From Gammaproteobacteria bacterium (GTDB taxonomy: Bacteria > Pseudomonadota > Gammaproteobacteria > VBWC01): a DNA stretch of 64,000 nt. Positions 1-64,000 of the stretch are shown here, piece by piece (position 1 is the stretch's first letter; each line of letters opens with the position of its first letter). Both the position numbers and the translations under genes were made by a program. Under the pieces are notes generated by a model. It was not told where the DNA came from. It worked only from the letters and a program-made list of their open reading frames with translations, and searched no databases. Location of the stretch: assembly GCA_023266115.1 (NCBI GenBank), contig JAHFRU010000012.1:1-64000 (forward strand), read 5' to 3'.

Positions 1-512
1 TCGCTCGTGCACGCGAGTGCGGGACTACCGTAGAACCGGTGCTCCGACCCCGCACCGTGGTAACCCCGGCCATGCCGTCTGTCTCTGGCGCCGGGCGAAT
101 CGATGTCGCGATTGCTCCGGGGTGCGAACGCTGCGCGATAATGCGATATTGAAATATACGCTGATCGTGATGCAAGTGAGTGTCTTGCCATGGAATGGCG
201 AGATACTGGTAGTCGTTCGACCGGGTTTACTGGATTAGTCCCTATTCGTGCCGCGTGTGGTAATACGCGTTGCGCGTCGGGTGCGGGGAGATCACGTCGT
301 TGGTAGTGGTACTGGCTGTCCGTGTGCCGCCAACCGCAATTCGCAGCATCGCCTTCACCACTGACGCGTGCATATCGCGCGAGAAAATAGATACCGGGGG
401 CATCGACCGCGAACGAATCGACGCGGCGTTCCGGATAACTATCGGGTCGCTTTTGGAGTGCGAAAGCCCTGCTTTAATAGAAGAAAAATAGCGTCGTGCG
501 TGAACAGGAAAT
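1..512. other. Left-edge region with no supportable gene
   Basis: I find no convincing coding region, RNA gene or repeat here. The short open frames have no recognisable motif and no good ribosome-binding site. The region ends at the terminator of the HU gene. It could be the intergenic flank of a gene lying to the left of the window. Confidence 0.5.
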
Positions 513-540
513 AAAAAAGGGAGCGACAGCTCCCTTTTTT
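513..540 (-). terminator. Intrinsic terminator of the HU-type gene
   Basis: A perfect 12-bp stem (513-524 with 529-540) closes a GACA tetraloop. Its outer six pairs are all A:T, so each strand reads as a GC-rich hairpin followed by a U run. It lies 25 bases past the stop codon of the HU-type gene on the minus strand and could also terminate rightward transcripts. Confidence 0.9.
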
Positions 541-564
541 ATTGAGACGGATTAACGGAATTTG

Positions 565-948
565 TTAATCGTTGACCATGCCTTTCAGTGCTTTCAATGC
601 CTGTACCTTCGCGACGTTGCGGGCGGGTTTGGCCTTGAACATTGTTTCTTCGCCGGTGAAAGGGTTGATACCCTTGCGCGCCTTGGTGGCGGGTTTGCGA
701 ACCACCTTGATCTTCAACAGGCCGGGAAGGGTAAAGACTCCTGCGCCACGTTTTCTGACGTGACCATGAATCAGCGATTCGAGAGTTCCAAATACTGCAG
801 CGACATCTTTCTTTGCGAGTCCGGTATCGTCCGCGATGTTTCCAAGGATCTGGCTTTTGGTAAAGGCCGTTGCAATCGGTCCGGAAGCTTTTTTCTTCGC
901 GGCCGGTTTCGCAGTCTTCTTTTTTGCGGTTTTCTTTCTTGCAGCCAT
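565..948 (-). CDS. HU/IHF-family DNA-binding protein with lysine-rich N-terminal tail
   Basis: A 127-residue nucleoid protein that should bind and bend DNA as a dimer. Residues 1-25 are a Lys/Ala-rich tail (MAARKKTAKKKTAKPAAKKK) absent from classical 90-residue HU. The HU fold follows from about residue 28, with a DNA-binding arm whose GINPFTGEETMFKAKPARN segment corresponds to the GRNPxTGE-type arm of HU/IHF. A strong GGAGG lies 7 bases before the start, and a perfect terminator follows the stop. It is monocistronic. The basic tail recalls eukaryote-like H1 extensions seen on some bacterial HU proteins, and I infer it adds non-specific DNA affinity. Whether this is the only HU in the genome cannot be told from here. 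Confidence 0.93.
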   Translation of the reverse strand: MAARKKTAKKKTAKPAAKKKASGPIATAFTKSQILGNIADDTGLAKKDVAAVFGTLESLIHGHVRKRGAGVFTLPGLLKIKVVRKPATKARKGINPFTGEETMFKAKPARNVAKVQALKALKGMVND

Positions 949-991
949 GTTCTTCCTCCAAATACGTCAGGGTTAACGCGACGATAACTTT

Positions 992-1021
992 AGCATATTT
1001 TTTTCATAATATAGCTATAAA
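992..1021 (-). promoter_or_regulatory. Possible promoter of the HU-type gene
   Basis: On the minus strand a -35-like TTTATA (1016-1021) and a -10-like TATGCT (992-997) are 18 bases apart in a very AT-rich stretch. Each matches the sigma-70 consensus at 4 of 6 positions. The leader would be about 35-45 bases. This rests on pattern only. Confidence 0.3.
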
Positions 1022-1079
1022 TAGGCATTTTTTCCTCAGTCGGCGGGTAACGCCAGCGGGTAAAAAATTCGCCTGTCGT

Positions 1080-1883
1080 TTACCCCCGGCGCCACTTTCG
1101 GGCGGCCCAAATCCAGAATCCGAAGAGCGCGAGAACAACAAACAGTACACCGACGCCATCGACAAAGTACTTGCCCCATTGGCCGACAAACGGCCCGCCG
1201 TGTATGTCCAGCACGATTCGTTCCAGCGGCAACACCGTGGTGCGATAGGCCCTGATAATGCTTTCCTGCAATGACGACGGCGGTGCCTGTGGCTCGGCCC
1301 AGGCGATTGTGGCCACCTGGAGCGGGAAGGTGCTGACCCGATCGGTATATTCCCGCCATTCGAGAAAGGTGGCGTCCGTCGAGTATTGGCCGTGCGCGGA
1401 CTGCACGACGAGGTTGCCGGAGTTATCCACCCCGATGCGCGTCATACCACCCGGGACACCGGCAGTACCGGTCAGGCGCTCGATTATGCCGCCCTCCGGC
1501 GTCATCAGGACCACGGCGCCCTCGAGCCCCACGACCAGCACGCCTTCCATTACCAGCGCGCCGACCAGCACGCCGGTAAGGTCGTGGATTCGACGGTCGT
1601 TCAGGAAGAGTTGGTCACCCAGTTGCGTGACCCAAAGGTTGTCGGCGTGGTAACTGACCGTGTTATCCGGCGCCTTGATGTCATACCAGTCGAGCAGCAA
1701 CTCGGACTCGACAAACCGCGAGTCAAGTTTGAGCAGCTCCGTGTGGTTTAGCATGATGCCGGTGACGGCAAGAACCAGGATGAATGCCAGGCCCGTCAGC
1801 CCCAGATATCGGTGCCAGAGTGTGACGTGATGGGTTTTGGAGCGCTTATTTTTGCTAGGACCCGGTTTTTTTGGACTGGACAT
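1080..1883 (-). CDS. PepSY-type membrane protein
   Basis: A 267-residue inner-membrane protein. A basic N-terminus (residues 1-20) leads into a helix at about 26-46 beginning with the WHRYLGL motif typical of PepSY-associated TM proteins. A periplasmic domain of about 190 residues follows, then a C-terminal helix (about 240-260) ending in basic residues. Its start overlaps the end of the upstream FMN-binding gene by 29 bases, so the two are translationally linked. PepSY TM proteins are known partners of flavinylated periplasmic domains and ferric reductase-like systems. I infer that it passes electrons to, or anchors, the FMN protein. No haem-binding His pair is obvious, so its own cofactor is unclear. 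Confidence 0.75.
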   Translation of the reverse strand: MSSPKKPGPSKNKRSKTHHVTLWHRYLGLTGLAFILVLAVTGIMLNHTELLKLDSRFVESELLLDWYDIKAPDNTVSYHADNLWVTQLGDQLFLNDRRIHDLTGVLVGALVMEGVLVVGLEGAVVLMTPEGGIIERLTGTAGVPGGMTRIGVDNSGNLVVQSAHGQYSTDATFLEWREYTDRVSTFPLQVATIAWAEPQAPPSSLQESIIRAYRTTVLPLERIVLDIHGGPFVGQWGKYFVDGVGVLFVVLALFGFWIWAARKWRRG

Positions 1884-2415
1884 AGTGATCTAGATACAGC
1901 GCCAAGCGCGCGAGCTTCGTCAGGGCTCTGACCGACAGCGTCGCACCCGAGATCGTATCGATCGAACGATTCAGCTGCCTGTCAGACTGAAGTACCGCCC
2001 CCTTAAACTGATCCGTGAAGAAGGTGTATTGTACTTCCTGTCCGCGCGTTTCGCGATAGATCAAGACCTTGACCCGATCGACCTTGCCGTTGTCTACGAC
2101 AATACCGGTGGTAATCGGCCGCTCCTTGCCGATTTCTTCGAGTATCCATGCGGAACGCCCGTCGCGTTCCCAGTAACGAATACGGAGTGCCTGGAGGGGA
2201 TGCCCCATGATGCCGGTCGCATCATCGGCGAGGTCCGCCGTCAGCCATAGGACCTGCGGTTTGGGGACGTCACCTGCGAAGACGTCCTGGACGAATTCTT
2301 CCGGCTGCTGAAGGACATTGTCGATAGCGAAAACACTGTCTGTCATCAGGAGCAGTATTGACAGTAGAAGAGCGCATTTCGTCCATTTATCGTTCACAGG
2401 TGATGTCTTATCCAA
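1855..2415 (-). CDS. Periplasmic FMN-binding (RnfG/NqrC-like) protein
   Basis: A 186-residue exported protein with a signal peptide (about residues 1-30, ending VFA). The FMN-binding domain carries the flavinylation motif at residues 153-161, DTISGATLS, where Thr159 is the expected attachment point for FMN by an ApbE-type transferase. This is the motif used in RnfG and NqrC. It sits between a porin (stop 14 bases upstream) and the PepSY protein (29-base overlap), forming a three-gene operon. I infer a periplasmic one-electron carrier feeding an unknown acceptor. No apbE gene lies in the window, so flavinylation must be done from elsewhere. Confidence 0.82.
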   Translation of the reverse strand: MDKTSPVNDKWTKCALLLSILLLMTDSVFAIDNVLQQPEEFVQDVFAGDVPKPQVLWLTADLADDATGIMGHPLQALRIRYWERDGRSAWILEEIGKERPITTGIVVDNGKVDRVKVLIYRETRGQEVQYTFFTDQFKGAVLQSDRQLNRSIDTISGATLSVRALTKLARLALYLDHYVQSKKTGS

Positions 2416-2429
2416 AGATCAGGCTATTG

Positions 2430-3602
2430 TTAATGGAAGCTCCAGCCCACGCCCAGGTTGATCGCATACCTCTCGGTGTTTGCGGGAGATGTTCCCATCG
2501 AGTAGTCAGCGTAATCAGCCTTGAAAACGACATTTTCATGCGGCCAGTAGTTGGCACCAACATCGATTTGCTCTTGCTGGGTGTCTACAACGGCGTTGGG
2601 CGAGTTATCCCACTGGTTGTAACGCGCAAAAACGCCCCACTGGTCATTGATACGGTAGGATGGCTCGATATAGAAACCATCCTGTTTATCGTTGCCAGCC
2701 GCTGCCGCTACAGCGCCATCGAGGCTCCATTGTGCATACAGTGCGCGCAGACCGAACGGGCCCTGGTTATATACCGCATGCAATTCGACCAGCGTCGCAC
2801 CTACTGCTTCGGCCGACGCTCCCTGGTCAATGTCCGACTGGTTCTGAGCGGTTGCTGCCAGTTCCGTTCCCGGGATACCGGTAAATTTGATACGGCCGGT
2901 TACCGCGTAATCATTAGCATCGGCTTTCGAGAGTTTCTGACGCGCTTCGCGGATGTTACCCGGGGAGCCTAATCTGGCGGTATTTAATCCGGACGTCAGG
3001 GCGACATCGTATCCCCAGCCCGGCGCGATTTCACCGCTCAGACCAACGCCGCCTTCCCACCAAGTGGTCGGGATGATGTGGGTTTCGATCGGGTTGCGCT
3101 CTACACCGTAAAACGTGTCCGGCTCATGCGTCTCGTTCAGGATGCCCACCGGGACCAGAAAGAGACCGGTCTTAAGACGGTGATGATCGTTCAGGTCCAT
3201 TTCGATATAGGCCTGTTCGACCTCGATTTCACCGTTACCTTCGCCGTTTTCGAAGAATGAATGTTCCAGTTCCAGTTCGGAATACATCCGGATGGCATCG
3301 GTGAAATCATGACCGACGAACAGCACTAACCGGCGCATATCGATTTGACGCTGCGTGGCAGTTCCCGCCGGGGTATCGGTATGCGTATTGTTGTAGTTCA
3401 TCTCGCCATAGCCGCCGATGTGGGTGTTGCCGGCACCGCTGCCATGACCACCGCTGCGCGATTCCATCGCATGGGTCGTCGCGTTCATCTGTTCTTCGAG
3501 ATTCTTGACTCTGTCTTCCATCGATGCCGCCTGCGCCAGTGAACCGGTGGCAAAAGCGGTGGCCGCGACGGCGGACCAGATCAGTTTCTTTTGATATTTC
3601 AT
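2430..3602 (-). CDS. Outer-membrane porin with N-terminal coiled coil
   Basis: The predicted protein has 390 residues. A signal peptide (MKYQKKLIWSAVAATAFATG, cleavage near AQAA) precedes a short coiled coil (MEDRVKNLEEQMN) and a Gly/Ser/His linker. A beta-barrel with alternating aromatic strands follows and ends in the terminal Phe (WSFH) expected of BAM substrates. It resembles phosphate-selective porin O/P-type barrels, but substrate specificity cannot be read from the sequence. The start at 3602 is chosen because a GAGGAG ribosome site precedes it and the signal peptide begins there; the frame stays open further upstream through the poly-G tract. First gene of the porin / FMN-protein / PepSY operon. 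Confidence 0.85.
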   Translation of the reverse strand: MKYQKKLIWSAVAATAFATGSLAQAASMEDRVKNLEEQMNATTHAMESRSGGHGSGAGNTHIGGYGEMNYNNTHTDTPAGTATQRQIDMRRLVLFVGHDFTDAIRMYSELELEHSFFENGEGNGEIEVEQAYIEMDLNDHHRLKTGLFLVPVGILNETHEPDTFYGVERNPIETHIIPTTWWEGGVGLSGEIAPGWGYDVALTSGLNTARLGSPGNIREARQKLSKADANDYAVTGRIKFTGIPGTELAATAQNQSDIDQGASAEAVGATLVELHAVYNQGPFGLRALYAQWSLDGAVAAAAGNDKQDGFYIEPSYRINDQWGVFARYNQWDNSPNAVVDTQQEQIDVGANYWPHENVVFKADYADYSMGTSPANTERYAINLGVGWSFH

Positions 3603-3627
3603 GAAAAGCTCCTCGTACATGTGTGTA

Positions 3628-3657
3628 GTTGTAATTCGTGCCCCCCCCCCTTTACAA
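3628..3657 (-). promoter_or_regulatory. Candidate promoter with a G10 spacer upstream of the porin operon
   Basis: On the minus strand TTGTAA (3652-3657) and TACAAC (3628-3633) resemble -35 and -10 boxes (4 of 6 matches each) separated by 18 bases, ten of which are an uninterrupted G run (3641-3650). Transcription would start close to the ribosome site, leaving a leader of about 20 bases. Loss or gain of one G would change the spacer to 17 or 19 bases, the arrangement known from phase-variable promoters in Neisseria. The boxes are inferred; the G run is directly visible. Confidence 0.45.
3641..3650. repeat. Homopolymer tract of 10 C (10 G on the minus strand)
   Basis: Ten consecutive C on the plus strand, 39 bases upstream of the porin start. 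It is the longest homopolymer I noticed in the window. Tracts of this kind are prone to slipped-strand length change, and also to sequencing error. Confidence 0.95.
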
Positions 3658-3892
3658 ACTGCGAGAGGTTCGCCAGGACTGCGTGACCGTGGCGTTATTG
3701 ATCGAAAAGCTAACTGATTCGTATTAACACCGACTGAATGCTCGACGCCTCCATCGAGCATCCTCGGTGCCGATACGGGGCGGACTGCGTCGCCGCCAAA
3801 GAACAAGAGGGCTACTGCGTAGGACAACCAGAAAACTACAACCCGGAATTATCGTTCTTATGCGTGGCAGTATAACTACAACATAATTCGAT

Positions 3893-3924
3893 ATGCAACG
3901 CTGCGAGAGACCTCTGTGTTGCAT
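3893..3924 (-). terminator. Hairpin downstream of the ABC-transporter operon
   Basis: ATGCAAC (3893-3899) pairs with GTTGCAT (3918-3924), with an inner AGAG/CTCT stem. It lies 37-68 bases past the stop of the last permease gene on the minus strand. There is no U run, so it is a possible terminator or 3'-end stabiliser rather than a clear intrinsic terminator. The rest of 3658-3960 holds nothing I can support. Confidence 0.35.
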
Positions 3925-3960
3925 GCAGACAACAACTCGGTGCGGTCAATCCGGTCGACG

Positions 3961-5160
3961 TTATTCGGCCCGCAGCGCCTCGACCGGATCCATCGTGGCG
4001 GCGCGCCGCGCAGGCATCACGCCGGCAATCAGGCCGATTACGACCGCCAAAATAACGGCGAATACCACGTAGCTCACCGGTGTGTGGACGGGGAGTGCGG
4101 GGACGGCGAGCGTCAGCATTTGCGCGCCGCCGACGCCGAGTAACAGGCCGGCGATACCGCCCAACGCCCCGAGAATGACCGCTTCGCCGAGAAACAGCTT
4201 CAGTATCTGTTGTCGGGTACTGCCCAACGCGCGCAACAGGCCGATTTCGCCGGTGCGCTCGGTGACCGAGATCGTCATGATGGTCACGATGCCGACGCTG
4301 CCGACGAGCAGCGATATGCTGCCGAGCGCACCGACAGCGAAGGTCAGGATGTCCAGCACATTGCCGAGCACATCGAGCATCTGTTCCTGGGTGGTGATGG
4401 TGAAGTCTTCCTTGCCGTGACGTGCGGTCAACACCCGCTTGATGCCCGCGACGACTTCACTGGCCGATGCGCTTTCGCGATACAGCACGTCGATTTCCAT
4501 CAGACCCTCGCGATTGAACATGTCGAGCGCCCGCGCCGTCGGGATGAAGACACTGTCGTCGAGATCGACGCCGAGCACCTGGCCCTTGGATTCCATGGTG
4601 CCGACCACGCGGTAACGATCGCCACCGACGCGGATACGGTTACCGAGCGGATTGGCGTTGCCGAACAGCTCGTCGCGCACCTTGCTGCCGAGCACCGCCA
4701 GCGCCCGCGGCGCATCCGGGTTATCCAGCGGCAGGAAGGTCCCGGCGGCGACGGTCAGCGAGAACGTGGTGGGCATCTCCGGCCCGACGCCGTAGACCGT
4801 AGCGCGTCGCTGTCGGTTGTTGCCATCGACCTCCGAATTGCCCTGCACCACGGGAACAACGGCGCGCACATGCGGGATACGCACCAGCGCGTCGGCATCG
4901 GCCATCGCCAGCGGCCGGTCGGTGCCGAATACCCCGACCGCAACGCCATGAGTGGTGACGCGTCCCGGATTGATCGCCACGATATTGGTGCCGAACTGGC
5001 TGAACTCGGCGAGCACGAATTGATGGATACCCTCGCCGATCGAGGTTAATAACACCACGGCGGCGATACCGATCGCGATACCGAGCGAGGTCAGAAAACT
5101 ACGCAACCGGTGCATGATGATGCTGCTGCCGGTAAGTCGTATGAAATCGCGCGTGTGCAT
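3961..5160 (-). CDS. MacB-type ABC transporter permease (FtsX fold), second copy
   Basis: A 399-residue inner-membrane protein with the MacB/FtsX layout: one N-terminal helix (about 20-42), a large periplasmic MacB-PCD domain (about 45-250), and three C-terminal helices (about 275-385) ending MDPVEALRAE, the usual C-terminal signature (PxEALR). No ATPase domain is fused to it. It starts 7 bases after the stop of a homologous but clearly different permease, so the two are co-translated and may form a heterodimer. Family members use mechanotransmission to move peptides, lipids or lipoproteins with a MacA-type adaptor. The substrate is unknown. Confidence 0.87.
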   Translation of the reverse strand: MHTRDFIRLTGSSIIMHRLRSFLTSLGIAIGIAAVVLLTSIGEGIHQFVLAEFSQFGTNIVAINPGRVTTHGVAVGVFGTDRPLAMADADALVRIPHVRAVVPVVQGNSEVDGNNRQRRATVYGVGPEMPTTFSLTVAAGTFLPLDNPDAPRALAVLGSKVRDELFGNANPLGNRIRVGGDRYRVVGTMESKGQVLGVDLDDSVFIPTARALDMFNREGLMEIDVLYRESASASEVVAGIKRVLTARHGKEDFTITTQEQMLDVLGNVLDILTFAVGALGSISLLVGSVGIVTIMTISVTERTGEIGLLRALGSTRQQILKLFLGEAVILGALGGIAGLLLGVGGAQMLTLAVPALPVHTPVSYVVFAVILAVVIGLIAGVMPARRAATMDPVEALRAE

Positions 5161-5167
5161 CGTGCGA

Positions 5168-6376
5168 CTACCGGCGGGACAAGGCCTGAATTGGATCCAG
5201 ACGCGCTGCGCGCCGCGCCGGCATCGCGCCGAACAACAACCCGGTCAGCAGCGCGACGATCAGGGCGGTGACCACCGACCACAGCGGCGCACCGACCGGC
5301 AGCGACGGATACAAGTAACCGATCGTGCGGCTGCCGGCTTCGCCGATCACCAGGCCGACGAGCGCGCCAGACAGTGACAACATGGCGGCCTCGGTCATAA
5401 ACAGTATGATGATCTGTTGGCCCGTCGCGCCGACCGCTTTCAGCAGGCCGATTTCGGCGGTGCGCTGGGCGATGGCGATCAGCATCACGTTCATGATCAG
5501 GATGCCGGCGACGGCGAGACTGATGGCCGCGATGCCGGCGACGGTCAGCGTCAAGGCCTGCAGTATTTTATCGAACGTGGCGAGCACGGCGTCCTGCGTG
5601 ACGACGGTGATGTCTTCCTCGCCCTGATGGCGATCCCGGATGGTATCCAGAACGAACTGACGCGCTTTCGGAACCGCTTCGCGGCTGCTGGCCTGTGCCA
5701 TGATGCGAAACAGTGCCGGCGAATTGAACAGGATTTGCGCCGAGGCCACCGGGATAATCACCTGGTCCTCGACGTCCATACCGATCGACCGTCCTTCCGT
5801 CGCGAGGACACCGATAACCTGGCAGCGACGATCGCCGAGGCGCATCCATTCACCGAGCGCAGGGTTCGCCCCGAACAGCTCTTGCCGAACCTTGGCGCCG
5901 ATGACGCATATCGGTGCCGCCCGGTCGGCATCGTCCGGCGGCAGGAAGCGGCCCTGGCTCATGGTCCAATGGCGCACCTTGAGCAGTTCCGCCGTCGAAC
6001 CGAGTACCGCTATTTCGCGTTCCCGCTCATGCCACGAGGCCCTCGCCGCGCCGATCGTGATCGGTGCGACGCGCCTGATCAGGCTGCTGCGGGTTAGCGC
6101 GGAGGCATCATCGATGGTCAGGTCACGCGGTGTCGCGCCGACGATCAGTGCCGGAGCGGCGCCGGCGGTTTCGGACCGGCCTGGAATGATGATCAGCAGG
6201 TCTGTCCCCAGCGAAGCGAATTCACCGACAACGAAACGCCGCGCACCGTCGCCCAGCGAGGTCAGGATTACCACCGACGCCACACCTATGGCCATCGCGG
6301 TGAGAATCAGCGCGGTACGTACCCGGTTACCGCCGAGGGCTCCGAAAGTGAAACGGAGAATGTCGCGGGTGATCAT
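5168..6376 (-). CDS. MacB-type ABC transporter permease (FtsX fold), first copy
   Basis: A 402-residue permease with the same layout as its neighbour: an N-terminal helix near 20-42, a periplasmic domain, three C-terminal helices, and the ending LDPIQALSRR. The start at 6376 (MITRDILRF) is chosen because it lies only 4 bases past the ATPase stop and matches the N-terminus of the family; the frame is open further upstream into the ATPase gene. The two permeases share the LGxxIRVG/xELFGxNPxLG periplasmic block but differ enough that they are not a recent duplication. Together with the ATPase and adaptor they form a four-gene operon. Confidence 0.86.
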   Translation of the reverse strand: MITRDILRFTFGALGGNRVRTALILTAMAIGVASVVILTSLGDGARRFVVGEFASLGTDLLIIIPGRSETAGAAPALIVGATPRDLTIDDASALTRSSLIRRVAPITIGAARASWHEREREIAVLGSTAELLKVRHWTMSQGRFLPPDDADRAAPICVIGAKVRQELFGANPALGEWMRLGDRRCQVIGVLATEGRSIGMDVEDQVIIPVASAQILFNSPALFRIMAQASSREAVPKARQFVLDTIRDRHQGEEDITVVTQDAVLATFDKILQALTLTVAGIAAISLAVAGILIMNVMLIAIAQRTAEIGLLKAVGATGQQIIILFMTEAAMLSLSGALVGLVIGEAGSRTIGYLYPSLPVGAPLWSVVTALIVALLTGLLFGAMPARRAARLDPIQALSRR

Positions 6377-6380
6377 GCCG

Positions 6381-7058
6381 TCAGCCGCGGGTCTGGTCGG
6401 TGACGATACAACCATCCACCATTTTGACGTAGCGCCTCGCACGATCGCCGAGTTGCTGATCGTGCGTTACGATCAGCAAGGTGATGCCCGATGCGTTGAG
6501 TCGTTCGAGTGTGTCGATGACCTCTTTGCCCGAGGCCTGGTCGAGATTGCCGGTCGGTTCGTCGGCGAGCAGGATGGCGGGCTTCATGATGGTCGCGCGC
6601 GCGATGGCGACGCGCTGTCGCTGGCCGCCGGACAACTGATCCGGGCGGTGATGCGCGCGGTCGCGGATGTCGAGCGCATCCAGCACCTCATCGACGCGCG
6701 GCTTGCGCTCGGCCGGCGCGATGCCATCCAGCATCAGCGGCAACTCGATGTTTTCCGCCGCCGTCAGGCGGGGGACGAGATGAAAAAACTGGAATACGAA
6801 GCCGATGTCGGAGCGGCGCGTGCGGGCCAGCGCATCCTCGCTCAGCGACGTCACATCGCTACCGCTCAGAAAATAGTGGCCCGATGTCGGACGGTCCAAG
6901 AGCCCGAGAACGTTCAGCAGCGTTGATTTTCCCGAGCCGGAGGGTCCCATGATCGACAGATATTCGCCGGGCTCGACATGCAGATTGATGTCATTGAGCG
7001 CGTGGACGCGCTGGTCGCCAACCTCAAAAACGCGATCGATCTCTTCTAGTCGAATCAT
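6381..7058 (-). CDS. ABC transporter ATPase of the MacB/LolD type
   Basis: A 225-residue ATPase of typical length. Walker A is GPSGSGKST (residues 38-46), the ABC signature LSGGQ is at 142-146, Walker B ILLADE at 162-167 and the switch His at 199. It belongs to the MacB/LolD/FtsE group that pairs with FtsX-type permeases. It starts 17 bases after the adaptor gene and ends 4 bases before the first permease. One ATPase gene for two permease genes implies a homodimeric ATPase driving a permease heterodimer, or two alternative transporters. The drug-resistance role often given to MacB homologues is not supported by anything here. Confidence 0.92.
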
Positions 7059-7075
7059 TGTAATAGGGATGTAAC

Positions 7076-8227
7076 TTAGGGCGTATCGTCACGCACGGCC
7101 TTGGCGCCGGCGACGGCGCCTTTGCGATCGACCGAGGTGACCACCAGCTCGCCTGAGCGCATGCCAGATACCGCCTCGGTGAGCTTCCAGTTGGTGAGCC
7201 CGGTCGTAATCTTGCGTTCGACCAGGCGGCCTTCCGATGGGTCGAACACGAGGACACGGTTGCCTTCAAGGACCGCCTCGGTCGGTACCCGGACGACGTC
7301 GTCATGCTTGTCCAGGATGATTTCGACGTCGGCGCTGAAGCCGGGTAGCATCCGGGAAAAATCCTCCGGGTTAAGAAAAACCGTTTCGACATCGACCGTC
7401 CGGGCCTGCTTTTCAACCTCCAGCACGTAGGGCGCGACACGCTGCACGATGCCCGGGAAATGCCGGCCGGGAAAGGCATCGACGACGATGCGCGCGTCCA
7501 TGCCCGCCATGATCGCCGGCGCATCAACCTCGTCAATCGGCGCCGAGATATAGACGCAACTGGTGTCGATCAGATCGACCGCCGCCGGCGTGGCCACGCC
7601 GATCGGGGACGGGGTGACAAATTCGGCCAGCTCGCCGTTGATTTTCGCAACGGTGCCGGTAAACGGCGCCACCAGCAGTGTCTGGTCGAGTGCCGCGCGG
7701 GCGACGGCAATGCGCGCCTTGCTGACGCTGGCGGTGGCGCGTGCCGCCTCGCAGCGGGCCTGCTGCGCCTTGGCGCTGGTCGTCGCCTGATCGATATCTT
7801 TTTCCGACGCGAGCTGCCGCTGTTGAAGCTTCAGTAGCCGGTTGGCTTCGCGTTGCGCCTCATCCGCGACCAGACAGGCTTCAACCGCCTGGGACGCCGA
7901 TGCCCGCGCTTCGCTTTCGGCGAGATCAAGGCTGGCCCGGCGATCGGCGTTCCAGAGTTCGAGCAATACCTTGCCCGCTTCTACCCGCTCACCCTCGCGG
8001 ACCCACAATTTCGCGATCTGTCCGCCGGTTTCCGGCGACAGGCGCGCCCGCCTGCAGGCCTTGACGGTTCCGGCGCGGGTATTGGCGACGGTTGATTCCA
8101 CGCGACCGGTATCCACCGCCTTGACGACGACCGCGACCGGCTTCTCTTCGGTCAGGCGCATCACGGCGATAACAATCAGTGCGATGACAATGACGCCGAT
8201 AATCGCGCGTCTTACAGCCGGGCGCAT
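7076..8227 (-). CDS. MacA/HlyD-type periplasmic adaptor
   Basis: A 383-residue membrane-fusion protein. An N-terminal anchor helix (about residues 8-24, IIGVIVIALIVIAVM) is followed by the lipoyl half-motifs, a long alpha-hairpin (EARASASQAVEACLVADEAQ onward), a return lipoyl half (PFTGTVAKI) and beta-barrel and MPD domains. The start at 8227 (MRPAVRRAII) puts the anchor at the N-terminus; a longer in-frame version to 8335 would overlap the likely aroG promoter. It is the first gene of the adaptor-ATPase-permease-permease operon and is divergent from the DAHP synthase gene. No outer-membrane factor is encoded nearby. Confidence 0.85.
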   Translation of the reverse strand: MRPAVRRAIIGVIVIALIVIAVMRLTEEKPVAVVVKAVDTGRVESTVANTRAGTVKACRRARLSPETGGQIAKLWVREGERVEAGKVLLELWNADRRASLDLAESEARASASQAVEACLVADEAQREANRLLKLQQRQLASEKDIDQATTSAKAQQARCEAARATASVSKARIAVARAALDQTLLVAPFTGTVAKINGELAEFVTPSPIGVATPAAVDLIDTSCVYISAPIDEVDAPAIMAGMDARIVVDAFPGRHFPGIVQRVAPYVLEVEKQARTVDVETVFLNPEDFSRMLPGFSADVEIILDKHDDVVRVPTEAVLEGNRVLVFDPSEGRLVERKITTGLTNWKLTEAVSGMRSGELVVTSVDRKGAVAGAKAVRDDTP

Positions 8228-8288
8228 GGCAACATTCCGTTTGGCGACTCCCGCTATCGTAACGTATTTGGCAACCGGTTGCGCGCGG

Positions 8289-8317
8289 AGGACATCGTGG
8301 TAGCGGAACGTTATACT
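8289..8317 (+). promoter_or_regulatory. Candidate promoter of the DAHP synthase gene
   Basis: AGGACA (8289-8294) and TATACT (8312-8317) are separated by 17 bases; they match sigma-70 boxes at 4 of 6 and 5 of 6 positions. The predicted leader is about 26 bases. No clear ribosome site precedes the ATG at 8350. I saw no obvious TyrR box or attenuator. Confidence 0.42.
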
Positions 8318-8349
8318 AGGCGGATTGCAAGTCACCTGTAGTTAAAACG

Positions 8350-9420
8350 ATGACCCTGGAACAGCTTAATAACGTCAATGTCGTTTCGCAGGAACTGTTG
8401 CCGACGCCGGAGTGGATAAAGCAGCAGTTACCGCTGACCGACAAGGCGATGACAACGGTTCTGAAAGGCCGTGATACGGTGCAGCGGATACTGGATCGTG
8501 AAGATCACCGGCTCTTTATCGTGGTCGGACCCTGTTCGATTCACGATCTGGACGCCGCGCGTGAATATGCCGCGCGTCTCAAGCAGCTGGCGGACGACGT
8601 CAAGGATACGCTGGTGCTGGTCATGCGCGTGTATTTCGAGAAACCGCGCACGACGGTTGGCTGGAAGGGGCTGATCAACGATCCCTATCTCGACGATTCG
8701 TTTCACATCGAAAAAGGACTGTATCTCGCCCGACAGTTTCTGCTTGAGGTCGCCGAACTCGGATTGCCGGCGGCCACAGAGGCGCTTGATCCGATTGTGC
8801 CGCAGTACCTATCGGACCTGGTTACCTGGACCGCGATTGGTGCCCGGACAACCGAATCGCAAACCCATCGGGAGATGTCGAGCGGTTTGTCGACCCCGGT
8901 CGGTTTCAAGAACGGTACGGATGGTAGCCTGATGGTGGCGATCAATGCGCTGCGCTCGGCGGCCTATGCGCATCATTTTCTCGGCATCAATTCCCAGGGG
9001 CAGTGCGCCCGATTCCGTACCCGCGGGAATCGTTATGGTCATGTGGTACTGCGTGGCGGCAATAAACCGAATTACGACGCCGTCAGCGTCGCGCTGGCGG
9101 AAGCCGAGCTGACAAATGCGGGCATGCCGGTCAATATTATGATCGATTGCAGTCACGGGAATTGTATGAAAGATCCCGAACTTGAGCCGCTGGTATTGAA
9201 GAACTGTATCGATCAGATCGTCGACGGAAATCGTTCGATCATCGGCATGATGGTGGAAAGTCATCTGGAGTGGGGCAGCCAGCCTTTGCCGGCGGATTTG
9301 ACACAGCTGCGCTATGGTGTGTCTATTACCGACCCGTGTATCGACTGGCGAACGACGGATGCAATCGTGCGCGAGGCGCGGGACCGGATACGCGATATTT
9401 TGCCGGGACGAACTCGCTAG
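8350..9420 (+). CDS. aroG: 3-deoxy-7-phosphoheptulonate (DAHP) synthase, class I
   Basis: A 356-residue enzyme that condenses phosphoenolpyruvate with erythrose 4-phosphate, the first step of the shikimate pathway. The class I (AroF/G/H) signatures are present: FIVVGPCSIHD near residue 57, the MRVYFEKPRTTVGWKG phosphate-binding block, SGLSTPVGFKNGTDG near 180, and the metal-binding IDCSHGN near 268. Length agrees with the family (about 350). Which aromatic amino acid inhibits it cannot be decided safely, so the aroG symbol denotes the family rather than Phe sensitivity. It converges with the next gene; both stop codons lie in the same CTAG at 9417-9420. Confidence 0.95.
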   Translation: MTLEQLNNVNVVSQELLPTPEWIKQQLPLTDKAMTTVLKGRDTVQRILDREDHRLFIVVGPCSIHDLDAAREYAARLKQLADDVKDTLVLVMRVYFEKPRTTVGWKGLINDPYLDDSFHIEKGLYLARQFLLEVAELGLPAATEALDPIVPQYLSDLVTWTAIGARTTESQTHREMSSGLSTPVGFKNGTDGSLMVAINALRSAAYAHHFLGINSQGQCARFRTRGNRYGHVVLRGGNKPNYDAVSVALAEAELTNAGMPVNIMIDCSHGNCMKDPELEPLVLKNCIDQIVDGNRSIIGMMVESHLEWGSQPLPADLTQLRYGVSITDPCIDWRTTDAIVREARDRIRDILPGRTR

Positions 9421-10631
9421 CCGTTTGCGGCCTCGCCACTGGCGAGTTGACGCACGGCGGCATTGGCCCAGTCGACAGACTCGACGAAGAGTTTTGTCAG
9501 ATCTACCGAGCGGCTTACTGCTTCCAGTTTTCCCCACTCGCAACGTTCGTACGCCAGCACGCAGGCCAGGGCATGTCCGGCGGGCCCGGTGTGATTAAGC
9601 AGGGCGGTTTTGGTTTCGACCGCGAGCGGCAGTTGACGCATTATCTGCGGCATCGGTTGATCCAGCAGTGCGTCCAGTACCGATAACAGGCCGACAGTGA
9701 AAAACATCTCCGCCGATTTTTCCTTGGGTGTCATGAGTTCGCACATTCTGGCGCGTACCAGTGCGGTTGCCACCAGCTCCTGCGGTTTGTCGTCTATCTT
9801 CGACAATGCAACGAGCGAAAACCAGTTTTTTATCGTCGGCAGGCCGACATAGACAATGGCGTGACGGATCGATTCGATCTTTCTTGGTAACGAGTACAGC
9901 GCCGAATTCAGATAGCGCAGCACCTTGTAGCTCAGGCTGACATCGGTCGAGATGATTTTCTCGACGTCGGCGATTCCGGCATCCGGATTCTGAAGCGCGG
10001 CCAGTAATTGCAGGATCGCGAGGCGGTTCGGCGTGATAGTCCGGCTCTCGACGACGTTCGGCTTACAAAAAAAGAATCCCTGAAAATAGTCGAAGCCAAG
10101 ATCCGCTGCCAATTTGAAGTCACTTGGCGTTTCGAGTTTTTCGGCAAGCAGCTTCACCTTGTGATCTTTGAGTATGACGAGGTGGTCATGGATCTCGTCC
10201 GGACCGAGCTGCATGAAATCGATTTTGATGATATCCGCAATTTCGACCAGTGGCTTGAGCTTGTCGTGGTAGATGAAATCATCGAGCGCAATCGTAAAAC
10301 CCCGCTCGGCAAGCTCGCGTACCGCCTTGATCAGGCGGGCGTCTATCGGCGTGGTTTCGAGTATTTCGAGGACCACCTGTTCGGGCGGGAAGGGTAACGG
10401 AAGATCCCCCACCAGATAGCTGCGCGGCATATTGATAAACGCCTGATGATCGCCGACGATGCGGTCGAGGCCGAAGTCCATAAACGCGTTTACCACGACC
10501 TGCGCGGTGGCCATGTCATCGTCAGTGTGTGTGGCGGCGTTGGCAGAGCTGTCGCGATATAGCAGCTCATACGCGTGGACCTGAAGCTCCTGGTCGTATA
10601 TTGGTTGCCGCCCGATAAATATGTTGTTCAT
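9417..10631 (-). CDS. EAL-HDOD signalling protein (YuxH type)
   Basis: A 404-residue cytoplasmic protein. Residues about 1-200 form an EAL-like domain and about 205-400 an HDOD domain. The EAL signature has become ELL (YELLYRD). Later elements survive in part: NMPRSYL, LEILE, ALDDF, KIDF, EKLE and FQGFFF. The DDFGTG loop reads DDFIYH. Proteins with this layout usually lack cyclic-di-GMP phosphodiesterase activity and act in protein-protein regulation of motility or stress. I infer the same here. It is monocistronic and faces away from the next gene upstream by 430 bases, part of which is a short mobile element. Confidence 0.88.
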   Translation of the reverse strand: MNNIFIGRQPIYDQELQVHAYELLYRDSSANAATHTDDDMATAQVVVNAFMDFGLDRIVGDHQAFINMPRSYLVGDLPLPFPPEQVVLEILETTPIDARLIKAVRELAERGFTIALDDFIYHDKLKPLVEIADIIKIDFMQLGPDEIHDHLVILKDHKVKLLAEKLETPSDFKLAADLGFDYFQGFFFCKPNVVESRTITPNRLAILQLLAALQNPDAGIADVEKIISTDVSLSYKVLRYLNSALYSLPRKIESIRHAIVYVGLPTIKNWFSLVALSKIDDKPQELVATALVRARMCELMTPKEKSAEMFFTVGLLSVLDALLDQPMPQIMRQLPLAVETKTALLNHTGPAGHALACVLAYERCEWGKLEAVSRSVDLTKLFVESVDWANAAVRQLASGEAANG

Positions 10632-10915
10632 AAGCCCGGAATTGCCTGGTACCGTCCCTTGATGGATGTCTTATCGGCCAGCCGGCCAATGTGCTTTAGA
10701 GTTTGACCGGAATGCCGAGTGGCGCCGGGCTAACAGCCCGCGGGAACCCCCGGTATCGTGGCATATGCAAGCCGTTAGCGGGCAGATCCTCGCGGCAGTT
10801 CCAGGCGGAGTAAACAGGTCATGGCGGCAATTTCCGGGATCGGCCTGCTGTCCTCGAGATCGGAGGTGCCTGTGCGTTTGTTCTCGTTAACAACGCCGCA
10901 TCGTCGGTTGGTCAG
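10632..10915. other. Intergenic region upstream of the EAL-HDOD gene
   Basis: No coding region is supported. A small GC hairpin CGGGCT-AAC-AGCCCG lies near 10727-10741. The promoter of the EAL-HDOD gene should be here on the minus strand, but I could not pick out convincing boxes. The right-hand end is the boundary of the short mobile element at 10916. Confidence 0.4.
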
Positions 10916-11060
10916 GGAACCTCTGATTAATCACCTTTTCGTCATTCCCGTACCCTCCGGGCATAAACTTCGCGGGAATCCAGCAACACACTGTTTCGAA
11001 AGCTCTGGATTCCGGGTCTCCGCTACGCTCCGCCTGGAATGACGACACATCAGAGCTTCC
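10916..11060 (-). mobile_element. MITE-like element, copy 1 (145 bp)
   Basis: The ends are inverted repeats: GGAACCTCTGAT at the left and GGAAGCTCTGAT (minus strand) at the right. Flanks are TCAG on the left and TTAG on the right, a degraded 4-base duplication of YTAR type. Inside is a second nested palindrome (CGTCATTCC...GGAATGACG) with the GGCGGAGCGTAGCGGAGACC core. Read on the minus strand it matches the first 86 or so bases of the element at 51723-51899 with only about four differences. There is no transposase gene. The right tip supplies the stop codon of the SPOR-barrel gene. Confidence 0.8.
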
Positions 11061-12698
11061 TTAGAAATAACGGGCCAGGTCAATCTGCAGGTAGTCGTCG
11101 TTGCGCTGACCGGACAGGACGGAGGTGAGCGGGATATTGGAAAAGATTCGGGCTTCGGCGCTCAGCTTCCAGCGATCGCCGATCCGGCGGCTGGCTTCGA
11201 GGTTGTAAAGGACGCCGTCACCGTCCGCATCGATGACCGCGCCGATCAGCAATTCGCTGGACTGCGCATCATTAAATGTCAGGCGCGTACCGATCATTAC
11301 ATCGTCCTCAAATGGTGTTGGTGCGCTGTCCTTGCGATCGTCATACAGATATTCCGCGATAATGCCCAGATCGGCCGCCGTTTCAAGGATTCCGACGAAG
11401 GTATATTCAAGCCCGCCCGTGAACGCGGTGTAGCGACCGTTCTGCCCGTGCCGCGATATCACCTCGAGTTTCCACAACCAGGCATCCAGCGCCGCCTGCA
11501 GATCCAGACTGGTTTGGTCGATCTGCTCATAGAACGGGATCAGTACCGGATTGCCGTTGCCGTCCACGCCCGGCAACAACAGCGGGTCACGACCGGTGCC
11601 CGAGAAGTGCGCCACGCCGATATCCCAGTCGCCGAGGATCTTGGTCCAGCGTGCCGCGACATCGACATGCTTGCCCTCGGCACCGGATTCGTATCGGGCC
11701 TGGGTCATATCGATATACGGAATGGTGCGCAGGCGGCCGTCCGGACCCGGAAACGTGCGCTCGCGGAATCCCGGAAGTACGAACAGGTTGAGATTTCCCC
11801 AGTCGCGAATCAATGCCAGATTTATCATCGGCTGCCCGAGTTTGTCTTCGGTGTCGATGTTTTCAACCAGATCGGTTTGATTGATGATGTCGACCAGATG
11901 CTGGGATTCCGTAACGCCCCAGAATACCTTGCCGATGCCGGCCCGCGCTTCCCAGTCATGCGCGACGTGCTGCCACAACAGTTCGTTGACGTCGGCATGA
12001 CTGCGTTCGTCGTCATGCTGATCCCAGCGTATGAAGGGTGTGAAAATGACACTATCGCCGCCGTCGTTCCAGGCACGGTAATACTCCGGACGCATCGACA
12101 AAGCGAGATTATCGCCATGTTGCCCGGCACTTGACGGGTCGTACGCGAACAGACGCAGCTCGGCGGAGACGTATCCGGTCAGTTTGCCGGTAGAGTCAGG
12201 GGCGGGTGTCGGATGTGATGCCGTATCCCGGTCGTCGTCAACCGCCGCGTGCGGCGAGAGAGTTTGCACCGGTGCGGCTGTCCGGGATTCATCGTCGGGC
12301 TTGTGCTGAGTCGGTAGCGGAGCGGTCTCCGGTGGTTTGGGCGCGGCGCCGATGGCCCCGCCTGACGATGCCGTCGCGCCGTCAGATTCGGCCGTCAGGT
12401 CTGGGAAACTGGTGATAAAACCGGGCCAGCCTTGTGCGCGTAGTCGGTGTCGCGCCGCCTCTGCTTTCTGGCGATCTTCGAATGGTCCGACGATCACTGT
12501 GTGCAACGGATGACCGTTGACCGTTTTGATGGCGGTAGTGACATTGGTGAACCCCGTTGTCCGAAGTTTTTCCATGTCCTGCAGCGCGTTGCCGGGGCGC
12601 GTATATGCGCCGACCTGCACGCCAACGTCGGCGGCGGCGTCACCGAGCGGCGCAAGTATCAGCAGCGCCAGTAATAACAGGTATCGCGAGGTCGTCAT
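11061..12698 (-). CDS. SPOR-domain protein fused to an outer-membrane beta-barrel
   Basis: A protein of 545 residues from the start chosen at 12698. That start gives a classical signal peptide (MTTSRYLLLLALLILAPLG, cleavage near residue 23); ATG at 12725 is also possible and neither has a clear ribosome site. Residues about 25-98 are a SPOR domain (VGVQVGAYTRPGNALQDMEK... VIVGPFEDRQKAEAARHRL). About 100-175 is a Pro/Ala/Asp-rich linker. From about 176 to the end lie amphipathic strands of a DUF1302-like barrel ending DLARYF with a terminal Phe. SPOR domains bind septal peptidoglycan lacking stem peptides. It is the last gene of the TetR/RND/LolA-like operon; I infer the outer-membrane component of an export system. 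Its TAA stop lies at the tip of the adjoining mobile element. Confidence 0.78.
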   Translation of the reverse strand: MTTSRYLLLLALLILAPLGDAAADVGVQVGAYTRPGNALQDMEKLRTTGFTNVTTAIKTVNGHPLHTVIVGPFEDRQKAEAARHRLRAQGWPGFITSFPDLTAESDGATASSGGAIGAAPKPPETAPLPTQHKPDDESRTAAPVQTLSPHAAVDDDRDTASHPTPAPDSTGKLTGYVSAELRLFAYDPSSAGQHGDNLALSMRPEYYRAWNDGGDSVIFTPFIRWDQHDDERSHADVNELLWQHVAHDWEARAGIGKVFWGVTESQHLVDIINQTDLVENIDTEDKLGQPMINLALIRDWGNLNLFVLPGFRERTFPGPDGRLRTIPYIDMTQARYESGAEGKHVDVAARWTKILGDWDIGVAHFSGTGRDPLLLPGVDGNGNPVLIPFYEQIDQTSLDLQAALDAWLWKLEVISRHGQNGRYTAFTGGLEYTFVGILETAADLGIIAEYLYDDRKDSAPTPFEDDVMIGTRLTFNDAQSSELLIGAVIDADGDGVLYNLEASRRIGDRWKLSAEARIFSNIPLTSVLSGQRNDDYLQIDLARYF

Positions 12699-12770
12699 GG
12701 TGCGGAGTGCTTCGGTGCGGTTCATCAAGAGGGTCCGGTCAGAGGTTTAAATGGACAAGAGGTCCCGATT

Positions 12771-13553
12771 CTACCGGGCACGCATCAGGCTGCTCTGATC
12801 GAAGTCTCGTTCGGTCAGGCCGGTTTTGAACCGGTAATCGTTCCACGTCAGTTCTGTACTCTTGTCGGTCTGATGGTTCACCATGGTCATACGGTTCGCG
12901 CGCCAATAGCGGTCGAGATACTGCTTGTAGTTGTCCAGCATCAGGGTCTTCAGCAACGCGTCCTTGCGGTCGTAGAATTCCACCTTCAGTGGCTGGTACA
13001 TCTGCTGGTCAAGCCAGGTGACCAGGCGCGTATAACCGGAGTTTTCATACGCCGGGGAACGTTCGATAACGTAGGTGTCGCGTCCGTCAAGCTTTTCGTT
13101 ACGCAAATATTTGTAGTGGTATTTCTGTATCTCCGGCGACGTCAAATCCTCGAACGCGAATTCACTGCCCATGAACGGACCGGATTTGTTTTTGGACGTG
13201 ATACGCTTGACGCGCTTCAGTGCCGGCAGGTACAGCCATTGGTCATCGGCGTCGAGGGCGTGGGTATAGCTCAGGAACGCGGTCCCCGACACGTCAGCCG
13301 GGTGATCGAAAATCGTTAAACTCCGGTCACCGTCGCCGGATACCTCCAGCGTGCTGACGCGCAGTTGCCGCGTACTTTCGTCGCCGGCGCGATTCCGCAG
13401 GATCATGACCATCCCGGCCTGGCTGTCACCGAATCCGGTATCGCGACGGTCGGCCTCAGTAACGATTTCGAGTCCACGTTCTTCGGGTGTCTGGGCAAAT
13501 ACCTCAGGAGCCAGCAGGCTCAGCACGAATAGTGGTAGCAACAGTTTCTTCAT
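12771..13553 (-). CDS. LolA-like outer-membrane lipoprotein-sorting family protein
   Basis: A 260-residue periplasmic protein with a clean signal peptide (MKKLLLPLFVLSLLAPEVFA). The rest matches the LolA-like family often annotated as outer membrane lipoprotein-sorting protein: D-P-x-D-x-x-G-T-type strand (HPADVSGTAFLSYTH), WLYLPALKRVKRI, the SGPFMGSEFAFEDL segment and a C-terminal DYRFKTGLTERDF. It is longer than true LolA (about 180 mature) and is a hydrophobic-ligand carrier by fold. Its start lies 50 bases inside the end of the RND gene, indicating translational coupling. In related operons this protein accompanies MMPL transporters. I infer it ferries the exported lipid or lipid-like molecule across the periplasm. 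Confidence 0.82.
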   Translation of the reverse strand: MKKLLLPLFVLSLLAPEVFAQTPEERGLEIVTEADRRDTGFGDSQAGMVMILRNRAGDESTRQLRVSTLEVSGDGDRSLTIFDHPADVSGTAFLSYTHALDADDQWLYLPALKRVKRITSKNKSGPFMGSEFAFEDLTSPEIQKYHYKYLRNEKLDGRDTYVIERSPAYENSGYTRLVTWLDQQMYQPLKVEFYDRKDALLKTLMLDNYKQYLDRYWRANRMTMVNHQTDKSTELTWNDYRFKTGLTERDFDQSSLMRAR

Positions 13554-15858
13554 TGTTTTTCTCCTCGATCTTCATGAGCAACGGCGGTAAAAAGAGCAGG
13601 TCAGCGGCCAGTGCCAGCGCAATGACGACGGACGTCAACAACCCCATGTCCGAGTTAAGTTTGAAACTCGATAGCGCGAGCACCATGAAACCGACAATAA
13701 GCACCACGGATGTCACCCACACTGCCTTTCCGACGCTGCGGAATGCGTAGCGTACGGAATCGGGCGGACTGAGCCCTTCTTCACGCCGGGCACGCAGATA
13801 TTTACTCAGCAGGTGTATGGTGTCGTCGACCACAATACCAAGCGTCATGCCCGTAACTACCGACAGTGCCAAGCCGACCTCGCCGACGAAAATGCCCCAG
13901 AGACCGAACGCCATTGCCGCGGGTATCAGATTCGGCAGCATGCTGATCAGGCCGATTTTCACAGAGCGCAGGGCGACCACGAGTACCAGAGAAATCAGTA
14001 TCAGCGCGATTGTGGTGCCACTGAGCATGCTTATGATGTTGCGCTGACCGATATGCGCGAACATGATCGTTGGGCCCGTGCCAGCGCTGTCCGCCAACCG
14101 GGGAGTGTTGGCTGACAGCCAGTCGCGAGCGCGTCGCTCAAGCCCAAGCACTTCGTTGCTGGACAGGGTCCTGACCGAAATGGTCATCCGGGTCGCGGAT
14201 TTGTCGACGTCAACCTGGTTGTTCAGGTCGAGTCCGTACGGTAACGACAGCTCATAAAGAAGGAGATATTGGGCCGCAAGCTCCCGGGTCTCGGGCAGCG
14301 TGTACCACGCCGGATCGTCACCGTGCATGTTCTTGTTAAGACGCAGCATGATGTCGGTAAACGTATTGACGTAGGATACCTCCGGCTGGGCGCGCCACCA
14401 GTCCGCAAAGGCGACGACGTCTCTGAGGTACGCCGGGTCACTGATACCGCCCGGTTCGCCGGCGGCCAGCGAATAGTCGATGCGGTAGAGCCCGCCCAGA
14501 TTCGCGTCAACGAAATCCGAGTGGCGGCGGAATTCCACCGTCTCGTCGAAATAGTGGACGAAGACGTCATTGAGTTGATTTTTTGCAATAAACCCGACCA
14601 GCACCAGTGTCGCTGCCCCGGTGCTCCACAGCAGCATGGTACGTCTGGCGATGACGAATTCCGCGAGCCGGTCCATGCCGGTCGTCGTTTCTTCCTGAAT
14701 TCGCTGCCTGACAGGCAGTACCATCATCAGCGCTGGCAGAAAAAAAACGGAGTAGAAAAACGATGCTGCGACACCCAGCGCGACCAGGTTACCCAGATGA
14801 CGGAACGGCGGTGCGTCGGAGAAATTCATGCTGAGGAAGCCGAACACTGTCGTCAGGCTCGCAAGAAATATCGGTTGCAGATTAACGCGCAGGCTTTCGA
14901 TCATCGCCGTTTTCTTGTCTGATCCGCGCCGCAATTCATGCAAAAAAGTCACAAGAATATGCACGGAACTGGCGATGGCAAGCGTCAGGATAATGATGGG
15001 TGACATGACCGATGGCGGTGTCAGCGTGATGCCGGCATAGCCGCCCAGCCCCATAGCGGTAACGATCGAGAAGACGATCACCAGCGATGTTACGAAGGTA
15101 CCCGAAAAGCCACGTAACAGCAGACCAATCACCAGCACCATAAGCACAAAAGAGATCGGGAAAAGCGTCTTCAGGTCAATGAATGAAGATTCGGAAAACG
15201 CGTTGTTCATCATGACCATGCCGGTCAAATACACGGAAACATCGGGATGCTTCGTGCGCGCCTCGTCGGCGAGATCACGGGCAAATCGAGCGACCGACGG
15301 TACTTCGACGGCCTCGTTCTTGCCGGGAAGTTGTATCGTGATGTTGATGCCGGTGACGTGGCCTTGCGGAGACACCAGGTTTCTCGTCAGCAAGGGCTCG
15401 TTCAATGCAATAGCCTTGACGCGCGCGACATCCGCAGAACTGTATTGACCGGCGTCCTCGATCAGGTTGCGAACCAGCAGTTCGTCTCCGTCCGCTTCGG
15501 TATACTGGAAATTGCTGATCGAGTCGACGCGGGTGGAATACGGCGTCTGCCACGCACGTTGGGTAATTTCCTCGACGAGTGCCAGCACTTCAGGCGTAAA
15601 TACATTACCGTCGTTCGGCGCAATCACGAACATGACGTTATCGTTTTTGCTGTAAGTCGATTCGAACCGATCGAACGCCAGCAGTTGCGGATTTTCCGGG
15701 CCGAAGAAAGCACGGTAATTCGTTGTGAACGTCAGGAATCGCCCGCCGGCCGCCGCTCCGATCACGGCGAGCAATGTCGCGACTATGATCAGCCAGCGGT
15801 AGCGAACTACCCAGCGTCCAAGCCCGGCCTCGAATTCATGCATTACCGTTGTCTCCAA
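13504..15858 (-). CDS. RND-superfamily transporter of the MMPL type
   Basis: A 784-residue inner-membrane protein with two six-helix halves, each opened by a helix and a large periplasmic loop. The first helix is near residues 22-45; the first five-helix bundle is at about 230-390 and contains the SSD-like stretch ITLTPPSVMSPIIILTLAIASSVH; the second half has VVTGMTLGIVVDDTIHLLSKYLRARREEG near 690. Acidic residues in that GIVVDDTIH helix are the usual proton-relay site. Family members move lipids or hopanoids (MmpL, HpnN) rather than drugs. It lies between the tetR gene (30-base gap) and the overlapping LolA-like gene. Confidence 0.88.
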   Translation of the reverse strand: METTVMHEFEAGLGRWVVRYRWLIIVATLLAVIGAAAGGRFLTFTTNYRAFFGPENPQLLAFDRFESTYSKNDNVMFVIAPNDGNVFTPEVLALVEEITQRAWQTPYSTRVDSISNFQYTEADGDELLVRNLIEDAGQYSSADVARVKAIALNEPLLTRNLVSPQGHVTGINITIQLPGKNEAVEVPSVARFARDLADEARTKHPDVSVYLTGMVMMNNAFSESSFIDLKTLFPISFVLMVLVIGLLLRGFSGTFVTSLVIVFSIVTAMGLGGYAGITLTPPSVMSPIIILTLAIASSVHILVTFLHELRRGSDKKTAMIESLRVNLQPIFLASLTTVFGFLSMNFSDAPPFRHLGNLVALGVAASFFYSVFFLPALMMVLPVRQRIQEETTTGMDRLAEFVIARRTMLLWSTGAATLVLVGFIAKNQLNDVFVHYFDETVEFRRHSDFVDANLGGLYRIDYSLAAGEPGGISDPAYLRDVVAFADWWRAQPEVSYVNTFTDIMLRLNKNMHGDDPAWYTLPETRELAAQYLLLYELSLPYGLDLNNQVDVDKSATRMTISVRTLSSNEVLGLERRARDWLSANTPRLADSAGTGPTIMFAHIGQRNIISMLSGTTIALILISLVLVVALRSVKIGLISMLPNLIPAAMAFGLWGIFVGEVGLALSVVTGMTLGIVVDDTIHLLSKYLRARREEGLSPPDSVRYAFRSVGKAVWVTSVVLIVGFMVLALSSFKLNSDMGLLTSVVIALALAADLLFLPPLLMKIEEKNNEETVATTIRAEPAGS

Positions 15859-15888
15859 TTAATCTATCTAGTGTCAGCAGCTATCTGG

Positions 15889-16521
15889 TCAGTTATTCAG
15901 CGGAGCCCGGTCCGGCTGCCGCCGCGCCAGCCCGAGTACCATCAGCCCGACGATGGCGCTGGCGACTTGTTCCAGCTCGGCGGCTGGATAGGGAGTGGCA
16001 AATCGTGGCAGGCTGAAAAATAGCAGCGCGGTATGAATGGCGCGCGCCGCGCCGGGAATGTCTTTTACATCGAATTCCTTGCTTTCGTTACCTTGGGCAA
16101 GCACAGCCGCGATCATTCCCTGTTCCGCTTCGTATTGGGTATCCCGCAGGTCGCGACGTGCACGGGTAACGCTTTCGAACAGGTCGTTGATCCTCGGTTG
16201 CTCGGCGGCATGATTCCGGGTGTGTCGAAACGCGGCGAGAGCAAAGCTCTCGAGACGCTCGCGCGCGGTTTTACCCGGGATATGTATGACCTGGTGCAGC
16301 ACTTCGTGCCGTTCGCTGACGCATCGCCCGGCGCACGCCGTGGCAATATCCAGTTTGTTCCGAAAGTAGCGATACAGGTTTGCCGCGGACATCCCGACAT
16401 CCCGTGCTAATTCTGTCATCGTGGTTTTCTGATACCCGTAGTGACGGAAGCGTTCGTGCGCCGCGTCAACGATCTGGCGACGAACGGCGTCGGAGTGGTA
16501 TGGGGTGTCCGTGGTATTCAT
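15889..16521 (-). CDS. TetR-family transcriptional regulator
   Basis: A 210-residue repressor-type protein. The N-terminal helix-turn-helix is at residues about 13-60 (IVDAAHERFRHYGYQKTTMT... MSAANLYRYFRNKLDI), followed by an all-helical ligand and dimerisation domain. It is the first gene of the operon that continues with the RND, LolA-like and SPOR-barrel genes, so it probably controls itself and them. A long inverted repeat directly upstream is a good operator candidate. The ligand is not predictable, but by context it should be the transported molecule or a related lipid. Confidence 0.9.
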   Translation of the reverse strand: MNTTDTPYHSDAVRRQIVDAAHERFRHYGYQKTTMTELARDVGMSAANLYRYFRNKLDIATACAGRCVSERHEVLHQVIHIPGKTARERLESFALAAFRHTRNHAAEQPRINDLFESVTRARRDLRDTQYEAEQGMIAAVLAQGNESKEFDVKDIPGAARAIHTALLFFSLPRFATPYPAAELEQVASAIVGLMVLGLARRQPDRAPLNN

Positions 16522-16535
16522 GGACGGAAAGGGTA

Positions 16536-16582
16536 TTGTCTGAAAAGTGAATAAACAAGTGAATATTCACATTTTCGGACAA
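16536..16582. promoter_or_regulatory. Inverted-repeat operator upstream of tetR
   Basis: Left arm TTGTCTGAAAAGTGAATA (16536-16553) and right arm TATTCACATTTTCGGACAA (16564-16582) are near-perfect inverted repeats (one substitution, one extra base). A perfect 12-bp palindrome GTGAATATTCAC (16559-16570) overlaps the right arm. It starts 15 bases upstream of the tetR start, where an autorepressor would block initiation. Confidence 0.7.
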
Positions 16583-16709
16583 ACCGTTCACGCGGTCATA
16601 AAAGTGAAATTACCGCGGGTGACGGTCGATCCTGGCATTGCCGGAGCGACCGTCGATCTCAGATCAGACGCACGCCGTAGCGGCCGGGGTTACGACGTCC
16701 GTAACGTCG

Positions 16710-17309
16710 TCATCTACCGAACATGGCAGAGTGTTGATGACCTTCTATCTGACCGCGTAATTCTCCTGGCGGGTTGGCGACGGTATGAAAATTTACGTAC
16801 GCGTTACCGCGAAGGATGTTGTTGACAGCGTCTTCGAAAGTTACGATGCCCAGCGCCGGTGCTGCCGCCAGGTCACTGGCGGTCAATACACCCGATATCT
16901 CCCCGGTCCACGCGCCGTCATTGCGTGGTAACGTAAATGGGGCATTCCCCTGGTCGCCGAACAGCCAGAGGAGTACCGGTCCATTGGCGCCGATGGGGCC
17001 GAGGTGGATATGTCCCATGAACAACGGCGTTCCGGTTCCCGATGCGGTGACACGGTAATGCAGTATCGTGCGGTCAGGCGACAGCGAGAACTGCGCCGCT
17101 CCCGAACCGCCGGAAACCAGGGGGCCAATCGGAATAGTGACGCAGGCCGGTGTCCCCGTCGCGGGGTTACAGTTACCCGCTGGTCCCGGGACACTGGCCG
17201 TGCGCACCTGTTCGGCGCCGCCGAGCTTCGCGCTCAGCCGCGGCGATGCCTGCGCGTGGACAGACACGCAAAAAAAAACAGAAAGCAGAGCAACTGACGG
17301 ATGTCTCAT
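16710..17309 (-). CDS. CHRD-domain secreted protein
   Basis: A 199-residue exported protein. The signal peptide is MRHPSVALLSVFFCVSVHAQ. The CHRD (chordin-like) domain follows: LSAKLGGAEQVRTASVPG at the start, LHYRVTASG in the middle, GHIHLGPIGANGPVLLWLF and the end block AYVNFHTVANPPGELRGQI. The start at 17309 is preceded by GGAGG at good spacing and begins the signal peptide; a longer in-frame version is less likely. CHRD proteins are widespread in bacteria but their role is not established. A single Cys pair (GNCNPATGTPACV) may form a disulphide. Monocistronic. Confidence 0.85.
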   Translation of the reverse strand: MRHPSVALLSVFFCVSVHAQASPRLSAKLGGAEQVRTASVPGPAGNCNPATGTPACVTIPIGPLVSGGSGAAQFSLSPDRTILHYRVTASGTGTPLFMGHIHLGPIGANGPVLLWLFGDQGNAPFTLPRNDGAWTGEISGVLTASDLAAAPALGIVTFEDAVNNILRGNAYVNFHTVANPPGELRGQIEGHQHSAMFGR

Positions 17310-17386
17310 CTCCGAATCCCTCCGGTTGTGGAAAAGTAGTGTTACGGCAGCGGTGCGCGCTGATTTATACGCCACGTCATTACGCT

Positions 17387-17409
17387 AGCATAGCAATATC
17401 GTTTGTCAA
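17387..17409 (-). promoter_or_regulatory. Possible promoter of the CHRD gene
   Basis: A perfect -35-like TTGACA (plus-strand 17404-17409) and, nearer the gene, an extended -10-like TGCTATGCT (17387-17395). The spacing between them is too short for one promoter using both, so either the extended -10 works alone or the true -10 is weaker. Leader about 70 bases. Confidence 0.3.
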
Positions 17410-17548
17410 CCATGGACGATGCAGGGAATTCGAGCGGTGACCCTGGTCTCGTTTCGCGGCGCAGCATGCGATCAGCCGGTCGCGTGGTATCCATCGCAGA
17501 GGACGCCAGCCAATATCCAGAGGATCAAATTTTTTTGGGCGGTGAGGC

Positions 17549-18031
17549 CTAGTCGCGAAAGTTGGTGTATTGCAGCGGGAGATCGAGCTTGCTGTTGCGT
17601 AGCAGCGCAACGACATCCTGCAGATCATCCTTCTTTTTGCCGCTTACGCGAACCTGGTCCCCTTGAATCGCGGCCTGCACCTTGAGCTTCGAATCCTTGA
17701 CGAGCCTGACGATTTTTCTGGCAAGCTCCTTGTCGATGCCCTGCCGGAGGTTGATGATCTGGCGGGCGCGCTTGCCGGTGATTTCCACCGGTTTGACCTC
17801 CAGGTTGCCGATGTCGACACTGCGCTTCGCCATTTTCTGGTATAGGATGTTCAGCATCTGGTCCAGCTGGAAATCGTTGTCTGCTTCCAGTGTCAATACT
17901 TTCGCTTCCTGTATGACTGACGCATCGGCGCCCTTGAAATCGTAGCGGGTGCCGACTTCGCGGTTGGTCTGGTCCAGCGCATTGGCCAGCTCGTGCATAT
18001 TGATTTCGGATACGACATCGAACGAGGGCAT
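17549..18031 (-). CDS. yajQ: YajQ-family nucleotide/RNA-binding protein
   Basis: A 160-residue cytoplasmic protein matching YajQ (163 residues in E. coli) over its whole length: MPSFDVVSEINMHELANALDQ at the start, TRYDFKG, and the basic ending DDLQDVVALLRN...PLQYTNFRD. The start at 18031 gives the family N-terminus; the frame remains open upstream but that part is not conserved. YajQ homologues bind nucleotides, and in Xanthomonas and Pseudomonas a member is a cyclic-di-GMP effector. It is divergent from the operon beginning at 18138, with about 100 bases between. Confidence 0.95.
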   Translation of the reverse strand: MPSFDVVSEINMHELANALDQTNREVGTRYDFKGADASVIQEAKVLTLEADNDFQLDQMLNILYQKMAKRSVDIGNLEVKPVEITGKRARQIINLRQGIDKELARKIVRLVKDSKLKVQAAIQGDQVRVSGKKKDDLQDVVALLRNSKLDLPLQYTNFRD

Positions 18032-18137
18032 AACGCGCTCCGTAGGCGGATGTGGTGAATAAACCTGTCGGTTGATACCATAAACCGCTGGTGCAGCGGC
18101 CGTCAACGTGCAGTCCGCGGCCGGCAAATCAATATAA

Positions 18138-18725
18138 ATGAGTTGGATGATGACTAAAAATGATCCTGTTGGACGACGTGACCTGCGCAAACAGTTCGAG
18201 GCGCTGGTAGACACTACACGTTTCGAGTATGAAAAGCGCACCGAGATCGGGCGTGCCCACGCCAAGCTTTACGGCGTTATCGCGGCGGGTCTGGCCTACG
18301 GGCTCGGATTTATAGGCGGATATTATGCCTGGCAAAATCAGACCTTGCCGGCGGAGCAATTCTCGATGCTGACATGGATGTGGATGGTGCCGTGCACGTT
18401 CGTCGGGATACTGGTCTGGAAGCTTGTCAGCACGCGCCGGGAATACCCGGTCCGGCAGGAGATCAAGCGTTATATCAGCGAACTGGAGTCGGGCGGCGGC
18501 CTGTTATGGCGCTACGCGCCGTTGCTCGACCAGAACGACATCGGGGGGTCGGTCATCGGGCGCGTGATCGAGCTGTCGCACGACGGGCGGATCAACGAGA
18601 TTGCGCTGGAGGACTATACAAAGGCGGTAGACAGGATACATGGTCTGCTGAACGGTGCCCGGAACGTAGTACCGACAGCCGACCGTCTCCAACGCGTCGC
18701 GCGCAACTTCGGTGATGCGGCATGA
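18138..18725 (+). CDS. Two-helix membrane protein of unknown function
   Basis: The protein has 195 residues and I do not recognise the family. A charged cytoplasmic N-terminus (about 1-45) precedes two hydrophobic helices, about 46-66 (VIAAGLAYGLGFIGGYYAW) and 78-98 (LTWMWMVPCTFVGILVWKLV), joined by a short loop. A cytoplasmic tail of about 95 residues follows. The tail has a mixed-charge helical pattern with no known motif. In-frame ATGs at 18147 and 18150 are alternative starts. It lies 24 bases before the MoeA-like gene on the same strand and is probably its operon partner. Confidence 0.75.
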   Translation: MSWMMTKNDPVGRRDLRKQFEALVDTTRFEYEKRTEIGRAHAKLYGVIAAGLAYGLGFIGGYYAWQNQTLPAEQFSMLTWMWMVPCTFVGILVWKLVSTRREYPVRQEIKRYISELESGGGLLWRYAPLLDQNDIGGSVIGRVIELSHDGRINEIALEDYTKAVDRIHGLLNGARNVVPTADRLQRVARNFGDAA

Positions 18726-18749
18726 ATTCACTTCGAACGGGGTAAACCA

Positions 18750-19751
18750 ATGAACGACGTTTCGCCATTAATCGCAGCACAACAACGTTATGTCAATGCC
18801 GTGCCGTTTCGCGCACTCCCTGCGCAGCCCTGCCGACTGACCGAGGCGCTGGGGCGGGTCCTGTCCGCCGATTTCGTCGCGCCGATGGACGCGCCGCCTT
18901 ATTCGCGGGCGATAGCCGAAGGCTTTGTCGTGCATACCGGGGATAGCCGCGGTGCCGACGAAAAAGCGCCGGTGCGTTTTCGTGTCACGGGCGTCTGTAA
19001 TCCCGGCGATGCGCAGTGCCCGACCTTTGGCAAAGGTGAGGCGGTGAGTGTCGTCACCGGCAGCATCATTCCGGATGGCGAATATTCGGTGGTGCGGATG
19101 TGGGACTGCGAACGCAGCAACGATGGATTTTCGATCACGCGGCCGTTCGCGCCGCGGTTTTTTATTGAAGACCGCGGCTGCGATCATTCGCGCGGTAAGC
19201 CGGTGGTGTCCGCCGGCACGCTGCTGGGGCCGTCCGAGATCGGGTCGATCGCGAGTTTCGGTGTGGCTACCGTCGGTGTGGCAAGGATTCCGGTGGTCAA
19301 GCTGTTTTCTTCCGGCAACGAGGTGATTCCGCTGACAGAAAAAATGCGTCCAGGGGCGATTTTTGATTGCAATGCGCCGATGTTGTCGGCAGCGGTTGCG
19401 CAATGCGGGGCGACACCGGTATTCGGCGGCATCATGCGCGACGATTTTGACGCGTTTGTTGTCGCCGTGCGCCAGGCATTGCGTGACTCGGACATGGTAT
19501 TGATCTCGGGTGGAACCGCGGTGGGTGGACGGGACTTTATCGTCGATCTGGTCGCGGCGGTCGGCGAGTTGATCGTGAATGGTGTGCCGATGAAGTCCGG
19601 CAAACCACTGATCATGGGCATAGTCGGCGGCAAGCCGCTGGTCTGTGTCGCGGGCCATCCGCCCGAGGCGTTACGCGGCTTTCGTTTGTTCGGTGTTCCG
19701 GCGCTGCACCGCCTGACTGGGCGGAATGCCGAATTGCCGGTTGACGAGTGA
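18750..19751 (+). CDS. Divergent MoeA-like molybdopterin-binding protein lacking domain IV
   Basis: At 333 residues it is about 75 shorter than MoeA (about 410); the C-terminal beta-barrel domain IV is missing. The MoeA core is recognisable: RLTEALGRVLS, the VVTGSIIPDGEYSVVRMWD block, the LFSSGNEVIPL motif and SGGTAVGGRDF in the MoCF-binding domain. Functional motifs differ, however. The PxDxSAMDGYA loop reads PYSRAIAEGF (residues 50-59), replacing the conserved Asp, and the GxPGNPVSA loop reads VAGHPPEALRG. Canonical MoeA inserts molybdate into adenylylated molybdopterin. These changes make that activity doubtful. A GGGG ribosome site is 8 bases upstream, and its TGA overlaps the GTG start of the FGGY kinase. 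Confidence 0.8.
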   Translation: MNDVSPLIAAQQRYVNAVPFRALPAQPCRLTEALGRVLSADFVAPMDAPPYSRAIAEGFVVHTGDSRGADEKAPVRFRVTGVCNPGDAQCPTFGKGEAVSVVTGSIIPDGEYSVVRMWDCERSNDGFSITRPFAPRFFIEDRGCDHSRGKPVVSAGTLLGPSEIGSIASFGVATVGVARIPVVKLFSSGNEVIPLTEKMRPGAIFDCNAPMLSAAVAQCGATPVFGGIMRDDFDAFVVAVRQALRDSDMVLISGGTAVGGRDFIVDLVAAVGELIVNGVPMKSGKPLIMGIVGGKPLVCVAGHPPEALRGFRLFGVPALHRLTGRNAELPVDE

Positions 19752-21196
19752 GCGCGGCTACGTCCGTCGCTGCTGCTGATCTTTATCTTGCGCTGGATCA
19801 GGGCGGACACAGCAGCCGGGCACTGGTCTTCGACGGCCGTGCGCGCATTGTGGCGCAGGGACGGGTGGACATCACGACGCTGAAGCCGCGCGCGGGCTGG
19901 GTCGAGAATGATCCGGACGAGGTCGTCAACTCGTTGACCGAGTCCATCCGGCAGGCCGCGCAGGCACTCGGCCCGCGTTGTCGGGAACTGATTGCTGCCG
20001 GTCTGGCGACTCAGCGCTCGAGTATTGTTTGCTGGCACCGGCAGAGCGGTGCGGCGCTCAGCCCGGTGATCAGCTGGCAGGATCGGCGCACCCACGCGCA
20101 ACTCAAACAATACCAACGCAGCGGTGCTGATATACACAAGACGACGGGCCTGTTTCTGACCGCCCATTACGGCGCGACCAAGCTGCGCTGGTGTCTCGAT
20201 CATCTGCCGGCGGTCCGGCAGGCCCATGGGCAGGGGGAGTTGTGCTGGGGGCCGCTCGCCGCGTTTCTGGTTTTCCGCTTGTTGCGCGAACGCCCGCACC
20301 TCGTCGATCCGGCGAATGCATCCCGCACGCTGTTGTGGAGTCTGCGCGATAACGACTGGGAACCGTCGTTGCTCGATCTGTTTGGACTTCCGCCGGGTGT
20401 ATTGCCTGCGGTAGTGCCGACCCGGCACGGCTACGGAACGTTGCCGGTCGGCGATGCCGCGATTCCGTTGACGATCCTGACCGGCGACCAGTCCGCCGCG
20501 ATTTTCTCGCTTGGCTACCCACAGCCCGACGCGGTTTACATCAATGTCGGCACCGGTGCGTTCGTGCAACGTATCGAGGGGCAGGTACCGGCGTACAACG
20601 CCCGCTTGTTGACCAGTATGGTGTTGCGTGACGACAACCGCAGCGTATATGCGCTGGAAGGTACGGTTAATGGCGCGGCTTCGGCGCTGGACTGGCTGGA
20701 GAGCAGCGCAGGCGTGCGTGACGTTATCGGCAATTTATCGGAGTGGTTGGCACGGGCAGGTAGTCCGCCGCTGTTTCTCAATGGTGTCGGCGGCCTCGGT
20801 GCGCCGTTCTGGATACCGAATTTTGAGAATCGGTTTATCGGTGAGGGCGAAGCCTGGCAAAAGGCGGTTGCGGTGATCGAAAGCATTGTGTTTCTGCTGA
20901 TGGTTAATCTGGAGGAGATGCAGACGATGCGATCGCCGCCGGAGACGATACACATCGGCGGCGGTCTGACCGCACAGGACGGTCTCTGCCAGCGACTCGC
21001 CGATCTGGCGGGTTTGCCGATCTATCGGGCGGCGGAGCGCGAGTCGACCGCACGCGGCACGGCGTTTCTGCTCGCGGGTTGTCCGGCGCCCTGGCCCGAG
21101 CATGTGCACGGTGACTGGTTCACACCGCGCTCCAATGCCGGTCTGCGTGAGCGTTACCGCCGCTGGCACGCGGAGATGCAGCGCAGCGTTACCTAG
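19748..21196 (+). CDS. FGGY-family carbohydrate kinase, glycerol kinase-like
   Basis: A 482-residue ATP-dependent sugar or polyol kinase. It starts at a GTG overlapping the MoeA-like stop (GTGA). The FGGY signatures are DLYLALDQGGHSSRALVFDG at the N-terminus, WVENDPDEVV, ISWQDRRT near 109-115, TGDQSAAIF near 246-253 (Asp247 the likely catalytic base) and GGLTAQDGLCQRLADL near the C-terminus. Of the four glycerol-contacting residues in E. coli GlpK, Arg83 and Asp245 are kept (Arg90, Asp247) but Glu84 and Tyr135 become Ser91 and His140. The substrate is therefore probably not glycerol. Its TAG stop is formed by the CTAG flank of the adjacent short mobile element. Confidence 0.85.
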   Translation: MSAATSVAAADLYLALDQGGHSSRALVFDGRARIVAQGRVDITTLKPRAGWVENDPDEVVNSLTESIRQAAQALGPRCRELIAAGLATQRSSIVCWHRQSGAALSPVISWQDRRTHAQLKQYQRSGADIHKTTGLFLTAHYGATKLRWCLDHLPAVRQAHGQGELCWGPLAAFLVFRLLRERPHLVDPANASRTLLWSLRDNDWEPSLLDLFGLPPGVLPAVVPTRHGYGTLPVGDAAIPLTILTGDQSAAIFSLGYPQPDAVYINVGTGAFVQRIEGQVPAYNARLLTSMVLRDDNRSVYALEGTVNGAASALDWLESSAGVRDVIGNLSEWLARAGSPPLFLNGVGGLGAPFWIPNFENRFIGEGEAWQKAVAVIESIVFLLMVNLEEMQTMRSPPETIHIGGGLTAQDGLCQRLADLAGLPIYRAAERESTARGTAFLLAGCPAPWPEHVHGDWFTPRSNAGLRERYRRWHAEMQRSVT

Positions 21197-21349
21197 CAGG
21201 CTGTTGAAAAACAGCCTGCATGCGGCGCATGGATGCACAGCCATTTTTCAAACAGGGTTTCAACTGTTTGGAAAATGAAGCAAAGCAAAAATCACATTTT
21301 TTGCTTTGCGCGTTGAAAAAGGCCATGGGTGAACTTTTTCAACATCCTG
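21197..21349. mobile_element. MITE-like palindromic element between convergent genes (153 bp)
   Basis: Terminal inverted repeats CAGGCTGTTGAAAAA (left) and CAGGATGTTGAAAAA (right, minus strand) differ at one of 15 positions. The flanks are CTAG (21193-21196) and TTAG (21350-21353), a one-mismatch YTAR target duplication. The interior is a string of hairpins: CAGGCTGTT-GAAA-AACAGCCTG at the left tip, a TTTTCAAACAG/CTGTTTGGAAAA pair, GCAAAGCAAAAA/TTTTTTGCTTTGC, and GTTGAAAAA/TTTTTCAAC at the right. No coding capacity. Both neighbouring genes end exactly on its flanks, and the hairpins could terminate both. Confidence 0.75.
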
Positions 21350-22456
21350 TTAGTCCGGCTGGCGGCGGAAATGTTGCAGCGCGCGCCCGGAATCGATCGC
21401 GTCTCGGGCGGCGTTGGCTGCGGCGCGATAAGTCCCGTGGCGCGCCGTATGCACGAGACACAGCGCTGTGCCATATACGAGGCTGTCCCGCGTCAGGCCC
21501 GGTGCGCCTTCCAGTGCCCGGATGCCCGCCGTAGCGGCGAACGCCGCGACGGCGGTGGAATCGATACTGCGGTCATCGTTGACGATTGTTGCCGGAACAG
21601 GCGCCGCGCGTTGCTCTGCGCGCACATCTACCTGTTCCGGATCGAATGTAATCGCCGCGTCGGGGTTGGTGCCGTGGAATGAATTCCCGACGACTGCTTT
21701 ATTCAGTGGCGGTATCACCCCGCCTTCAACGCCGCGCACGATAAGCGCAGAGGCGAAGCCGGCGTAGCGGGCCATATCGGTATAGATCGTTGCGTATTCC
21801 TTATGCACGAAGCCGGTAACGAGATGTGTCTTGCCGCGCGCCCGCACGGGGCCGGTCATGGTTTCGAGCGTGGTGATACAGGTGCGTTTGACCATCAGCC
21901 GCCGCAGGTCGATCAGCCGATGCAGCGCGGGGCAGAACACGCGCTGATCGACATAAGACCAGCCTATCCGTGGATCGGCGAGGCGTGCCGACACCTGGTC
22001 GGGTGACAGTCCGACGTCGATACCGGCGGCCGCCAGCACCATATGGTGTGTGATGCCGTATTTCGGCGCGACGGTCCGCAGACCGTGGGAGACGGCAGGC
22101 AGGCCGCAGGCGGCGAGTACCGCCGGCAGAAACGGCGCTGCGGGTACGTGGCGCACGTAGCCATTGTAAGGGTCCGCCAGGTCGACCAGCTCATCCACCG
22201 GGGCGGTAATCGTGAGCGTGCGGGAGCGGATCGCCTCGAACACGCCACGCGTTTCCGCCTCCGTTTCGCGTTTCATGCGCAGCGCAATCAGAAAAATCGC
22301 CGCCTGCACCGGCGCTGTCTGACCGGCGAGTATCGCCTGCATCGCGGCGCGGGCATCCTCGCGCGACAGGTTCTTGCTCATCGTCGGGCCGGTTGCGATT
22401 CGTTGTATGCACGATGTAAGCAGCTGATCAGCGTCGGATTGATCCGGGTAATTCAT
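21350..22456 (-). CDS. TrpD2/YbiB-type anthranilate phosphoribosyltransferase-like protein
   Basis: A 368-residue member of glycosyltransferase family 3 fold proteins. The N-terminal helical domain (NLSREDARAAMQAILAGQTA) and the LVDLADPYNGYVRHVPAAPFL block replace the true TrpD signature VDIVGTGGDG, so the phosphoribosyl-binding glycine loop is absent. The later KYGITHHMVLAAAGIDVGLS and SYVDQRVFCPALHRLIDLR segments match TrpD2/YbiB proteins. E. coli YbiB binds nucleic acid and is not a tryptophan enzyme. I infer the same for this one. The TAA stop is within the flank of the short element next to it. Confidence 0.78.
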   Translation of the reverse strand: MNYPDQSDADQLLTSCIQRIATGPTMSKNLSREDARAAMQAILAGQTAPVQAAIFLIALRMKRETEAETRGVFEAIRSRTLTITAPVDELVDLADPYNGYVRHVPAAPFLPAVLAACGLPAVSHGLRTVAPKYGITHHMVLAAAGIDVGLSPDQVSARLADPRIGWSYVDQRVFCPALHRLIDLRRLMVKRTCITTLETMTGPVRARGKTHLVTGFVHKEYATIYTDMARYAGFASALIVRGVEGGVIPPLNKAVVGNSFHGTNPDAAITFDPEQVDVRAEQRAAPVPATIVNDDRSIDSTAVAAFAATAGIRALEGAPGLTRDSLVYGTALCLVHTARHGTYRAAANAARDAIDSGRALQHFRRQPD

Positions 22457-22513
22457 GGCTTGCCACGGGTGAGTGAACGGCGGCTGGTCAGGCTAGAGCG
22501 CCCGTTGGCGCGC

Positions 22514-23938
22514 TTAATATACACCGACATCCAGATAGTTATAGGAAATCTTGCGTATCGCGATCGTGAACGCGGCAGTGCGGAGATCAATAACCTTGTC
22601 GTTGGTCGCGAGGATTTCACGCATTTCCTGGTAGGCATTGCGCATCGTGTCATCCAGGCCGGACCTGACCAGGTCGATTTCATCGACACCGCGGTTCAGC
22701 CAGCGCTTGGTTTCAGCCGGTATCTGCTCGCCGGTCAGCTGTTCGAGCAGGGCGGTGTATTGATTGTTGCGCACCTCGTCATGACGACGCTGCAGGCGCC
22801 CGAACCGGATATGGGACAGGTTACGTATCCACTCGAAATAGGAAACGATGACACCACCCGAGTTTACAAACACGTCCGGCAGAATCGTCACGCCTCGGTG
22901 ACGCAGGATTTCATCGGCTTCGAAAGTCACCGGTCCGTTGGCGGCCTCGACCACCATCTTGGCCTTGATCCGCCCCGCGTTCGCGCTGGTAATCTGATTC
23001 TCCATCGCCGCTGGAATCAGGATATCGCAGTCAAGCTCCAGAGCGCCGGCGCCGTTGGAGTCGAATTTAACGCCGGGAAATCCTGCGACCGATTTGTGCT
23101 CGACCATGTGCCGATACACCTCTTCGACGGGGAGACCGTTGTCGTCGATCAGCACGCCGCCGCGTTCAATGATCGCGATGACCTTGACGCGGTCTTCTTC
23201 GGACAAAAACTTTGCGGCGTGGTAGCCGACGTTGCCCAGTCCCTGAATCGCGACACGTTTGCCGTCGAGCCCGCCGGACAGACCGGCGCGCTCGACGTCA
23301 TCCGCATGCCGGAAAAACTCCTGCAACGCGAACTGGACACCGCGACCGGTAGCTTCGGTGCGTCCGCGTATACCCCCCTGATGGACCGGTTTGCCGGTAA
23401 CGCAGGCGAGGTAGTTGATATCTTCCGGGTGGAGATGCTTGTAGGTATCCACCATCCAGGCCATTTCACGCTGCCCGGTTCCCATGTCCGGCGCCGGCAC
23501 GTTGGTGGCTGGATTCAGGAAGCCCTTGCGCGCCAACTCCAGCGTAAAGCGCCGTGTAATGAGCTGCATCTCGTCGCGGGTGTACTGGGACGGGTCGATC
23601 AGCAGTGCGCCCTTGGAACCGCCGAACGGCACATCCACCAACGCGCACTTGTATGTCATCAGTGCGGCGAGCGCCTCGACTTCGCTTTGGTTTACGTGAG
23701 GGGTGTAGCGAATGCCGCCTTTGGACGGCAGGCGATGCGTGCTGTGCACCGCACGCCAACCGGTAATCACCTCGACAGTGCCGCGTATCTTGACGGGGAA
23801 CTGTACCTTGAGCACGGAACCGCAGCCATGGATGGCTCTGGCCGTGCCAGGATCGAGGTCCAGCGCATCCATCGCGCGTTTGACCATCAGGTCGACACTG
23901 TGTTGAAACGTAACGCCGGAAGTTTCGTCAATTGTCAT
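22514..23938 (-). CDS. Glu/Leu/Phe/Val-family dehydrogenase, probable glutamate dehydrogenase
   Basis: A 474-residue oxidoreductase converting glutamate and 2-oxoglutarate with NAD(P). Domain I carries GWRAVHSTHRLPSKGGIRY and the catalytic-Lys loop CALVDVPFGGSKGAL. Domain II has the Rossmann motif IQGLGNVG. Both are as in hexameric GDH. The start at 23938 (MTIDETSG) is preferred because the upstream extension is not conserved. A helical insert of about 50 residues after ASYFEW (residues about 395-440) makes it longer than the usual 420-450. Coenzyme preference is not certain. It lies just upstream of the TrpD2-like gene on the same strand (57-base gap) and could be co-transcribed. Confidence 0.9.
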   Translation of the reverse strand: MTIDETSGVTFQHSVDLMVKRAMDALDLDPGTARAIHGCGSVLKVQFPVKIRGTVEVITGWRAVHSTHRLPSKGGIRYTPHVNQSEVEALAALMTYKCALVDVPFGGSKGALLIDPSQYTRDEMQLITRRFTLELARKGFLNPATNVPAPDMGTGQREMAWMVDTYKHLHPEDINYLACVTGKPVHQGGIRGRTEATGRGVQFALQEFFRHADDVERAGLSGGLDGKRVAIQGLGNVGYHAAKFLSEEDRVKVIAIIERGGVLIDDNGLPVEEVYRHMVEHKSVAGFPGVKFDSNGAGALELDCDILIPAAMENQITSANAGRIKAKMVVEAANGPVTFEADEILRHRGVTILPDVFVNSGGVIVSYFEWIRNLSHIRFGRLQRRHDEVRNNQYTALLEQLTGEQIPAETKRWLNRGVDEIDLVRSGLDDTMRNAYQEMREILATNDKVIDLRTAAFTIAIRKISYNYLDVGVY

Positions 23939-24907
23939 CGTCTCTAGATCCCGTCTGAGTGTCAGTGGAAAAAGTATAGGGGCTGACGAGCGGGCGCGTA
24001 AACTTAATTCTCGCAAACACCGGCGTCCTTCGTATCGGCGTAGAAATTTCTATTCCGAGCTTGTGCGGTTCGATGGATGTACCGCATCGCCCGCGTTCAA
24101 TCAAGCAATAAAAACGGGCCTGCGTATCGACGACGGCAGTCCGTCACCGGAACAACGATGACGGGCTGACTGAATCCGCATCGCTGTCACTGGTTTTATC
24201 GTCGACGATCACGACGACGCATGCGCTATCGTTCGCCAGGCCGAACGACATGTCCTCAACCACTAAACTGTTGTTACCTGCACTGACCAGGGCCCACACT
24301 GAAAATGTCGGCCTGAAAGACGGTGGTCCGGTTAACAGCCCCGATCAGTGCGCCAACGACCGAATTTCCGTGAATGACGACTTGATTATCACCAGCCTGG
24401 GGTCGGGTATCGCGCCGCGCCCCGGTGTCTCTGAATCAATCAGCAAACGCAGGGGATGGAAAAAATAATAACGACGCTCGGAGCGCCACGGCCTTGAGTT
24501 TCTTTACTGTGATGGTATCCGTACTAAATCTAAGATTGTTATCCACGCTTTATAGCGTTGATTTCGCTGTTAACAGGAGAGTCCTTGCGCGGGGCCGGAA
24601 TCAGGCGCACGGGGAAATTTCGCACAGCGAATCTTACGAAGAAGAACAAAAATTCCGATTAGATTTCATGGGGTCGGGACGATATTCGATGACGTTTCGG
24701 TGGCGCCGAGACTGGAGTAATTAACTATAATCATTACCAAATAGTTGCAGTTACCGGCCACTTTCGGCGGAATCGTGAATTTCCGCATAATTGTGTATAC
24801 TTCTGCCGACGGTTTTCGTCGTTCGAGCGTTTGGACAGGGTTGATCTTACAATTAGGACCTTCCGCTCTCGATAAGCCGATAGCCAGCCAGAAAAGAGGA
24901 GACAATA
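23939..24907. other. Long intergenic region before the histone-fold gene
   Basis: Almost a kilobase without a gene I can support. Open frames are short, lack ribosome sites and have no clear family motif. The region should contain the promoter of the GDH gene (left, minus strand) and of the histone-fold gene (right). The right-hand half is AT-richer than the surrounding sequence. Confidence 0.5.
24773..24801 (+). promoter_or_regulatory. Candidate promoter of the histone-fold gene
   Basis: A good -10 box TATACT (24796-24801, 5 of 6) is preceded at 17 bases by a poor -35 (TCGTGA). The untranslated leader would be about 100 bases. Weak -35 with good -10 may mean an activated or alternative-sigma promoter. 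Confidence 0.4.
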
Positions 24908-25093
24908 ATGGCGGAAGATACTCTCGTCGTCGCATCCAAACTCAAGAAATACATCAAGGACAAGGCAGACATGAATACGTCTGCTGGCGCCCTTGAGGTC
25001 CTCTCGGACCGGATACGGGCCATGTGTGATCAGGCGATCGAAAACGCCCGGTCGGATGGCCGCAAGACGGTCAAGGACCGCGACTTCTCCTAG
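24908..25093 (+). CDS. Bacterial histone-fold protein (Bdellovibrio Bd0055/HBb-like)
   Basis: A 61-residue protein with a minimal histone fold. Residues 6-19 (LVVASKLKKYIKDK) form helix 1, 24-50 (TSAGALEVLSDRIRAMCDQA...) the long central helix, and 51-61 the loop and short helix 3. The loop GRKTVKDRDF (residues 51-60) matches the archaeal histone HMfB loop GRKTIKAED, with the Arg-Thr...Asp clamp (Arg52, Thr54, Asp59). The length equals that of the Bdellovibrio histone, and there is no C-terminal extension. AGGAG stands 8 bases before the ATG; a terminator follows the stop. The gene is monocistronic. It probably binds DNA as a dimer; whether it bends DNA or coats it as filaments is not predictable. 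Confidence 0.88.
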   Translation: MAEDTLVVASKLKKYIKDKADMNTSAGALEVLSDRIRAMCDQAIENARSDGRKTVKDRDFS

Positions 25094-25188
25094 CGCCGCA
25101 GGTTTGCGGTGACCGAGGGGGGAAGTAGTCAATCTGATCGGATTGAATTGCTTACGAGCCTTTACAATAGACAGTGGTTCATTTGCCG

Positions 25189-25216
25189 AGCCCGCCATTT
25201 TGGCGGGCTTTTTTTG
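25189..25216 (+). terminator. Intrinsic terminator after the histone-fold gene
   Basis: Stem AGCCCGCC (25189-25196) with GGCGGGCT (25202-25209), loop ATTTT, then a run of T. It follows the stop codon by about 95 bases. Confidence 0.93.
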
Positions 25217-25640
25217 TGATTAGTATACCCCGCCAAGCCGTTGTCCCCGCTCAATAGGAACCGGAGCTGAGCGATTCGGTTGACGACGGTCATGCCGCAG
25301 GACGCGGCGATTAATCCCCCGTCGGGGTGAAGTTCGGACGACGTAAAGTCCCGGGAAAACCCCGGCGATCTCAGCGCTCTAGGGACTGCAGTGCCAACCG
25401 TAACGCCATCAAGAAGTCAGAAAAAGCAAATATCTTGTGCTTGATTTCCATAATTGCTTCATGTAGCTATAAGCGCCGGGAAAATCTGATTTTCTTGGGT
25501 ATTTTGACCTTTTGGCTGTCCGTGCATGTGGTTTTTGTGTGCTGGTATGTAGAAGTTGCTTTCTCCAATACTTCACTTGATAACCTTTCATAATCCGCAT
25601 GCCTGGACGCTACAGACATTTCGATTATGGGGGGATAGTT
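25217..25640. other. Intergenic region and leader of the cold-shock gene
   Basis: No gene is supported. The cold-shock promoter and a long untranslated leader should lie here, as is usual for csp genes. A compact potential structure at 25347-25387 combines AGTC/GACT with an inner CCGGG-AAAA(C)-CCCGG hairpin. I could not assign it to a known riboswitch or cold-box class. Confidence 0.4.
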
Positions 25641-25844
25641 ATGGCGAACGGTACGGTAAAATGGTTTAATGAGTCGAAGGGCTTCGGGTTTATTGCGCCG
25701 GAGGATGGATCGGAAGATGTTTTTGTCCATTACTCGTCGATAGAGGGCGCGGGTTTCAAGACGTTGACGGAAGGGCAAAGCGTTACGTTTGAAAGCCAGC
25801 GTGGTCCGAAAGGATTAACGGCAGTTAACGTCAATCCAGTATAA
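25641..25844 (+). CDS. Cold-shock domain protein (CspA family)
   Basis: A 67-residue single-stranded nucleic-acid-binding protein. The start at 25641 gives the family N-terminus ANGTVKWFN and is preceded by a GGGGGG ribosome site. RNP1 KGFGFI and RNP2 VFVHY are intact, as is the usual ending PKGLTAVNV. It acts as an RNA chaperone, in either cold or growth-phase roles. Its own terminator follows, and typA comes directly after, so the two genes are separate transcription units. Confidence 0.96.
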
Positions 25845-25871
25845 CCCCCTGATACTTGTCATTCTCGCAAC

Positions 25872-25901
25872 AGGCCCTGCCAGTCGGCGGGGCCTTTTTT
25901 T
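25872..25901 (+). terminator. Intrinsic terminator after the cold-shock gene
   Basis: Stem AGGCCCTGCC (25872-25881) with GGCGGGGCCT (25886-25895), loop AGTC, one wobble pair, followed by seven T. It ends about 12 bases before the typA start. Confidence 0.92.
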
Positions 25902-25912
25902 ATTTGGATATT

Positions 25913-27721
25913 ATGATAGACAACATTCGAAATATTGCGATTATCGCGCATGTGGATCACGGCAAGACCACGCTTGTTGACAAACTTCTGCAACAGTCCG
26001 GTACGTTGGATGTTCGTGGTCCTGTGCTCGAGCGGGTCATGGATAGTAACGATCTGGAAAAAGAACGTGGCATCACGATTCTAGCGAAGAACACGTCTCT
26101 GACCTGGCAGGGTTGTCATATCAATATCGTAGACACGCCCGGCCATGCCGATTTTGGTGGCGAGGTTGAGCGCATTCTGTCTATGGTGGATTCGGTGCTG
26201 TTGCTGGTGGATGCGGTCGATGGCCCGATGCCTCAAACGCGTTTTGTCACGCAGAAGGCTCTGGCGCGTGGTCTCTGCCCGATAGTTGTTATCAACAAAA
26301 TCGACCGGCCCGGCGCGCGACCACATTGGGTGCTAGACCAGACCTTTGAGTTGTTCGATCGGCTTGGCGCCAGTGAAAAACAACTCGATTTTCCGATCGT
26401 ATATGCGTCGGCTTTGCTCGGGTACGCTGTTTTGCAGGCAGAGGATCGTGGCACGGACATGACGCCGCTGTTCCAGACCATCGTCGATCGCGTGCCGCCG
26501 CCCGTGGTAGATCCATCCGGGCCGTTCCAGCTGCAAGTGAGCTCGCTGGCCTATGACAACTATGTGGGTGTTATAGGCATAGGCCGGATCAGCCGCGGCC
26601 AGGTCCGGACCAATACCGCGGTGACGGTGATTGATCGCGATGGCAATACCCGCCGTGGCCGCGTATTGCAGGTATTCGGGTTTCACGGGCTGAAGCGCGT
26701 CGAGATTCCGGAGGCGGGCGCCGGTGATATCATTGCGTTTACCGGTCTCGAGACACTGGATATCTCGGATACGTTATGTGATCCGCTGACGGTTGAGGCA
26801 TTGCCGGCGCTATCCGTCGATGAGCCGACCGTATCGATGACTTTTCAGGTGAACAAGTCGCCGTTCGCCGGCCGCGAAGGAAAGTATCTGACCTCACGGC
26901 AGATTCGTGAGCGGTTGTGGCGGGAACTTAAACACAACGTCGCGTTGCGTGTCCAGGAGACGCCTGATCCAGACAAATTCGTGGTGTCCGGACGCGGCGA
27001 GCTTCATCTGTCTATTCTGATTGAGAATATGCGGCGCGAGGGATACGAGCTTGCGGTATCGCGGCCGGAAGTTATCACCAAGATCGTCGACGGGGTTGAA
27101 CATGAACCGTTCGAACAGCTGACGGTGGATGTGGAAGACGTTCATCAGGGTGCCGTAATGGAGCGCATAGGTGCGCGCGGCGGAGATCTGCAAAGCATGA
27201 TGCCGGATGGCAAGGGGCGGGTTCGTCTGGATTTCGTCATACCGGCGCGCGCGCTGATTGGATTTCGGACAGAATTTCTGACCGCCACGTCCGGGACGGG
27301 TCTTATGTATCACGTGTTCGAACGTTACGCGCCGGCAAAGAAAGGCGGGATCGGTCAGCGCGTCAACGGGGTGCTGATTTCCAACGGGACCGGAAAGGTT
27401 CTGGCTTTCGCGTTGTTCAATCTCCAGGAGCGCGGCCGTCTGTTCGTGGGGCCGGGTGACGAGGCATACGAAGGGATGATCGTCGGATTGCATTCTCGCG
27501 ATAACGATCTCGTCGTCAATCCTTTGAAAGGGAAGCAGCTGAATAATATTCGCGCCGCGGGTTCCGACGAAAACATCATACTTGTCCCGCCGGTGCGGCA
27601 CAGCCTGGAGCAGGCGCTCGAATTCATCGATGACGATGAATTGGTCGAAGTGACGCCCAAATCCATCCGTATACGCAAGAAGAAGCTCAAAGAGCACGAG
27701 CGTAAACGCGACAGCCGTTAG
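25913..27721 (+). CDS. typA: GTP-binding protein TypA/BipA
   Basis: A 602-residue ribosome-associated translational GTPase. The G1 motif AHVDHGKTT is at residues 12-20; G2 is in the RGITI loop, G3 [13 protein letters not shown]4 NKID; the C-terminal TypA-specific domain contains [15 protein letters not shown]. Length is normal. The start at 25913 (MIDNIRN) is the conserved one; an upstream in-frame TTG would lie inside the cold-shock terminator and is rejected. The protein supports 50S assembly and stress adaptation, including growth in the cold, which fits the adjacent cold-shock gene. Confidence 0.97.
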
Positions 27722-27730
27722 CCGGGTAGC

Positions 27731-27751
27731 CCGGGCGCATCAGGCGCCCGG
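27731..27751 (+). terminator. Strong GC hairpin after typA
   Basis: CCGGGCGC (27731-27738) pairs perfectly with GCGCCCGG (27744-27751) around ATCAG, 10 bases past the typA stop. There is no U run; it may act as a 3'-end stabiliser or a Rho-assisted terminator. Confidence 0.5.
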
Positions 27752-27940
27752 CCTCGTTCCTAGTTTTCGATATCGCTAGCTTGTGGATAAGCCATCCGTC
27801 GGCGCGATCGTCGCGGGCGCGGTACCCGGATGGAGTTTCTATTCCGCCTAAAGACGCGTTGAGGCAACACCCACACGCGATAGCGGTTGATTTTAATTTC
27901 CGTTTTTCTAAACTACTCGAAAACCTTGCGGAGCATTCCA

Positions 27941-29230
27941 GTGTTGCTGGCCAGTTCGAGTCGTGTCCCTTTGGAACCCGCGCAGTTCGGTGAACCGGAA
28001 ACGCTGAGAGCGCGATACGAGGGAATCCGGCGACTGACCGAGTATCTTTGCGAACCGCTGGTCGTAGAGGATTACGTGATACAGGGCATGCCGGATGTCA
28101 GCCCGCCCAAATGGCATCTTGCGCACGCGACGTGGTTTTTTGAAACGTTCGTGCTGGCATTAACCGGCGGTTACCGCGCGTTCGACCCGCTGTTTTCCAG
28201 TTTGTTTAATTCATATTATGAGGGGGCGGGCGCCGTTTATCCGCGTGCGCGGCGTGGCTTGCTGGCCCGACCGACGGTAGACGAGGTTTTTCGCTATCGG
28301 GCCTACGTCGATCATTACGTTAACGAGCTTCTCGACAATCTGATCGAACGGGATAACCGCGACAGCATCGCATTTCTTCTTGTGCTTGGACTCAATCACG
28401 AACAACAGCATCAGGAGCTGTTGCTGACGGATATCAAATACAATTTCTCGATTAATCCGTTGGCCCCGGTGTATCGGGATATTGGGGTGATCGATGGATC
28501 GCTTTCCCCGCCGCTGGAGTTTATCGAGTACGGTGGCGGCCTTTACCAGATCGGGCATGCTGGCGACGGCTTCGCCTATGATAACGAAGGTCCACGGCAT
28601 CGGGTATGTGTCGAGCCCTATCGCCTTGCAAATCGACCGGTGACAAATGCCGAGTTCGTCCGGTTTATCGAGTCCGGGGGCTATCACGAATCGAGGTACT
28701 GGCTGTCGGACGGTTGGCAACTGGTGAAGGAGTTGGGCTGGGAGCATCCCCTCTACTGGCGCCGCATCGATACCGGATGGGAAGTCTCGACGTTGGGCGG
28801 GGTGCGTCCGTTAGATCTTCACGAGCCCGTCTGCCATGTCAGTTTCTTTGAGGCTGACGCCTTTGCCCGCTGGGCCGAAAAGCGTCTGCCTACCGAGGCC
28901 GAGTGGGAACTGGCGGCTTGCCGCGAGTCGAAAGGCGGAAATTTTCTGGGTTCCGGACATTTTCATCCGGTTGGCGGCGAACTGTCGGCGATGTTTTTCG
29001 GTAATATCTGGCAATGGACGCAAAGCCCGTATACCGCGTATCCAGGTTTTCGCGCGCTGAACGGCACGCTGGGCGAATATAACGGAAAATTCATGAGCAA
29101 CCAGATGGTGCTGCGGGGTGGGTCGTGCGTCACACCGGCGGATCACGTCCGGGCAAGTTATCGTAACTTCTTTTATCCCGGTCAACGCTGGCAGTTCAGC
29201 GGTTTCCGCTTGGCAGAAGCCGTCATATGA
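27941..29230 (+). CDS. egtB: Ergothioneine biosynthesis sulfoxide synthase EgtB
   Basis: A 429-residue non-haem iron enzyme that joins trimethylhistidine (hercynine) to a thiol substrate using O2. The DinB-like N-terminal domain holds the iron ligands: His62 in KWHLAHATWFF, and His153 and His157 in LGLNHEQQHQELLLT. The C-terminal half is an FGE-sulfatase fold (PRHRVCVEPYRLANRPVTNAEF, RLPTEAEWELAA, GSCVTP, YRNFFYP, GFRLAE). The GTG start at 27941 is chosen because GGAG lies 7 bases upstream; a TTG at 27887 is possible. No egtA or egtC homologue is nearby, so it may use cysteine rather than gamma-glutamylcysteine, but the residues do not prove it. Overlaps egtD by 4 bases. Confidence 0.92.
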   Translation: MLLASSSRVPLEPAQFGEPETLRARYEGIRRLTEYLCEPLVVEDYVIQGMPDVSPPKWHLAHATWFFETFVLALTGGYRAFDPLFSSLFNSYYEGAGAVYPRARRGLLARPTVDEVFRYRAYVDHYVNELLDNLIERDNRDSIAFLLVLGLNHEQQHQELLLTDIKYNFSINPLAPVYRDIGVIDGSLSPPLEFIEYGGGLYQIGHAGDGFAYDNEGPRHRVCVEPYRLANRPVTNAEFVRFIESGGYHESRYWLSDGWQLVKELGWEHPLYWRRIDTGWEVSTLGGVRPLDLHEPVCHVSFFEADAFARWAEKRLPTEAEWELAACRESKGGNFLGSGHFHPVGGELSAMFFGNIWQWTQSPYTAYPGFRALNGTLGEYNGKFMSNQMVLRGGSCVTPADHVRASYRNFFYPGQRWQFSGFRLAEAVI

Positions 29231-30210
29231 CAGTAGTGGCATCCCAGCGTGTCCGTTTCTACGATACACAACCACCGGCTGCCGGCCTGTGTAGCGAAGT
29301 CATCAGAGGACTGGGGCGACGTCCCCGGACATTGCCACCCAAGCTTTTTTACGATGAGCGCGGTTCCGTACTGTTCAACGCTATCTGCGAACTTCCAGAG
29401 TACTACCTGACGCGGACGGAAACCGCCATTATCGAGCGCAATCTTGATGAAATCGCGGCTCTGGCCGGACCGGATTGCGTGTTGCTCGAGCTCGGAAGCG
29501 GCAGCGGGCGCAAGGCCCGTCCCGTCATAGAACGATTACAACCCCGAACGTACGTACCTCTCGATATTTCCCGCGAGCATCTTTTGGCGGCTTCGACCGA
29601 AGTGGCGGATGAGTTTCCGTGGCTGGAAATCCGGGCCACATGCATCGATTACACGACCGACCTGATACTGCCTTTCATTCTGCCGGCATGCCGGCGCGTC
29701 GCATTTTTCCCCGGATCGACGATAGGGAACTTTGAGCCGCACGATGCCACGCGCTTTCTGGAGAGTATCCGCCGTATGGTCGGCGTTGGCGGCGCGATCA
29801 TCATCGGCGTGGATACCAAGAAAGAGGCGCACATGTTAGACGCGGCCTATAACGATTCTTGCGGAATCACGGCGGAGTTCAACAAAAACATCCTGCATCG
29901 GATCAATCGGGATCTTGGCGCGAAGTTTATCTGTGACCAATTCGAGCATGATGCGTTTTATAACGAGCCAAGAGGGCGAGTGGAAATGCATCTCGTCAGC
30001 ACTGTCCATCAGGTCGTGGGGTTCAAGAACATTCGCTTCGTGTTTGAGAAGGGCGAGACTATTCATACGGAAAATTCCTACAAATACACCACGGATGAAT
30101 TTGTTGCCATAGCAACGGCGGCGGGATTCTCGTCGAGTCGTATCTGGAGCGATGACGCTAACAAATTCAGCGTGCATTACCTGACCGTGCCGCACACGGG
30201 CGCGATATGA
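29227..30210 (+). CDS. egtD: L-histidine N-alpha-methyltransferase EgtD
   Basis: A 327-residue SAM-dependent enzyme that trimethylates the alpha-amino group of histidine to hercynine. The SAM loop is LLELGSGSGRKARPVIE, with the family blocks PPKLFYDERGSVLFNAICELPEYYLTRTE (within residues 37-67), FFPGSTIGNFEP, and the C-terminal ENSYKYT substrate segment. The ATG overlaps the egtB stop by four bases (ATGA), so translation is coupled and the two form a complete minimal pathway with a C-S lyase (EgtE) needed from elsewhere. Its own stop overlaps the start of mlaE. Confidence 0.95.
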   Translation: MTVVASQRVRFYDTQPPAAGLCSEVIRGLGRRPRTLPPKLFYDERGSVLFNAICELPEYYLTRTETAIIERNLDEIAALAGPDCVLLELGSGSGRKARPVIERLQPRTYVPLDISREHLLAASTEVADEFPWLEIRATCIDYTTDLILPFILPACRRVAFFPGSTIGNFEPHDATRFLESIRRMVGVGGAIIIGVDTKKEAHMLDAAYNDSCGITAEFNKNILHRINRDLGAKFICDQFEHDAFYNEPRGRVEMHLVSTVHQVVGFKNIRFVFEKGETIHTENSYKYTTDEFVAIATAAGFSSSRIWSDDANKFSVHYLTVPHTGAI

Positions 30211-31007
30211 TGTCCAGGATAAAAAAGCGTATCGAGACGATCGGGGACCTGACTCTTTACCATGTCGAGCAGTTCGGCCGTATGGGTGTATTCCTCGCGA
30301 TATGCACCTGTCATTTTTTTAAACCGCCTTACAAAATCTATCCGATCGTTCGTCAGATCCGCTTTATAGGCGCGGGATCGATATTTGTCATCGGTGTTAC
30401 CGGGGCTTTCACCGGCATGGTACTCGCGCTGCAGGGCTACTATACCCTGACCAAATTTGGCTCCGAGGATCTGCTCGGTTCGGCAGTAGCGCTAAGTCTG
30501 ATCAGGGAGCTTGGCCCGGTATTAACGGCCTTGATGGTTATCGGTCGCGCCGGATCGGCGATCTGTGCGGAAATTGGCATCATGCGCACGTCGGAACAGA
30601 TAGACGCGCTGGAATGCATGGCGATTAATCCGTATCGGTATCTGATGGTGCCGAAATTCGTTGCAGCGATCATGTCTCTGCCACTGCTGGTGTTTATTTT
30701 CGACGCGGTTGGGATTGGTGGCGGATATCTTGTTGGAGTGATATTGCTCGGTGTCAACGAGGGTGCTTATTTTCAGGGCATGTACGACAGCGTGGTCTGG
30801 AAAGATGTCGAGCTGGGGCTGGTCAAGGCGCTTGTCTTCGGGCTGCTCATCGTATGGATCGCGGCGGCGAAAGGATATTACATGCATCTGGAACGTTCGC
30901 CCGTATTCGGAGCGGAGGGGGTCAGCCGTATCACGACTAACGCTGTTGTGCTTGCGTCGGTTACGATACTGATCTGGAATTATCTCATTGGAGCAATCAT
31001 GCTCTGA
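30207..31007 (+). CDS. mlaE: MlaE, permease of the Mla phospholipid transporter
   Basis: A 266-residue inner-membrane permease with a long N-terminal interface helix and five or six membrane helices. Family motifs include GAFTGMVLALQGYYTL, RELGPVLTALMVIGRAGSAICAEIG (spread over residues about 95-120) and EQIDALECMAINPYRYL. It works with MlaF (ATPase), MlaD and MlaB to move phospholipids between the membranes. The ATG at 30207 overlaps the egtD TGA, and a second ATG follows immediately at 30210. No mlaF is upstream, which is unusual, since mlaF normally precedes mlaE. Confidence 0.94.
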   Translation: MMSRIKKRIETIGDLTLYHVEQFGRMGVFLAICTCHFFKPPYKIYPIVRQIRFIGAGSIFVIGVTGAFTGMVLALQGYYTLTKFGSEDLLGSAVALSLIRELGPVLTALMVIGRAGSAICAEIGIMRTSEQIDALECMAINPYRYLMVPKFVAAIMSLPLLVFIFDAVGIGGGYLVGVILLGVNEGAYFQGMYDSVVWKDVELGLVKALVFGLLIVWIAAAKGYYMHLERSPVFGAEGVSRITTNAVVLASVTILIWNYLIGAIML

Positions 31008-31039
31008 GCAGGCCGTCTATCCCGGGAGACACAGGCATC

Positions 31040-31486
31040 ATGAATCGACTCAATGTGGAACTTGCCGTAGGGGTTTTCATGATCGCCGGGTTTCTTTGCT
31101 TCGCGTATATCTCAATCAAGCTTGGTGACGTCAAGCTGTTCGAGGAGGATACGTACGCGTTGCAGGCGCGATTCGGGTCGATATCCGGACTAAAAAAGGG
31201 CGCCGATATCGAAATCGCCGGTGTCAAGGTCGGCAAGGTCACAGATATTGCCCTGGATGGGAGTCGATACGAAGCGTTGGTGAAGTTGTCGCTCAACAGC
31301 AGGTATAAACTACAGCAGGACAGCATTGCCTCCGTTCGTACCGCCGGCGTGATCGGCGACAAGTTTATCAGTATCGCGCCCGGTGGTTCCGAAGAATACC
31401 TCAGGGCAGGCGATTCCATACGCGATACAGAATCCTCCATAAGTCTTGAGGAGCTGATCAGTAAATATATCTTTGAAAAGGAATAG
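31040..31486 (+). CDS. mlaD: MlaD, MCE-domain substrate-binding protein
   Basis: A 148-residue protein with one N-terminal membrane helix (about residues 8-26, LAVGVFMIAGFLCFAYISI) and a single MCE domain (about 38-116: YALQARFGSISGLKKGADI, GVKVGKVTDIALD, VRTAGVIGDKFISIAPGG). MlaD forms a hexameric periplasmic ring on the MlaFEB complex. Length is close to that of other short MlaD proteins. It lies 32 bases after mlaE and its tail overlaps the possible longer start of mlaA. Confidence 0.95.
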   Translation: MNRLNVELAVGVFMIAGFLCFAYISIKLGDVKLFEEDTYALQARFGSISGLKKGADIEIAGVKVGKVTDIALDGSRYEALVKLSLNSRYKLQQDSIASVRTAGVIGDKFISIAPGGSEEYLRAGDSIRDTESSISLEELISKYIFEKE

Positions 31487-31493
31487 GCGAGCG

Positions 31494-32300
31494 GTGCCAA
31501 TTTCCGTGCGGTTTATGGCCAGACGTCTTCTGTTGCTCGCATGTCTTTCGGTATCGGTTGTATTGCAGGCCCATGCGGTGGACGAGGTGCCGCCGACGGG
31601 CGTCAGCGGCGAACCGACGGATAGCGCGTTTTCGGACGATACATCGCTCGGGTCTGAAGACGACTTTCCTGCTGATGAGGATTTCTCTGTCGTATCCGAT
31701 CCGCTGGAGAAGATTAACCGGGTGACGTTCTGGTTTAACGACAAGCTGTATTTCTATATGCTAAAACCGGTTGCGCGCGCGTACCGTGTTGTCCCCGAGT
31801 CGATTCGGGTATCGGTCGCCAACTTTTTCACGAACCTCGGTTCTCCAGTACGTGCGGTGAATGCAGCATTTCAGATGAAACTTGCAGACGCCGGAAATGA
31901 GATGGGGCGTTTCATTATCAACTCCACGTTAGGCATCGGCGGGTTATTCGATCCAGCGGAAAAATACGGGGAAATCCGGGAGACCGATGAAGATTTTGGG
32001 CAGACGCTGGGTGCCTATGGTGCTGGTCCGGGGTTCTATGTCGTATTGCCATTCCTGGGGCCGTCCAGCCTGCGGGATGGTGTGGGCATGGTGGTCGACA
32101 CCGGGATGTCTCCTCTCTACAACTATGCTGAACGCGACGAGAAAGACAACCAGTATTTGGCGCTCAAAGGCCTGGAGGCTGTTAACACCGTTTCGCTGGA
32201 CAAGGATACCTACGAAAGCATCAAAAGGGATGCGCTTGACCCTTACCAATTTGTCCGTGACGCGTATATTCAAAATCGTCAAGGTAAAATCAGAAAGTAA
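31494..32300 (+). CDS. mlaA: MlaA (VacJ), outer-membrane phospholipid-removal protein
   Basis: A protein of 268 residues from the GTG at 31494, chosen for its position after the mlaD stop and the signal sequence that follows. The family core starts at DPLEKINRVTFWFNDKLY and includes FFTNLGSPVRAVNAAFQ, RFIINSTLGIGGLFDPA and DFGQTLGAYGAGPGFYVVLP, all intact. MlaA extracts misplaced phospholipids from the outer leaflet. The signal sequence contains LLLLAC but the hydrophobic run continues to QAHA, so it could be a type I signal peptide rather than a lipoprotein signal. An acidic stretch of about 35 residues lies before the core. Next in the operon is mlaC. Confidence 0.92.
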   Translation: MPISVRFMARRLLLLACLSVSVVLQAHAVDEVPPTGVSGEPTDSAFSDDTSLGSEDDFPADEDFSVVSDPLEKINRVTFWFNDKLYFYMLKPVARAYRVVPESIRVSVANFFTNLGSPVRAVNAAFQMKLADAGNEMGRFIINSTLGIGGLFDPAEKYGEIRETDEDFGQTLGAYGAGPGFYVVLPFLGPSSLRDGVGMVVDTGMSPLYNYAERDEKDNQYLALKGLEAVNTVSLDKDTYESIKRDALDPYQFVRDAYIQNRQGKIRK

Positions 32301-32438
32301 TCACATAATTATCATGGCGGGGTAAAGAATCGCGGTGAACTAACGTTATAGAAAGGGTCGGGGACGTCATCGACGCGATGACAATTTGAACGTAGCCGTC
32401 AGCGAGTTGCCTTTGTTCGACCACAGGAAAGACACGTT

Positions 32439-33050
32439 ATGAAAACCAAGCGATTCGCCTTGTTGCTCGCCGTATCGTTGTTATTCTCCGTCGCGGCGTC
32501 AGCCGTAGTGGCGCCGGGACCCATGGACCAGATCAAGGCGTCGGTCGACGAGGTTCTCAATATTCTGTCGAATTCAACGCTGGAGGCAAACGACAAAAAA
32601 GAACGTATTTCAACGATTATTCGCAAGCGGTTCTATTTTCGCGCGATGGCGCAGCAAACATTGGCGCAAAACTGGCGCAAGGCGACGCCGGATGAGCAAA
32701 AGAGCTTCGTTGAATTGTTTTCCAGGCTCGTAATGGCAACGTATATGAATCGTATCGAGGCCTACTCAGGCGAGAGCGTCGAGTTCAAGCGCGAGAATAT
32801 CGAGGAAGACCGCGCTGTGGTTGACACGACGATTGTAACCCGTACAGTGCAGATTCCGATCAGTTACAAGCTCGTCAAAAAAGACGGCGAATGGCTGGTC
32901 TATGACGTGGTTGTGGAAGAGGTCAGCCTGGTGCGTAATTACAGAAGCAGCTATCAGGATATCGTCAACAAGGAAGGGTTCAGTGGCCTGATGGCGAAGA
33001 TGCAGGAAAAGATTAAGAGCCTGGACGCGCCCCCGGCAAAAACCGGCTAG
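32439..33050 (+). CDS. mlaC: MlaC, periplasmic phospholipid shuttle
   Basis: A 203-residue periplasmic protein with the signal peptide MKTKRFALLLAVSLLFSVAA. The MlaC (Tol-Tol/Ttg2D) fold is shown by VDEVLNILSN, RFYFRAMAQQTLAQNWRKAT, FVELFSRLVMATYMNRIE and DVVVEEVSLVRNYRSSY. It carries phospholipid between MlaA and MlaFEDB. A 138-base gap separates it from mlaA; mlaB, which often follows mlaC, is not present. It converges with the FKBP gene. Confidence 0.95.
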   Translation: MKTKRFALLLAVSLLFSVAASAVVAPGPMDQIKASVDEVLNILSNSTLEANDKKERISTIIRKRFYFRAMAQQTLAQNWRKATPDEQKSFVELFSRLVMATYMNRIEAYSGESVEFKRENIEEDRAVVDTTIVTRTVQIPISYKLVKKDGEWLVYDVVVEEVSLVRNYRSSYQDIVNKEGFSGLMAKMQEKIKSLDAPPAKTG

Positions 33051-33083
33051 TTATCCGCGCTTCCAGGCCCTCAACGGCCGATC

Positions 33084-33755
33084 TCAGTTGACTGAAAGCA
33101 ACTCGATTTCGAATATCAGCGTCTGGTTTGGTTCGATTGCATTGTTACCGCGTTCGCCATAGGCCAGGCTCGCAGGTATCACCACCTTCCATTTTGCGCC
33201 TTGTTTCATCATCGGCAGCACTTCCTGCCAACCCTGTATCACGCCGTTAACCGGGAAGGTAACCGGTTGGCCACGGGCAATGGAACTGTCAAATTCTTCG
33301 CCATTGATGAGGGTCCCGCGGTAGTGCACAGATACGCTGTCGGCCGGTAGTGGCTTCTTGCCGGTGCCTTCGTTTATAACAATGTATTGCAGTCCGCTCG
33401 CGGTGGTGACAACGCCTTTCTTTTTGCCATTTTCGGCGAGGTAGGCATCGCCGGCCTTCTTGTTCTTTTCGGCCGCGGCCTTTTTCTCTTTTTCACCTTT
33501 CTCGATATACGCGCGGCTGGCGGCTTGCATTTCTTCCAGCGTCAGCTTCAGAGGCGCACCGGTCAGTACGTCACGGATCGCGAGGATCATCGCATCCGAG
33601 TCCACGTCCAGTCCCTGTTGCTTTAGCCCCTGGGCCATTTGGAAACCCACGGTATAACTGAAACGCTTGATTTCCGTGTCCAACGTTGGCTCGGCAGCAA
33701 AAACCGAGGTGACATGAGAAGCGAGGAACAACGCCGGGATAACGTAATATTTCAT
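33084..33755 (-). CDS. FkpA/Mip-type FKBP peptidyl-prolyl isomerase
   Basis: A 223-residue periplasmic isomerase and chaperone. The signal peptide is MKYYVIPALFLASHVTSVFA. The N-terminal dimerisation region (about 25-100) is helical and Lys/Glu-rich, and the FKBP domain fills about 115-223 (GLQYIVINEGTGKKPLPADS, VHYRGTLINGEEFDSS, GVIQGWQEVLP, IPASLAYGERGNNAIEPNQT). Active-site aromatic and acidic residues of FKBP are present. The domain order matches FkpA and Mip. It is transcribed away from sucA, with a 400-base region between them. Confidence 0.93.
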   Translation of the reverse strand: MKYYVIPALFLASHVTSVFAAEPTLDTEIKRFSYTVGFQMAQGLKQQGLDVDSDAMILAIRDVLTGAPLKLTLEEMQAASRAYIEKGEKEKKAAAEKNKKAGDAYLAENGKKKGVVTTASGLQYIVINEGTGKKPLPADSVSVHYRGTLINGEEFDSSIARGQPVTFPVNGVIQGWQEVLPMMKQGAKWKVVIPASLAYGERGNNAIEPNQTLIFEIELLSVN

Positions 33756-34155
33756 TTATAAGTTCCTGTAATTAGGGAGGTAGTGTCGTAAGTATGGTAT
33801 CGGGTTCAAATTTGTCGGAAGGACCGCGCTATCATCGCACAGATATTTCAGAGATTAAAGCAAGCGTCGGACGGTTGGCACCCGCCAGGCGCAGCCCGGA
33901 CCTGGGCATGAATGCTCACGCACACACCAGGGGTGTGCCTCTATCAGACCGATCCGGAATCGGAATATTCGCGCTACAGATTTCACTAAACTTACTTCAG
34001 GGTCCAACGATATACAGAGGTAGGCGCCATAATACGGTGAAAGTTGCTGAGTTTTCCAATAGTTACGACTACGGTACACTTTGGGCTCACACCCGTCGTC
34101 TTGCCGGCGGCGGCGACACGGAAGAATGCGGAACAATAAGTAAGGAACCGTCCGA
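33756..34155. other. Divergent intergenic region between the FKBP gene and sucA
   Basis: No gene is supported; an open frame at 33794-34159 has no recognisable motif and ends as sucA begins. The region should carry promoters in both directions. A clear AAGGAA ribosome site stands 9 bases before sucA. I could not pick convincing promoter boxes. Confidence 0.4.
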
Positions 34156-36978
34156 ATGAGTTTGATGAAGCGCATGCTCCGCAGCAGCTATTTGTATAGC
34201 GGGAACGCGCCATTGATTGAGGAACTTTACGGAGAGTATCTCAAGGATCCCGGCGGGCTCAGTCCCGAATGGCGCGGCTATTTTGACCAGCTGAAACAAA
34301 ACGGCGAAGCCCCCGAACTGGACCATCACGCGATTCAGAAGTCGTTGGCGCAACAAGCCAAACAACGCCGAATCCATACGCGCCAGCAGACCGACGTCGC
34401 GATCGCGCATGCGGAAGCAAAACAGGTAAGCGTTTTGCAGCTGATTAACGCCTATCGCTTTCAGGGTCACCAGTACGCTGACCTTGATCCGCTGCAGCTC
34501 GCTGCCCGCGATCCGATCGCCGATCTCGATCTCGAAACTCACGGCCTCGGGTCCATCGACACGGAGGTTGTGTTCAATGCCGGTTCGCTGGTTGGCGTCG
34601 GGCAGGCGCCGCTGAGAAAGATTCTGCAACACCTGAAAGATACTTACTGCCGGACTATTGGCGTCGAGTATATGCACATTACGAATACCGAACAGAAGCG
34701 CTGGCTACAGGAGCGTCTGGAGCGGACCTGCGCCACCCCGGATTTCGGGGTGGAGATGAAGCGCCATATTCTGGGCAGGATTGTGGCGGCCGAAGGTCTT
34801 GAGAAATATTTACATACCAAATATGTCGGTCAGAAACGCTTTTCGCTGGAGGGCGGCGAAAGCGTGATTCCGGCACTCGACGAGATTGTGCAACGCGCCG
34901 GCTCAAGCGGCATCGAGGAAGTCGTGCTGGGCATGACGCACCGTGGCCGGTTGAACGTGCTTGTGAACATCCTTGGCAAATCTCCGGCGGATCTGTTCAA
35001 GGAATTCGAGGGATTTTTTGACCGCAAGACACTGGGTGGTTCCGGTGATGTCAAATACCATCAGGGATTCTCGTCCGATATTGGTACTGCAGGCGGAGTC
35101 GTGCACCTGGCGCTGGCATTCAATCCGTCCCACCTGGAGATCGTTGACCCGGTGGTACAGGGGTCCGTCAGGGCGAGGCAACAGGGCCGCAACGATTATT
35201 CGGGCGACAAGGTCTTGCCTGTTCTGATTCATGGCGACGCCGCCTTCGCGGGGCAAGGCGTCGTTATGGAGACGTTCAACATGTCGCAAGCGCGTGGTTA
35301 CAAGGCGGGCGGTACCGTCCATATCATCATCAACAATCAAATAGGCTTCACCACTAGCAATCCGCTGGATGTGCGCTCGGCGCCGTATTGCACCGAGGTG
35401 TCGCGCATGGTTCAGGCGCCTATCTTTCACGTCAACGGCGACGATCCCGAGGCGGTTGTGTTCGTCACGCAGGTTGCGCTGGATTTTCGCATGAAATTCA
35501 AACGCGACGTATTGATCGACATTGTGTGCTATCGCCGGCACGGCCACAGCGAGGCGGACGAGCCAAATGCCACGCAGCCGATCATGTACAAGAAGATCAG
35601 AAATCATCCGGAAACGACGCAGGTATATGCCAGGAAAATCGCCGGTCAGGGCATTGTCAGCGACCGGGAGTTGGCAGCCATGGCGCTTGCCTATCGCGAG
35701 GCGCTAGACAAGGGTCAGAAGGTCGCTTACCAGATCGTCACGGATCCGAAAAAGAAGTATACGTTTGACTGGGAACCCTTCAAGACCTACAACGAACCGC
35801 TGCAGGTGACGACGGCCGTCGTGGCCGATACGGTGCGCGAGCTGTCGGAACGTCTTACCAGTCTGCCGGAGGATTTTGAGCTACATCCGCGCGTTGCCCA
35901 GATCATCGAGGCCCGTCAGCGCATGGCCGAGGGCAAACGCAAGCTGGACTGGGGATTCACCGAAACCATGGCCTACGCGACCCTGCTGGCGGAAGGGTAC
36001 TCGGTGCGAATCTCAGGACAGGACAGCGGGCGCGGCACGTTCTTCCATCGCCATGCGGTATTGCATAACCAGAAAGACGGCTCGACCTGCACACCTCTCG
36101 CGCAGCTGGCGGGTGACCGATCGCATTTTATCGTGATCGATTCAGTGTTATCGGAAGAGGCTGTTCTGGCCTATGAATATGGCTACAGCACCACGTCGCC
36201 GCAGACGCTGGTCGTGTGGGAAGCGCAGTTCGGTGATTTCGCGAACAATGCCCAGGTGGTAATTGACCAGTTCATCACGTCGGGCGAAGCGAAGTGGGGC
36301 CGGTTTTGCGGGCTGGTGATGTTTCTGCCGCATGGCTACGACGGTCAGGGTCCCGAGCATTCGTCGGGAAGGCTTGAACGTTACCTGCAATTATGTGCCG
36401 AGAACAACATCCAGGTTTGTATGCCGACGCGGCCGGCGCAGATGTTTCACCTGTTGCGTCGCCAGATGTTGCGCCCGTACCGGAAACCACTGGTGATCAT
36501 GTCACCGAAAAGTCTGTTGCGTCACAAGTCATCGACCTCGACGCTCGATGAACTGACCGAAGGCGATTTTCTGCCGGTGATCGGCGAGATCGAGGAGTTC
36601 GATTCGACTGCTGTCGCGCGTATGGTGTTTTGCAGCGGCAAGGTCTATCTGGATTTGCTCGAGGCCAGGGAGTCCGCCGGACGGAAGGACACAGCCATTG
36701 TACGCATAGAAGAACTGTATCCACTACCAGCCGAGCTGATACGCACGGAAATTGCCCGTTATCCGCGTATCCGGAATTTTGTCTGGTGTCAGGAAGAGCC
36801 GGAGAACCAGGGTGCGTGGCGCTATATCCACTACAATTTCATGACGGCCGGTCTGTTGCCTGAGGGGAACATTCTGCGCTGCGCTGCGCGGCCGCCATCG
36901 TCATCCCCCGCGGTCGGCTATTTCAAGCTCCATCTCGAGCAACAGAAAGCGCTGGTGGACAAGGCCTTCGAGATATAG
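34156..36978 (+). CDS. sucA: 2-oxoglutarate dehydrogenase E1 component
   Basis: A 940-residue thiamine-diphosphate enzyme that decarboxylates 2-oxoglutarate in the TCA cycle. The N-terminal E2-binding segment (SSYLYSGNAPLIEELYGEYL) precedes the TPP domain with HRGRLNVLVNILGK, GDVKYHQGF, HGDAAFAGQGVV and NNQIGFTTSNP. The C-terminal transketolase-like part contains SGQDSGRGTFFHRHAVLH and PHGYDGQGPEHSSGR. Length matches other SucA proteins (about 930-950). It is the first gene of sucA-sucB-lpd. Confidence 0.98.
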   Translation: MSLMKRMLRSSYLYSGNAPLIEELYGEYLKDPGGLSPEWRGYFDQLKQNGEAPELDHHAIQKSLAQQAKQRRIHTRQQTDVAIAHAEAKQVSVLQLINAYRFQGHQYADLDPLQLAARDPIADLDLETHGLGSIDTEVVFNAGSLVGVGQAPLRKILQHLKDTYCRTIGVEYMHITNTEQKRWLQERLERTCATPDFGVEMKRHILGRIVAAEGLEKYLHTKYVGQKRFSLEGGESVIPALDEIVQRAGSSGIEEVVLGMTHRGRLNVLVNILGKSPADLFKEFEGFFDRKTLGGSGDVKYHQGFSSDIGTAGGVVHLALAFNPSHLEIVDPVVQGSVRARQQGRNDYSGDKVLPVLIHGDAAFAGQGVVMETFNMSQARGYKAGGTVHIIINNQIGFTTSNPLDVRSAPYCTEVSRMVQAPIFHVNGDDPEAVVFVTQVALDFRMKFKRDVLIDIVCYRRHGHSEADEPNATQPIMYKKIRNHPETTQVYARKIAGQGIVSDRELAAMALAYREALDKGQKVAYQIVTDPKKKYTFDWEPFKTYNEPLQVTTAVVADTVRELSERLTSLPEDFELHPRVAQIIEARQRMAEGKRKLDWGFTETMAYATLLAEGYSVRISGQDSGRGTFFHRHAVLHNQKDGSTCTPLAQLAGDRSHFIVIDSVLSEEAVLAYEYGYSTTSPQTLVVWEAQFGDFANNAQVVIDQFITSGEAKWGRFCGLVMFLPHGYDGQGPEHSSGRLERYLQLCAENNIQVCMPTRPAQMFHLLRRQMLRPYRKPLVIMSPKSLLRHKSSTSTLDELTEGDFLPVIGEIEEFDSTAVARMVFCSGKVYLDLLEARESAGRKDTAIVRIEELYPLPAELIRTEIARYPRIRNFVWCQEEPENQGAWRYIHYNFMTAGLLPEGNILRCAARPPSSSPAVGYFKLHLEQQKALVDKAFEI

Positions 36979-37040
36979 TGTGATGGTAGGGTTGCCGATT
37001 ACGCACGAATTGCCTGCGGTTTATACATGGAGACAAACGC

Positions 37041-38237
37041 ATGCTGATTGACGTCAAGATTCCGGTGCTCGCCGAGTCGGTGGTGGAGGCCACGTTACTT
37101 GAGTGGCACAAGAAGGCGGGTGATGTCGTCAAGCGGGATGACAAACTGGTGGAGCTGGAAACGGACAAGGTCGTTCTGGAAATCACGGCGCCACAGGACG
37201 GCGTGCTGAAACAGATCAAAAAGGGTAACGGCAGCACCGTCGTCAGTGGCGAGACAATCGCCATGATCGACAGCGACGTTGGGTCAGTGGCGGCATCGCC
37301 CGTGGTCGCGGCGCCAGCGCCTGAAAAAAGCAACGCACCGGGCGTAAAGACCGCTGCCGCCGCGGACGCCCCCAAACTCAGTCCGGCGGTTCGGAAGATC
37401 GTCGAGGAGAAAAAACTGGACCCGGGCGTTATCGCGGGCAGTGGCAAGGACGGGCGTATTCTCAAGGAGGATATCCAGCGGCACCTCGATATTCCGGCTT
37501 CGACCGCTGACATCGCTAAAGCCATCGCAACCGATGAACGCACGGAAAAGCGCGTGCCGATGACGCGCTTGCGGTCGCGCATCGCGGAACGCCTGCTGGA
37601 ATCACAGCGGACGACGGCGACGCTGACCACATTCAACGAAGTGAATATGCAGCCGGTCATGGATATTCGCCAGCGTTATCAGGAGAAATTCCAGCGGGAA
37701 TACGAAATCAAGCTGGGGTTCATGTCGTTCTTCATCAAGGCCGCCGTGGAAGCACTCAAGAAATATCCGATCATCAACGCATCGGTCGATGGCAATGACA
37801 TCATTTATCATGGATTTTTTGACATCGGTGTGGCGGTGAGCACCGACCGTGGTCTGGTCGTGCCGATTCTGCGGGATGTCGACCAGATGTCGTTTGCGCA
37901 GATTGAAACCGGTGTTGCCGGGTACGTCGAGAAGGCACGCAGCGGCAAGCTGGCAATCGAGGAACTCACCGGCGGCACGTTCACGATTACCAACGGCGGT
38001 ATCTTCGGCTCGTTACTGTCCACGCCGATTCTGAATCCGCCGCAGAGCGCGATCCTTGGCATGCACAAGATCCAGGAACGGGCTGTGGTGGAAAACGGCG
38101 AGATCGTCGCCCGACCGATTATGTATCTCGCACTCTCCTACGATCACCGCATTGTCGATGGGCGTGACGCCGTCCTGTTTCTGGTGGCGATCAAGGACGA
38201 ACTGGAAGACCCTGCCCGCATGTTGCTCGGGATTTAG
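37041..38237 (+). CDS. sucB: Dihydrolipoamide succinyltransferase (E2 of 2-oxoglutarate dehydrogenase)
   Basis: A 398-residue core enzyme. The lipoyl domain (1-78) has the modified Lys43 in [11 protein letters not shown]; a Pro/Ala linker follows; the peripheral subunit-binding domain is at about 112-148 ([20 protein letters not shown]). The catalytic domain ends with the active-site [31 protein letters not shown] and [12 protein letters not shown] confirm the succinyl-type E2. A single lipoyl domain is normal for SucB. It lies 62 bases after sucA and 9 before lpd. Confidence 0.98.
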
Positions 38238-38246
38238 GACCGCGAA

Positions 38247-39665
38247 ATGAAGAATTATGATGTGGCGGTAATCGGAGCGGGACCCGGTGGATATGTGGCG
38301 GCAATACGTTGTGCACAGCTCGGACTCAGCACGGTGTGCATCGATGATACCCGCAACGCGAGCGGCCAGCCGTCACCGGGCGGGACCTGCCTGAATATCG
38401 GCTGCATTCCGTCGAAGGCGCTGCTGGACTCGTCCCATCACTATTACCGGTTGTGTCATGAGCTGGGTGAGCACGGTATACACGCCGGCGATGTCAGTAT
38501 CGATATCGCCACGATGATGCGTCGCAAGGACAAGGTCGTGGCGACCCTGACCAAGGGTGTGGCCGGTTTGCTGCGCAAGAACAAGGTCACCAGCATCGCC
38601 GGCCGTGCGCGGCTCAACGGTAATCAGCAGATCGAGATCACCGTCGCGGGGGATGAAGCCAAACCACTGATAAGCGCCGGCAGCATCATCATCGCGACCG
38701 GTTCGGTGCCAGCGAAGCCCGGTTCGATACCGCTCGACGGCGATCGCGTCGTGGATTCCACCGGCGCGCTGATGTTTGCCGAGATTCCGCAACGACTCGG
38801 TGTTATCGGCGCCGGCGTGATCGGACTTGAACTGGGCAGCGTGTGGAGCCGCCTCGGGTCGGAGGTAACGATTCTGGAGGCTATCGACGGCTTTCTGCCG
38901 GCCGCCGAGCCTGACATTGCCGCGGAAACGCGCAAGCAGCTCGAAGCGCAGGGATTAACGATCCGGCTGGGTGCAAAAGTCACGGCAACCCGGGTCAGTA
39001 ATGCACAGGTCACCGTCGCCTTTCAGGACAGTGACGGTGACCACCAGCTGACAGTGGACCGGCTGCTGGTCGCCGTAGGGCGCAAACCGAATACCGAAGG
39101 ACTTGGAGTTGCTGAAGCCGGGCTCGCGCTGGACGAGCGCGGCTTTATCCCGGTGGATGAACACTGCGCGACCAACGTTCCCGGTATCTTTGCCGTGGGC
39201 GATGTTGTGCGCGGGCCGATGCTGGCGCACAAGGCGTCTGAAGAAGGTGTGATGGTGGCGGAACGCATTGCGGGTCAGGCGGGACACGTCAATTACAACA
39301 CGGTGCCGTGGGTGATTTACACCCATCCTGAGGTCGCCTGGGTCGGCCAGACCAGCCAGGCGTTGACGGCCCAAGGCGCGGCGTTTCGCGCGGGGCAGTT
39401 CCCATTGCTGGCCAGCGGCCGCGCCCGGGCGATGGGGGATACCGCCGGTCTCGTGAAGATTCTCAGCGACAGTCGTACCGACCGGATTCTGGGTGTGCAT
39501 ATCGTCGCACCGAACGCATCGGAACTGATTGCCGAAGCGGTGCTCGCTATGGAATTCGGCGCGAGCGCCGAGGATATTGCGCGCACCGTGCACGCCCATC
39601 CTACGCTGGCCGAAGCGGTGCACGAGGCCGCGCTCGCTGTCGACAAACGGGCGATCCATTTCTAG
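38247..39665 (+). CDS. lpd: Dihydrolipoamide dehydrogenase (E3)
   Basis: A 472-residue FAD flavoprotein that reoxidises the lipoyl group with NAD+. FAD-binding motif VIGAGPGGYVAAIRCAQLG, redox-active disulphide Cys48-Cys53 in GGTCLNIGCIPSKALL, NAD-binding IGAGVIGLELGSVWSRLG, and the catalytic His-Glu pair near the C-terminus in HAHPTLAEAVHE. Everything needed for activity is present. Its place in the sucAB cluster suggests an E3 dedicated to 2-oxoglutarate dehydrogenase. The next gene starts two bases after its stop. Confidence 0.98.
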   Translation: MKNYDVAVIGAGPGGYVAAIRCAQLGLSTVCIDDTRNASGQPSPGGTCLNIGCIPSKALLDSSHHYYRLCHELGEHGIHAGDVSIDIATMMRRKDKVVATLTKGVAGLLRKNKVTSIAGRARLNGNQQIEITVAGDEAKPLISAGSIIIATGSVPAKPGSIPLDGDRVVDSTGALMFAEIPQRLGVIGAGVIGLELGSVWSRLGSEVTILEAIDGFLPAAEPDIAAETRKQLEAQGLTIRLGAKVTATRVSNAQVTVAFQDSDGDHQLTVDRLLVAVGRKPNTEGLGVAEAGLALDERGFIPVDEHCATNVPGIFAVGDVVRGPMLAHKASEEGVMVAERIAGQAGHVNYNTVPWVIYTHPEVAWVGQTSQALTAQGAAFRAGQFPLLASGRARAMGDTAGLVKILSDSRTDRILGVHIVAPNASELIAEAVLAMEFGASAEDIARTVHAHPTLAEAVHEAALAVDKRAIHF

Positions 39666-39666
39666 C

Positions 39667-40881
39667 ATGCGATCCGCAGTCCTCAACGTAATATTGTGCA
39701 TCGCGGTAATCGGCGCTGCCGGGTGGCCGACGGTCGGGAGTACGGCTGCCCGGCCGGAGGCGCAGGTATGCGTCCCGTTGGCCACGTGGGTAGATCCCAC
39801 GACCCGGAAAGTTGTGCCGGTCGACAAGTTACTGCATATGGTCGCTAAAAAAGACGTGGTGTTGCTGGGCGAACATCACGATCTTGCCGAACACCATCGC
39901 TGGCAGTTACAGACGGTCGCGGCGCTTTACGCGTTGAATCCCGATATCGCGCTGGGGTTCGAGATGTTTCCACGACGGGTGCAGCCGGTGCTTGACCGCT
40001 GGGTGAATGGCGAACTTACCGTGGAGCAATTTCTCGAACAGTCCGAGTGGCTGGCGAACTGGCACTACGACCCCGATCTTTATCTGGCGCTGTTCCATTT
40101 TGCGCGGATGAACCGCATTCCGATGTACGCGCTCAATATCGACAAGCAGCTGATGGCCAAGGTACGCGACAACGGCTGGATGAACATACCGGAAAACGAA
40201 CGGCAAGGCGTGACCGATCCCGTGGCGGCGAGCAAACCGTATCTGAATTTACTGGCGGAAAGTTTCCGGCATCACGGCAGCGGCGCCCATGCCGGTGGCG
40301 ACGATGGTGCGATCAGTGATATCGACAAGCCGGCGTTCGCGCGTTTTGTCGAAACCCAGCAACTATGGGACCGGGCGATGGCCGAGATCATCGCCGCCCA
40401 GGTCAAGCAACATCCGCGGACGCAATTCATCGGCGTCATGGGTACCGGCCATATTGTCAGCGGTTTCGGTGTGCCGCAGCAGCTCAAGGGCTTGCACGTG
40501 GATAATATTGCCACGCTGATACCCTGGTCACACCGGCTCGATTGCGCCGACTTCGAGGCCGGGATAGCCGATGCGGTATTTGGCCTGGCCACGGATGAGC
40601 AGCCGGAAAAGCCTAAGCCGCGCCTCGGCGTGCTGCTGGATCAGCGCGAGCAGGGCGTGGTTATTACGGAAGTTATCAAGGACAGCGTCGCTGAAAGCGC
40701 TGGTTTACAGAACGAGGATGTTATCGTCGAAATGGCCGGGGTACCGGCACGACGCATGCAGGAGGTGATAGAAACCGTCCTGCAGACCCTGCCCGGAACC
40801 TGGCTGCCGATCAAGATCAGGCGCGGTACGGAAGCGGTGGAAATCGTTGCCAGATTTCCACCGTCAACGGGTGCGGAGTAA
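39667..40881 (+). CDS. ChaN-like haem-binding domain protein with a C-terminal PDZ domain
   Basis: A 404-residue exported protein. A signal peptide (about 1-25, VLNVILCIAVIGAAGW) leads to a ChaN/DUF399 domain (about 45-300) with the family elements DVVLLGEHHDLAEHHRWQL, GFEMFPRRVQPVLDRWVNG, QLWDRAMAE and MGTGHIVSGFGVPQQL. A PDZ domain closes the protein (about 320-400, LGVLLDQREQGVVITEVIKD and SAGLQNEDVIVEMAG). ChaN of Campylobacter binds haem and is tied to iron uptake; the PDZ domain should bind peptide or act as a dimer surface. It begins two bases after the lpd stop, so it is likely co-transcribed with the 2-oxoglutarate dehydrogenase genes. Confidence 0.85.
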   Translation: MRSAVLNVILCIAVIGAAGWPTVGSTAARPEAQVCVPLATWVDPTTRKVVPVDKLLHMVAKKDVVLLGEHHDLAEHHRWQLQTVAALYALNPDIALGFEMFPRRVQPVLDRWVNGELTVEQFLEQSEWLANWHYDPDLYLALFHFARMNRIPMYALNIDKQLMAKVRDNGWMNIPENERQGVTDPVAASKPYLNLLAESFRHHGSGAHAGGDDGAISDIDKPAFARFVETQQLWDRAMAEIIAAQVKQHPRTQFIGVMGTGHIVSGFGVPQQLKGLHVDNIATLIPWSHRLDCADFEAGIADAVFGLATDEQPEKPKPRLGVLLDQREQGVVITEVIKDSVAESAGLQNEDVIVEMAGVPARRMQEVIETVLQTLPGTWLPIKIRRGTEAVEIVARFPPSTGAE

Positions 40882-40945
40882 TTTCAGCGGCCGACCGTGA
40901 AGGCCGGCAGGCGCTCAATGACTGCCGTTGTGGTGGCTGTTGTCC

Positions 40946-41047
40946 TTATTTCCCCCGGTAAATCTGCACCACCAGCAGTGCCATCAGGAACGCGACGATG
41001 GTGCCTACGACTATGACCAGTCCGGTAATTAAGTCTACGGTAATCAT
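40946..41047 (-). CDS. Small 33-residue single-helix membrane protein
   Basis: A small open frame with a good ribosome site (AGAGG, 8 bases before the ATG). The peptide begins MITVDLITG, continues as an unbroken hydrophobic helix of about 22 residues and ends QIYRGK, giving a positive cytoplasmic tail. It fits neither a signal peptide (no cleavage site) nor a random frame, but I know no family. It is downstream of the AEC transporter gene on the same strand (stop at 41139, gap 91 bases) and may belong to that unit. Confidence 0.5.
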   Translation of the reverse strand: MITVDLITGLVIVVGTIVAFLMALLVVQIYRGK

Positions 41048-41138
41048 TTGTTATGCCTCTGGGAAAACAAGTCGAACTATCGAGTGACGGCTATTCTACC
41101 GCAAGCTTTCAACGTTGAAAATGCCATGTGTCCCGAGT

Positions 41139-42053
41139 TCAGGCCAATAGTCCGAACCATAGCGGCAGCGAGATGAAACTGAGTAGCGTGGATATCGTAA
41201 CGGCCATGGCATACGCTCCGGTATCCAGTTGATAGCGGTCGCAAAACACTACACCGAGTACCATGCTGGGCATCGCCGCCTCCAGCACGACCGCGACGAG
41301 CCAGGCCGGGTCCAGGCCGACGCCAGCGCCCAGCCACCACACGAGCGCCGGCATGATCGCGAGTTGTATCACGATCACAGGAAGCAGCAGTATCAATGTC
41401 GACCGTCGCATCGCTGACCAGTGCAGGCCCATACCGAGCGCCAGCAACATCAGCGGCACGACGGCGCCGCCAAGCATTCCCAGCCAGCGATGCAAGCCGT
41501 CGGGGAGCGGAACATCGAATATATTCAGCACCACGCCCAGCGACGCGGCCCACAGCGGCGGTACAGCGAGTAGTGTCTTAAGCGGATTTCCTGCGGCCGG
41601 CGCCGTGCCATGCCGGCTCGCGACAAGTACGCCCACGGTCAGCAACAGGGGGGTACAGGCAAACAGGTCATACTGGATGGCGACACTGCGCGCCCACGTG
41701 CCCAGCGTCGCTTCGAGCACCGGTAGCCCGAGGTAGGTCGCGTTGGGAAACGCCGCGGCTAGGATCAGCGCCCCGGCAAGCGCCGGCGGCGTACGCAACA
41801 GGCGATAGACCATCCCGCTCAGCAGCAGGCCCGCGGCGACACCCGCGCCGGCGAGCAACGCTATCCGTGCGGAATCCACGCCGAGTGGCGCCTGCCATAG
41901 CACGTCCAGCACCAGCGCCGGCAGGAACAGTACGTATACCACGCTGGTAATCACCTGTCGGCCGGTCGCGGGAGCGACCACCAACGGCGTCAGGAAGCGC
42001 CATAGAACGCCACAGCCGATTAGCGCCGCCATTTGAATTAACGCATCGATCAT
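41139..42053 (-). CDS. AEC-family transporter (auxin efflux carrier-like permease)
   Basis: A 304-residue inner-membrane protein with about ten hydrophobic helices in two five-helix halves, the AEC/BART layout. The first half contains the AAAFPNATYLGLPVLEA crossover motif (near 98-114) and the second half the matching EAAMPSMVLGVVFCDRY (near 255). Length is normal (about 300-320). Family members export or import organic acids and amino-acid derivatives; the substrate cannot be assigned. The start MIDALIQMAALIG is the only reasonable one. Confidence 0.87.
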   Translation of the reverse strand: MIDALIQMAALIGCGVLWRFLTPLVVAPATGRQVITSVVYVLFLPALVLDVLWQAPLGVDSARIALLAGAGVAAGLLLSGMVYRLLRTPPALAGALILAAAFPNATYLGLPVLEATLGTWARSVAIQYDLFACTPLLLTVGVLVASRHGTAPAAGNPLKTLLAVPPLWAASLGVVLNIFDVPLPDGLHRWLGMLGGAVVPLMLLALGMGLHWSAMRRSTLILLLPVIVIQLAIMPALVWWLGAGVGLDPAWLVAVVLEAAMPSMVLGVVFCDRYQLDTGAYAMAVTISTLLSFISLPLWFGLLA

Positions 42054-42176
42054 GTGATAGCGCGGGTCAACGCGTCGTCGTGAACGTAATGAAAACCAGC
42101 GTCGTGATGATGGTCAGACGCGCGCGGATGTGCAAATGCGGGATGTCGACCACGAAGGGTTAGCCTGATCGATGTT

Positions 42177-42476
42177 TCAGGGAAACACCTGTTTGAATGG
42201 CCTGACGGACACCGTGCGGTAGACACCGCCCGCGATGTATGGATCCTGGTTCGCCCAGCGCTGCGCGTCGTCGAGTGACGGGAACTCCGCGACGATCACG
42301 CTGCCGGTGAATCCGGCGGTACCGGGTTCCGGATTGTCGATAGCGGGACAGGGCCCGGCGAGCACGAGACGGCCATTCCGTTGCAGTTCCTGCAAGCGTG
42401 CCACGTGCGACGCACGCACCGCCTGACGTGCTGCGAGGCTGTGTTCAACGTCCTCGCCAAGAATCACGTACAGCAC
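42177..42476 (-). CDS. yciI: YciI-family protein
   Basis: A 99-residue cytoplasmic protein with the dimeric alpha/beta barrel YciI fold: MLYVILGEDVEHSLAARQAV at the start, ASHVARLQELQRNGRLVLAG, the VAEFPSLDDAQRWANQDPY strand-helix, and VYRTVSVRPFKQV at the end. The start is a GTG (42474-42476) whose first base is the last base of the yciB TAG (TAGTG), so the genes are translationally coupled. The ligand and reaction are unknown; a His-Asp pair in the fold resembles muconolactone isomerase. E. coli YciI has 98 residues. Confidence 0.92.
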   Translation of the reverse strand: MLYVILGEDVEHSLAARQAVRASHVARLQELQRNGRLVLAGPCPAIDNPEPGTAGFTGSVIVAEFPSLDDAQRWANQDPYIAGGVYRTVSVRPFKQVFP

Positions 42477-43021
42477 TAGCGGCCTTCCTCGCCGTTGACC
42501 TTGACGTGCGGCGCGAGATAAAGCCCCTGGGCGATAATGAACGCCAATGTCAGACCCATCAGGCCGAACAACTTGAAGTTGACCCACGTGTCGGTATCGA
42601 AGTTGTAGGCCACGTATAGATTCGCTACACCCATGGCGACAAAGAAAACCACCCAGCCGATATTGAGGCGCGACCAGATCGCATCGGGCAGGGCCAGGTT
42701 CTTCCCTGCCATGCGCGCGATCAGCGGTTTCCGGCCGATGAACTGGCTGCCGAGAAAAATCGTGGCAAAAAGCCAGTTAACGACGGTCGGTTTCCACTTG
42801 ATGAACATTTCGTCCTGCAGCACCAGTGTCGCGCCGCCCAGCAGGATAACCAGCCCAAACGTGGTAAGATGCAGGCTTTCCAGGCGGCGGTGTTTAAGCC
42901 AGTACGCGCCCAGCTGGAGCACCGTTGCGGCGATGATCACCATGGTCGCCACATAGATACCGTAGAGTTTGTAGGCGACGAAAAATACGATGATCGGAAA
43001 AAAATCAAACAGCAGTTTCAT
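42476..43021 (-). CDS. yciB: YciB (IspZ) inner-membrane septation protein
   Basis: A 181-residue membrane protein with five or six hydrophobic helices. The family signature begins MKLLFDFFPIIVFFVAYKL, with DEMFIKWKPTVVNWLFA and NIGWVVFFVAMGVANLYVAY later. YciB takes part in cell-envelope integrity and septum synthesis with YciC/ZipA. It is followed by yciI with a one-base overlap. It is transcribed away from the PHP gene at 43148, an arrangement also seen in enterics. Confidence 0.94.
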   Translation of the reverse strand: MKLLFDFFPIIVFFVAYKLYGIYVATMVIIAATVLQLGAYWLKHRRLESLHLTTFGLVILLGGATLVLQDEMFIKWKPTVVNWLFATIFLGSQFIGRKPLIARMAGKNLALPDAIWSRLNIGWVVFFVAMGVANLYVAYNFDTDTWVNFKLFGLMGLTLAFIIAQGLYLAPHVKVNGEEGR

Positions 43022-43147
43022 TTGACGGTTCCTGGGTTGACTACGGTCCGTTCCGGATGCCGTTTACGACGTCGGCGAGCAGTATAGCGCATTGCCTGTG
43101 CCAGTGCCCGAGCCCCGGTTTTCCTGAAGACATACGAGTGCCGACTG

Positions 43148-44032
43148 ATGATTTTTGACTTACACATGCATTCCCGGGCCTCCGACGGCACGCTCGCCCC
43201 GGCCGAGGTCGTGAAGCTTGCCGCGGCCTGCGGGGTGGACGTCATCGCGTTGACCGACCACGACGCGACCGACGGTGTCGCCGAGGCGCGCGCGGAGGCC
43301 GGCCGACTCGGGGTTGGCTTCGTCGCTGGCGTCGAGGTCTCGGTGACATGGAACGGGCGGCTGCTGCACATCATCGGTCTGGGCATCGACGAGCGTCATC
43401 CCGATTTGCAGCAGGGCCTGGCCGGCCTGCGGGAGGCGCGCCGCGCGCGGGCATTCAAGATGGCGGAAAAGCTTGAGCGTAGTGGTATTCCGGACGCGCT
43501 GGCGCGCGTCGAGGAGTACGCGAACGGTCCGGTGATCAGCCGCACCCATTTTGCAAGATTTCTGGTCGACGCCGGTTACGTCGCTACCCCCGAGCAGGCG
43601 TTCCGGCGTTATCTGCGCCGTGGCAAGCGCGCTTATGTGCCGATGCAATGGGCACCGCTTGAACAGGCGATAGGCTGGATCAATGGCGCGGGCGGCACGG
43701 CGGTCATCGCCCATCCGTTGCGTTACGGCCTGGGTCCGCAGCCGCTGCGTGCGATGGTAGCGGACTTCAAGGCGTGTGGTGGAGAGGCGATCGAAGTGAT
43801 CGGTAGCGGCCACGATCCGTCCGAGTACGAGCGGCTCGCGAGACTTGCCAACGAGTTCGGGTTGATGGCATCGTGCGGATCGGATTTTCATGATCCGGCC
43901 GGCCGCGTATTGCCGGGCAGATATCCCGCGTTGCCGGACGATTGCGTCCCTATCCATGAGCGTGTGCACGCAAGTCTTGCCGCCGCCGCTGCGCGCGGTG
44001 TCGCTCAACATACGTCTCGGCCTGCAGCGTGA
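43148..44032 (+). CDS. PHP-domain phosphatase (YciV/Rnm type)
   Basis: A 294-residue metal-dependent phosphoesterase. PHP motifs are DLHMHSRASDG (residues 4-14), LTDHD (near 37-41), AGVEVS (near 60-65), VIAHPLRYG near 190, and SDFHDP near 244. E. coli YciV (Rnm, RNase AM) is a 5'-3' exonuclease acting on 3'-phosphoadenosine 5'-phosphate and the 5' ends of rRNA, and length and gene order agree. The start (MIFDLHMHSRASD) is fixed by the family motif. YciO starts four bases after it ends. Confidence 0.92.
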   Translation: MIFDLHMHSRASDGTLAPAEVVKLAAACGVDVIALTDHDATDGVAEARAEAGRLGVGFVAGVEVSVTWNGRLLHIIGLGIDERHPDLQQGLAGLREARRARAFKMAEKLERSGIPDALARVEEYANGPVISRTHFARFLVDAGYVATPEQAFRRYLRRGKRAYVPMQWAPLEQAIGWINGAGGTAVIAHPLRYGLGPQPLRAMVADFKACGGEAIEVIGSGHDPSEYERLARLANEFGLMASCGSDFHDPAGRVLPGRYPALPDDCVPIHERVHASLAAAAARGVAQHTSRPAA

Positions 44033-44036
44033 CCGC

Positions 44037-44657
44037 ATGGATTACGTCCGCATCCATGCGCTGAATCCACAACCGCGGCTGGTAACCCAGGTCGTCGCCA
44101 GGGTGCGGGCGGGCGGGTTGATCGTGTACCCGACCGATTCGAGTTACGCGCTGGGTTGCCATATCGGTAACAAGGCTGCGCTGGACCGGATTCAACGGCT
44201 GCGCAATATCGATGCCCGTCACAACTACACGCTGATGTGCCGCGACCTGTCGGAAATCGCGACCTATGCGGTAGTGGATAACGCCGCGTACCGGATGCTG
44301 AAGGCGCTGACGCCGGCCGCCTACACCTTTATCCTGCAGGCGTCGCGCGAGGTGCCGCGACGTTTGCAGAACCCGAAGCGCCGCACCATCGGTATCCGCG
44401 TGCCGGATCAGCCGATTGCGCAGGCCTTGCTCGACAGCCTCGGCGAACCGCTGATGACGTCCACATTGTTGTTGCCCGGTGACGATCTGCCGCTGACCGA
44501 TCCTGCCGAAATCAGCGACCGCATCGGCAATCAGGTCGATATGATTATCGACGGTGGTCACTGCGGCTATGAAATGACCACGGTCGTCGACCTGACCGGC
44601 GCGGCGCCCGTCGTGGTCCGCGTCGGCAAGGGAGACCCCGCGGTATTTCACCAATGA
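44037..44657 (+). CDS. yciO: YciO, Sua5/YrdC-domain protein
   Basis: A 206-residue YrdC-fold protein, equal in length to E. coli YciO. Motifs are VVARVRAGGLIVYPTDSSYA near the N-terminus, IGNKAALDRIQRLRNIDARH, LTPAAYTFILQAS, and RRTIGIRVPD. YrdC/Sua5 enzymes make threonylcarbamoyl-AMP for t6A tRNA modification; YciO keeps weaker hydrolytic activity on this intermediate. An alternative longer start within the PHP gene is unlikely. Four-base gap from the PHP gene indicates one operon. Confidence 0.93.
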   Translation: MDYVRIHALNPQPRLVTQVVARVRAGGLIVYPTDSSYALGCHIGNKAALDRIQRLRNIDARHNYTLMCRDLSEIATYAVVDNAAYRMLKALTPAAYTFILQASREVPRRLQNPKRRTIGIRVPDQPIAQALLDSLGEPLMTSTLLLPGDDLPLTDPAEISDRIGNQVDMIIDGGHCGYEMTTVVDLTGAAPVVVRVGKGDPAVFHQ

Positions 44658-44702
44658 GCCCGCGCGTCATGGCATTCCGAACAATCCGGGTATAATCCGC
44701 CG

Positions 44703-45356
44703 ATGGATGAACTCACTGCGATACAACGCGTCGCCATCTGGGCGCTGCCGGTGCTGTTTGCGATTACCGTACACGAGGTCGCGCATGGCCTGGTGGCCAA
44801 GTGGCTGGGAGACCCGACGGCGAAGATGCTGGGGCGGTTGACGCTGAATCCTGTGAAACATGTCGACCCGGTCGGTACGCTGCTGGTGCCGGGAATCCTG
44901 ATGCTGCTGGGCGGGGTCGTTTTCGGCTGGGCCAAGCCGGTACCGGTGACGAAGGAGAATCTGCGGAATCCGCGCCGCGATATGGCCCTTGTGGCGGCGG
45001 CGGGTCCGGCCGCCAATATTCTGATGGCGATACTTTGGGCGGTGCTGATGAAGATCGGGTTCGCGATCGACGGCTCCATCAGCTGGCTGGCGCAGCCATT
45101 GATTTATATGGGCGGCGCCGGCATCACCATCAACGTGATATTGGCGGTGCTCAATCTGTTGCCGCTGCCGCCGCTCGATGGCGGCCGCATCGCATCCGGT
45201 CTGTTGCCCGGGCGGCTGTCGATAAAATTCGACCGCCTGGAGCCATACGGCTTCATGATTATTTTGACGCTGCTGCTGACCGGAATACTCGGGCAAATCC
45301 TGTTGCCGTCCATCGGTGTGTTACAGAAACTGATTTATATGGCAATGGGAATTTAG
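44703..45356 (+). CDS. Site-2 protease family (M50) membrane peptidase
   Basis: A 217-residue short, PDZ-less M50 protease with five or six membrane helices. The zinc motif HEVAH is at residues 24-28, and the third ligand Asp near 158 is in NLLPLPPLDGGRIASG. The helix VAAAGPAANILMAILWA is the typical S2P gating segment. Members of this class often lack a known substrate. It sits between yciO and the tryptophanyl-tRNA synthetase gene, an order common among gammaproteobacteria. Catalytic residues are intact. Confidence 0.9.
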   Translation: MDELTAIQRVAIWALPVLFAITVHEVAHGLVAKWLGDPTAKMLGRLTLNPVKHVDPVGTLLVPGILMLLGGVVFGWAKPVPVTKENLRNPRRDMALVAAAGPAANILMAILWAVLMKIGFAIDGSISWLAQPLIYMGGAGITINVILAVLNLLPLPPLDGGRIASGLLPGRLSIKFDRLEPYGFMIILTLLLTGILGQILLPSIGVLQKLIYMAMGI

Positions 45357-45387
45357 CGTTGTCCGGGTACTTGCAGAGGGGATTCAG

Positions 45388-46605
45388 GTGAATGCGGTAA
45401 TACAACATCCCGAGCGTGTGCTGTCGGGCATGCGGCCGACGGGACCGCTGCATCTTGGCCATTTGCACGGTGTGCTGAAGAACTGGTTACGCTTGCAACA
45501 GCAATACCAGTGTTTCTTTTTCGTTGCCGACTGGCACGCCCTGACCACCGATTATGAGAATACCGCCGGCATCGCCAATAACGTCTGGGATATGGTGATC
45601 GACTGGCTGTCCGTCGGCATCAACCCCGGTGCGGCGACCCTGTTCATTCAGTCGCGTGTGCCCGAGCATGCCGAGTTGCACCTGTTGCTGTCGATGGTAA
45701 CGCCGCTCGGCTGGCTGGAACGGGTGCCGTCGTACAAGGACCAGCAGGAAAAGCTCAGGGAAAAGGATCTCGGCACCTATGGATTTCTCGGCTATCCGTT
45801 GTTGCAAAGCGCCGACATCCTGATCTACAAGGCGACGCAGGTGCCGGTGGGTGAGGACCAGGTCGCTCATATTGAACTGACGCGCGAGGTCGCGCGCCGC
45901 TTCAACTATCTGTACGGGCGCGAGCCGGACTTCGAAGACAAGGCGGCGCAGTCCGTGAAGAAGCTCGGCAAGAAAAATGCAAAACTTTATAACGAACTAC
46001 GCCGGAAATATCAGGAGCAAGGTGACCACGAGTCACTGGCGACGGCGCGGGCGCTGCTTGGCTCGACGCAAAATCTGACACTAGGCGATCGGGAGCGGTT
46101 GTACGGCTATCTCGAAGGCATTGGCAGGATCATTCTGCCGGAGCCGCAGGCGCTGCTCACGCCAACGCCGAAGATGCCGGGGCTGGACGGGCAGAAGATG
46201 TCGAAGTCGTATGGCAACACAATCAGTCTGCGCGAGGCCCCGGAAGAGGTCGAACGTAAACTCAAGACCATGCCGACCGATCCGGCGCGCGTGCGCCGGG
46301 CCGATCCCGGCGATCCGGACAAATGCCCGGTGTGGCCATTACATCAGGTGTACTCGAATGAAGCCGTCAAGACCTGGGCGCGTGAAGGCTGCCGGAGCGC
46401 CGGGATCGGCTGCCTGGAATGCAAGCAGCCGCTGGTTGACGCGATTCTGACCGAGCAGAAGCCGATTCGGGAAAAAGCGCGGGAATTTATCGAGAATCCC
46501 GATCTGGTAAGGAATATAATCAGCGAAGGCTGTGACAAGGCGCGGGATGAGTGCCGCAAGACCCTCGATGAGGTGCGACAGGCCATGGGAATCGCGTACC
46601 GCTAA
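45388..46605 (+). CDS. trpS: Tryptophanyl-tRNA synthetase, long form
   Basis: A 405-residue class I synthetase charging tRNA-Trp. The HIGH-type motif is GPLHLGHLHGVL (residues about 18-29); the KMSKS loop is LDGQKMSKSYGNT near 265-277. It belongs to the longer TrpRS subgroup: the insert KKLGKKNAKLYNELRRKYQE (near 191) and the Cys-containing C-terminal region (CPVWPLHQVY, SAGIGCLECKQPLVD) are absent from the 334-residue E. coli enzyme. The start is a GTG at 45388 preceded by GAGGGG. It leads into scpA-scpB-rluB. Confidence 0.94.
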   Translation: MNAVIQHPERVLSGMRPTGPLHLGHLHGVLKNWLRLQQQYQCFFFVADWHALTTDYENTAGIANNVWDMVIDWLSVGINPGAATLFIQSRVPEHAELHLLLSMVTPLGWLERVPSYKDQQEKLREKDLGTYGFLGYPLLQSADILIYKATQVPVGEDQVAHIELTREVARRFNYLYGREPDFEDKAAQSVKKLGKKNAKLYNELRRKYQEQGDHESLATARALLGSTQNLTLGDRERLYGYLEGIGRIILPEPQALLTPTPKMPGLDGQKMSKSYGNTISLREAPEEVERKLKTMPTDPARVRRADPGDPDKCPVWPLHQVYSNEAVKTWAREGCRSAGIGCLECKQPLVDAILTEQKPIREKAREFIENPDLVRNIISEGCDKARDECRKTLDEVRQAMGIAYR

Positions 46606-46629
46606 GCAGAAAGGCGTTTTAGAGAGTAT

Positions 46630-47463
46630 ATGTCGGGACCGGACACAGTAGTACCTTTCGCCAGGCCGCCAGAAGCGCCGTTGGCTATGGTGCGTGGCTC
46701 GCCATTTACGGAGCTGCCGTTGGATCTCTATATCCCGCCGGATGCGCTGGAGGTATTTCTCGAGGCATTCGAGGGGCCGCTCGATCTGCTGCTGTATCTG
46801 ATCAAGCGCCAGAACCTGGACATTCTGGATATTCCGATCGCCGAGATCACCGCGCAGTACGTCGAGTACATCGATGTGATGAAGTTGATGAGACTCGAAC
46901 TCGCCGCCGACTATTTGCTGATGGCGGCGATGCTCGCCGAAATCAAGTCGCGCATGTTGCTGCCGCGCCCGGTCGAGGAGGAGGACGAGGACGATCCCCG
47001 CGCCGAGCTGATTCGGCGGTTGCAGGAGTATGAGCGGTTCAAAAAGGCGGCCGAGGACTTCGACACTCTGCCGCGTATCGGGCGGGACACGTATACGGTG
47101 TCCATCGAACCCCCCGAGAATCGCGTTGTGCGGCTGCCGCCGCAGGTCAATCTCAAGGATATGCTGGAAGCGCTGCGCGATGTCCTGCATCGCGCCGAGA
47201 TGTACGCGCATCATCATATCCGGCTGGAGCCGCTGTCGGTGCGTGAACGCATGACCCATATTCTCGATATTGTCCGCGAGGAAAAATTCCGTGACTTCAC
47301 CCGCTTTTTCAAGCCCGAGGAGGGCAAGCTCGGCGTAGTCGTCACATTACTCGCGATACTGGAGTTGTTGAAGGAAGCATTGATCGACATCGTACAGAGC
47401 GAGCCGTTTGCCCCTATTTATCTGAAAGCACCCGAGAAAGCTCATGAACCGACAGAGACTTAA
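46630..47463 (+). CDS. scpA: Segregation and condensation protein A
   Basis: A 277-residue kleisin. The core starts near residue 40: FEGPLDLLLYLIKRQNLDI, ADYLLMAAMLAEIKSRMLLP, an acidic linker (EEEDEDDPRAE) and the winged-helix end LGVVVTLLAILELLKE. ScpA joins SMC heads with ScpB; as no SMC gene is present here, it may pair with MukB-independent SMC elsewhere. An N-terminal extension of about 40 residues precedes the kleisin fold. ScpB overlaps its end by 20 bases. Confidence 0.94.
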   Translation: MSGPDTVVPFARPPEAPLAMVRGSPFTELPLDLYIPPDALEVFLEAFEGPLDLLLYLIKRQNLDILDIPIAEITAQYVEYIDVMKLMRLELAADYLLMAAMLAEIKSRMLLPRPVEEEDEDDPRAELIRRLQEYERFKKAAEDFDTLPRIGRDTYTVSIEPPENRVVRLPPQVNLKDMLEALRDVLHRAEMYAHHHIRLEPLSVRERMTHILDIVREEKFRDFTRFFKPEEGKLGVVVTLLAILELLKEALIDIVQSEPFAPIYLKAPEKAHEPTET

Positions 47464-48178
47464 ACCGATTGTAGAGGCGGCGCTGCTGGCCGCCGGTGCG
47501 CCGCTGCCGGTCGACAACCTGCTACGCCTGTTCAGCGATGATGAGCGACCGGAGCCAGGCGAGATCGAGGCCGTGTTGACGGAGATCGAAACGGATTGTG
47601 CCGGGCGCGGTTTCGAGCTGGTGCAGGTCAGCAGCGGTTACCGGTTCCAGGTGCGCCAGGAACTGGCGCCGTGGATTTCCCGTTTATGGGAGGAACGACC
47701 GACACGTTATTCCCGCGCGCTGCTCGAAACGCTTGCGCTGATCGCCTACCGGCAGCCAACGACGCGTGCGGAGATCGAGGATATCCGCGGCGTCAGCGTC
47801 AGCTCGACCATCATGAAGACCTTGCTGGAACGTGAATGGATACGTGTCGTCGGGCATCGAGATGTGCCCGGGCGCCCGGCACTGTACGGCACGACGCGCC
47901 ATATGCTGGACCATTTCAATTTGAAGAGCCTTGATGAGCTGCCGCCGCTCGGCGAACTCATGGACCTCGACAAGGCGCACGCGCGCTTGCAACGGGACGA
48001 CGGCGCCGACCTAGGTGACGACGGTCCGCAGCTGTCCCTGGCGACCGCGGCGGTTTCCGACCTGGCGCAGGACGCGGTGGCGGAGGATGCGTTTGCCGGG
48101 GAATCGGACGACCTGCCGTTGCGGGACGAACATGCCGCTGATCAGCCCACCAGCGATCGCGTAACGGTTATCCACTGA
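47444..48178 (+). CDS. scpB: Segregation and condensation protein B
   Basis: A 244-residue ScpA partner made of two winged-helix domains: [26 protein letters not shown] opens (residues 4-30), then [43 protein letters not shown] (about 92-122) and GRPALYGTT. The C-terminal 60 residues (after GELMDLDKA) are acidic and of low complexity. It starts inside the scpA end and is followed within two bases by rluB, a gene order conserved in proteobacteria. Confidence 0.94.
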
Positions 48179-48180
48179 AG

Positions 48181-49020
48181 TTGGCAGCAATCCCGGAACG
48201 TTTGCAAAAGGTCCTGGCCCGTGCGGGCTATGGGTCGCGGCGCGAAATTGAACGCCTGATCGAGGCCGGCCGGCTCGAGGTCAACGGGCGTGTCGCCACG
48301 CTCGGTGAATCGGTCACGCCGGCTGACGAAATATCCCTGGACGGAAAGCGTCTCCCGCTATCCGTCGACCGGGACGCACCGCGTCGTGTCCTGATCTACC
48401 ACAAGCCCGAGGGCGAGATCTGCACCCGCTCGGATCCCGAAGGGCGCCAGACGGTGTTTGAGCGGCTGCCGAAGCTGCGCACCAGTCGCTGGATATCGAT
48501 CGGCCGCCTGGATATCAACAGCGCGGGCTTGCTGTTGTTGACGACCGACGGTGAACTCGCCCATCGGCTGATGCACCCCTCGACCGGGATCGAACGGGAG
48601 TACGCCGTCAGAGTCCTCGGCACGGTGACCGACGAGCAGCTGACCCGGCTGCGCGAGGGCGTCGAACTCGAGGACGGGCCGGCCCGTTTTATCGATATCG
48701 CCGATGCCGGTGGCCAGGGCGCGAACCGGTGGTATCACGTCATTATCGCCGAAGGCCGGCATCGCGAGGTCCGCCGCCTGTGGGAGTCGCAGGATCTGAC
48801 CGTCAGCCGCCTGATCCGGGTTCGCTACGGTCCGGTCAGCCTGCCGCGTGGCTTGCGGCCGGGAAAATGGGCCGAGCTGGACGAGGACCAACTGGGCGCG
48901 TTGTGTATTGCCGCCGGTCTCGTCGAACCGCCGGAAAAGGCGCCGGCCAAACGGCAACGCAAAACGGCCGGTCAACGTAGTGCTGGCGCCAGGCGCAAGC
49001 CCCGCGCGAAAACGCGTTAG
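48181..49020 (+). CDS. rluB: 23S rRNA pseudouridine synthase RluB
   Basis: A 279-residue RNA-modifying enzyme. An S4 domain ([32 protein letters not shown] across residues 6-37) precedes the RsuA-family catalytic domain with Asp111 in [15 protein letters not shown] and [11 protein letters not shown] near 75. It should isomerise U2605 (E. coli numbering) in 23S rRNA. The C-terminus is a basic tail ([21 protein letters not shown]). The start is TTG, two bases past the scpB stop; no other start matches the S4 N-terminus. Confidence 0.93.
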
Positions 49021-49021
49021 C

Positions 49022-49699
49022 ATGCAGCTGATTGCTGTGTTTGACAGGCTGCTCGAGCAGCATGGGCCGCAACACTGGTGGCCGGCGGATTCGCTGTTCG
49101 AGGTGATGGTCGGCGCGATTCTGACGCAGAACACGGCATGGTCGAATGTCGAGAAGGCGATCGCGAATCTGAAGCGAGCCGGAAAATTATCCGCGCGCGA
49201 CATTGTCGCGACACCGCACGCGGAACTCGCGGCGTTATTGACGCCGTCGGGTTACTTCAACATCAAGGCGCAGAGACTCCGGCAGTTCTGCGAATGGTTG
49301 CTGGAGAACGGCGGATACGCGCGACTGGCGCAGCGCGAAACAGCGCAGCTGCGTCGCGGGTTGTTATCGGTACACGGCATCGGCAACGAGACGGCGGACG
49401 ACATGCTGCTTTACGCATACGCACGACCGGTGTTTGTTATCGACGCCTATACGCGCCGCCTGTTTGCGCGCCTCGGGCTGGTCGCAGGTGATGAGCCGTA
49501 TGAGGCCGTGCGCGAATTCTTCGAAGCAACGCTGGCCGGCGAGAGCCCGGCGCGCGACGACGATATGACCGGATTGTTCAGCGAGTATCATGCACTGATT
49601 GTCGCCCATGCGAAGCATGTCTGTCGGAAGAATCCCGCCTGTGATCGTTGCTGTCTGCGAGCGGATTGCCCGTCGCGTCAGCAATCATCCGCCGCCTGA
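49022..49699 (+). CDS. Endonuclease III-like HhH-GPD DNA glycosylase
   Basis: A 225-residue base-excision-repair protein. The helix-hairpin-helix LLSVHGIGNETADDMLLYA (residues 114-132), catalytic Asp141 in VIDAYTRR, and a [4Fe-4S] cluster at Cys201, Cys207, Cys210 and Cys216 are all visible. The lyase Lys120 of E. coli Nth is replaced by Glu123 (GIGNETAD versus GVGRKTAN), so this should be a monofunctional glycosylase like H. pylori MagIII, probably on alkylated purines. The cluster spacing CX5CX2CX5C is one residue shorter in its first loop than in Nth. It starts one base after rluB stops. Confidence 0.88.
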   Translation: MQLIAVFDRLLEQHGPQHWWPADSLFEVMVGAILTQNTAWSNVEKAIANLKRAGKLSARDIVATPHAELAALLTPSGYFNIKAQRLRQFCEWLLENGGYARLAQRETAQLRRGLLSVHGIGNETADDMLLYAYARPVFVIDAYTRRLFARLGLVAGDEPYEAVREFFEATLAGESPARDDDMTGLFSEYHALIVAHAKHVCRKNPACDRCCLRADCPSRQQSSAA

Positions 49700-49741
49700 A
49701 GCGCACAACTATCTCGCTTAACTGTGATTTAATAGGCAGCC

Positions 49742-50989
49742 ATGTACAAGCCACTCGAACTGTTTGTCGGACTTCGCTATACCCGCGCCAAGCGGCGCAA
49801 CCATTTCATCTCATTTATTTCATTGATCTCGATACTCGGCATCGTGCTGGGGGTCACAGCATTGATCACGGTGATGTCGGTAATGAACGGGTTCGAGAAA
49901 GAGATCCGTCACCGCATCCTTGGCGCCGCCGCTCACGGCACGATCGTTGGTGCCCAGGAAAGTTTGCGGGACTGGCCCGGCGTGGTCGAGCTGGCCGGTC
50001 GTAACGCGCATGTCACCGGCGCGGCGCCATATGTTGACGGAGAAGGCATGCTGACCAGCGGATCGCAGGTACGTGGCACACTGGTTCGCGGCATTCTGCC
50101 TGCCGAGGAACCGAAGGTCTCCGAATTTGGCAATCATATGGTGGTCGGTCGTCTGGCGGATCTGGAATCCGGCGAGTACCGGATCATTCTCGGTGTCGAA
50201 CTGGCGCGTAAACTCGGCGTGCTGGTCAGCGACAAGGTGACGCTGGTTACGCCGCGCGCGACGATGACGCCGGTCGGCATGATCCCGCGCCTCAAACGCT
50301 TCACCGTGGTCGGCATCTTTGATGTGGGTATGTATGAATATGACAGCGCGCTGGCGCTGCTACACATGGATGATGCTGCCAGGCTGTTCGAATTGGATGG
50401 CGGCGTCAGCGGCGTGCGTCTGAAACTGGACGACCTGTTTCTGGCGCCGCGTGTGACGCGCGAACTCGCGGCCGAATTTCCCGGGGCGTTCCGGGTGAGC
50501 GACTGGACGCAACAACACGTCAACTATTTTCGCGCGGTCAAAACCGAGAAGCGCGTGATGTTTATCATATTGTTGCTGATCGTATCCGTGGCAGCGTTCA
50601 ACATCGTATCGACGCTGGTCATGCTGGTGACCGACAAGGAAAGCGATATCGCCGTACTGCGTACACTGGGCGCGAGCCCGGCCAGCATCATGATGATTTT
50701 TATTATACAGGGGACGGTTGTCGGATTGATCGGTACGGCGCTGGGCGTGGCCGGCGGCGTGACACTGGCACTGAACGTCGAAACGCTGGTACCGGCCATC
50801 GAAAAATTTTTCAGCGTAAGTTTCTTTCCGGCCGACGTGTACTACATCAGCGAGATACCGTCCGATATGCATCGAGCCGATGTCGTTACCATCGCCGTGG
50901 TGTCGTTCCTTCTGACGGTACTCGCGACCATATATCCGGCGTGGCGCGCCGCCAGCGTTGAACCGGCCGAGGCGTTGCGTTATGAGTGA
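49742..50989 (+). CDS. lolC: Lipoprotein-releasing ABC transporter permease LolC/LolE
   Basis: A 415-residue inner-membrane protein with an N-terminal helix (about 25-48), a large periplasmic domain and three C-terminal helices. Family markers are [42 protein letters not shown], the long [23 protein letters not shown] helix and the C-terminal [18 protein letters not shown]. Only one permease is coded with lolD, so this is probably the single LolF-type homodimer of non-enteric gammaproteobacteria. It overlaps lolD by eight bases. Confidence 0.95.
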
Positions 50990-51683
50990 GCAGGCGAACC
51001 AGGCAGTACTTTGTTGTCGTGGGGTGAGCAAACGCTTCAGTGAAGGCGGACTGAACGTGGATGTTCTGAAATCCGTTGATCTGTCCGTTGTGCCGGGCGA
51101 GCGGCTTGCGATCATGGGCAGTTCAGGGGCCGGCAAAAGTACCTTGCTCCACCTGCTCGGCGGCCTGGAGGTGCCGAGCAGCGGTGAGGTCCTGGTCAAT
51201 GGCAGGAATATGGGAATGCTCAATCCGGCAGAGCGCGGCCGATTGCGTAATGAGGCCCTCGGCTTTGTCTACCAGTTGCACCATTTGTTGCCAGAATTTA
51301 CCGCCCTGGAGAATGTCGCGATGCCGCTGCTTATTCGTGGCGTATCAACACGGGTGGCGGCCGGCAGGGCACGCACGCTCCTGGAAAAGGTCGGCCTGGG
51401 CCAGCGCCTCAGGCACAAACCCGGTGAGCTGTCAGGTGGGGAACGGCAACGCGCGGCCGTGGCGCGGGCGCTGGTGACCGAACCGGCCTGTGTCCTGGCG
51501 GATGAGCCGACCGGAAATCTCGACCACCGAACCGCCGAACAGGTCTATGCACTGATGCTTGAGCTGAACAAGGATTTTCACACGAGCTTCGTTGTTGTGA
51601 CGCATGATCCGCGCCTGGCCGAGCGCATGGACAGGGTATTGATGCTGGAGGATGGCGTTTTGCGCGAGGCCCGGCCGCGTTAG
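50982..51683 (+). CDS. lolD: Lipoprotein-releasing ABC transporter ATPase LolD
   Basis: A 233-residue ATPase. Walker A is GSSGAGKST (residues 46-54), the signature LSGGE lies at 150-154, Walker B VLADE at 171-175 and the switch His in VTHDPR near 207. The start at 50982 (MSEQANQ) overlaps the lolC end by eight bases; earlier in-frame starts are inside lolC. With LolC it extracts lipoproteins from the inner membrane for LolA. Short mobile DNA follows 39 bases downstream. Confidence 0.95.
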
Positions 51684-51722
51684 CGGGGGCATCGTATCGC
51701 CCTGGCAGTAATAATTAACTAA

Positions 51723-51899
51723 GGAAGCTCTGATGTGTCGTCATTCCGGGCGGAGCGTAGCGGAGACCCGGAATCCAGCGCTTTCGAAACAGGGTGTTAC
51801 TGGATTCCTCGGCGGCCGTTCCCGACACCGCCCTACCTCGTCCATCCGTGGACTCGCGCTTTCGCGGCAATGACAACAAGATGATTAATTAGCGCTTCC
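51723..51899 (+). mobile_element. MITE-like element, copy 2 (177 bp), with CTAA target duplication
   Basis: The element is flanked by perfect CTAA repeats (51719-51722 and 51900-51903). Termini are GGAAGCTCTGAT (left) and, on the minus strand at the right, GGAAGCGCTAAT. Its left 86 or so bases match copy 1 at 10916-11060 read on the minus strand, including the GGCGGAGCGTAGCGGAGACC core, while the right part is diverged and longer. A 4-base YTAR duplication is typical of IS5-family transposition, and no transposase is present, so it is non-autonomous. Confidence 0.85.
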
Positions 51900-51906
51900 C
51901 TAATCG

Positions 51907-52455
51907 TTATAACTCGCTTTTCTGCTGTAACAGTTTTCTCTGGTTGCGCGATCGAGTGCGGGCCTGCCACTCGCTGACGACCCGCCAGCGCCACAAACGC
52001 CGCACCAGCACATAACCGACCGCGGCGCTAAGGGTTCCGAGCACGAAACAGCCGAGTAGAAACGGCTGCCAGATGACGTGCAGGCCGTTGGACAGCCATT
52101 CGAACGAAAGTTCGAAATTGAAGTCCCGTTCGGGTTGCTGGAGTATCCACGCGCCGATCTTGTACGCCACGTAGAACACCGGTGGCATGGTGATAGGATT
52201 GGTCAGCCAGACCAGACTGGCGGCGATCGGCAGATTTGCGCGCACCAGCATGGCAAGGGCCGCCGCCAACACCATCTGGAACGGGATCGGTACGAACGCC
52301 GAAAACAGTCCCACGGCAAACGCGCCGGATACCGAGCGGCGATTGAGATGCCATAGATGGGGATCATGTAACAGGTTACCGAAAAACCTGAGATGTTTAT
52401 GATCCCGTATCTTGCCGTGATCGGGCAGATAACGTCTAATTAATCGCTTCGACAT
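51907..52455 (-). CDS. DUF2062-domain membrane protein
   Basis: A 182-residue inner-membrane protein with two or three hydrophobic segments (about 45-68 AFAVGLFSAFVPIPFQMVLA, 78-100 with the WLTNPITMPPVFYVAYKIG motif, and 130-155). This motif is the DUF2062 hallmark. Role unknown; members often neighbour lol and comEC genes as here. The start at 52455 (MSKRLIRRYLP) is preferred over a GTG at 52467; neither has a strong ribosome site. It is convergent with lolD and divergent from comEC. Confidence 0.88.
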   Translation of the reverse strand: MSKRLIRRYLPDHGKIRDHKHLRFFGNLLHDPHLWHLNRRSVSGAFAVGLFSAFVPIPFQMVLAAALAMLVRANLPIAASLVWLTNPITMPPVFYVAYKIGAWILQQPERDFNFELSFEWLSNGLHVIWQPFLLGCFVLGTLSAAVGYVLVRRLWRWRVVSEWQARTRSRNQRKLLQQKSEL

Positions 52456-52527
52456 AGGCCACTTCACAGCAAAGCTCGTTTGTCGGCATCATAGGTTTAT
52501 TTCAGGCGTATTGGCAATGGCCAGCCC

Positions 52528-54882
52528 ATGTGGTTAGGGACAATCGCATTTCTGACCGGAATCCTGCTTTGTCAGCTGTTGACACGGCTGCCGCCTCCGT
52601 ACTGGTATCTCTCCGTCATTCCACTGGCGTTGCTTGCGTACAAAGTATCGGCTATACGGATACCCGCGTTAATCGTCGTCGGGTTGTTCTGGGCGATGTG
52701 GCGAGCGGACATTATTTTGTCGACCGGGTTGCCTGTCGGGCTCGAAGGCGAGAATGTCACCGTCACCGGATGGGTTGCGTCGATTCCGGAAACAAATGAC
52801 CGCGGTGTGCGATTTGAATTCGAAATCAGCCACCTGGATTACAGGGGCGAGACTCGCCCGGCGCCAGGCCGCGTCCGCATCAGTTGGTATGACAATGTGC
52901 CCGAGATCGATGTCGGCGATGAGTGGCAGCTGACGGTTCGCCTGAAGCGACCGCATGGCTTGATGAATCCGGGCGGATTCGATTTTGAACGGTGGTTGTT
53001 CCAGAGCCGCATACGCGCGACCGGTTACGTGCGGCAGGACGGCGCGAATCGGTTGATTCAGTCGCGACTTGATCACTATCCGGTGCAGCGGGTGCGTGCG
53101 GCGATTCAGGACGAGATGGCGCGTTTGCTTGGCGATCATTCGTTTGCAGGTATTCTTATGGCGCTCGCGATCGGGAACAGCGATGGCATTTCCCGATCAC
53201 AATGGGAGGTTTTCAACCGCACGTCGACCAGTCATCTGGTGGCGATATCCGGTCTGCATATCGGGCTGGTTGCCGCGTTACTTTTTTTCCTGTTGCGAAA
53301 GCTCTGGGGGTACACCGGGCGTTTCGCGTTATACGTCCCGGCGCCGCGGGCGGCGGCGATAGTCGCGGCAGCCGGTGCGCTGGCGTACTCTGCACTCGCC
53401 GGATTCTCGATCCCGACGCAACGCTCACTTATCATGATCAGTGTCGTCATGGCGGGTGTGTTCTTGCAGAAACAACAAGGTTCTTCCCGGGTTTTGGCGC
53501 TGGCGCTGCTTGCGGTACTGCTGTTTGATCCGTTGGCGGTATTGTCGGCCGGTTTCTGGTTATCGTTCGCCGCCGTGGCCGCGATGCTCTTTGCAATGGG
53601 CGGGCGCCTGTCAGCGCACGGCGCATGGTGGAAATGGGGGCGGGTGCATTTGGTGGTTGCGGTCGCCCTCGCACCGGTTCTGCTGGTCCTGTTTCAGCAA
53701 GTTGCCTGGTTATCCCCTGTCGCGAATTTCATCGCGGTACCGGTTGTCAGCCTGGTGATTGTGCCGCTGACGCTGTTGGGCGTGCTTTTTCTGCCGTTAC
53801 CGGCCATCGGCGGGGCATTGTTACTGCTTGCGGAGTGGTTGTTTTCATGGGTCTGGAAATATCTGGAGTGGTTATCGTCGCCGGAGCTCGCGATCTGGTC
53901 ATACCAGAGTCCGCCGTTGTGGACACTGGTACCCGCGCTGGTAGGTGTGGTCTGGTTGCTGGCGCCGCGTGGCTGGCCGGCGCGCTGGGTCGGCGTGATA
54001 TGGCTGATGCCGCTGGTGATGCTGCCATTGGCGCGGCCGGCAGAAGGCGAGGCCTGGTTTACATTGCTCGATGTCGGGCAGGGTCTGGCAGCGGTGGTAC
54101 AGACGCGCGATCACACGCTGGTCTTCGATACCGGTGCGCGGTTCAGCGACGAGTTCGATGCCGGCGCCGCGGCCGTGGTGCCGTTTTTAAAGAGTCTGGG
54201 TGTCACCGATATCGATGTGCTTGTCGTCAGCCACGGCGATAACGATCACATCGGCGGCAGCGCTGCGGTTGTCGACAGCTTTAGCGTCGGACAAATATTT
54301 ACTTCTGTACCGGAGAAATTTTCGGTGGCGAGCGTACGCAGCTGTACCGATGATCTGAAATGGTCGTGGAATCGGGTGCAATTCACGATGCTGCAACCCG
54401 AGGGCGTGCATTTCGACAAAGGCAACAACCGCTCCTGCGTGCTGCATGTGATGACGGCCTCCGGCGCGGCTCTGCTGCCGGGCGATATTGAAAAGTCCGC
54501 AGAGCGGTGGCTGGTTAATCACCGCGGGGCGCAGCTTAAGGCGGACATTCTCGTGGCGCCCCATCACGGCAGCAATACCTCATCAACGCAGGAATTCATT
54601 GACGCGGTTCAGCCAGGCTATGTACTGTTCCCCGTTGGATACCGCAACCGCTACGGTTTTCCGCGTCCCAAGGTGGTCGAACGATACCGCGCAGCCGGGG
54701 CGACGTTGCTTGAATCGTCGCACCATGGCGCGATCACCTTTCGCCTGGCCGCCGCTGAAGGCGCGGTGCTGGCCAAGACCTATCGCCAGTTCGCCAGGCG
54801 TTACTGGCACACACTGGATGACGAACAGGTGTTAGTCCCGGGCGCAAACCAGTATCATGACAGTGATGTGGAAAAACCATGA
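52528..54882 (+). CDS. comEC: ComEC/Rec2-type DNA internalisation protein
   Basis: A 784-residue membrane channel that carries single-stranded DNA into the cell during natural transformation. N-terminal helices and an OB-like domain (about 60-170), a Competence domain with a helical bundle (about 190-490; SHLVAISGLHIGLVAALLFF is the family motif) and a C-terminal metallo-beta-lactamase domain (about 510-750; LDVGQGLAAVVQT, SHGDNDHIGG, LPGDIE, APHHGSNTSS). All metal ligands I can see are intact. Length is normal for the full three-domain form. This is a hint, not proof, of competence. Confidence 0.93.
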   Translation: MWLGTIAFLTGILLCQLLTRLPPPYWYLSVIPLALLAYKVSAIRIPALIVVGLFWAMWRADIILSTGLPVGLEGENVTVTGWVASIPETNDRGVRFEFEISHLDYRGETRPAPGRVRISWYDNVPEIDVGDEWQLTVRLKRPHGLMNPGGFDFERWLFQSRIRATGYVRQDGANRLIQSRLDHYPVQRVRAAIQDEMARLLGDHSFAGILMALAIGNSDGISRSQWEVFNRTSTSHLVAISGLHIGLVAALLFFLLRKLWGYTGRFALYVPAPRAAAIVAAAGALAYSALAGFSIPTQRSLIMISVVMAGVFLQKQQGSSRVLALALLAVLLFDPLAVLSAGFWLSFAAVAAMLFAMGGRLSAHGAWWKWGRVHLVVAVALAPVLLVLFQQVAWLSPVANFIAVPVVSLVIVPLTLLGVLFLPLPAIGGALLLLAEWLFSWVWKYLEWLSSPELAIWSYQSPPLWTLVPALVGVVWLLAPRGWPARWVGVIWLMPLVMLPLARPAEGEAWFTLLDVGQGLAAVVQTRDHTLVFDTGARFSDEFDAGAAAVVPFLKSLGVTDIDVLVVSHGDNDHIGGSAAVVDSFSVGQIFTSVPEKFSVASVRSCTDDLKWSWNRVQFTMLQPEGVHFDKGNNRSCVLHVMTASGAALLPGDIEKSAERWLVNHRGAQLKADILVAPHHGSNTSSTQEFIDAVQPGYVLFPVGYRNRYGFPRPKVVERYRAAGATLLESSHHGAITFRLAAAEGAVLAKTYRQFARRYWHTLDDEQVLVPGANQYHDSDVEKP

Positions 54883-54906
54883 TGTTGCAGCAAGGAGCGG
54901 GTAAAG

Positions 54907-55548
54907 GTGCTTGAATTGATCGAATCCGGTGGTTGGTTGATGGTACCGATCATCCTCTGTTCCATTATTGCGCTGGCGATTATCGTGGAGCGCTTCTGGG
55001 CGTTGCAGCGATCACGGATATGTCCGCGAAATCTGGTCAATCAGATCTGGCAATGGGCGCGCGGCCGGGAACTTGATGCAACGCGCATCGCGTCGTTGCG
55101 TTCGAGTTCGCCGCTGGGATATGTGCTGGCCGCGGGGCTGGTCAATCTGCATCATGACCGTGCCATCATGAAAGAGGCCATCGAAGAGACCGGGCGCCAG
55201 GTTGTCATGGAACTGGAGCGTTATTTGAACACCCTCGGGACTATTGCATCGGTTTCCCCGTTACTCGGATTACTGGGCACCGTGTTCGGCATGATCCAGG
55301 TGTTCACGAGCATGTCGACGGGGGCAGGGGGTGCCAGCAATCCCGGCGCGTTGGCGGGCGGCATTTCGCAAGCGCTCATTACGACCGCCGCAGGACTTTC
55401 CGTGGCGATTCCGAGTTTGATGTTCTACCGCTACTTCCGCGGCAGGGTCGACGAACTGGTATGTACGATGGAGGCGGAGTCATTGAAAATGGTCGAGGTG
55501 CTTCAGGGCGAGCGTGAGCGCGATCCAGGCGGGGACGGTAGGCAGTGA
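54907..55548 (+). CDS. exbB: ExbB/TolQ-family proton channel subunit
   Basis: A 213-residue MotA/TolQ/ExbB protein with three membrane helices: residues about 8-30 (GGWLMVPIILCSIIALAIIVE), 110-135 (GTIASVSPLLGLLGTVFGMIQ) and 155-180 (ISQALITTAAGLSVAIPSLM). The start is a GTG with AAGGAG nine bases upstream. The typical Thr/Glu residues of helices 2-3 are present. It forms a stator with ExbD. The comEC-exbB-exbD-lpxK order is common in gammaproteobacteria. No TonB gene is in this window. Confidence 0.9.
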   Translation: MLELIESGGWLMVPIILCSIIALAIIVERFWALQRSRICPRNLVNQIWQWARGRELDATRIASLRSSSPLGYVLAAGLVNLHHDRAIMKEAIEETGRQVVMELERYLNTLGTIASVSPLLGLLGTVFGMIQVFTSMSTGAGGASNPGALAGGISQALITTAAGLSVAIPSLMFYRYFRGRVDELVCTMEAESLKMVEVLQGERERDPGGDGRQ

Positions 55549-55958
55549 ACTTCCGTTCATCCAGGTCAGAGGAGCCGGATATTAACCTGACGCCATTGAT
55601 CGATGTGGTGTTCTTGTTACTTATTTTTTTCATGGTATCGACGACGTTCAAGCGTGAATCCCAACTCAACATCGATCTGCCGCGCGCCAGCGCGCAACCC
55701 GTCGACACCAGCGATCATCCGCTGGAAATCACCATTGACGCCGAGGGCCGTATCTTTGTTAATCGGCAGGGTCTGGTGAACAATCAGCTTGCGACGTTGA
55801 TGAAGGCCATGCAGCAAGCCGTCGGCGACCGGACCGATATGCCGCTGATTATCAGTGCCGACGGGAAAACACCGCATCAAGCGGTTGTGACGGCCATGGA
55901 TGCGGCGCGCAAGCTCGGCATAACCCACCTGTCGCTGGCGACACAGCACAACGAGTAA
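55545..55958 (+). CDS. exbD: ExbD/TolR-family proton channel subunit
   Basis: A 137-residue protein with one N-terminal helix (about residues 14-34). It carries the essential Asp in EEPDINLTPLIDVVFLLLIFFM (Asp22 in LIDVV). The periplasmic domain follows. It overlaps the exbB stop by four bases (GTGA), its start being GTG at 55545. The pair energises an outer-membrane process through a TonB-like protein encoded elsewhere; whether it is TolQR or ExbBD in function is not resolvable here. Confidence 0.92.
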   Translation: MNFRSSRSEEPDINLTPLIDVVFLLLIFFMVSTTFKRESQLNIDLPRASAQPVDTSDHPLEITIDAEGRIFVNRQGLVNNQLATLMKAMQQAVGDRTDMPLIISADGKTPHQAVVTAMDAARKLGITHLSLATQHNE

Positions 55959-56066
55959 CCGGGTGAACGGGCAGTGCCGGGCCGGTTGCCGTGGTTCGTC
56001 ATATTCAGTGGTGCTACGCAGATATGCGCTGGTGGAATTGAAGGCGACTGATGCGCCGTGTGACCT

Positions 56067-57050
56067 ATGAAACGTCTGGACGTGTACTGGTATGACGGTA
56101 GCAGGTGGACGGTATTTTTGTCGCCGTTGTCCTGGCTGTTCCGGCTGGTTACCGTGGCGCGGCGTTATGCGTATCATGCGGGGTTGTTGAAGGCGTTCCG
56201 GTTGCCGATACCGGTGATCGTCGTCGGGAACATCACCACCGGTGGTACAGGGAAGACGCCGCTGGTGATCTGGCTGGCGCAGTTTCTGAAGGATAAGGGG
56301 TTTCGGCCGGGCATCGTTTGTCGCGGCTATCGCGGCCAGGCTACCGCATGGCCGCAAGTGGTCAATGAAGGCAGCGACTCCCGGTGGGTGGGCGATGAGG
56401 CGGTGCTGTTGGCACGTCGCACCGGCTGCACCGTCGTCGCCGCGCCAGACCGTGTAACAGCCGCACAGACGGCGCTGGACGCCGGGTGTAACATTATTGT
56501 TTCAGACGACGGCTTGCAGCACTATGCGATGGCGCGGGATATAGAGATTGCCGTTATTGACGGTGAGCGGCGGTTCGGTAACGGGCGTTTGTTGCCGGCC
56601 GGGCCGTTACGGGAGCCGGTCAGCCGGCTGACGAGTGTTGATTTTGTCGTCACCAATGGTGCGGCGCGAGACCGGGAATATCCTATGACCGTCGTCGGAG
56701 AGAAATTTCGCCCACTGGGGTCCGATGCGATGTTCCAGGACGCGGAGTATTTTCAGGGACGCGGTCTTCACGCCGTTGCCGGCACCGGTAATCCGGGGAG
56801 ATTTTTCCGGTATCTGACGAGCATGGGCCTCACGTTCGTGGCGCATCCGTTTCCTGATCATCACTGTTTTTCGGCAGCCGAACTACGGTTCGGACGTAAC
56901 GCAGTTGTGCTGATGACCGAGAAAGATGCGGTAAAATTCCCCCGCGACCTTGACGGCGAGTACTGGTACTTGCCGGTGGATGCGCAACCTGATCCGCTTT
57001 TCGTCCGTGAGTTTTCGCAACGTCTGGCAAGCCTCGGCAAACAGGACTGA
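56067..57050 (+). CDS. lpxK: Tetraacyldisaccharide 4'-kinase LpxK
   Basis: A 327-residue membrane-associated kinase that phosphorylates the lipid A disaccharide. An N-terminal amphipathic helix precedes the P-loop [11 protein letters not shown] (residues 54-64), followed by [13 protein letters not shown] and the catalytic [19 protein letters not shown] block. Length matches LpxK of E. coli (328). The product, lipid IVA, is then acylated by Kdo-dependent enzymes; kdsB two genes downstream supplies the Kdo donor, so lipid A assembly is clustered. Confidence 0.95.
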
Positions 57051-57051
57051 C

Positions 57052-57234
57052 ATGATGAACAAAAAACTGCTTGATATTCTGGTATGCCCGATTTGCAAAG
57101 GGCCGCTGGTGTACAAACCCGATGTCGATGAGCTGATCTGCAAAGGCGATCGCCTGGCATATCCGATTCGCGATGACATTCCGGTCATGCTTGAGTCGGA
57201 TGCACGCGAGCTACGGGCCGACGAGGAGGTTTGA
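57052..57234 (+). CDS. Trm112/YcaR-like small zinc-binding protein
   Basis: A 60-residue protein with a Cys pair ([10 protein letters not shown], residues 10-19) and a third Cys at residue 28 (LICKGD), then [13 protein letters not shown], the Trm112/YcaR signature. E. coli YcaR lies between lpxK and kdsB in the same order. Eukaryotic and archaeal Trm112 proteins activate methyltransferases, but a role in bacteria is not settled. The ATG at 57052 is right after the lpxK stop, with another ATG at 57055. The TGA overlaps the kdsB start. Confidence 0.92.
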
Positions 57235-58016
57235 TGGGTTTCCGGGTCATCATCCCGGCGCGCTTCCTGTCCAGCAGGTTGCCAGGTAAACCGTTGCGTA
57301 CCTTGGCCGGCAAGCCCTTGATACAGCATGTTTATGAGCGCGCCTCGCGCAGTCTCGCGGACGAGGTGATTATTGCAACGGATGACGAACGCATACGCGC
57401 AGTCGCGGAATCCTTTGGTGCGGCGGTATGCATGACGGCAATCACGCATCACTCCGGAACTGATCGCATCGCAGAGGTAGTGCGCGCGCGCGGATACGAT
57501 GAGCATCAGATTGTCGTCAATGTGCAAGGTGATGAGCCGCTTGTTCCACCGGCGCTCATCAACCAGGTGGCCGCGACCCTTGAGCATCACCGCGATGCCC
57601 ACGTGGCAACACTATGCCGCCGTATCGACTACGCTGCTGACCTTTTTGACCCGCATGTCGTCAAGGTGGCGCTGGACCGCAACGGCTACGCGCTGTATTT
57701 CAGCCGGGCGGCGATCCCCTGGGATCGTGACGCGTTTTCCGTGACGCTTGCGGAGTTGCCGAAACGGTCCGAGCACTATCGTCACATCGGACTGTACGCC
57801 TACCGTACCGCGTATTTGCGGGAATATGTCACGTTGCCACCGTGCGCCATTGAAACGATGGAGGCGCTGGAGCAGCTGCGCGTACTGTGGAACGGTGGCC
57901 GGATACAGGTCGCGGAGGCCATGGAAGAGCCCGGACGAGGCGTCGACACGGAAGCGGACCTGCGGGGTGTTGAAGTCCTGCTGGCCGCTGAAGATAACGT
58001 CGGCAGTCGTAGTTGA
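57234..58016 (+). CDS. kdsB: CMP-Kdo synthetase (3-deoxy-manno-octulosonate cytidylyltransferase)
   Basis: A 260-residue enzyme that activates Kdo with CTP for lipopolysaccharide core synthesis. Family signatures are IIPARFLSSRLPGKPLRTLAG (around residues 6-26; part shown), VIIATDDERI, the NVQGDEPLVPPALINQV motif with the metal-binding Asp, and YFSRAAIPWDRD. The ATG at 57234 is preceded by GAGGAGGT and overlaps the preceding TGA by one base. Length normal (about 250). Confidence 0.96.
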   Translation: MGFRVIIPARFLSSRLPGKPLRTLAGKPLIQHVYERASRSLADEVIIATDDERIRAVAESFGAAVCMTAITHHSGTDRIAEVVRARGYDEHQIVVNVQGDEPLVPPALINQVAATLEHHRDAHVATLCRRIDYAADLFDPHVVKVALDRNGYALYFSRAAIPWDRDAFSVTLAELPKRSEHYRHIGLYAYRTAYLREYVTLPPCAIETMEALEQLRVLWNGGRIQVAEAMEEPGRGVDTEADLRGVEVLLAAEDNVGSRS

Positions 58017-58035
58017 CATAACAAATGCTTGCCAG

Positions 58036-58308
58036 CTATTCGAAGAGATTCAAGTCCAGAAAACCGGGCGTATACTCGATGCGGCTCTGATTCAGTACCG
58101 GAACGGTTATGGTCGTTGGTACCCGGCGGTGCGCTTCACCGTGCTGGTCGGGCTGGATGGTGGTATGTTTATGGCAGGCTTCCAGAACCAGTGCCGGGTT
58201 GTCTTCCAGTACCTCGATTACCGTACATCGCGTGCCATAGTAATCGACGCTGCGCCCGATCAGGCCGCGTAATTGTTCCATATCGATCTCGATTCGGGTT
58301 TCGCTCAT
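58036..58308 (-). CDS. Small conserved-looking protein of unknown function
   Basis: The protein has 90 residues and no family I recognise. It begins MSETRIEIDMEQLRGLIG, has a beta-rich middle (YYGTRCTVIEVLEDNPALVL) and a His-containing loop, and ends FLDLNLFE. The pattern (short helix, several strands) resembles small SH3-like or RNA-binding folds. The start at 58308 is chosen as the first ATG giving a compact protein; the longer frame to 58401 is unlikely. It is convergent with kdsB and divergent from the phosphatase gene, and monocistronic. Base composition does not differ from its neighbours. Confidence 0.6.
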   Translation of the reverse strand: MSETRIEIDMEQLRGLIGRSVDYYGTRCTVIEVLEDNPALVLEACHKHTTIQPDQHGEAHRRVPTTITVPVLNQSRIEYTPGFLDLNLFE

Positions 58309-58450
58309 GGCACCGCCTGCGTAACTATAGACCCCTATTAGACCAGAATTTCGTGATTCACGACACCCGTCGTACCAGGCGGTTAATGACACCCCGGGCA
58401 TGAGCTATTACACTGGAACTGAGGATTTCACGGGAGTTGCGCGCTGCTAC

Positions 58451-58939
58451 ATGAATAACAAGGTCGCTGTACTGTTTGTCTGCATGGGTAATATCTGTCG
58501 CTCCCCGACCGCGCAGGGGGTGATGGAGAAACTGCTCGCTCACGAGGGCGTCGCAGACCGGGTATTGGTCGATTCCGCAGGGACTCATGACTATCACATA
58601 GGCAAGCCCCCGGATGAGCGGGCGCAGGCGGTGGCCCGGAAACGCGGCATAGACATCAGCCGGCAACGTGCTCGCCAGGCCGATCGAGACGATTTCGAAC
58701 AATTTGATTACGTGCTGGCGATGGATCGTGACAATCTGGAACTGCTACGTGCCATCTGTCCACGAGGAAGCGAAGAGAGGCTGCGCCTCTTTCTGGAGTT
58801 TGCGCCGCAGCTCGAACGAACCGATGTACCGGACCCTTACTGGGGAGCGCCGGACGGATTCGAACGGGTGCTCGACATGATCGAAGCTGCCGCCGACGGA
58901 TTACTTGCGGATATCCGTCAACGGCATTTCAATAATTAA
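58451..58939 (+). CDS. Low-molecular-weight protein-tyrosine phosphatase
   Basis: A 162-residue phosphatase with the CX5R loop CMGNICRS at residues 11-18 directly after the first strand, and the general-acid Asp in VPDPYWG near residue 126. It is of normal length (about 155). Some family members regulate capsule or exopolysaccharide through Wzc-type kinases; no such kinase is here. The start at 58451 (MNNKVAVLFV) is preferred; an in-frame ATG at 58400 would add 17 residues. A terminator follows the stop codon, partly inside the rne 3' end. Confidence 0.9.
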   Translation: MNNKVAVLFVCMGNICRSPTAQGVMEKLLAHEGVADRVLVDSAGTHDYHIGKPPDERAQAVARKRGIDISRQRARQADRDDFEQFDYVLAMDRDNLELLRAICPRGSEERLRLFLEFAPQLERTDVPDPYWGAPDGFERVLDMIEAAADGLLADIRQRHFNN

Positions 58940-58964
58940 AACGACCACCTGGCCGTTTCAATAC

Positions 58965-58993
58965 AGCGCGTCAGGAATCCTGGCGCGCTTTTT
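58965..58993 (+). terminator. Intrinsic terminator overlapping the end of rne
   Basis: AGCGCGTCAGG (58965-58975) pairs with CCTGGCGCGCT (58979-58989) around AAT with one wobble pair, then TTTTT. It serves the tyrosine phosphatase gene on the plus strand. Its right arm lies within the last codons and stop codon of rne on the other strand. Confidence 0.85.
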
Positions 58994-61334
58994 CCGCTAC
59001 TTCGTTCTGTCCATGCAAGCTGTGTTCATGCTCACCGTGGTGATGATCGCTGGTCCGGTCTTCGTGTTGCACCGCTGCGGTCGTTTGCGCACGCGCCATG
59101 GGTTCATCGGTGTAAGAAAATGTTTCCCGATCGGTATCCCGGTGATCCGTGCGCTCGGGCACGGCGCTATGCGTGGCAGGTCCGCCCGGTCCATCGCGAT
59201 GCTCATGCGTCGCGTTTGCAGCCTCTTCGGCCATAGGCTGCTCGCCGTGCGTGCTCCCGGACGGTGATGCGCCCTGGTCAGCACCCGGCGGACGCCGGCG
59301 CCGACGTCCGCCACGTCGTCCGCGATTCCGACGCGGCCGCTGGGCGGTATTTTCCGCGAGGGCCTGATCGGACGCGATCTCTGCCGGTTGTTGCAGCGCA
59401 GGAATCTCTGCGACCTCGGTGCTGGTTACCGCGGGTTTCATTTCGGTCGCGTTGCGCGCGCCACGCTCAGGTCTGCGCCCGCGCTGCTGGCCGCCGCGTC
59501 GACTACGATCATCGCGATCCCGGGGCCGGCGCTCTCCGGACTGATGGCGCGGCGGTGTGGTTTTGTCGGGCGTCGCGGCCTGCACCGACGTTTCCCGCGG
59601 CAGTTCGACGCTGGTGCTGGGCGAGTTGACGCCGCCGAACAGGTTGCCCCACAGTTTGCGCATGAAACCAGTTTCAGTCTCCGCCTTCGCCGTGGCCGGG
59701 AGTGACGATGGCGCCGGAGCTGGTGCTGGCGCCGGAGTGCGGGGCAGTACGGCCTTTACTGCGGGCTCTTCCATAGGCGCTTTTTGCACCAGGGTTTCCG
59801 GCACCTGCAATTCCTGTTCGCGATCGACGAGTTCGTAACTGACCTCTGAATTAGCTTCATCGTCATTGCGTACCCGCTCGATACTGTAATGCGGCGTTTC
59901 CAGCGAGGCATGCGGTATCAGTAGAACTTCGATCTTGTGCCGCTCTTCGATGGTGTGCAGCGTCCGCCGTTTTTCGTTGAGCAGATAGGTCGCAATGGAT
60001 ACCGGTAAATGGGCAACCACGCGTCCGGTTTTTTCCTTGACGGCCTCCTCCTCGATAATGCGGAGTATCGACAGGGCCAGGGATTCGACACTGCGTATGA
60101 TGCCTTGGCCGTGGCAACGGGGGCATGCGACCTGGGTCGACTCGCCCAGCGACGGACGCAGTCGCTGCCGCGACATTTCCAGCAGCCCGAAACGCGAAAT
60201 ACGTCCGAGCTGGACCCGGGCGCGGTCGGTTTTCAACGCATCACGCAGCCGGTTTTCCACCTCACGCTGGTTGCGTGAAGGCGTCATGTCGATAAAATCG
60301 ATCACGATCAATCCGCCGAGATCGCGCAAGCGTAACTGCCGGCCGATTTCGTCGGCCGCTTCGAGATTGGTATGCAGGGCCGTTTCTTCAATGTCGGCGC
60401 CCTTGGTCGCGCGGGACGAATTGATGTCGATCGACACCAACGCTTCGGTGCGGTCGATAACGATCGCACCGCCAGAGGGCAGGCGCACTTCGCGTTGGTA
60501 GGCGGTTTCTATCTGACTTTCAAATTGAAAGCGCGTAAACAGCGGGACGTCGTCCTGATAGAGCTTGATCTTGTTCAGGAAGTGCGGCATCACCTGATTG
60601 ATAAAATCGCCCGCCTGTTCGAAGACCTCGGGGTTGTCGATCAGGACCTCACCAATGTCCTGGCTGAGATGGTCGCGCAACGCCCGGATGATGATGTTGC
60701 TTTCCTGGTAGATCAGGAATGGTGCCGGCTTTTCCGCTGCCGCGGCCTCGATTGCGCGCCACAGACGCAGCAGGTAATCGAGATCCCACTTGAATTCCTC
60801 AATCCCCTTGCCGACGCCCGCAGTGCGGACGATGGCGCCCATGCCATCGGGAATATCCAGTTCACTGATGATCTGGCGCAACTCCGTACGGTCATCCGAA
60901 TCGACGCGCCGCGATACGCCACCCGCACCAGGACTATTGGGCATCAGCACCAGATAGCGGCCGGCAAGACTGACGTAGGTTGTCAGCGCAGCACCCTTGG
61001 TGCCGCGTGCTTCCTTGTCGATTTGAACGACGATCTGCTGACCTTCTTTCAGGACCTCCCGGATATTCGGTCGTTTCGACTCGTCCGTGACCGGGACCTT
61101 GAAGTAGCTCGGGATGATTTCCTTGATGGACAGAAACCCGTGCCGTTCGGCGCCATAGTCGACGAACGCGGCGTCAAGACTGGGCTCGACGCGGGTGATT
61201 GTACCTTTGTAGATATTGGCTTTTTTCTTTTCGAGGGACGGAATTTCGACGTCCAGATCGTAAAGGTATTGTCCATCCACACGGGCGATACGCAACTCCT
61301 CTGGCTGAGTTGCGTTAATCAACATTCTTTTCAT
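58971..61334 (-). CDS. rne: Ribonuclease E
   Basis: A 787-residue endoribonuclease, shorter than E. coli RNase E (1061). The N-terminal catalytic half is complete: S1 domain ([24 protein letters not shown] in residues about 43-66), 5'-sensor region, DNase-I-like active site ([25 protein letters not shown]), and the Zn-link Cys pair CPRCHG near 403. The C-terminal third (from about 530) is disordered, with Pro/Ala and Arg-rich blocks ([36 protein letters not shown]) for RNA binding and a His/Glu-rich tail. It organises the RNA degradosome. A long upstream region precedes it. Confidence 0.97.
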
Positions 61335-61877
61335 TCAACAATCTCTCTGCGCTCCGTCACAACCGGCTGTCGGTGGCGGGGGCGTCGGACCGCGACGATG
61401 TTTCGTCAGGATGTTTGTTATTCGTTTTTATCGAACAACCCGGTCCCTAGTCGGCCCGATCAGCGCGCCAGAAAAACGGCGGCACGCAAGCGCAAATTAC
61501 TATCGCTCCGTCGCGGGTCGAGCGATCTATAACCCGTGTTTCGTACCCGTGATTGCCGCGACGCAACAGGTGCGACAACTGCATCACTGCCCGACGCTAC
61601 CGCCTGTCGAACTACTCGCGAGGTTAGTGGGGCCAGAACCCGCGCCTTACCACCCGCGCTCTGACACGGCTGTCCGTCGTCAGGTAACGAGGTAATCGCG
61701 ATTCTGGTCAGTCCCATTAATCGGGCCGCGATGCGTACCGGGTACGCAAAAAACCATTTAAAAATCTGCATTAAAAGCCACGAATATCAGGACGTGGCTT
61801 AATTGCATCGGGTACTATAACAGCGTTTCGGACAGGCATCAAACGGGTCAATAGTCTGTTATTTCAGAGAAAACGGG
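61335..61877. other. Divergent region between rne and rluC, with the rne leader
   Basis: No gene is supported in these 543 bases. RNase E is known to autoregulate through its long 5' untranslated region, so much of this region is probably the rne leader on the minus strand. The rluC promoter should lie near the right end; the TACTATAAC at about 61814-61822 may be its -10. Confidence 0.55.
61771..61802. other. Hairpin in the rne-rluC intergenic region
   Basis: AAGCCACG (61775-61782) pairs with CGTGGCTT (61793-61800) and the stem is prolonged by flanking TTAA/TTAA-like bases; the loop is AATATCAGGA. On the minus strand it is followed by a short T-rich stretch. It could be an upstream terminator or an element of the rne leader. 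Confidence 0.5.
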
Positions 61878-62846
61878 ATGAAGGTGCAGAAAGAAGCGGT
61901 GGCCGGGGTGCGAATGATTGATATTGGGGCGGACCACGACGGACAGCGCATAGACAATTTTCTGGCGTCAGAGCTCAAGGGAGTGCCCAAGAGTCATATA
62001 TATCGGATCCTCCGGCGCGGTGAAGTACGCGTGAACAAGTGCCGGATCGCGCCGAAATATCGCCTGAAGGCCGGCGACGTCGTACGCCTCCCGCCGGTAC
62101 GGGTCGCCGACCGCGCCGCGCCCCCGCGCCCGGCCGAGCGCCAGATGGCGCAGATTGAGCAGGCCATCCTCTACGAGGACGATCGGCTGGTGGTTCTGAA
62201 CAAGCCATCCGGTATTGCCGTTCACGGCGGCAGCGGGCAGTCATGGGGAATTATCGAGTTACTTCGGGCGGCTCGGCCAGGCGCGCCGTCCCTCGAGCTC
62301 GTCCACCGCGTCGACAAAGAGACGTCGGGTTGCCTGATGATTGCCAAAAAACGCAGCATGCTGCGTGCGTTGCATGAGGTCTTCCGCAGCCAGCAGATCG
62401 ACAAGCGGTACCTAGCGCTACTGGAAGGGCAGTGGCGCGGGGGTGACAAAAGCGTCCGGTCGAAACTGCGCAAGAACGTGCTGCAGTCGGGTGAGCGTAT
62501 GGTGCGCGTCGCCGAGGATGGCAAGGAGGCGGAAAGCCTGTTCTCGCCATTGCGGAGTTTTTCGATGGCCAGTCTGGTCGAGGTCCGCATCATGACGGGA
62601 CGTACGCACCAGATTCGCGTGCAGGCGGCCGATATGGGGCGGGCGGTAGCCGGAGACGGAAAGTACGGCTCGACGGATTTTAACCGTCTGATGCGCGCGG
62701 TCGGTTTGCAGCGCCTGTTCCTGCATGCCCATTCATTGGCTTTCCGGATGCCTGGCACAAACGAGCAATTCAGGATTGTCGCGCCACTGGGCGGTGATCT
62801 GCAGCAGGTACTCGATAAACTGGAAAAAGGAACTGAAGCGACGTGA
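61878..62846 (+). CDS. rluC: 23S rRNA pseudouridine synthase RluC
   Basis: A 322-residue RNA-modifying enzyme. An S4 domain covers about 20-75 (GQRIDNFLASELKGVPKSHI and RILRRGEVRVNKCRI). The RluA-family catalytic domain follows, with Asp146 in LVHRVDKETSGC and the C-terminal RTHQIRVQAADMGRAVAGD motif. It should modify U955, U2504 and U2580 (E. coli numbering). The divergent position opposite rne is widespread in gammaproteobacteria. A GTG start of the next gene overlaps its TGA. Confidence 0.95.
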   Translation: MKVQKEAVAGVRMIDIGADHDGQRIDNFLASELKGVPKSHIYRILRRGEVRVNKCRIAPKYRLKAGDVVRLPPVRVADRAAPPRPAERQMAQIEQAILYEDDRLVVLNKPSGIAVHGGSGQSWGIIELLRAARPGAPSLELVHRVDKETSGCLMIAKKRSMLRALHEVFRSQQIDKRYLALLEGQWRGGDKSVRSKLRKNVLQSGERMVRVAEDGKEAESLFSPLRSFSMASLVEVRIMTGRTHQIRVQAADMGRAVAGDGKYGSTDFNRLMRAVGLQRLFLHAHSLAFRMPGTNEQFRIVAPLGGDLQQVLDKLEKGTEAT

Positions 62847-63523
62847 ACAGCATGAACGAACGCCAGGGCTTTACCCTGCTGGTGTTTGATTGGGACGGTA
62901 CCTTGATGGACTCGATCGATCGCATCGTCGCGAGCATGGAAGCAGCGGCCACTGATCTTGGTCTCGCGCCACTGGAACGTGTCGATGTTCTAAACATCAT
63001 TGGCCTGGGATTGCCCGAGGCGATCGCAAGGCTGTTTCCTCAGGCGGAACAGAAAATGCATTCGCGGTTCGCCGATCGCTACCGGCATTATTTCGTCGAG
63101 GCCAGCCCGGTACCGGCGCCGTTATTTCCCGGCGCTGCGGCGACGCTGGCGAGTCTGCGCGAGCAGGGCTATTTGTTGGCCGTGGCCACTGGCAAGGCGC
63201 GCCGCGGCCTGGATCGGGCGCTGGCTGATACCGGCTGCGCGCATTTTTTCCACGCCTCGCGCTGTGCGGACGAGGTGAAATCCAAACCGCACCCGCAGAT
63301 GTTGCTGGAAATTATGGCGCAACTGGATGTGCTGCCGCGCCGCACGTTGATGATCGGCGATACGGACTACGATATGAAAATGGCCGCCAGCGCCGGTGTC
63401 CCGGCGCTGGCAGTCAGCTACGGTGTGCATACGGCCGAGCAGCTGCGACAACACGGACCCCTGGCGTGCCTGGACGCGATCGACGAACTGGCGCCGTGGC
63501 TGACACGTTATTATGGAAGTTGA
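62843..63523 (+). CDS. HAD-superfamily hydrolase, phosphoglycolate phosphatase-like
   Basis: A 226-residue HAD phosphatase. Motif I DWDGTLMDS (near residues 16-24) supplies the nucleophile and general-acid Asp; motif II is in VATGKAR; motif III Lys in KSKPHPQM; motif IV is GDTDYDMKMA. The cap inserted after motif I is of the C1 type seen in Gph and YjjG. Substrate not assigned. It starts at GTG, overlapping rluC by four bases, with an ATG at 62852 as an alternative. Gene order rluC-HAD-sppA is common in this group. Confidence 0.93.
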   Translation: MNSMNERQGFTLLVFDWDGTLMDSIDRIVASMEAAATDLGLAPLERVDVLNIIGLGLPEAIARLFPQAEQKMHSRFADRYRHYFVEASPVPAPLFPGAAATLASLREQGYLLAVATGKARRGLDRALADTGCAHFFHASRCADEVKSKPHPQMLLEIMAQLDVLPRRTLMIGDTDYDMKMAASAGVPALAVSYGVHTAEQLRQHGPLACLDAIDELAPWLTRYYGS

Positions 63524-63581
63524 CAAGCACGCCGCGACCCTGACAATTTAGCGCCCAACACCCACCGAGGGATGCATCACG

Positions 63582-64000
63582 ATGACCAGTAACGGAAGCA
63601 AAGAGGAACCGCACTTCAGCGCGAACGGGGTTGAGTCCCCGGAGCCGTACTCAGGCCGCGGCAATCAGGTGACGTGGGAACGGGAAGTCATAGAGCGGCT
63701 GGCAACATTCGGTCTCAAGGAGCAGCGCAGCCGACGGCGCTGGGGGATTTTTTTCAAGGTGTTGCTGGTGGCTTACATACTCGTGCTGTCGTGGCAGGCG
63801 TTACCGCGGTTTTTTGGTGATGACGCGCTTACCGGCGGCAAGCATACGGCGCTGGTGGATATCTACGGCGAAATCTCCGACGCCGCGGAAGCGAACGCGG
63901 ACAGCATCATCTCCGGTTTGCGCGACGCGTTTGAGGACAAGCAGACAGCGGGCGTGATACTGCGCATTAACAGCCCGGGTGGCAGCCCGGTGCAGGCCGG
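63582..64000 (+). CDS. sppA: Signal peptide peptidase SppA, N-terminal part (cut by window end)
   Basis: The frame opens at ATG 63582 and runs past the window end (at least 139 residues). A basic N-terminus (EREVIERLATFGLKEQRSRR) leads to a membrane helix (WGIFFKVLLVAYILVLSWQA), then DIYGEISDAAEANADSIISG and LRINSPGGSPVQ, the SppA (S49) core. It cuts signal peptides left in the membrane. The catalytic Ser and Lys lie beyond the end. It follows the HAD gene by 58 bases. It looks like the short E. coli SohB/SppA 36K-type protein rather than the 67K type, but the rest is not visible. Confidence 0.9.
   Translation, partial: MTSNGSKEEPHFSANGVESPEPYSGRGNQVTWEREVIERLATFGLKEQRSRRRWGIFFKVLLVAYILVLSWQALPRFFGDDALTGGKHTALVDIYGEISDAAEANADSIISGLRDAFEDKQTAGVILRINSPGGSPVQA

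Follow-up and report, generated by a model that had tools for sequence, protein, structure and literature searches.

The question raised by this locus is whether a gammaproteobacterium carries a histone of the type known as HBb in Bdellovibrio, as an earlier note on this DNA had proposed, and, if so, what such a protein would do in its host. The locus lies in a stretch of 64,000 nucleotides that was analysed as a whole (hereafter, the window). Our results provide good support for the assignment of the 61-residue protein to the HBb class, the 'bacterial dimer' histones, and we consider it likely that the protein functions as a homodimeric, sequence-nonspecific, DNA-bending chromatin protein beside HU, IHF and Fis. 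The protein type is already known; its steady presence in a gammaproteobacterial lineage is the new part.

The histone gene, its signals and its company

A congener of the window species (genome G001, record VBWC01000003.1, 'Gammaproteobacteria bacterium') contains the same locus, L005, which served for comparison. The relevant features of the window are the following:

565-948, minus strand: HU-family protein with a Lys/Ala/Pro-rich N-terminal arm (MAARKKTAKKKTAKPAAKKKASG...), identified by Pfam PF00216 (E 8e-15) and its translation
24796-24801, plus strand: TATACT, a putative -10 box near the upstream end of a block (24789-24907) that is conserved in L005
24896-24901, plus strand: Shine-Dalgarno sequence GAGGAG, 6 nt before the histone ATG, read from the sequence and conserved in L005
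24908-25093, plus strand: HBb-type 'bacterial dimer' histone gene, 61 aa (phmmer, AlphaFold helices, congener orthologue)
25188-25215, plus strand: intrinsic terminator, a 10-pair stem with a T run; the stem is identical in L005
25641-25844, plus strand: cold-shock protein gene, cspA (Pfam CSD, E 8e-30), with the terminator between it and the histone gene
25913-27721, plus strand: typA/bipA (Pfam BipA_C, E 2e-46)

The open reading frame at 24908-25093 translates into MAEDTLVVASKLKKYIKDKADMNTSAGALEVLSDRIRAMCDQAIENARSDGRKTVKDRDFS (61 residues). Several lines of evidence show that it is not a chance frame. Firstly, phmmer matches its product to HBb with an E-value of 3.4e-14. Secondly, the congener has an orthologue that is 95% identical and located at the same locus, within a region (24789-29083 of the window) that aligns at 93.7%. 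Thirdly, 11 of the 12 nucleotide differences between the two genes fall at third codon positions, and the dN/dS of about 0.085 indicates purifying selection. The open frame extends by only 8 codons 5' of the histone ATG. The gene is present in single copy in the genome, the only other match being a weak one over 33 residues inside a 699-aa frame. The minus strand of the histone stretch is also open, for 62 codons, and gives a PP_kinase_C match (E 0.04) that stays below the cut-off; we set this reading aside as a shadow of the coding frame.

The earlier note had described the gene as standing alone with its own promoter, ribosome site and terminator. The last two hold, both being conserved in L005, whereas the promoter is only plausible: a promoter scan gave no excess over chance or shuffles (2 found versus 2.1 expected), and it is the conservation of the upstream block in L005, not the scan, that suggests one. 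The putative leader, from the TATACT box to the ATG, would be about 100 nt long; its RNA folds no better than shuffled sequences (z +1.17), and an Rfam search of the window matched no family. The histone gene is probably a transcription unit of its own. It is followed by cspA, the nearby cold-shock gene that had been pointed out before, and then by typA, and a Glu/Leu/Phe/Val-type dehydrogenase gene lies upstream on the opposite strand. The congener has an intact gene for an exported-looking repeat protein (L005 2042-3610, minus strand); the window keeps a remnant of it at 24144-24425 (65.6% nucleotide identity), and the window species seems to have lost the gene.

As noted previously, the genome encodes both a histone and an HU protein. 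However, the lysine-rich extension of that HU, the protein at 565-948, is N-terminal rather than a tail, and setting the histone against this one HU is too narrow a contrast, since the genome also encodes an HU (C17), an IHF-alpha-like (C39) and an IHF-beta-like (C16) protein, as well as a 102-residue frame with a Fis-like HTH at its end. The IHF-alpha, IHF-beta and Fis identities are our reading of the sequences. A search of the genome for H-NS gave no match. Because HU, IHF and Fis are co-resident, the histone is an addition to the usual set and not a replacement for it. Bdellovibrio likewise carries HU/IHF alongside HBb (PMC11317129).

Class assignment and predicted DNA contacts

A phmmer search against solved structures gave HBb/Bd0055 of Bdellovibrio (8fvx, 8cmp) as the best match (E 3e-14, residues 4-60), with 30 of 57 residues identical, followed by HLp of Leptospira (9qt0; E 4.5e-9, 25 of 57 residues identical) and then by archaeal histones; the match to HMfB/nucleosomal histones was weak (E 0.38). 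The profile search that the earlier note had put forward as a check turned out differently: no DUF1931-type profile matched the protein, and its scores remained below the curated cut-offs for both Pfam PF00808 (CBFD_NFYB_HMF; 15.6 bits versus 21.4) and the archaeal histone model NCBIfam NF043032 (27.5 versus 50). These two scores, being below cut-off, are not taken as proof, and the profile search alone is not decisive. They also imply that such genes have probably been left as hypothetical proteins.

The structure prediction favoured the same class. AlphaFold, supplied with an alignment of 31 homologues, predicted a histone fold with three helices (residues 7-20, 28-49 and 55-59) at a mean pLDDT of 82, in which the short helix 3 is of low confidence (block means of 65 and 54, starting at residue 51). 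Thus, the likeness to Bd0055 in length and helix layout, proposed before, was borne out. The top five Foldseek matches were five HBb chains (probability 1.00, E 5e-3 to 3e-2), the modest E-values being due to the shortness of the chain. Foldseek gave a whole-chain rmsd of about 6.3 Å to HBb, which we attribute to a different placement of helix 3 in the lone chain. VIA-align superposed the model on HBb at 2.0 Å over 51 residues, with a Z in the range of other histone folds; the matches of the model to other histone folds speak for the fold and not for the subfamily.

The subfamily is indicated by individual residues. The 'bacterial dimer' class, which was defined by sequence clustering, is marked by K11, K13 and K17 together with the motif RKTxxxD (PMC11390915); the 61-aa protein has the three helix-1 lysines, and R52-K53-T54 followed by D57/D59. 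It has been reported that HBb contacts DNA through T8, S9, K10, K12, T23, S24, A25, K52, T53 and R57 (PMC11317129). These positions map onto A9, S10, K11, K13, T24, S25, A26, K53, T54 and R58, of which nine out of ten are identical, the sole change being T8 to A9. The HBb clamp R51-D58 and the additional D49 are retained as R52, D59 and D50, and the dimer-core residues V11, L31, I35, L38 and I59 correspond to L12, L32, I36, M39 and F60, all hydrophobic. Nine residues are invariant across the 31 aligned homologues (L6, S10, K13, A43, A47, R52, T54, R58 and D59), among them R52, T54 and D59, which had been singled out beforehand as those whose conservation would be telling. Full-length homology to HBb, the retained DNA-contact residues, the predicted three-helix layout and the class-marking residues together make the proposal of an HBb-type bacterial histone well founded.

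Based on the homology and the predicted three-helix monomer, two histone chains would pair via their central helix. The resulting dimer is expected to grip DNA without sequence preference; taking the contacts from the HBb crystals and placing the residues by alignment, the candidate grip sites are the S10-K11 turn and K13 in helix 1, T24-S25-A26 in loop 1, and K53-T54 with R58 in loop 2/helix 3, while the R52-D59 clamp and D50 would fix loop 2. Isolated dimers would then bend DNA as HBb does, without wrapping it; bending rather than wrapping is predicted because the protein lacks the residues on which face-to-face tetramers depend. HBb-like bending in the cell of the window's host is thus an expectation that follows from HBb. 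Within the bacterial dimer class, no protein other than HBb is known to have been assayed for bending, and straight filaments have been proposed by another study (PMC10627809, as discussed in PMC11317129). In the host, the histone probably serves as an added general DNA bender, supplementing the bending by the co-resident HU and IHF.

It could be argued that the DNA-binding histone fold serves as a specialised or condition-bound regulator, or as a minor component, instead of a general chromatin protein. At pH 7 the whole protein has almost no net charge (+0.5), the HU/IHF/Fis set is already complete and the gene is single copy, all of which would fit such a role. We nevertheless regard it as unlikely, since the DNA-contact residues are strictly conserved, a search of the genome gave no second histone as a pairing partner, and HBb coexists with HU/IHF and yet is a major, essential chromatin component (PMC10627809, PMC11317129). 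The core charge is +2, close to the +3 of the HBb core.

Less likely again is a place among the face-to-face (FtF) histones, such as HLp of Leptospira, with tetramers wrapping about 60 bp of DNA. The HLp match is significant, and HLp and the 61-aa protein both have a truncated helix 3 and an RD clamp (PMC12701072). However, the HBb match is the better of the two in E-value and identity, the FtF tetramer markers R48 and N52 are replaced by N46 and D50, and K53 and R58, which are Thr in HLp, are kept. Our preferred reading remains that of an HBb-like bending dimer.

Distribution, descent and a fused doublet

Histone folds occur in about 1.9% of bacterial genomes (PMC10627809). The main bacterial dimer carriers are Bdellovibrionota, Elusimicrobiota, Spirochaetota, Planctomycetota, Myxococcota_A and Chlamydiota, and Proteobacteria are named as carriers of ZZ histones (PMC11390915); the clade of the window histone is absent from the published list of main bacterial dimer carriers. 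None of the papers searched joined bacterial histones and Gammaproteobacteria, although supplementary tables may already list such entries. A histone homologue was found in 10 of 369 genomes in a class-wide draw and, in a phylum-wide draw of 397 genomes, in the window's own genome only; the draws differ in how they sample, and in each the gene is patchy. A scan of genome contigs yielded 32 loci, with labels that include Gammaproteobacteria, 'Deltaproteobacteria', Myxococcota, Planctomycetota and Neomarinimicrobiota. One genome of the same class has a histone locus that matches a MAG labelled 'uncultured Chromatiaceae'. A search for 16S in the window's own assembly gave no hit. Outside the genus, the nearest relative (75%) lies in a MAG labelled Deltaproteobacteria (L006 4001-4183), which is either a mislabelled MAG or a case of gene transfer.

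In five other gammaproteobacterial loci (L008, L011, L013, L017 and L019), fabA and fabB, as named from their sequences, come after the histone gene and run the same way, and in L013, L017 and L019 the next gene is typA. The recurrence of these neighbours suggests that the histone genes share an ancestor within part of the class, an argument weaker than a tree. The gene tree, whose 65 columns are too few, scatters the gammaproteobacterial rows and lends a single clade no support without rejecting it (p-AU 0.089). The least probable alternative is that the gene is mobile, was acquired recently or is a contaminant from binning, and has no settled role in the lineage: the patchy occurrence and the Deltaproteobacteria-labelled relative would suit it, but two species of the genus share the locus under purifying selection, typA lies near the histone gene in several gammaproteobacterial lineages, and a mobile origin was set aside because searches of phages, plasmids and viral contigs found no histone relatives.

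The most unusual of the side observations, and a more novel one, concerns two genomes of one other genus of the same class (G070, L058 4830-5309; G194, L059 4573-4953; both minus strand), which encode a fused HBb-type doublet. Its protein of about 126 aa contains two HBb-type histone folds per chain, and the SK..K motif and RRKTVMDRD are present in each half. The gene adjoins a yajQ-like gene, with lgt-like and thyA-like genes nearby. Since DUF1931 doublets are said to be without DNA-binding residues (PMC13088155), and both halves keep residues that those lack, this doublet looks different in kind; if so, it would be a bacterial one-chain histone dimer with intact DNA contacts.

A broader reading would be that a gammaproteobacterial sub-lineage has kept, vertically and beside fabAB/typA, an HBb-type histone that works in its chromatin together with HU, IHF and Fis, and that one genus evolved a fused doublet with DNA-binding residues in both halves. 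We put this forward tentatively, as a combined claim that falls slightly short of even odds. To our knowledge, the experiments on bacterial histones come from Bdellovibrio and Leptospira. Finding a histone in the same class as E. coli, together with HU, IHF and Fis, poses a direct question: how does one chromosome accommodate both a true histone and the standard architectural proteins?

Comparison with known systems

The real comparative value of this histone lies in its host and its company. Its nearest counterpart is HBb/Bd0055 of Bdellovibrio bacteriovorus (8FVX, 8CMP, 9EZZ, 9F0E), which it resembles in length, three-helix layout and identity, in K11/K13/K17 and RKTxxxD, in the RD clamp with the extra Asp, and in the DNA-contact set. 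It differs from HBb in the Ala at the T8 position, in the lower net charge of the whole protein, and in its setting, since the host is a gammaproteobacterium that also has HU, IHF and Fis, and the neighbours of the gene are cspA and typA.

HLp of Leptospira perolatii (FtF, PDB 9QT0) shares the histone fold, the short helix 3, the SK motif and the RD clamp; the 61-aa protein differs in missing the FtF tetramer residues and in having K53/R58 where HLp has Thr. ZZ histones contain the same histone domain type, whereas the 61-aa protein, with its short ORF and a Shine-Dalgarno sequence just before the ATG, has no N-terminal ZZ zinc-finger domain. Two proteins in our scan, from a Myxococcota MAG (L028 3425-3925) and a Desulforapulum MAG (L029 3587-4153), combine a cysteine-rich N-terminal domain with an HBb-like histone domain and appear to be of the ZZ type. 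Archaeal HMfB/nucleosomal histones have the loop 2 RKT and the RD clamp in common with the 61-aa protein, whose helices 2 and 3 are shorter. Finally, the DUF1931 pseudodimers (Aquifex Aq_328, Thermus 1WWI) are likewise histone folds in bacteria, but they place two folds in each chain and lack DNA-binding residues (PMC12701072, PMC13088155), whereas the 61-aa protein has one fold and retains DNA-binding residues.
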